Shown piece after piece: positions 1 through 21,283 of a stretch of 21,283 bases of DNA. The notes below the pieces were generated by a model. It did no database searches, was not told the DNA's origin, and saw nothing but the letters and a program-made list of their open reading frames with translations. The DNA lies in IMG/VR virus record IMGVR_UViG_3300043395_003232, positions 1-21,283 of that record, one strand, 5' to 3'. The translations under genes were made by a program, and so were the position numbers. Positions within the stretch are counted from its first letter, which is position 1. Each line of letters begins with the position of its first letter. Source of the DNA: a virus.

Positions 1-638
1 AAGATTTCTTCCCCAACATCCTGACCGAGGTCCCTGGCGCGGCAGAGGTGGTGGTGGTCAACGCAGTGCGCAACGCCTGCATCGAGTTCTGCGAGAAGAG
101 CCTGGTCCTTCAGCGCGACCACGATCCGGTCACGTTGAAGTCTGGCGTGGTGGATTACGACCTGGATCCGCCCAAGGGCTACATCGTCGTGAAGGTGATG
201 AAAGCCTGGCTCGAGGACAACCAGCTCACGCCTCTGGCGCCTGACTTCGTGCGTGAAGCGTCGGTCTACAACCGCCTGTTCACCTCGTACCAGGACAAGT
301 CCAGCACGCCGCAGTTCTACCTTCAGAAGGACGAGCGCTCGGTCTCCGTTTGGAGTCCGCCGGACAAGGACTACGTCAACGGTCTGACCATGCGCGTGGC
401 CCTGAAGCCGAGTCGAGCCAGCGAGGGGATCGAGAGCGTGATCCTCGAGGACTACGCCGAGACGATCGCAAGCGGCGCTCTGTCTCGCCTGATGATCAGC
501 GTTGGCAAGCCGTACAGCAACGAGAAGATGGCGGCAGTTCACAGGACCCTGTTCCAGCAGGGCATCAACGTGGCTCGCCAGCGCGGCACCCACGGCCAGG
601 TCCGCTCGATCTTGAGCGCCAAGCTCCGGAGAATTTGA
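1..638 (+). CDS. Phage virion-module protein, 5' end cut off by the window
   Basis: The frame is open from base 3, and about 211 residues are visible before TGA at 636-638. The true start lies upstream, so the GTG run near 48 is not taken as the start. The visible beginning (DFFPNILTEVPGA, then a segment with AVRNACIEFCEKS) resembles a conserved family I associate with tailed-phage structural modules: an N-terminal helix that begins with a short proline-containing entry and has an EFC core, followed by a mixed alpha/beta body. No enzyme motif is visible. The next gene is a BppU-like tail protein with its own Shine-Dalgarno GGAG at 628-631, so this protein most likely belongs to head-tail joining or tail assembly. 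That role rests on position and remembered family resemblance only. Confidence 0.75.
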   Translation, partial: DFFPNILTEVPGAAEVVVVNAVRNACIEFCEKSLVLQRDHDPVTLKSGVVDYDLDPPKGYIVVKVMKAWLEDNQLTPLAPDFVREASVYNRLFTSYQDKSSTPQFYLQKDERSVSVWSPPDKDYVNGLTMRVALKPSRASEGIESVILEDYAETIASGALSRLMISVGKPYSNEKMAAVHRTLFQQGINVARQRGTHGQVRSILSAKLRRI

Positions 639-639
639 T

Positions 640-1002
640 ATGCCAGCAGCAAGCTACGACTTCGAGATCGAACAGGGCGCAACCCTGTTGAAGCCGATCG
701 TCTGGAAAGACAGCGCCGGAGTACCCGTCAACCTGACTGGATACTCGGCCAAGATGCAGATCCGCAAGAGCGCTGCTTCGGACGAGGTCTTGCTCGAGAT
801 GTCCTCGACCAACGGCAAACTAGCGATCACCACTGGTTCAGGCTCTGGCGCCGGGACGATCACGATGATCTTCAGCGCAACGACGACTGCGGCCATCACC
901 TGGTCGCGGGGCAAATACGACCTTGAGCTCACCTCCGCCGACGGAACGGTGACCCGTCTCATGGAAGGCGAAATTACGGTTTCCAAGGAGATCACGCGAT
1001 GA
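640..1002 (+). CDS. BppU-like phage tail/baseplate accessory protein
   Basis: This 120-residue protein resembles the N-terminal domain of phage BppU-type baseplate proteins, small beta-sandwich proteins linked to receptor-binding fibres. What shows it: an opening with FEIEQGATL, an early WKD, the segment VNLTGYSAKMQIRKS, a central short-turn region rich in Gly/Ser, then KYDLELTS and a final GEITVSKEITR. I know this order from many phage genomes, where the gene sits just before a tail fibre, as here. ATG at 640 has GGAG at 628-631. The stop TGA overlaps the next ATG (ATGA, 999-1002), so the fibre is probably translationally coupled to it. No signal peptide or membrane segment is present. The family is fairly sure; its precise place in the virion is inferred. 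Confidence 0.8.
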   Translation: MPAASYDFEIEQGATLLKPIVWKDSAGVPVNLTGYSAKMQIRKSAASDEVLLEMSSTNGKLAITTGSGSGAGTITMIFSATTTAAITWSRGKYDLELTSADGTVTRLMEGEITVSKEITR

Positions 1003-3668
1003 GCGATCTGGTCGTTGTCGAGGAGGTTGGCGCGACCGTCGTCGTACAGGAAGTCTCTTCGGCTCAAATCGTTGAGGTGACTGCGCAAGGACCGCAAGGC
1101 CCACAGGGCGTACAAGGTCCGCAGGGCGTAAAGGGCGATTCCGGTGACGTAACGCCTGCCGCTACGGCGGCAAAGAACGCCGCGGAAGCAGCCGCCGCAA
1201 CCGCCGTCAACTACGCGAACGCCGCCTCCGGATCCGCCACAGCAGCGGCGAGCTCGGCAACCTCTGCCGCAAACAGTGCGACGACGGCCACATCGGAGGC
1301 AAACACTGCGACGGCTCAGGCAGCGACCGCTACGACCCAGGCTTCCAACGCCGCTGGTTCTGCAACGCTGGCGCAGAACTGGGCTACAAAGACTTCTGGC
1401 GAGGTTGTGACTGGGCAGGGTTACGGCGCCAAGAAGTACGCCATCGACGCCGCGAGCTCGGCAACAACGGCAACAACGTCAGCGACTAGCGCCGCAAACT
1501 CAGCAACCGACGCCGCGACGTCAGCCACCAACGCGGCCAGCAGCGCATCCGGCGCCTCAGCGAGCGCAACGTCAGCGTCAAACTCGGCCACCACCGCCAG
1601 CGCCAATGCGAGCGCGGCCTCAACGTCGGCCACCAACGCATCTAATAGCGCAACAGCCGCTGCCGCGTCTGCTTCATCTGCTCAGGGCTCGGCAACGACT
1701 GCTACCTCTCAGGCCGGAGCCGCGTCGTCAAGTGCGTCAGGTGCCGCTGCCAGCGCATCAAACGCCGCCACGAGCGCGACCAATGCAGCCAACAGCGCGA
1801 CGTCCGCCTCCGGGTCTGCTACGACCGCCACTACGCAGGCAGGCATTGCCACGACGAAAGCCGGAGAGGCATCGACCAGCGCAACGAATGCAGCTACCAG
1901 CGCATCGTCTGCCAGCGCCAGCGCTACCAACGCGGCCTCCAGTGCGACTGCTGCCGCGACCGCAAAGGCTGGCGCAGAGTCGGCTCGGGATTCCGCCCTG
2001 GCTGCGTTTGCCAACTTCAACGATCAGTACCTGGGACCGAAGTCTTCCGACCCGACGACCGATAACACTGGCGGAGCTCTTGCCGCCGGCAACCTGTACT
2101 ACAACACCAACTCAATGGCCTCCGGTGGAGGCATGAAGGTGTACGACGGAACGGTCTGGCTTGCCGCGTACGCGTCCCTGACCGGGGCATTGCTGACCGC
2201 AAACAACCTGTCCGACCTGGCAAGCGCATCTGCGGCCAGGACCAACCTGGGTCTCGGCAACGTCGAGAACAAGAGCTCGGCCACCATCCGCGGTGAGATC
2301 ACATCGAGCAACGTCACAACCGCCCTGGGGTTCACTCCGTACGACGCGTCGAATCCTGCCGGGTATGTCGGCACCTCAGCGTTGTCTTCGTACCTGACCA
2401 GCGCCACTGCGGCCAGCACCTACGCTCCTTTGGCCAGCCCGACGCTGACTGGTGTGCCTGCCGCCCCCACTGCCGCGGTTGACACCAACACGACTCAGCT
2501 TGCCACGACCGCCTTCGTGATCGGTCAGGGCTACCTCAAGTCCGCAACTGCCGCCTCGACGTATCAAACGCAGTCAGGCATGAGTTCGTACTTGACGACC
2601 TCGTCTGCGGCTTCCACGTACCTTACGCAAGCGAATGCCTCTTCGACGTACCAGACTCAATCTGGGATGTCGTCGTATCTGACAACTGCCAGCGCCGCCT
2701 CTACGTATCAGACGCAGGCGGGCATGAGCTCGTACCTGACGACGGCATCTGCGTCATCGACCTACTTGACGCAGGCCAACGCGGCGAGCACGTACCAAAC
2801 CATTTCCGGGATGTCGTCCTATCTGACGACTGCCAACGCCGCTTCGACGTACCAGACGATTAGCGGCATGAGCTCGTACCTGACCACGTCGTCAGCATCG
2901 AGCACGTACCTGCCCCTGGCCGGCGGATCAATCTCCGGCAACCTGAACTTCAGTGGCGCGAACGCTCGCATTACCGGAGACTTCACCACCACCAGCCGGC
3001 TTCTCGTCCAGACCACCTCGGCCAACAGCAATACCGTCTTTGGACTGATTCCAACCGGCACGGCGGTCAACTCGCAGTTCCATGTCTGGGGCGCTGCCGA
3101 CATCACCAACGCACCGCTTGGCGCGTTCACGATCAACTCGGCGCAAGTTCAGATTCAGTCCACTGCGGCTGGCACCGGAACCGTTCTGCCGTTCCGGGTG
3201 CTGGTTGGGACAACCGAGGTATTCCGCGCGACCACCGCCGCCAACTTCCTGATTGGCACCTCGACCGACAACGCGACCGACAAGCTCCAGGTCAACGGCA
3301 CCGTCAGCGCCACCGCAATCAACAGCACTCGGGTGAACGCTCGAGTCTCGGTGACTACCAGCGCGTCCTCTTTGACGCCGGACATCAGCGCCTACGACTC
3401 GTACCAGTTCACTGCTCTGGCCGCAACGCTGACGATCAATGCCACGACTGGCGGTACGCCCCTGGCTGGCAACAAGCTGATCTTCCGTTTCAAGGACAAC
3501 GGTACGCCGCAGACGATCTCCTGGACGACGTCCGGCGCCAACTCATTCCGCGCAATCGGCGTGACACTCCCAACCACAACCACGGCCAACAAGGTCACGT
3601 ACGTTGGCTGTATTTACAACGCCGCCGAATCCTTCTGGGATGTGGTGGCGGTGACGACACAGGTATAA
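999..3668 (+). CDS. Tail fibre with collagen-like neck and Ala/Ser/Thr repeats
   Basis: This 889-residue protein is a probable trimeric tail fibre. Residues 1-30 form a short N-terminal beta segment, likely the virion anchor. Residues 31-49 are six Gly-X-Y triplets (GPQGPQGVQGPQ and on), a collagen-like triple helix common in phage fibres. From about residue 50 to 330 the chain is almost all Ala, Ser, Thr and Asn in SATxAxxSAT-type repeats, typical of a long coiled shaft. A globular insert (NWATKTSGEVVTGQGYGAKKY) interrupts it near residue 128. Residues about 460-640 contain tandem SSYLTT..ASTYQT units. The C-terminal head includes FLIGTSTDNATDKLQVNG and a final domain ending ESFWDVVAV, both common in fibre tips. 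AAGGAG at 985-990 precedes ATG at 999. Receptor specificity cannot be read from the sequence. Confidence 0.9.
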   Translation: MSDLVVVEEVGATVVVQEVSSAQIVEVTAQGPQGPQGVQGPQGVKGDSGDVTPAATAAKNAAEAAAATAVNYANAASGSATAAASSATSAANSATTATSEANTATAQAATATTQASNAAGSATLAQNWATKTSGEVVTGQGYGAKKYAIDAASSATTATTSATSAANSATDAATSATNAASSASGASASATSASNSATTASANASAASTSATNASNSATAAAASASSAQGSATTATSQAGAASSSASGAAASASNAATSATNAANSATSASGSATTATTQAGIATTKAGEASTSATNAATSASSASASATNAASSATAAATAKAGAESARDSALAAFANFNDQYLGPKSSDPTTDNTGGALAAGNLYYNTNSMASGGGMKVYDGTVWLAAYASLTGALLTANNLSDLASASAARTNLGLGNVENKSSATIRGEITSSNVTTALGFTPYDASNPAGYVGTSALSSYLTSATAASTYAPLASPTLTGVPAAPTAAVDTNTTQLATTAFVIGQGYLKSATAASTYQTQSGMSSYLTTSSAASTYLTQANASSTYQTQSGMSSYLTTASAASTYQTQAGMSSYLTTASASSTYLTQANAASTYQTISGMSSYLTTANAASTYQTISGMSSYLTTSSASSTYLPLAGGSISGNLNFSGANARITGDFTTTSRLLVQTTSANSNTVFGLIPTGTAVNSQFHVWGAADITNAPLGAFTINSAQVQIQSTAAGTGTVLPFRVLVGTTEVFRATTAANFLIGTSTDNATDKLQVNGTVSATAINSTRVNARVSVTTSASSLTPDISAYDSYQFTALAATLTINATTGGTPLAGNKLIFRFKDNGTPQTISWTTSGANSFRAIGVTLPTTTTANKVTYVGCIYNAAESFWDVVAVTTQV
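1144..1985 (+). repeat. Ala/Ser/Thr-rich low-complexity coding repeat of the fibre shaft
   Basis: In the fibre frame this stretch reads as degenerate repeats of the form SATxAxxSATxA, with Ser/Thr codons alternating with GCN and AAC codons. The units are diverged at DNA level, so it is a protein-level repeat. Such Ala/Ser/Thr shafts occur in long, fibrous phage proteins. The out-of-frame and antisense open stretches over this region are by-products of the bias. Confidence 0.75.
2574..2909 (+). repeat. Tandem SGMSSYLTT / ASTYQT units in the tail fibre
   Basis: Within the 889-aa fibre, units of about 18 residues repeat: SGMSSYLTT followed by (S/A)SAASTYQTQ or STYLTQANAASTYQT. The SSYLTT motif occurs five times here, with related copies upstream (SSYLTSATAASTYAPL near 2386 and GYLKSATAASTYQTQ near 2530). 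The Tyr spacing suggests a regular rod-like trimer section. Copies differ mainly at synonymous positions, which suggests old duplications kept by selection on the protein. Confidence 0.8.
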
Positions 3669-3670
3669 AT

Positions 3671-3832
3671 ATGAAAATCGATTTTTCATTCGCCACTGCG
3701 TACGGCGATTTCCGCGATGCCATTCATCTTCCTGATGACCATACGTACACCGAGGAAGAGCTCAACGCAATGAAACAGGAGCGCCTGAACAACTGGCTGG
3801 CTCTTGTGTCTTCACCGCCTGTCGCGGAGTAA
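3671..3832 (+). CDS. Small 53-aa phage protein between two fibre genes
   Basis: ATG at 3671 opens a 53-codon frame ending in TAA at 3830-3832. It starts MKIDFSFATAYGDFRDAIHL, continues with a DDHTYTEEELNAMKQERL helix, then NNWLALV, and ends PPVAE. It is acidic and soluble, with no membrane segment. Short proteins of this kind follow tail fibre genes in other phages, but I do not know a function for them. It lies 2 bases after the fibre stop and 4 bases before the next ATG, which fits an operon. The Shine-Dalgarno is weak (AGG near 3660). The downstream gene's GGAG (3826-3829) lies inside its last codons. A role as fibre accessory or assembly factor is inferred from position only. Confidence 0.7.
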   Translation: MKIDFSFATAYGDFRDAIHLPDDHTYTEEELNAMKQERLNNWLALVSSPPVAE

Positions 3833-3836
3833 GTGA

Positions 3837-6800
3837 ATGGCTAACAGATACTGGCGTGGAGGATCCGGTTCGTGGAACGCAACGAACACGACCAACTGGT
3901 CAGCCACGCCCGGCGGTGCAGGCGGAGCGTCTGTTCCAACGTCTGCTGATTCTGTTTTCTTTGATCGGACTGGAACCTATACTGTCGAGCTGAATGGCAT
4001 TGGTGGAAATATCCCAACTTGTCTGGATTTGACGGTCTCTGCCGGGAACGTGACCTTTACAGACGCTGTTGGCCCAGCAGCAATATATATCTATGGGTCA
4101 TTTACGCTCAGCAGCGCCACTAGTTGGAACTCCACCGCCAACCTAGTGTTTCAGTCCAATGGAACCAGTAAAACGATAACAACGAACGGTAAAACGCTGG
4201 GCAACACCAGCATCACGCTCAACGGCTCTGGCGGCGATGTATGGACGCTTGGGTCGGCGTTTAGTACAGGATACACAAGTTCGTTTACGCTTAGTGCTGG
4301 CACGCTGAATACGGCGGGCTATTCCTTCTACGCCAACACCTTTAATACAAACAATCAAAACGTTCGATCGTTGGTGCTCGGCGCATCGGCGTTCTTGACC
4401 ACCGTATGGTCAATCACCGATGCTACCAATCTTACATTTAATGCTGGCACATCAACAATCACACATACCGCACAGTCAACCAACTTCGACGGAGCCGGAC
4501 TGACGTATTACAACGTTAGCATCGTTCCGACGGTTAACGTGTTTTCAGCGACCGTTACCGGAGCAAATACATTCAATAACCTCTCGTTTGGGCCAGCACT
4601 ATTTGCAAGCTCAAATCCTTACCGAATTGGATTCTCTGATAATCAGGTAATTACGGGCACTCTTGATTTTGGCACGAGCGGTGACGTAACTCTTAGGCGC
4701 ACCGTTTCTTGGTCTGGGACTGACGGCACTACGCAAATAACGTTAACAGCAGGCGCAATCACAGGTACTAATATCGACCTGCGGAATATTGTAATTGCAG
4801 GCGCGGCAGCTCCATTCAACGCCTCTTCCTTGGGGTGGGGGGATTGCGGCAACAACTCCGGGGTTACATTTCCTTCTCCCAAGACGGTGTACTGGAATCT
4901 TGCCGGAATCAAAAACTGGTATGACGTGGGTTGGGCCACCTCTTCAGGCGGCACTCCCGCAGCGGGAAATTTCCCACTTCCGCAAGACACGGCGGTTTTC
5001 GATGACACCGGGAGTGTCACCGGAACGATTACTCTTACCGGGTACAACGTTGGCAACTTGAATATGTCAGCGCGAACGAGCGCTATGACGCTGGCGGTTA
5101 CTTCGACAGCTCTTCAATGTGGGGACATGACGCTGGGGTCGGGTGTAACAATCACGGGCGCACTTTACTATTACGGAAAATCAGGAGTCGCAACGACAAT
5201 AACGCGCAATAGCGCAACAATTAACTCGACGCTTAACATCAACAACAGCCCGATCATTTCACTCGGGGATAATTTCGTGGTTAACGCGGCTGTAACGTTC
5301 AATTCAGGAACGCTGAGCCTTGGAACCTACAATTTTTCTTGCACTACTTTTACGTCTGGCACCTCCACGCCTCGTACGCTTGCATTTGGTACTGGGGCTA
5401 TCAATTGCACGGGAACTGGCACCGTTTGGAATGCTTCATCAGTCACCAATCTTACGGTATCGGGTACTCCAGTAGTCAACGTAACAAGTGTTGGATCAAC
5501 TGGAATTACGATTAGTTCCGGCGGCGCAGAGAACCAAGCCATCAGTTTTAATTTTACTGGCGGGACTTACGCGCTTACGATTTCTGCGGCTGTGTTCAAA
5601 GACCTGAATTTTTCAGGGTATTCAGGTGTATTGGTCGCCTTGACAAGTAACGCTACTATTTACGGAAATCTTACGCTGTCGTCCAGCATGACGATAACAG
5701 CCGCCTCATTTGGTTTCACCTTCTCCGGGTCCAGCGGCAATAAAACAGTAACAACCAACGGGATCACCGTACAGATTCCTTTCACGTTCAGCGGTGCAGG
5801 CTCCACATGGAAGCCAGTTGGCGCTCTGACACTTGGAACGAGCAAGACACTGGCTGTCAGCGCCGGCACGTTTGATTTCGACGGATATACGATCTCGTCA
5901 GGCGCTTTTACTATTAGCGCTGGCGCAACGGTAGCTTTTGGGTCTATTGGTTTATATATAACTGGTTCCGGTGCTGTTTTCTCGCAGAGCTCCACTGCGA
6001 CAGTGACTGGCTTGCGTAATGTGTATTTGACGTATTCCGGCGCAACGGCTACATCAGTTTCTGCGGTCTCGGTTACTGAGGCAAACGCAGTCAACTATTT
6101 CATAACTGCCGGGACCTACAGTTTTTCCATCGCTTCCTTGAGTGGGGTTAGGAACTTAGACTTCTACAACTCGGGGGCATCAACATTCACTGGTGTCTGG
6201 GCCAACGGAAGCGTTTCGGCAACAATCTACGGCAGCTTGACTCTTAAGTCAGGTATGACTTCCACTGGCACGGGAACGTTTTCGTTTAGCGCGACTAGTG
6301 GCGTAAAAACAATCACAAGCGCCGGGGTCACGCATAGCGCTCAGTTCGCGTTTAACGGGGCTGGCGGAACTTGGCAACTTCAGGATGCCCTCTCCACGAC
6401 AAGCTCAAGCACCAGCGCAATAAACCTTACGACAGGCACGTTCGATGCCAATGGTTACAACGTAACCGTAACGGGTAGTGTGAACATATCAAACGCCAAC
6501 ATCCGGACGCTTGCAATTGGTTCTGGAACCTGGACTGTTGGTGGAGCCTGGACAGCCTCGACGGTAACCAATTTGACGGTTACAGGAACTGGTGTAATCA
6601 GCTTGAACAGCGCATCGGCAAAGAGCTTTAATGGCGCTACTTTTTCGTACACCAATATAACGTTAAATCAGGGTGGGGCGGGGACGCTGTCGATAATTGG
6701 CGCCAATACCTTCAAGGACATCACCAACAGCTATGCCGCCACTGGCGCCACGACCATCCTGCTGGGCGCAACGCAAACCGTTTCGCAATTTACAGGGGCC

Positions 6801-7988
6801 GGTGCGTCAGGCAAAGTGCTGACGTTGAACAGCTCGCTTGCCGGAACGCAGAGAACGCTTACCCTTTCGGGCGGCGGTACGGTTTCAACCGACTATCTGA
6901 ACGTAAAAGACATTGCATTCACTCCCGGACCTGCCGCCAACGGAACAACTCCGTATGTCTGGTATCTGGGGGCAAACTCCATTAACAGCGGCAACAACAT
7001 CGGCGGGCTGTTTCAAGCCGGCGGAGCAGGTGCTCTCAAGGTCTATCAGATCACCGATACTGCGGCGACATCATGGACTGTTCCTTCCGACTGGAACTCC
7101 AGTAGCAACACTGTTCATTTAATTGGTGGCGGCGGTGGAGGTGGCGGCGCTCGTGGCACATCCAGCTCGATCAGGGCGGCTGGTGGCGGTGGCGGTGGTG
7201 CCGGCTATCGAGTTGTAACCAATTACTCCTCCTCCCCAGGAGCCACGATTACTGTTGCAGTTGGTGCAGGCGGCACCGCCGGAACCACTTTAGGCGGGAC
7301 GGGCGGCACAGGCGGTACAACGTCCTGGGCGTCGAGCTCTGCTACTGGAGGTTCTGGAGGCTCTACAACCGCAACACCATCTTCTGCTGGCGGCGCGGGT
7401 GGTACTGGCACTTATACCGGCGGCACGGGCGGTCCGGGCGGTTTTACAACTGCATCGTCAACATATGCTGCTGGTGGCGGTGGTGGCGGATCTGCTGGAC
7501 CCAACGGAAACGGCGGAAACGGCGGCGGCGGTAACATTACAGGAACTATCGGTAGCACTGCCGGTGGCGGTGGTGGTGGTAACGGCGGCGGTACTGCTGG
7601 TGCAACTGGTGTTTCTGGGACCGGTGGTGCTGGCGGAAACAACTCCTCTGGTACTGGTGGCGGCGCATCCAACACCGCAGGCACGTTTGGCGGTGGCGGT
7701 GGCGGTGGCCTTAACGCCGCCGGTAAGACAGGTGGCATGGGCCTGGAAATTCTGGGCACTGTCGGTTCTGGAGGGGGCTCTGGCGGATCTGCTGGATCGG
7801 TCGTGGCGGGTACGGCTGGCGTCAACTATGGTGCCGGCGGAGGTGGTGGATCTCCCAGCAGTTCTACTACAACAGCCGCTGGCGGCGCGGGCGGTCAAGG
7901 CTTAATCGTGATCGCGTATGTTCCGTATAACGCTCCGCCTGCACCGGCCAATCAATCCAACTTTATGGCGTTACTTGATGCGGCATGA
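3837..7988 (+). CDS. Large beta-rich adhesin/fibre with polyglycine C-terminal domain
   Basis: This 1383-residue protein is a probable surface adhesin of the tail. It opens with MANRYWRGGSGSWNATNTTNW and a VPTSADSVFFD motif. A diverged second copy appears near residues 345-395 (VYWNLAGIKNWYDVGW, then PLPQDTAVFDD). The middle is Thr/Ser/Asn/Gly-rich beta strands with three diverged repeat units, recognised by SKTITTNGKT (residue ~109), GNKTVTTNGIT (~633) and GVKTITSAGVT (~821), each followed by an NGSGG/SGAGSTW/NGAGGTW turn. This suggests a beta-helix or beta-solenoid. From about residue 1070 comes a glycine-rich domain: SWTVPSDW, HLIGGGGGGGG, many GG(T/A/S)GG repeats and the closing GLIVIAYVP. 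Similar domains occur in phage fibre-tip adhesins. GC in sampled lines is 43-48% against about 60% in other genes, suggesting separate acquisition. GGAG at 3826-3829 serves the ATG. Confidence 0.85.
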   Translation: MANRYWRGGSGSWNATNTTNWSATPGGAGGASVPTSADSVFFDRTGTYTVELNGIGGNIPTCLDLTVSAGNVTFTDAVGPAAIYIYGSFTLSSATSWNSTANLVFQSNGTSKTITTNGKTLGNTSITLNGSGGDVWTLGSAFSTGYTSSFTLSAGTLNTAGYSFYANTFNTNNQNVRSLVLGASAFLTTVWSITDATNLTFNAGTSTITHTAQSTNFDGAGLTYYNVSIVPTVNVFSATVTGANTFNNLSFGPALFASSNPYRIGFSDNQVITGTLDFGTSGDVTLRRTVSWSGTDGTTQITLTAGAITGTNIDLRNIVIAGAAAPFNASSLGWGDCGNNSGVTFPSPKTVYWNLAGIKNWYDVGWATSSGGTPAAGNFPLPQDTAVFDDTGSVTGTITLTGYNVGNLNMSARTSAMTLAVTSTALQCGDMTLGSGVTITGALYYYGKSGVATTITRNSATINSTLNINNSPIISLGDNFVVNAAVTFNSGTLSLGTYNFSCTTFTSGTSTPRTLAFGTGAINCTGTGTVWNASSVTNLTVSGTPVVNVTSVGSTGITISSGGAENQAISFNFTGGTYALTISAAVFKDLNFSGYSGVLVALTSNATIYGNLTLSSSMTITAASFGFTFSGSSGNKTVTTNGITVQIPFTFSGAGSTWKPVGALTLGTSKTLAVSAGTFDFDGYTISSGAFTISAGATVAFGSIGLYITGSGAVFSQSSTATVTGLRNVYLTYSGATATSVSAVSVTEANAVNYFITAGTYSFSIASLSGVRNLDFYNSGASTFTGVWANGSVSATIYGSLTLKSGMTSTGTGTFSFSATSGVKTITSAGVTHSAQFAFNGAGGTWQLQDALSTTSSSTSAINLTTGTFDANGYNVTVTGSVNISNANIRTLAIGSGTWTVGGAWTASTVTNLTVTGTGVISLNSASAKSFNGATFSYTNITLNQGGAGTLSIIGANTFKDITNSYAATGATTILLGATQTVSQFTGAGASGKVLTLNSSLAGTQRTLTLSGGGTVSTDYLNVKDIAFTPGPAANGTTPYVWYLGANSINSGNNIGGLFQAGGAGALKVYQITDTAATSWTVPSDWNSSSNTVHLIGGGGGGGGARGTSSSIRAAGGGGGGAGYRVVTNYSSSPGATITVAVGAGGTAGTTLGGTGGTGGTTSWASSSATGGSGGSTTATPSSAGGAGGTGTYTGGTGGPGGFTTASSTYAAGGGGGGSAGPNGNGGNGGGGNITGTIGSTAGGGGGGNGGGTAGATGVSGTGGAGGNNSSGTGGGASNTAGTFGGGGGGGLNAAGKTGGMGLEILGTVGSGGGSGGSAGSVVAGTAGVNYGAGGGGGSPSSSTTTAAGGAGGQGLIVIAYVPYNAPPAPANQSNFMALLDAA
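7119..7905 (+). repeat. Glycine-rich domain coding repeat (GGN GGN tracts)
   Basis: This stretch codes for polyglycine tracts of five to eight Gly separated by short loops (TAGTTLGGTGG, SAGPNGNGGNGGG, TFGGGGGGG). Such tracts resemble those that form polyglycine type II helices in the adhesin gp38 of T-even-like phages, where the loops between helices bind the receptor. That comparison is by pattern only. GGC and GGT codons are mixed. The antisense Pro-rich and alternate-frame open stretches are shadows. Confidence 0.7.
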
Positions 7989-8074
7989 CAATTAATACAT
8001 ACGTATGGAAGTTTGAACGAGGCTGTAAAGCCCGCCCGGTCCAATCTTCCACCGCCTTGGTAAGTATTCACTAA
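7985..8074 (+). CDS. 29-codon frame overlapping the adhesin stop; possible gene remnant
   Basis: ATG at 7985 overlaps the adhesin stop (ATGA, 7985-7988) and the frame runs 29 codons to TAA at 8072-8074. The start reads MTINTYVWKFERG and the end reads TALVSIH. The Y-V-W-K-F-E start recalls longer phage proteins that begin with a TYxWKFE strand and later carry an IHW motif. If so, this is a truncated copy stopping just where the Trp would be. The ATGA coupling is the same as at real junctions in this window, and the terminator follows only 10 bases later. It may be a short real peptide, a remnant, or chance. No RNA structure other than the terminator is visible here. Confidence 0.3.
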   Translation: MTINTYVWKFERGCKARPVQSSTALVSIH

Positions 8075-8083
8075 CATTCACAG

Positions 8084-8111
8084 AGCCCCGCTTCGGCGGG
8101 GCTTTTTATTT
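8084..8111 (+). terminator. Rho-independent terminator after the adhesin gene
   Basis: A perfect 8-bp stem AGCCCCGC / GCGGGGCT (8084-8091 and 8096-8103) closes a stable TTCG tetraloop and is followed by TTTTATTT. It is the only clear intrinsic terminator in the window. It ends the fibre/adhesin unit 49 bases before the first lysis gene, so the lysis genes need either read-through or a promoter nearby. I see no convincing sigma70 promoter in 8104-8159. Confidence 0.92.
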
Positions 8112-8159
8112 GGAACCCCACCGAAAATAGGCCCTGATTTCCAGCTCCGCGAGGCTCCC

Positions 8160-8465
8160 ATGGAAGGTCAGGTCCATAGCGATTCACAGCCGCAGAGCGG
8201 CGTCCAACTCTCAGAGGCACAGCTCGAGCTGATGCTGAACAAAGCAGCCGAATACGGGGCGCGCAAAGCGCTGGCGGACATCGGGCTGCATGACGAAGAC
8301 GCTGCCAGCGACGTCAGAGAGCTTCGCAGTCTTATCGATACGTGGCGCGACACCAAGCGCACAGCTTGGAAGACATTCGTATCTTGGGGCGTGAAGGGAC
8401 TACTACTGGCAATCGTTGCTGGACTGTACCTCAAGACCGGACACGGCGCCCACCTACCGAAGTGA
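8160..8465 (+). CDS. DUF6127-like single-pass membrane protein of the lysis region
   Basis: This 101-residue protein has a polar N-terminus, an amphipathic region (QLELMLNKAAEYGARKAL, then ADIGLHDEDAASDVRELRSL), a basic Trp-containing stretch (DTWRDTKRTAWKTF) and one C-terminal membrane segment near residues 77-93 (GVKGLLLAIVAGLYLKTG). This arrangement matches small phage proteins classified as DUF6127, whose function is not established. ATG at 8160 has GAGG at 8151-8154. It is the first gene after the terminator and heads a run of membrane proteins leading to the spanins and endolysin. A role in lysis, such as pinholin or antiholin, is possible from position and topology but unproven. The next gene probably starts 7 bases after its stop. 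Confidence 0.8.
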   Translation: MEGQVHSDSQPQSGVQLSEAQLELMLNKAAEYGARKALADIGLHDEDAASDVRELRSLIDTWRDTKRTAWKTFVSWGVKGLLLAIVAGLYLKTGHGAHLPK

Positions 8466-8468
8466 GGA
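8464..8468 (+). promoter_or_regulatory. Shine-Dalgarno GAGGA supporting an ATT start at 8473
   Basis: GAGGA (8464-8468) overlaps the stop of the preceding gene and lies 4 bases before ATT at 8473. The in-frame ATG at 8497 has only a pyrimidine-rich CTCACTCTCCTG ahead of it, and the ATG at 8416 lies deep inside the previous gene. The site therefore favours ATT as initiator. Confidence 0.5.
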
Positions 8469-8472
8469 CACC

Positions 8473-9180
8473 ATTGATCCGCTCACTCTCCTGGCAATGG
8501 CAAACGGCGCAGTTGCCGCCGTTAAGAAAGGTTGCCAGCTTTACAAAGAGATCCGCGGAGCAGCCGGCCAGGTTAAAGACGTCCTCAACGACCTCGATAA
8601 AACATTCCGAGCACAACACAAGGACAAACCACCAACACCTGAACAGACCAAGCAGTACCACGAGGAGCGCGAGCGGGTTAAGCACGTCGCCAACAGCGAC
8701 CCCAACGACGTCATATCCCAGGTTGGTGAGCAGCTTGGAACTTTCTTTGACGCATTCGACAAGATCGAGAAGGTTTTCTGGGAAGAAGAGCGTGCCGCAA
8801 AGCGCCTTTACACCGGCGATGAGTCGCTGAGTAAGAGGGCTTTGCAGCGTGTTCTGATTCGATCGCGCCTCCAGATGATGGAGACGGAGATTCGAGAACA
8901 GATGATCTATCACTCCCCGCCGGAGTTGAAAGATCTGTGGGGTCGATTCGAGAAGATGCGGGCTCAGATCACGGAAGAACAGGAAGCCGCAAGAGCGGAG
9001 CAGCACAGGAAAGACGCACTAGCGGCATGGCAACGGCAGCAAATTCGCAACGCGGTAGAGGACAACCTAATTTGGCTGGTCGTGCTGCTACTGGTCGCGG
9101 CGGAGGTTATGGGGGTTCTATGGACGATCCTACTGCATCGGCAGAACGCACTGCCCTCCTGGCCGGGACTACCTTCTTGA
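8473..9180 (+). CDS. Helical phage protein with C-terminal membrane anchor; apparent ATT start
   Basis: From ATT at 8473 the protein has 235 residues. It begins with a hydrophobic helix (DPLTLLAMANGAVAAVKKG), then a long charged helical region (LYKEIRGAAGQVKDVL, EERERVKHVANSDPNDVI, FWEEERAAKRLYTG, SKRALQRVLIRSRLQMM), a likely coiled coil (RFEKMRAQITEEQEAARAEQ), and one membrane segment near residues 199-221 (LIWLVVLLLVAAEVMGVLW). I recall phage proteins of this layout that begin Met-Asp-Pro, matching a start exactly at this ATT. The upstream ATG at 8416 would add 19 residues overlapping the previous gene; the first internal ATG (8497) would remove eight conserved-looking residues and lacks a Shine-Dalgarno. 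Function is unknown; the setting is the lysis/virion module. The last 61 bases overlap the next gene. Confidence 0.8.
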   Translation: MDPLTLLAMANGAVAAVKKGCQLYKEIRGAAGQVKDVLNDLDKTFRAQHKDKPPTPEQTKQYHEERERVKHVANSDPNDVISQVGEQLGTFFDAFDKIEKVFWEEERAAKRLYTGDESLSKRALQRVLIRSRLQMMETEIREQMIYHSPPELKDLWGRFEKMRAQITEEQEAARAEQHRKDALAAWQRQQIRNAVEDNLIWLVVLLLVAAEVMGVLWTILLHRQNALPSWPGLPS

Positions 9181-9302
9181 TGGTGCTGGTGCTGGTGCTG
9201 TTTCTATTTGTCGTCGGGCTGTACCTGAGCCTCAAGACCGAGCGAGATGTAAACGAGATTCTGAAATCGAAGATTGTTGGGAGATTGATTCAATGCCCGT
9301 GA
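9120..9302 (+). CDS. Small 60-aa single-pass membrane protein overlapping its neighbours
   Basis: ATG at 9120 opens a 60-codon frame. The protein has a short acidic N-terminus (MDDPTASAERTALLAG), one strongly hydrophobic segment near residues 14-37 (TTFLMVLVLVLFLFVVGLYL) and a charged tail (KTERDVNEILKSKIVGRL) ending in Cys-Pro. It overlaps the previous gene by 61 bases in another frame and the next by 10 bases. The frame stays open upstream to 8937, but the added residues are the shadow translation of the previous gene (Arg/Gly-rich), so the start at 9120 is preferred. GGAGG at 9102-9106 is rather distant, with GGGGG at 9111-9115 nearer. Topology fits a small holin-like or accessory membrane protein; no family is recognised with confidence. 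Confidence 0.65.
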   Translation: MDDPTASAERTALLAGTTFLMVLVLVLFLFVVGLYLSLKTERDVNEILKSKIVGRLIQCP

Positions 9303-9520
9303 GACTTTTATTGCTGGCTGTATTGGTGCTGGCTGGATGCCAGGACCGATACCGATACTTCTGTCAGAATCCGGACAACTTCGTTCATGAGTCCTGCCAG
9401 AAGCCTCGGTGCCAGTTCACCCAAACCTGCCCGGAATACCTCGTGGCCCCCATCCTGGAAAAGAAAATTGAACAACAGCAACAAACCCCAGCTCCCACCG
9501 CTAACCCCGGAAGAAATTGA
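9293..9520 (+). CDS. Cysteine-rich phage lipoprotein
   Basis: This 75-residue protein starts with a type II signal peptide (MPVRLLLLAVLVLAGC): the lipobox LAGC puts the lipidated Cys at position 16. The mature part has the DRYRYFCQNP motif and four more cysteines (24, 35, 40, 46) with spacing that suggests two disulfides, then a Gln/Pro tail. A small lipoprotein with a C-QDRYRY opening recurs in lysis or virion modules of other phages, without known function. The start has a good Shine-Dalgarno (GGGAG, 9279-9283). Its end overlaps the next gene, whose TTG start lies inside it. It is not the Rz1 partner, because a separate Rz1 exists downstream. It may act at the outer membrane, for example in superinfection exclusion; that is speculation. 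Confidence 0.8.
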   Translation: MPVRLLLLAVLVLAGCQDRYRYFCQNPDNFVHESCQKPRCQFTQTCPEYLVAPILEKKIEQQQQTPAPTANPGRN

Positions 9521-9986
9521 GGTCCGCGTCTGGGCCTTCGTTGTCGGCGTTGTGACGCTGATCCTGGCCGGAATCGTGTTCTTCATGCTGTACAGCGTGA
9601 CGTTCGTGACGCAGCCGATCAAGTCCATGGCGCCCATCGACCAGGGCTACTTGAAGATGCTCAACGACATCGTACTGCTCATCGTGGGCGGTATCGGCGG
9701 CGTCATGAGTAAGAAGGGCGTCAGCGCGATCGCCAACGCTCTCGGCACACCTCCGGCTCCGCCGCCTCCGGCTGCATGCCCGGTACAGGGGGCTCAGCCC
9801 CCTCTCCAATCGCCCGTGACCGGCGGGCCGTTTGGAAGTCCGTTTGGCGCGATGCCGGTCTATATCAACCCTGAGTTGGATGAGTCGTGGAGACCGCCGC
9901 CCCCGCCGACGACTCCGCCCCACCATCTCGAATCCGATGCTGAGCGCGAAGAGCTCGCAGCAGCCAGGAAGGAGGCCGGAACATGA
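9468..9986 (+). CDS. Two-segment membrane protein with proline-rich tail; holin candidate
   Basis: From TTG at 9468 the protein has 172 residues. A short polar N-terminus (NNSNKPQLPPLTPEEIEVR) leads into membrane segment 1 (about 21-46, WAFVVGVVTLILAGIVFFMLY), a loop with PIKSMAPIDQGYLKML, and segment 2 (about 67-84, NDIVLLIVGGIGGVMSKKG). A Pro-rich tail with PPAPPPP and RPPPPPTTPP follows, and the end is charged (DAEREELAAARKEAGT). Two segments just before spanins and endolysin fit a class II-type holin, although the 90-residue tail is long for one. TTG is chosen because TPEEIEVRVWAF begins just after it and no in-frame ATG occurs before segment 1; the earlier ATG at 9387 would read through the lipoprotein gene. 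GGAAAAG near 9457 may be its ribosome site. Confidence 0.75.
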   Translation: MNNSNKPQLPPLTPEEIEVRVWAFVVGVVTLILAGIVFFMLYSVTFVTQPIKSMAPIDQGYLKMLNDIVLLIVGGIGGVMSKKGVSAIANALGTPPAPPPPAACPVQGAQPPLQSPVTGGPFGSPFGAMPVYINPELDESWRPPPPPTTPPHHLESDAEREELAAARKEAGT

Positions 9987-10459
9987 TCGGACTGTTGCCG
10001 AATCCGTGGCTCATCCTTGGCGCAATTGCAATCTGGGTTAGCACTTACTTCTACGGACACCATGCCGGCTGGAAGGAGCGCGACCTGGATATGCAAAGCG
10101 CCGTCGCTCGCAAGAACGAGGAGTCTCGCAAACGCGAGCAGGACCTGACGAGCAAGCTCAACGACCAATCCGTTCAACTCAAGGAGGCGAACAATGTTCT
10201 CGATCAAAAACAGTCTGCTCTTGATCGCGCTATCCGCTCTGGCCGGGTGCGCATCAGCACCCCCACCAGTTGTGTATCAACCGGTCCGGGTGCCCCCGCT
10301 CCCAGCGGAGATAGCCCAGAAGCGCCCAGCGAATCTGAGCGACAGACTCTTGCAGCTATTGCAGCCATCGTCGCAGAAGGGGACCGAGCCATCAACCAGC
10401 TCAACGCCTGCATCGACGCCTACAACAAAGTAATGGAGTCAGTAAATGGTCAACGCTGA
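9983..10459 (+). CDS. Rz: Rz-like inner-membrane spanin
   Basis: This 158-residue protein is the inner-membrane half of the spanin that fuses inner and outer membranes in the last step of lysis. It has an N-terminal signal anchor (about residues 8-24, PWLILGAIAIWVSTYFYG) followed by a basic stretch. A periplasmic coiled coil runs from about residue 34 to 88 (RKREQDLTSKLNDQSVQLKEANNVL in heptad-like order), then a Pro/Ser linker and a second helix with LAAIAAIVAEGDRAINQL. Cys97 and Cys143 could form disulfides; disulfide-linked dimers are known for lambda Rz. A strong AAGGAGG at 9969-9975 precedes ATG at 9983, which overlaps the previous stop. Rz1 is wholly nested in the +1 frame, as in lambda, which strongly supports the call. 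The end overlaps the endolysin start by 14 bases. Confidence 0.92.
   Translation: MIGLLPNPWLILGAIAIWVSTYFYGHHAGWKERDLDMQSAVARKNEESRKREQDLTSKLNDQSVQLKEANNVLDQKQSALDRAIRSGRVRISTPTSCVSTGPGAPAPSGDSPEAPSESERQTLAAIAAIVAEGDRAINQLNACIDAYNKVMESVNGQR
10181..10187 (+). promoter_or_regulatory. Shine-Dalgarno AAGGAGG for the nested Rz1 gene
   Basis: A full AAGGAGG lies inside the Rz coding sequence, 6 bases before the Rz1 ATG at 10194. It shows that the embedded frame is translated on its own. Confidence 0.85.
10194..10433 (+). CDS. Rz1: Rz1-like outer-membrane spanin lipoprotein nested in Rz
   Basis: This 79-residue lipoprotein lies completely within Rz in the +1 frame, the same geometry as lambda Rz/Rz1. 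The signal peptide MFSIKNSLLLIALSALAGC ends in lipobox LAGC with lipidated Cys19. The mature chain is rich in proline (APPPVVYQPVRVPPLPAEIAQ), as is usual for Rz1, and continues into a Ser/Thr/Pro tail. It is expected in the inner leaflet of the outer membrane, where it binds the tip of Rz across the periplasm. The mature form is about 61 residues, longer than lambda Rz1 (about 40), because of the C-terminal SSTPASTPTTK-type extension. Its own strong Shine-Dalgarno is listed separately. Confidence 0.92.
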   Translation: MFSIKNSLLLIALSALAGCASAPPPVVYQPVRVPPLPAEIAQKRPANLSDRLLQLLQPSSQKGTEPSTSSTPASTPTTK

Positions 10460-11060
10460 ACAGCTTCGACAGCTTCACATCGGGGCTGAATGGGTTGAAC
10501 CGCTGAACAGTACGTTCGAGCGCTGGGGGATCGTCACTCCCCGTCAGCAAGCGGCGTTCATTGGTCAGTGCGGGCACGAGTGCGGCAGTTTCCGAGTCCT
10601 CGAGGAGAACCTGAACTACCGCGCCGCCACGCTGATGAAGCTCTGGCCCAAGCGTTTCCCCACGCTGGAGATTGCAAATGCTTACGCAGGAAACCCCAAG
10701 AAGATCGCCAACATGGTTTACGCAAATCGCATGGGCAATCGGGATGAGTCTAGTGGGGATGGCTATCGTTTCCGTGGCCGTGGATGCATCCAACTTACTG
10801 GTCATGCAAATTATTTCCATTGTGGGAAGGCTCTGGGAGTTGATCTCGTCATGGAGCCAGACCTGGTAGCAACGCCCCAGTATGCCGCCCTGTCAGCCGG
10901 CTGGTTCTGGTCTACCCATGACTGCAACCGCCTGGCAGAAGGGGCGGACTGGGTGGGTCTGACCAAGAAGATCAACGGCGGGACGATCGGTTTGCAGGAC
11001 CGCGTTTCTCACACCCAGATGGCGCTGGCCCAGATCGATCACTCCAGTGTGATGGCTTAA
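10446..11060 (+). CDS. GH19 (chitinase-like) endolysin
   Basis: This 204-residue protein is a muralytic enzyme of glycoside hydrolase family 19, which cleaves the glycan of peptidoglycan. The conserved order is visible: RQQAAFIGQCGHECGSF with the likely catalytic Glu45, ENLNY (residues 54-58), YRFRGRGCIQLTGHANY (about 107-123), and TKKINGG (about 173-179) with NGG typical of the substrate cleft. Its length matches single-domain phage endolysins of this family. No signal peptide, SAR segment or cell-wall-binding domain is present, so release should depend on a holin. TGGAG at 10434-10438 serves the ATG, 14 bases inside Rz. Having the endolysin after the spanins reverses the lambda order. Confidence 0.93.
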   Translation: MVNAEQLRQLHIGAEWVEPLNSTFERWGIVTPRQQAAFIGQCGHECGSFRVLEENLNYRAATLMKLWPKRFPTLEIANAYAGNPKKIANMVYANRMGNRDESSGDGYRFRGRGCIQLTGHANYFHCGKALGVDLVMEPDLVATPQYAALSAGWFWSTHDCNRLAEGADWVGLTKKINGGTIGLQDRVSHTQMALAQIDHSSVMA

Positions 11061-11080
11061 CTCCCAAGGAAAATCGACAA

Positions 11081-11392
11081 ATGAAAGCATCAAGCGTGAA
11101 GCGCGAAGGCGGGAAGCTCCAGTACCGGGGTCACGAATTCCCTGGATTTAACAAGCCGGTGAACGCGCCCTCCGGCGACAGCCACAAGAAGATGGTCCTG
11201 GCCAAGAAGGGCGACGACGTCAAGCTGGTGAAGTTCGGCCTGCGCGGTATGCAGGATTTCACGCAGCACCACGACGAGAAGCGCCGGGAGAACTACCTGG
11301 CCCGCTCCGCAGGCATCAAGGACAAGAACGGCAAGCCCACCAAGGACGATCCGTTCAGCGCCAACCATTGGGCTCGCAAAGAGCTCTGGTGA
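11081..11392 (+). CDS. Small basic phage protein with RRENYLARSAGI / NHWARKELW tail
   Basis: This 103-residue protein is lysine- and arginine-rich and lacks membrane segments. It opens MKASSVKREGGKLQYRG, has HKKMVLAKKGDDVKLVKFG in the middle, then a basic segment (HHDEKRRENYLARSAGI) and the ending DPFSANHWARKELW. The combination of KLVKFG, RR.NYL.RSAGI and a closing WAR..LW is one I know from small conserved proteins in phages and some large viruses (possibly DUF5872-like); no function is established. AAGGA at 11066-11070 precedes ATG at 11081. It lies between the endolysin and the tail hub gene, so a virion or DNA-binding role is possible. The next gene starts 7 bases after its stop. Confidence 0.75.
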   Translation: MKASSVKREGGKLQYRGHEFPGFNKPVNAPSGDSHKKMVLAKKGDDVKLVKFGLRGMQDFTQHHDEKRRENYLARSAGIKDKNGKPTKDDPFSANHWARKELW

Positions 11393-11399
11393 GGGTTAT

Positions 11400-13022
11400 A
11401 TGACAGCAATCAGCGTCAAGCAATTCGGAGGCATCAAGCCGATCATCAGCGCCCGACTGCTCGGCGCTAACGAGGCCCAGACCGCGCTCAACGCGAAGCT
11501 GGTCTCTGGCTCTCTGTTGCCGATGAAGGGCACCACGACGCTGCAAGCGCTGCAAAGCTCCAATCCGGCGACGATCTACCGTTACGGCACCAGCTCAACG
11601 GAAGCCAACTACTGGCTCGAGTTCGCGCAAGACACCGACGTCATGCGCACCCCGATTGCCCAGGACCAGTACGATCGTCTGTACTGGACTGACGGCAATA
11701 ACGTCCCTCGTTATGCCCCCAACAGCATGATCCTGGCCGCTGGTTCAGGAGCGTATCCGAGGGGGTCTTACAAGCTCGGCATTCCGGCGCCATCATCCGC
11801 CCCGGTATTGTCCGGAACCACGGCGGCTGGAACTGCTGACAAGCCAGAGACCCGAACCTACGTCACGACCTACGTGTCGGCGTACGGAGAAGAAGGGCCT
11901 CCGTCACCCGCGGCGGACCTGGTCACCATTAAGCCTGACACTGCCGTGACTGTCAGCCTTCCAGGCAATCCGTCTGGCGCTTACAACATCACGCTGGTCC
12001 GCATCTACCGGTCATCCACGGTTGGCAGCGCGGCACAGTTCCAGTTCGTGACAGAGGTCCCTGTCGCAAACACCTCGTATACCGACAGCAAAAAGCAGGC
12101 TGATCTGGCCGAGGTTTTGCCGTCTACCAATTGGGTCGCCCCTCCGGCTGGGCTCAAGGGTCTGCGCATGATGGCCAACGGCGCAGCAGTCGGCTTTGTA
12201 GGGAAAACCCTATATTTCTCGGAGCCGTACCTGCCGCATGCCTGGCCGAATGAGTACCCGATCGACTACGAAATCGTCGGCATCGCCACCTACGGTCAGT
12301 ACGTGGCGGTCTTGACTACGTCATACCCGTACCTGTTCAGCGGCGTTGACCCTGCCGCCATGAGCTCGAGCAAGATGCCTTTGCCGCAGGCTTGCGTCTC
12401 CAAGCGTTCGATTGTGGAGACCGGCAACGGTGTGATCTACGCCTCTCCTGATGGCCTGGTGGAGATCGGTACAACCAACGACGTTGTGACTCGCGGCATC
12501 TTTAATCGTGAGCAATGGCAGGATTACGTACCGTCCTCGATCGACGCCTACACCTACAACGGGCGGATCCACTGCTTCTACAACAACGGGACCCGCGGCG
12601 TTCTGGTGTTCGACTTCATGGGTCAGGGCGCCGTCCTAACCACGAACGACATCAACACCAGCACAGCGGTGACCGCAGCCTTCTACGACGCCACGGTGGA
12701 CAAGCTGTACCTGGCTCAGGGCGGCAACATCGTTCGTTTCGACCAGGGCTCCAACCAAACCTTCACCTGGAAAAGCAAACAGTTCCGGATGGACTACCCG
12801 CACAACTTCGGGTTTGGTCAAGTCAACGCGTATCAGTACCCGGTGACTTTCAAGCTGTACGCAGACGGCGTATTGAAGATGACGAAAACGGTCCAGAACA
12901 ACAACCAATTCCGATTGCCGTCGGGCTTCCGTGCTTACGAGTGGGCGTTTCAGCTCGAGGGCACTGGCGAGGTTACCGAGGTGGCGATCTCTGACAGCAC
13001 CGCAGAATTGAAATCTGTATGA
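11400..13022 (+). CDS. Virion structural protein, probable tail hub/beta-propeller type
   Basis: This 540-residue protein belongs to a family I recognise as a phage virion protein. It opens with MTAISVKQFGGIKPIISARLL and AQTALNAKL, followed by TIYRYG, WLEFAQDTDVMRTPIAQDQYDRLYWTDG and YKLGIPAPSSAP. The middle contains an FN3-like segment (TYVTTYVSAYGEEGPPSPA, then VRIYRSS). The second half has blade-like repeats (GKTLYFSEPYLPHAWP, VAVLTTSYPYLFSGVDP, GNGVIYASPDGLVEIG, DKLYLAQGGNIVRFDQG), which suggest a beta-propeller. Such proteins occur in podoviruses near tail and ejection genes; P22 gp10-like tail-plug proteins are a possible analogue, not shown here. GAGGG at 11391-11395 lies 4 bases before ATG. 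The stop overlaps the next ATG (13019-13022). Confidence 0.8.
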   Translation: MTAISVKQFGGIKPIISARLLGANEAQTALNAKLVSGSLLPMKGTTTLQALQSSNPATIYRYGTSSTEANYWLEFAQDTDVMRTPIAQDQYDRLYWTDGNNVPRYAPNSMILAAGSGAYPRGSYKLGIPAPSSAPVLSGTTAAGTADKPETRTYVTTYVSAYGEEGPPSPAADLVTIKPDTAVTVSLPGNPSGAYNITLVRIYRSSTVGSAAQFQFVTEVPVANTSYTDSKKQADLAEVLPSTNWVAPPAGLKGLRMMANGAAVGFVGKTLYFSEPYLPHAWPNEYPIDYEIVGIATYGQYVAVLTTSYPYLFSGVDPAAMSSSKMPLPQACVSKRSIVETGNGVIYASPDGLVEIGTTNDVVTRGIFNREQWQDYVPSSIDAYTYNGRIHCFYNNGTRGVLVFDFMGQGAVLTTNDINTSTAVTAAFYDATVDKLYLAQGGNIVRFDQGSNQTFTWKSKQFRMDYPHNFGFGQVNAYQYPVTFKLYADGVLKMTKTVQNNNQFRLPSGFRAYEWAFQLEGTGEVTEVAISDSTAELKSV

Positions 13023-16000
13023 CCAGAGAAACTCAGGTTGCATCGATCCCAGATGTTCGTGACGACAACGTCACGGATGTGCTGCGCGCCATTAAGAACG
13101 TCCTCCAGGTACGCGAAGGCTTGCTTGGCGACGCGCTCGATCAGTATGTGACCTGGCGAGACCTGACCGATGTTAACTTGGTCGCCTCCGGCGGAACATC
13201 GACGCTCACCAACGGAACCAGGGTTCCGGTTGCGAACCCTAATACAGGGGGTGATGGATACGATCCAACGACGGACCTCACAACTCCGTCTCAGCCATCC
13301 GGCTTGACGGCCTCCGCCACCTTCTCGAACGTCTACCTTTCCTGGAGTGGAGCCGCTTACCGCAACCACGCCTACACCGAGATCTGGCGCTCCAGCACCA
13401 ACGTACTTGGCAACGCGGTGTTGATCGGAACATCGATCTCCAACGTCTACGCAGATGCCGCCCAAGAAGGACAAACGTACTACTACTGGATTCGGTTCGT
13501 CTCTCAGGCTGACGTCAAAGGTCCTTATAACGCAACATCGGGAACGGCAGCGACCACAGCCACGAGCCCCGCCACGCTGCTCACCTTGCTGACCGGGCAG
13601 ATCACACAGAGCCAGCTCTACTCAACGCTCAGCAGCCGTATCGACCTGATCGACGCTGCGTCTTCTGTTTCCGGTTCTGTGAATGCCAGGATTGCTGTGG
13701 TGCAGAGCCAGGTCAACGACCTTCTTAACACGCCGTCGTACAGCAACTCGACGGCGTATGCCGCCGGCGCCGTCGTAACGTACAACGGTAGCCTTTACCA
13801 GGCGCTGCAAGCGACAACTGGCAACCTTCCGACCAATGCTACGTATTGGAAGAAGATCGGGGAATACGCGTCGCTTGGTGATGCTGTGGCGGCACACACC
13901 ACACAGATCAGCAATCTTCAGTCCGGACTTGACCAGGAGGTCACGGACCGCACACTGCTTGCGTCTCAGATGCGAGGGAGCTACTCCGGCAGTGACATTG
14001 CCCAGGTGACGTCCGGCCTGCTCTATGAAGAGCGCACGGCACGGTCAACCGCAGACACCGCCCTCTCGAGCTCGATCTCGTCGCTGTCGTCCACGGTCAC
14101 CAACAACTACAACACGCTCAACTCCGCGATCACGTCGGAGCAAACGACTCGCAGCACGGCAGACTCGGCTCTGGCGTCAAGCATCTACTCGCTACAGTCC
14201 ACGGCGTCCGGAATGGAGGTTACCAAGTCCTGGAACTTCGACGCCAACACCGAGGGCTTTGCGGTCAACAACGCGTCGATTTCATGGTCGGCCGGATCGT
14301 TGCGGATCAATTCGTCCAACAACGATCCTATTCTTTACACACCGTCCATCAGCCTGGACGGAAGCAAGGGCTATCTCATCCGCGCTCGGATCAAGCGCCT
14401 TGCCGGTTCCGCATGGGACGGGAAGATTTACTACACCACCGCGAGCCATGGAGATTCTGAGACGTACCGGGTGCAGATTGCGGATGGGACGGCGACCAAT
14501 GAGTGGCGCATCCTCGAGTGGGATATGTCGTCCCTCTCGGACTGGACGTCAAGCACGATCCTGGGCATTCGGATAGACCTGGGCGCGAGCTCGTCTGACC
14601 AGTTCCTGATCGACTGGATCTCTGTGTCTCGGGTTGCGCCGATGCCTTTGGCGAGCCAGGCCACGCTGCAAACCGATTACTACACCAAGACCGCCACCGA
14701 CAGCGCGATTGCATCGGCAACGACGAACCTGGTCTCAACGACAACTCTCAATAGCACCCTGTCGTCGTACGTCACGACGGCAGCGCTCACCAACAGCTAT
14801 TACACCAAGACCGCCACCGACAGCGCAATCAGCTCAGCCAACAGCACCCTGAGCGCATCGATTGCAAGTACGTACCCAACGTCGGTGTCGGTGTCGCAGA
14901 ACTACTACGCCAAAGCCTCCGGCCAGGCGCTCGAGTCTCAGTACACCGTCAAGATCGACAACAACGGATACGTCAGCGGATTTGGTCTTGCCTCCACTCT
15001 ATCGAATGGCGCTCCGTCTAGCAGCTTCATGGTGCGGGCTGACACTTTCTCGGTTGTCAATCCGTCTGTTTATCGAGTAAGTGTTTACTCGATTGGTATT
15101 AGTTTTAGCGGCAACATCATTTACACGAACTCCGCCCACGGTTTTTCTGTGGGCGACAAGGTCTCGTTCCAAAATGTTTCCGGGTACACCGAGATCTACA
15201 CAGTTATTGCGGTGAATAGCGGTACCGAGTTCAAGATTGACAGGTTCTCGTACTCGAATGTGACTACAGCCTCGTCGTACGTCGCGAAGGTTGCTGTGCC
15301 TTTCATTGTTGACAGCGGTAATGTCTATATTGACACCGCGATCATCAAGGATGCGTCGATCACGACCGCCAAGATCAGCAGCTTGACGGCGGATAAGGTG
15401 ACGACCGGCAACCTGACGGCAATTGTCAACAACACCGGCACTATGTACGGAGGTGTTGCTGCATACACGATCGATGGCAGCGGGAACTATGTCTCGACCG
15501 GTTATACACCTGGCGGATCGTCATTCGGCACTGGCTACCTTCTTGGGGCGTACGGCGGCGCGACGCAGTTCTTCATTGGTTCGCCAACTCAGAACCTGCT
15601 GTGGAACGGAACCAGTCTTAGCGTCAAAGGCTCGATCTCAGCGTCCAGCATCAGTGGATCAACGATCTCCGGCGGAACCATTTCTGGAACCACAATCAAC
15701 GGCACCACAATCACTGGCGGCACGATCAATGGTTCCGATGTTGTCATTGGCAGCAGTCCAGCAATCTCTACGGTCAACAACACCATAATGACCGGAAGCG
15801 GAATCCGGCTGTACTCGGACGGGACCGCGGCATTTGGAAACTCTACCACCTCAATGGTATGGAACGGTTCTGGTCTGTACCTGAGCGGCTTGAGCAATGG
15901 ATCGACCGTCAACATCCCGGGTTCCGCAGCCGGGCTTCTCGGCTTGTCTGGGTACAACAACATCCTGGACTTTACGATTGAACGAGGATCAAAGGTGCTT

Positions 16001-16357
16001 TTGGGCGTCGCCTATGCAGCAGGCTATTACGCGTTAATTATCGGCGGGCAGGTGCCAAACTACCACTCGGAAATTCAAATTAGTTGGGAACTTTTCAAAG
16101 ACGGTGTTACCACTGGATCTATCTGGAACATGAGCCAGACTGTTGTGTCTTGGACGTATTTCGGCAATTCGTACGGCTGGACGGTTGAGCTCACTCTTGC
16201 TCCTGGAACTTACCATTTGAAAGTGCGGGCTCCAACCGGCAAAGGAAGATTGTGGAATGGCAGTTCGTACGTTCGAGATACCACTGTGGGCTCGCCCTAC
16301 TATGACGCGTACAACCTTTACGCCATGCAGGCGTTTGTTTACCAAGTGTTGCTCTGA
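13019..16357 (+). CDS. Lambda gpJ C-terminal-like tail fibre/host specificity protein
   Basis: This 1112-residue protein likely carries receptor binding. Residues 1-85 form an N-terminal virion-binding part. An FN3 domain spans about 90-182 (SQPSGLTASATFSNVYLSW, YTEIWRSS, YYYWIRFVS). A gpJ-like segment follows (LLTLLTGQITQSQLYSTLSSRIDLID). A chitin-binding-like module lies at about 238-283 (NSTAYAAGAVVTYNGSLYQAL, YWKKIG). Helical repeats come next, then a jelly-roll, carbohydrate-binding-like domain at about 404-535 (WNFDANTEGF, YLIRARIKR, IDWISVSR). After two YYTKTATDSAI repeats comes the gpJ core (PFIVDSGNVYIDTAIIKDASI), with an inserted beta-domain at about 682-760. The C-terminus has pentapeptide-like repeats and a beta-sandwich tip. 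The large gpJ N-terminal hub is absent. No clear Shine-Dalgarno; translation is probably coupled by ATGA. Confidence 0.88.
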   Translation: MTRETQVASIPDVRDDNVTDVLRAIKNVLQVREGLLGDALDQYVTWRDLTDVNLVASGGTSTLTNGTRVPVANPNTGGDGYDPTTDLTTPSQPSGLTASATFSNVYLSWSGAAYRNHAYTEIWRSSTNVLGNAVLIGTSISNVYADAAQEGQTYYYWIRFVSQADVKGPYNATSGTAATTATSPATLLTLLTGQITQSQLYSTLSSRIDLIDAASSVSGSVNARIAVVQSQVNDLLNTPSYSNSTAYAAGAVVTYNGSLYQALQATTGNLPTNATYWKKIGEYASLGDAVAAHTTQISNLQSGLDQEVTDRTLLASQMRGSYSGSDIAQVTSGLLYEERTARSTADTALSSSISSLSSTVTNNYNTLNSAITSEQTTRSTADSALASSIYSLQSTASGMEVTKSWNFDANTEGFAVNNASISWSAGSLRINSSNNDPILYTPSISLDGSKGYLIRARIKRLAGSAWDGKIYYTTASHGDSETYRVQIADGTATNEWRILEWDMSSLSDWTSSTILGIRIDLGASSSDQFLIDWISVSRVAPMPLASQATLQTDYYTKTATDSAIASATTNLVSTTTLNSTLSSYVTTAALTNSYYTKTATDSAISSANSTLSASIASTYPTSVSVSQNYYAKASGQALESQYTVKIDNNGYVSGFGLASTLSNGAPSSSFMVRADTFSVVNPSVYRVSVYSIGISFSGNIIYTNSAHGFSVGDKVSFQNVSGYTEIYTVIAVNSGTEFKIDRFSYSNVTTASSYVAKVAVPFIVDSGNVYIDTAIIKDASITTAKISSLTADKVTTGNLTAIVNNTGTMYGGVAAYTIDGSGNYVSTGYTPGGSSFGTGYLLGAYGGATQFFIGSPTQNLLWNGTSLSVKGSISASSISGSTISGGTISGTTINGTTITGGTINGSDVVIGSSPAISTVNNTIMTGSGIRLYSDGTAAFGNSTTSMVWNGSGLYLSGLSNGSTVNIPGSAAGLLGLSGYNNILDFTIERGSKVLLGVAYAAGYYALIIGGQVPNYHSEIQISWELFKDGVTTGSIWNMSQTVVSWTYFGNSYGWTVELTLAPGTYHLKVRAPTGKGRLWNGSSYVRDTTVGSPYYDAYNLYAMQAFVYQVLL
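14681..14826 (+). repeat. 26-base exact direct repeat, spaced 120 bases, in the gpJ-like fibre
   Basis: The 26 bases at 14681-14706 recur exactly at 14801-14826; both code for YYTKTATDSA. The 120-base offset equals 40 codons, so the protein unit is 40 residues. A degenerate third start (NYYAKASG) lies near 14900. YYTK-type repeats are common in phage fibre shafts. Identity at DNA level suggests a recent duplication or conversion. Confidence 0.85.
15072..15093. repeat. Perfect 9-bp inverted repeat (hairpin) inside the fibre gene
   Basis: ATCGAGTAA (15072-15080) and TTACTCGAT (15085-15093) are perfect inverse complements around a 4-base GTGT loop. It lies where the inserted low-GC domain of the gpJ-like fibre begins. 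No T-tract follows, so it is not a terminator. It may be a recombination scar or chance. Confidence 0.7.
15133..15155. repeat. Perfect 7-bp inverted repeat inside the fibre gene
   Basis: CGCCCAC (15133-15139) pairs with GTGGGCG (15149-15155) around a 9-base T-rich loop. It is the second hairpin within 85 bases in the inserted low-GC domain and codes for SAHGFSVGD. No T-tract follows the stem. Confidence 0.6.
15644..15733 (+). repeat. Six pentapeptide-like repeats xxIxG
   Basis: In frame, six consecutive five-residue units read SSISG STISG GTISG TTING (first four) then TTITG GTING, residues 876-905. Ile and Gly recur every five residues, as in a narrow beta-helix of pentapeptide type. The segment lies between the conserved gpJ C-terminal core and the terminal receptor-binding tip. 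Confidence 0.8.
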
Positions 16358-16363
16358 CCGTAT

Positions 16364-16840
16364 ATGAAGCACTACATCGTTTATGACCCGGCTTCCGGTG
16401 AAATTAAATCATCAGGCAGCACCACCGAGGCAATGTTTTGCTCTGAAAGCGGGGACCCAAATCGAGTCATCATGGAGGGGGTTGCGAGCGGAGCAACTCA
16501 CTACGTTCTTGATGGAGTCATCACCCCGTATACCGAAGAGCAAGCGGCTTCCAAGAGCGCTCAACCCAGCCCTCACCATCGGTGGAGCAATGATACGTTC
16601 TCATGGGTTGACACTCTTCCTCCTGGAGCCAGGGAATACGTAGCAGCAGGGGCCGTCCGCACGCAGCGTGACCAGTTGCTTGCCCAATCGGATTGGACTG
16701 ACACCCTGTCTGCAAAGACTCGCATGGGTGACGCGCTCTACAACGCCTGGCAGGACTACCGCCAGATCCTGCGCGACGTCCCGCAGCAAGCCGGCTTCCC
16801 GACCAACGTAGCTTGGCCGGAACCTCCGAGCCCCACCTAA
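16364..16840 (+). CDS. Tail fibre assembly chaperone
   Basis: This 158-residue protein resembles phage tail assembly chaperones, which help fold or attach the fibre coded just upstream. The N-terminal half (MKHYIVYDPASGEIKSSGST, then GATHYVLDG and ITPYTEEQ) is a small beta domain. The C-terminal half is diagnostic: RTQRDQLLAQSDWTDT, then AWQDYRQILRDVP and QQAGFPTNVAWPEPP. This pattern is shared by T4 gp38-like and prophage fibre assembly proteins. The gene begins 6 bases after the gpJ-like fibre stop; the Shine-Dalgarno is not obvious, so expression may depend on coupling. Pairing with the upstream fibre is the usual arrangement. No signal peptide or membrane segment is present. Confidence 0.9.
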   Translation: MKHYIVYDPASGEIKSSGSTTEAMFCSESGDPNRVIMEGVASGATHYVLDGVITPYTEEQAASKSAQPSPHHRWSNDTFSWVDTLPPGAREYVAAGAVRTQRDQLLAQSDWTDTLSAKTRMGDALYNAWQDYRQILRDVPQQAGFPTNVAWPEPPSPT

Positions 16841-16859
16841 AATCGGCCAGAGGTTTTCC

Positions 16860-17768
16860 ATGCTCGAGCTTCAGGAACCCAATACCAAAGTACTCACCCA
16901 ACAAATCCCTGATGAGCGGGATGTGGTGATGCTCGCTCGCGAGTTTGCCTTGAGCAAATCCGTTGAGGAGGTGGAGGGCACGATGCTGGGTATGCCGCAA
17001 GCCGAGGCTCAGGTCATTCACCGCTTTGGCCCTGGCATCTACATCCGGGAAGTCATCATCCCAGCGGGCATTCTGGCCGTTGGTCACCGTCAGCGTTTCG
17101 AGCACATGAACGTGATGCTCAAGGGCCGGGTCACCGTCTTCAACGACAACGGCACGACGACCGAGCTGGTGGCGCCAATGGTCTTTGTAGGCAAGCCTGG
17201 TCGGAAGATCGGCTACGTCCACGAGGAAATGGTGTGGCAGAACATCTACGCCACGAACGAGACTGACATCGAGAAGCTCGAGGCGACCTACCTCGAGAAG
17301 AGCGATACCTGGAACCAGGACCAGAAAGAGCGAGCAGAAGCGTTGGCCTTGCGGTACGAGGCCGATCGCCAGGATTACCTGGCTTTGCTTGCAGAGGTGG
17401 GCATCCCCCACGAGATTGCCAGGGCGCAATCAGAGAACACCGATGACCAAATCCCGATGCCGCTGGGCAGCTACTCGATGATGGTTGCCGACTCTCCGAT
17501 CGAGGGCAAGGGCGTGTTTGCCACGGCCAACATTTCGGAAGGGGTGGTCATTGCTCCGGCTCGAATTGATGGCAAGCGCACACCCGCTGGCCGGTACACG
17601 AATCACTCAGTCGCGCCGAACGCGATCATGGTGAAGCGACCGAACGGCGACATCGACCTCGTAGCCACCCGCCAGATTGCTGGCTGTACCGGTGGCCAGC
17701 CTGGAGAGGAAATCACAATCGACTATCGGCAAGCCTTGCGGCTGTCTGGAATCGGGAGTTTGGAATGA
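16860..17768 (+). CDS. Cupin-SET domain fusion protein (putative lysine methyltransferase)
   Basis: This 302-residue protein joins two domains. Residues about 50-135 form a cupin-like beta-barrel (YIREVIIPAGILAVGHRQRFEH, NVMLKGRVTVFND, a proline/glycine turn GKPGRK, GYVHEE), with His76, Glu81/His82 and His121 as possible metal ligands. Residues about 137-190 are a charged helical linker. Residues about 203-293 look like a SET domain: SPIEGKGVFAT (GxG-type S-adenosylmethionine loop), GRYTNHSVAPNA (the NHSxxPN pseudoknot strand) and GEEITIDYR with Tyr289 as the likely catalytic tyrosine. The post-SET cysteines are absent. SET enzymes methylate lysine on proteins; the target here is unknown. Phages often carry such cupin and SET proteins separately in virion modules (from memory). 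CAGAGG at 16848-16853 precedes ATG; the stop overlaps the next ATG. Confidence 0.82.
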   Translation: MLELQEPNTKVLTQQIPDERDVVMLAREFALSKSVEEVEGTMLGMPQAEAQVIHRFGPGIYIREVIIPAGILAVGHRQRFEHMNVMLKGRVTVFNDNGTTTELVAPMVFVGKPGRKIGYVHEEMVWQNIYATNETDIEKLEATYLEKSDTWNQDQKERAEALALRYEADRQDYLALLAEVGIPHEIARAQSENTDDQIPMPLGSYSMMVADSPIEGKGVFATANISEGVVIAPARIDGKRTPAGRYTNHSVAPNAIMVKRPNGDIDLVATRQIAGCTGGQPGEEITIDYRQALRLSGIGSLE

Positions 17769-18997
17769 GTGGAATTGCAACCGCTATCATAGGGTCGGCA
17801 GCCGTCGGATATGCCGCCTCAAATCGAGCGTCTCAAAGAGCTGAAGATGCCGCCAACAATGCGACAGCCGCAGCAGCTCAGTCGGCGTCTGATCAGCTCA
17901 CGCTCGGCAGAGAGCAGCTAGAGTTCCAGAAGGACTACTACAACAACACGCTCAAGCCGATGCAAGAGCGTGACCTGAAGCTGCGCGAGGATCTTCAGGC
18001 CGAGCTCCTGCCGTCTATGCGTCAGCAGCGCGAGTTTGCCCAAGAGCAGAACGACTACTACAAGACGACGTTCAAGCCGATCGAAGAGCAGATGGCAAAG
18101 GATGCCACTGGCTACGATTCGCAGGAGAACATCGAGCGCCGCTCCGGGATTGCTGCGGCCAACGTCAACCAGGCTTACTCCAACGCTTCGGGTCAATCCG
18201 CTCGCGCTCTGTCGCGTATGGGTATTAACCCTAATAGCGGAGCCTTCGCCCGTGAGAACGCCAAGCTGTACAACAACGAGGCCCTGGCTTCTGCTGGAGC
18301 TCAGACCGGCGCAGCCTTCGACACGATGGACAAAGCGATTGCACTGCGTGCTGGCGCGGCGAACTTCGGTCGTAACATGCCTAACACTGCGGCGAACTAT
18401 TACGGCCTGGGCAACCAGACCGCAGGCGCCTCTTCTGGCGTCTCCAGTGCTGGCGTCAACAACGCCGTGAGCGCGATGAGCCCGACGCTCTCTGCTGGGC
18501 AAATCGCTGCTGGTGCCTTCCGTGGTGCGGGCTACGTGATGAACGACGCGTTCGCCAACAACATGCGGATGTACGGCATCCAACAGCAAGGCACGTCCGG
18601 CTTATTCAACGGCCTAGGCATGTTTGCCGCGACCAAGATGGGGCAAGACGCATTTGGCAAGCTCGGAAACAATATCAGCAGTTGGTGGAATGGCACCAGC
18701 GGAGTACAGGGTTTGGGAACCGTTAACCCGACATCTGGCGAATTCATGGGCTCGCTCGAGTTCGCTGATGGCGGTCATATCGATTCCAAGCGCATGGGCT
18801 TGGCTTACGCAAATGGCGGCAAGGTCCACGGACCTGGTGGCCCGGTTGATGACAAGGTCCCGGCTATGCTGAGTGACGGAGAATACGTCATTCCCGCTGA
18901 TGTCGTGAAAGCGAAGGGCGTTGAGTTCTTCGACAAGCTCAAAGACAAGTATCACACCCCGGCAGTCCTGCAACGCCGCGGTATTGGGAGAACGTAA
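17765..18997 (+). CDS. Internal virion (ejection) protein with SDGEYVIPADVV motif
   Basis: This 410-residue protein begins with a small hydrophobic segment (GIATAIIGSAAVGYAASNRAS), followed by Ala/Gln-rich helices and a long amphipathic helical region (LGREQLEFQKDYYNNTLKP, then a related FAQEQNDYYKTTFKPIEEQ). The centre is Ala/Gly/Asn-rich. The C-terminus (about residues 340-395) carries FADGGHIDSKRM, KVHGPGGPVDDKVP and LSDGEYVIPADVV, a motif set common in large phage virion proteins near ejection or tail-measure genes. In podoviruses such proteins are carried in the capsid and ejected with the DNA. GGGAG (17754-17758) lies 6 bases ahead of ATG. Stop and next start overlap as TAATG. The ejection role is inferred from composition and neighbours. 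Confidence 0.78.
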   Translation: MSGIATAIIGSAAVGYAASNRASQRAEDAANNATAAAAQSASDQLTLGREQLEFQKDYYNNTLKPMQERDLKLREDLQAELLPSMRQQREFAQEQNDYYKTTFKPIEEQMAKDATGYDSQENIERRSGIAAANVNQAYSNASGQSARALSRMGINPNSGAFARENAKLYNNEALASAGAQTGAAFDTMDKAIALRAGAANFGRNMPNTAANYYGLGNQTAGASSGVSSAGVNNAVSAMSPTLSAGQIAAGAFRGAGYVMNDAFANNMRMYGIQQQGTSGLFNGLGMFAATKMGQDAFGKLGNNISSWWNGTSGVQGLGTVNPTSGEFMGSLEFADGGHIDSKRMGLAYANGGKVHGPGGPVDDKVPAMLSDGEYVIPADVVKAKGVEFFDKLKDKYHTPAVLQRRGIGRT

Positions 18998-20616
18998 TGG
19001 CTGGTATTGGTGTACTTGGAGCTGCTGTCGGCTCGTTTGCCGAAGGCTACATGAAGGGCGAGAAGCATCGCTCCGAGATGGAAGATGCTGAGCTTCGCCG
19101 CGAGGCTGCGCGCCTTGGCATCCGCAAGGGCAAGCTGGAGGTTGACGAAGCCGAGAGCAAAGCCGCTGGCCGTCGCAAGATGGAAGAGATCGCGGCAAGG
19201 TACAGCCCGTACCTCAATGGCGATGGCGACGAGGCAACTGCTGCCGCCCCTGTAACCGCGATCGCGCCTCCTGGCGGCGGAGAAGCACCCGAGGCTCCCA
19301 TGCCTGCCGTTGCTCCTGCCCCTCGAGCTGGCGGCATCTCGGTCCCTGGTGCTGCTCCTGCTGTTCCTGCCGCTCCTGCTCAGCCGAAGATGTCTCGCCT
19401 GGACGCCATGCAGCGCATGTACAGCGAGATGAACGCTGCCGGACTGGCAAGCGGGAACGTCAGCGTCAAAGACGGACTTGATCTTTCGCTTGGCATGATG
19501 AAGCGCTTCCGCGACGCCAAGATGGACGACGCTCTCGCCATCATGCAGGACTTCGCAATCCACGGTGATCCTGCCCGTGCTTCGGCTGAGGCTCAGAGGG
19601 CTGGTCTACCCTTACCTCAAGGCGCCACCTGGTCCACCCAAGAGCGCGAAGTGTTCCCCGGCTCGAAGATGAAGACGAAGGACGTCGTCCTGTCCGGTAC
19701 TGATGGCGTGCCGATCTCGATGCTGGACATTATGTCCAAACGGATGGATCCCAAGGACTTCTTCTCGCGTGAGACGGAAGTCGCAAAAGCCGCCGGCGAC
19801 CTGGCATACAAGGCTGCTGTCCTGGAAGACCAGAAGTGGTATCACGGTGAGTTGCTCAAGCAGAACGCCAGCCAGCACCAGATCCAGCTCGAGCTCCTCA
19901 AGCGCCAGACCGCTGCTGCTGAGCGCCAAGCAGACATCGCCGGCAAGAAGTTCAACTTCGACGCGGTGCAGGCTCGCAACCTGAGCGCGCTGAACGAGGC
20001 CACTCGCCTGATCGGTGTACCAAGGGAGCTCACGCCTGAGCAGATGCGTGACTGGACGCCTGACCAGCAGTCTGCTTACGACCAGAAGCGCCAACAGTAC
20101 AACGCTCGCTTGGGCACGACGCTGTCGATCTACGCACTGAACAACGGTCGCGACACCGAGGGCAAAGAGCTGCTCCCGGTGGCGATAGCTGACCGCGCCA
20201 ACAACATCGTGGCCAAAGCCATCCAAGAGGGCAAGGTAGATAAGGTCGTGAAGACTGACGACATGGGCCACTCCTACGTGATGGTCGGTGAGCGCAAAGT
20301 TGAAGTGCTGCCCCCGAATCGTCCGCAAGCAGCAGACGCCGCTCCTCCAGCGGCTCCAGCGCCGGGTGCTGCGCCGGCTCCCCGCCAGGGCATCCAAACT
20401 CCCGGCGCCCCCGCTGCGCCCGCTACACCGCAGGCAATGGTTGAGGCCGAGACACGAGAGATCGAGATGGGTCGCCGTCGCGATTACTCGCCAGAAGCCA
20501 AGGCAATCATGCAGAAAATTCAAAGTGACAGAGCGGCTCAAGAGCAGGCCGCTCTTCAGGCGGAGCAACAACGGCAGATTGCTGCTTCGCGCGGTATCGC
20601 TGGGCAATATCGGTAA
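18997..20616 (+). CDS. Second internal virion protein, helical
   Basis: This 539-residue protein opens MAGIGVLGAAVGSFAEGYMKG, a weakly hydrophobic start, then a charged helix (KHRSEMEDAELRREAARLGI). A Pro/Ala-rich linker follows at about residues 80-125. The body is mainly helical (MQRMYSEMNAAGLASGNV, DLAYKAAVLEDQKWYHGEL, LLKRQTAAAERQADI), and a second Ala/Pro linker precedes a charged Gln-rich end. No catalytic motif is seen. Consecutive helical proteins of this kind between fibre genes and a very large virion protein recall the internal core proteins of podoviruses such as T7 gp14-gp16. GGGAG (18986-18990) lies 6 bases before ATG. It ends 69 bases before the next gene; that gap shows no convincing promoter or terminator. 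The role is inferred. Confidence 0.75.
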   Translation: MAGIGVLGAAVGSFAEGYMKGEKHRSEMEDAELRREAARLGIRKGKLEVDEAESKAAGRRKMEEIAARYSPYLNGDGDEATAAAPVTAIAPPGGGEAPEAPMPAVAPAPRAGGISVPGAAPAVPAAPAQPKMSRLDAMQRMYSEMNAAGLASGNVSVKDGLDLSLGMMKRFRDAKMDDALAIMQDFAIHGDPARASAEAQRAGLPLPQGATWSTQEREVFPGSKMKTKDVVLSGTDGVPISMLDIMSKRMDPKDFFSRETEVAKAAGDLAYKAAVLEDQKWYHGELLKQNASQHQIQLELLKRQTAAAERQADIAGKKFNFDAVQARNLSALNEATRLIGVPRELTPEQMRDWTPDQQSAYDQKRQQYNARLGTTLSIYALNNGRDTEGKELLPVAIADRANNIVAKAIQEGKVDKVVKTDDMGHSYVMVGERKVEVLPPNRPQAADAAPPAAPAPGAAPAPRQGIQTPGAPAAPATPQAMVEAETREIEMGRRRDYSPEAKAIMQKIQSDRAAQEQAALQAEQQRQIAASRGIAGQYR

Positions 20617-20685
20617 TTGAAACTCGCCGCCTTGTGACCGCCGAGAAGCTCGATGTGTCGCCTGGCGGTATAGAAAGGCTGTGAG

Positions 20686-21283
20686 ATGGCTGATTTCGGT
20701 CTGAACCTGTTCAAGTCCTCCGACGAGGCATACAAACAGGACGTAGTCCCCAGGGCTCATCCCTCAACCAGTCAGCTAGATCTGACCGACCCGTACGGAT
20801 GGTCCGCTCCCACGGCAATGCCTGCCGCGCCAGGAGCTCCCGCCGGCGCACCTCCCAAGATGCAGGAAAGCCCTGCGCTCATGGACACGGATCCATACGC
20901 ATGGGCCAACGCTCCTGCTGCACCCGCATCCCCGAAGGCTCCCGAGCAGGGCGACTTCTCTCGCGGCCTGTCGGTGTCCGGCAAGCAGCTCAAGCAAACG
21001 GCGTACGGCACAGCCGCGTTGATCGGTGACACGCTTGGATCTGACACCGTCAAGAACTGGGGCCTGAAGGGTTACCAGGATGCGGAGAAGGAGGTCCAGG
21101 CGATCTCCAAAGAATCGGACTCTTTCACCAATGCAGTTCAATCAGGCGAAATCGGCAAGTGGCTCACGTACAGCTCGGGTTACCTCCTGGGCCAGGTCGC
21201 TGAGCTCGGCGCGGTATCGCTCGCCGGAGCTACTCTTGGCACTCTCGCTGCTCCTGGTGGCGGCACTGTCGCTGGCGCGGTTG
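20686..21283 (+). CDS. N-terminus of a large internal virion protein, cut by the window end
   Basis: ATG at 20686 opens a frame that stays open to the last base: 199 residues are visible. It begins MADFGLNLFKSSDEAYKQD, has a Pro/Ala-rich low-complexity region with two DPY(G/A)W motifs, then FSRGLSVSGKQLKQTAYG, ALIGDTLGSDTVKNWGLKGY and a charged helix. The final part, EIGKWLTYSSGYLLGQVAEL followed by a Gly/Ala hydrophobic stretch, may insert into membranes. The R-G-L...QLK.T..G...L.GD..G pattern is one I associate with very large (often over 1000-residue) virion or ejection proteins. AAAGG near 20675 may be the ribosome site. Its enzymatic domains, if any (such as a transglycosylase), would lie downstream and cannot be judged. 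Confidence 0.8.
   Translation, partial: MADFGLNLFKSSDEAYKQDVVPRAHPSTSQLDLTDPYGWSAPTAMPAAPGAPAGAPPKMQESPALMDTDPYAWANAPAAPASPKAPEQGDFSRGLSVSGKQLKQTAYGTAALIGDTLGSDTVKNWGLKGYQDAEKEVQAISKESDSFTNAVQSGEIGKWLTYSSGYLLGQVAELGAVSLAGATLGTLAAPGGGTVAGAV

What the first reader, a model, noticed from the sequence alone, without database searches (positions are those of the whole stretch)
16860..17768. Cupin-SET fusion protein inside a phage virion operon
One 302-residue protein couples a cupin-like barrel to a SET domain with IEGKGVFA, NHSVAPN and GEEITIDY, the three hallmarks of lysine methyltransferases. It sits between a fibre chaperone and ejection proteins, overlapping the first of these by 4 bases, so it is expressed with virion genes. 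A methyltransferase here could modify a virion protein (Lys-rich ejection proteins or fibres) or a host protein on entry. I recall the two domains more often as separate phage genes, so the fusion may show that they work together.
Basis: partly seen in the sequence, partly recalled or inferred. Interest (0 to 1): 0.62.

Follow-up and report, generated by a model that had tools for sequence, protein, structure and literature searches.

The report
Phage cupin–methyltransferase paired with ejection protein
Many phages, mostly known from metagenomes, carry one protein that joins a barrel-shaped cupin domain to a methyl-transferring SET domain; it is always encoded directly before a protein injected into the host cell, and the start of that protein differs with the presence of the methyltransferase, which suggests, but does not prove, that the enzyme modifies it.

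Summary
Window 16860-17768 (+) encodes a 302-aa protein with a cupin fold (about residues 47-135), a helical linker and a short SET domain (203-293) keeping GxG, NHSxxPN and GEEITIDY. Pfam SET scores 2.7e-7 and matches all 27 relatives scanned; AlphaFold pLDDT is 89.5. The fusion is a widespread unnamed family (phrog_34170, over 100 distinct copies) under purifying selection. Cupin-only homologues are common; no genome with cupin and SET as separate genes turned up.

The upstream gene varies, but the downstream gene is nearly constant: a P22 gp7/T7 gp14-type ejection protein, 25 nt overlap to 3 nt gap in all 132 loci. Its N-terminus tracks the SET domain: residue 3 is G/A/S in 106/108 cupin-SET phages, but W/V/F/Y/M/L in 69/73 cupin-only phages. 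The tree has only 3-5 SET gains or losses, so this is suggestive, not significant. In one clade the ejection protein has no lysine while the SET motifs are intact.

Best reading: an assembly partner that methylates its neighbouring ejection protein, most likely at the N-terminal amine. The partnership is well supported; methylation and site are inferred. Lysine methylation elsewhere is the main rival.

The parts
16860..17768 (+). cupin-SET fusion gene, 302 aa (phrog_34170 family)
   Evidence: over 100 distinct relatives
16998..17264 (+). cupin/RmlC-type beta barrel, residues about 47-135; cupin metal ligands not kept
   Evidence: AlphaFold strands 51-131; Foldseek to PDB cupins; phrog_12032/24280 match residues 31-162; ligand columns
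17268..17459 (+). helical linker, residues about 137-200
   Evidence: AlphaFold helices 137-144, 149-165, 167-180, 184-191
17466..17738 (+). short SET domain, residues 203-293, about 33 residues shorter than bacterial SET domains in the SET-I region
   Evidence: Pfam SET 2.3e-8 for the isolated domain; profile register against bacterial SETs
17505..17513 (+). GxG (residues 216-218), presumed S-adenosylmethionine loop
   Evidence: G216 76/77, G218 77/77
17601..17621 (+). NHSxxPN (residues 248-254)
   Evidence: N248 76/77, H249 75/77, N254 74/77
17703..17726 (+). GEEITIDY (residues 282-289) with presumed catalytic Tyr289
   Evidence: E284, T286, Y289 77/77
17765..18997 (+). partner gene: ejection protein (phrog_8003, virion structural), 410 aa, N-terminus MSGIATAIIGSA
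   Evidence: downstream genes form one homology cluster in 125 of 133 loci; 132 loci with 25 nt overlap to 3 nt gap; MSG-type N-terminus
16364..16840 (+). tail fibre assembly chaperone (Phage_tail_APC), upstream neighbour, not conserved across the family
   Evidence: Pfam PF16778 4.7e-21; upstream genes fall in 31 clusters
18997..20616 (+). second gene downstream, probable further ejection protein, 539 aa
   Evidence: position in the operon; no convincing family match

Best explanation
The protein is a dedicated assembly partner and modifying enzyme of the ejection protein encoded directly after it (P22 gp7/T7 gp14 type). The cupin barrel, which lacks cupin metal ligands, is probably a binding module. 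The SET domain, with intact SAM and catalytic motifs, transfers methyl groups to the bound ejection protein. The likeliest acceptor is the alpha-amine of the N-terminal Ser left after Met removal (S-G/A-V-A-T-A...), not a lysine: the small second residue would let the N-terminus enter the narrow channel that normally takes a lysine side chain. Well supported: fold, motif conservation, selection, constant pairing. Suggested by comparison: the N-terminal difference. Inferred: SAM binding, methylation, target, and the use (keeping the hydrophobic N-terminus controlled until packaging, or tuning its membrane insertion at entry).
For: SET motifs near-invariant, Pfam SET in 27/27, model, purifying selection. 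Downstream gene constant while upstream genes fall in 31 clusters. The first ten residues are the most conserved block of the ejection protein (mean share 0.78 against 0.20-0.58) with no lysine column over 0.48. Residue 3 is G/A/S in 106/108 SET+ and W/V/F/Y/M/L in 69/73 SET- phages, in all gene-overlap classes, and in the close pair L185 (SET+, MSAV) and L187 (SET-, MSVV). Lysine-free ejection proteins (L066, L070, L073, L074) beside an intact cupin-SET. The siphophage-like L080 pairs cupin-SET with a J-like tail protein that also has a hydrophobic MS- N-terminus. In phages without the cupin, the slot before the ejection gene can hold an acetyltransferase-like gene (PfAn1, Pam1), another amine-modifying fold.
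Against: Only 3-5 gains or losses of SET on the cupin tree; the 2-3 independent pairs on supported branches all agree, but the sign test cannot reach 0.05. The SET segment lies next to the ejection gene start, so recombination could move both together without function. L078/L079 (SET+) have MSVV; L181, L382 and BPP-1 (SET-) have a small residue 3 (L386 too, unless its upstream start MSWMT is used). Phages with the cupin alone lack the reaction, so it is not universally needed. No test of SAM binding, activity, virion location or complex formation. SET enzymes mostly methylate lysine.
Confidence: 0.42

Rival explanations
1. The SET domain is an ordinary protein-lysine methyltransferase whose target is a lysine on another protein: a later ejection protein, a tail or capsid protein, or a host protein. 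The pairing with the ejection gene reflects only the cupin's role or operon history.
For: SET enzymes mostly methylate lysine (general knowledge); motifs intact. Other virion proteins of the window contain lysines: 539-aa protein 31, fibre 23. Cupin-only phages pair with the ejection gene too, so the cupin alone may account for the pairing.
Against: No other neighbour was found conserved with the fusion. The ejection-protein N-terminus differs with SET presence, which this reading does not predict. No conserved lysine column in the neighbour.
Confidence: 0.3
2. The SET domain no longer catalyses; the whole protein is structural, for example a tail or neck component or an assembly scaffold, as the PHROG names 'short tail fiber protein' and 'tail fiber adhesin' for cupin-only relatives suggest.
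For: Cupin-only homologues carry those names; the SET domain lacks the SET-I region; the cupin has lost metal ligands; some lineages have only the cupin.
Against: Near-invariant SAM and catalytic residues over 77 sequences down to about 28% identity and dN/dS 0.02-0.16 in the SET domain. The fibre names appear transferred, not tested.
Confidence: 0.2
3. The link between SET and the ejection-protein N-terminus is hitchhiking: the SET segment and the adjacent gene start move as one recombination block, without an enzyme-substrate relation. (This rival concerns the N-terminal evidence only and can be true together with the others.)
For: The two segments are contiguous or overlap; few transitions; in L185/L187 the first 30 residues of the ejection protein differ more than most of the rest.
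Against: The small-residue signature persists over deep divergence (L002 and L188 far from the window) and in non-overlapping gene pairs; cupin-only phages keep a large residue 3 although the rest of the protein diverges widely.
Confidence: 0.3

Closest known systems
phrog_34170 (PHROGs v4, 'unknown function')
   Same: Full-length match, residues 32-298, E 3.3e-92: the same family, already clustered.
   Different: It has no name or function; no held paper found that describes a phage cupin-SET protein.
PBCV-1 vSET (1n3j) and MLL1-type SET lysine methyltransferases
   Same: SET signature motifs; profile hits to MLL1 (3.9e-6) and vSET (3.5e-4); Foldseek MLL1.
   Different: About 33 residues missing in the SET-I region relative to bacterial SETs, fused to a cupin, encoded in a phage virion operon.
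Cupin-only phage proteins phrog_12032 'short tail fiber protein' / phrog_24280 'tail fiber adhesin' (Vibrio phages, Thalassomonas BA3, Bordetella BPP-1 Bbp23)
   Same: Homologous barrel, usually the same slot before the ejection gene.
   Different: No SET domain; the next gene mostly begins MSW or MSV rather than MSG or MSA.
T7 gp13 (PF11090, probable scaffold) and phage acetyltransferases phrog_1249 (PfAn1, Pam1)
   Same: Occupy the same slot directly before the gp14/gp7-type ejection gene.
   Different: Different fold; acetyltransferase-like for PfAn1 and Pam1, only a weak hint for T7 gp13. Analogy of position, not homology.
TM1459-type small cupins
   Same: Fold.
   Different: Metal-ligand positions not kept: Q78 and M/V/T124 in place of His (register by eye).

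Membership tests
SET-domain methyltransferase | SET profile match | tested here: met
   Pfam PF00856 2.7e-7, over cut-off 22.4 bits; 27/27 relatives
SET-domain methyltransferase | SAM motifs GxG and NHSxxPN | tested here: met
   G218 77/77, N248 76/77, H249 75/77
SET-domain methyltransferase | catalytic tyrosine in the C-terminal motif | tested here: met
   Y289 77/77
SET-domain methyltransferase | SET fold with pseudoknot | tested here: inconclusive
   Model confident and matches MLL1 SET, TMt up to 0.53; the knot was not inspected in coordinates
SET-domain methyltransferase | SET-I substrate region (variable in length across the family) | tested here: not met
   About 33 residues absent relative to bacterial SETs; not a strict requirement for SET membership
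SET-domain methyltransferase | SAM binding and methyl transfer to lysine | not testable with these tools
   No biochemistry available
Cupin superfamily | conserved small beta barrel | tested here: met
   Foldseek cupins, 2fqp TMt 0.66
Cupin superfamily | metal-binding His/Glu set (present in cupin enzymes, not in all cupins) | tested here: not met
   H76 and H82 common, the others replaced; not conserved in cupin-only relatives
Short tail fibre protein / adhesin (phrog_12032, phrog_24280) | sequence similarity of the N-terminal half | tested here: met
   3.7e-32 and 1.1e-26
Short tail fibre protein / adhesin (phrog_12032, phrog_24280) | tail location and receptor binding | not testable with these tools
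   Annotation only; no virion data read
P22 gp7/T7 gp14-type ejection protein (the partner gene) | family match and position before further ejection genes | tested here: met
   phrog_598 'DNA ejection' for relatives; the window copy matches phrog_8003 'virion structural protein'; operon order

The most novel reading that the evidence does not exclude
A phage-encoded SET enzyme, held on a cupin adaptor, that methylates the N-terminal alpha-amine of the pore-forming ejection protein encoded next to it; one of several exchangeable N-terminus-handling modules (cupin, cupin-SET, acetyltransferase-like) that sit before the first ejection gene of short-tailed phages.
Probability: 0.25. Interest if true: 0.82.

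Novelty: new variant of a known kind. Interest (0 to 1): 0.6.

Why it matters
Ejection proteins go from a compact store in the capsid to a channel across the host envelope, and I know of no account of how their hydrophobic starts are kept in check before that. A widespread dedicated partner, sometimes carrying a methyltransferase, gives a specific gene pair on which to ask whether phages chemically modify their ejection proteins. It would also give a role to a family now labelled unknown function or tail fibre, and possibly show a SET enzyme acting on an N-terminus in a bacterial virus.

Tried and rejected
Conserved C-terminal Cys motif (LCHG, LCQQ): it is the start codon ATG of the next gene read in the overlapping frame. 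Cupin as a metal enzyme: ligand positions not kept. Lysine target in the neighbouring ejection protein: no conserved lysine, zero lysines in one clade. The idea that the hydrophobic N-terminus travels with cupin-SET into a siphophage J-like protein (L080): a J homologue without a cupin neighbour (EBPR siphovirus 1 gp67) also has a hydrophobic N-terminus, so the segment belongs to the J protein. Overlap coding constraint as cause of residue 3: the same split is seen in non-overlapping pairs. T7 gp13 as a relative of the PfAn1 and Pam1 acetyltransferases: no significant BLASTP match. Folding cupin-SET together with its partner as one read-through chain was considered and not run, since no coordinates are returned. 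Literature hits for 'SET domain' in phage tail papers were Ig C2-set and I-set domains. A scan with the Vibrio 234P9 cupin found no relatives.

Full report
WHAT IS THERE. Window 16860-17768 (+) is one open frame of 302 aa. Pfam finds SET at residues 243-289 (2.7e-7, above the curated cut-off); PHROG phrog_34170 ('unknown function') covers residues 32-298 at 3.3e-92; the N-terminal half alone matches phrog_12032 and phrog_24280, named short tail fiber protein and tail fiber adhesin. AlphaFold2 on 27 relatives gives pLDDT 89.5 and pTM 0.84: a beta barrel (51-131), four helices (137-191), then a short SET-like domain (203-293). Foldseek against the PDB returns cupins (2fqp TMt 0.66, TM1459) and MLL1 SET structures; a profile search gives MLL1 at 3.9e-6 and the PBCV-1 vSET at 3.5e-4. 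So both domains are real. The window is itself an IMG/VR virus record of 21,283 bases.

HOW COMMON AND HOW CONSTRAINED. A first IMG/VR scan confirmed 136 relatives; the 80 kept cover cupin and SET. Later scans brought the set to 110 distinct fusions and 36 distinct cupin-only genes with a readable downstream gene, and more cupin-only genes after that. Fusions also occur in contigs of bacterial and metagenome assemblies. Over 77 distinct fusions, G218, E284, T286 and Y289 are invariant, N248 and H249 nearly so; all 27 of the alignment match Pfam SET. dN/dS of the SET domain is 0.02-0.16 in the pairs where it could be computed. The phage SET lacks about 33 residues, before NHS, that bacterial SETs have (the SET-I region). 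Cupin metal ligands are not kept (register against TM1459 by eye). I infer an active SAM enzyme with a non-metal cupin, but neither SAM binding nor catalysis was tested.

FUSED OR SEPARATE. The phage collection has 64 records matching the protein, most with the cupin alone. The SET half matches only 14 records, 8 of them fusions; the others (Pelagibacter phage Kolga, cyanophages, a marine virus) match over the SET only. No genome with cupin and SET as separate genes was found. A tree of the cupin domain needs 3-5 changes between fused and unfused. L185 (fused) and L187 (cupin only) have cupins 89% identical in DNA, with the SET cleanly present or absent.

NEIGHBOURS. Upstream genes fall in 31 clusters, downstream genes in 6, with 125 of 133 in one. 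The downstream gene starts between 25 nt before and 3 nt after the cupin(-SET) stop in all 132 loci. It matches phrog_598 'DNA ejection' in relatives, the P22 gp7 type (a relative in a phage without the cupin matches Pfam P22_gp7); T7 gp14 holds the same position. A review describes T7 gp14 as the first protein ejected, forming an outer-membrane pore (PMC8954989). In the window it is 410 aa, phrog_8003. Where the cupin is missing, the slot can hold an acetyltransferase-like gene: PfAn1 and Pam1 (phrog_1249); T7 has gp13 there (PF11090), whose likeness to acetyltransferases I recall but could only weakly see.

THE N-TERMINUS OF THE PARTNER. The first ten residues are the best-conserved block of the ejection protein. 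In cupin-SET phages it mostly reads MS[G/A/S][V/I]ATA; in cupin-only phages MSW, MSV, MSF, MSY, MTW. Residue 3 is G/A/S in 106 of 108 against 4 of 73 (Fisher p 2e-42, which ignores relatedness). It holds with no gene overlap (35/37 against 1/7), short overlap and long overlap. After thinning, 64/65 against 4/40. With relatedness counted, only 2-3 independent pairs exist on supported branches, all in the same direction, p 0.25-0.5. This is a lead, not a proof. T7 gp14 begins MCWAAAI.

LYSINE. In the L066 clade (four distinct sequences, 251-259 aa) the ejection protein has no lysine at all; four more SET+ copies have one. L066's own SET motifs are intact. If the neighbour is the substrate there, the N-terminal amine is its only primary amine. 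By general knowledge Met before Ser is removed, leaving Ser. Methylation of an N-terminal alpha-amine is known for the Rubisco small subunit, with the enzyme unassigned in PMC3991674; I recall an attribution to the SET enzyme LSMT but did not verify it. The idea that small residues let the N-terminus enter the lysine channel is my inference.

VERDICT. The fusion and its motifs are as described. The best-supported new fact is the partnership with the following ejection gene. Modification of that protein is the role I commit to (0.42), with the N-terminus the favoured site. Rivals are lysine methylation of another protein, a non-catalytic structural role, and linkage without function. No held paper describes the family, but the library is partial.

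Noticed in passing
window 17765-18997: The window's ejection protein is 410 aa, longer than most relatives (about 200-280), with a C-terminal GGKVHGPGGPVDDKVPAMLSDGEYVIPADVV stretch that matches tape-measure families at about 1e-8.
   Followed up: partly
L194 2423-2887, L195 2624-3043, L197 2471-2878, L355 2508-2924: In phages without the cupin the slot before the ejection gene holds acetyltransferase-like genes (PfAn1, Pam1, weakly PAE2) or T7 gp13; an exchangeable position that may deserve its own study.
   Followed up: partly
L080 3122-7929: A cupin-SET gene next to a 1292-aa J-like tail protein in a siphophage-like contig, outside the usual short-tailed setting.
   Followed up: partly
L004 7857-8372, L008 5953-6447, L189 8905-9363 (phrog_12032/24280 members): Cupin-only proteins are named short tail fiber protein or adhesin across databases; fold and gene position give no support for that name.
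   Followed up: partly
L185 2239-3102 and L187 829-1383: Closely related cupin genes with and without the SET domain, a natural comparison pair.
   Followed up: yes
window 3837-7988: 1383-aa repetitive protein with a very glycine-rich C-terminal part, probable fibre (phrog_863, 8.9e-9).
   Followed up: no
window 13019-16357: 1112-aa Phage_Tail_Tip protein containing a CBM_5_12 carbohydrate-binding module (2.4e-6).
   Followed up: no
L191 5980-6288: Free-standing 102-aa SET gene in Pelagibacter phage Kolga (phrog_28741).
   Followed up: no
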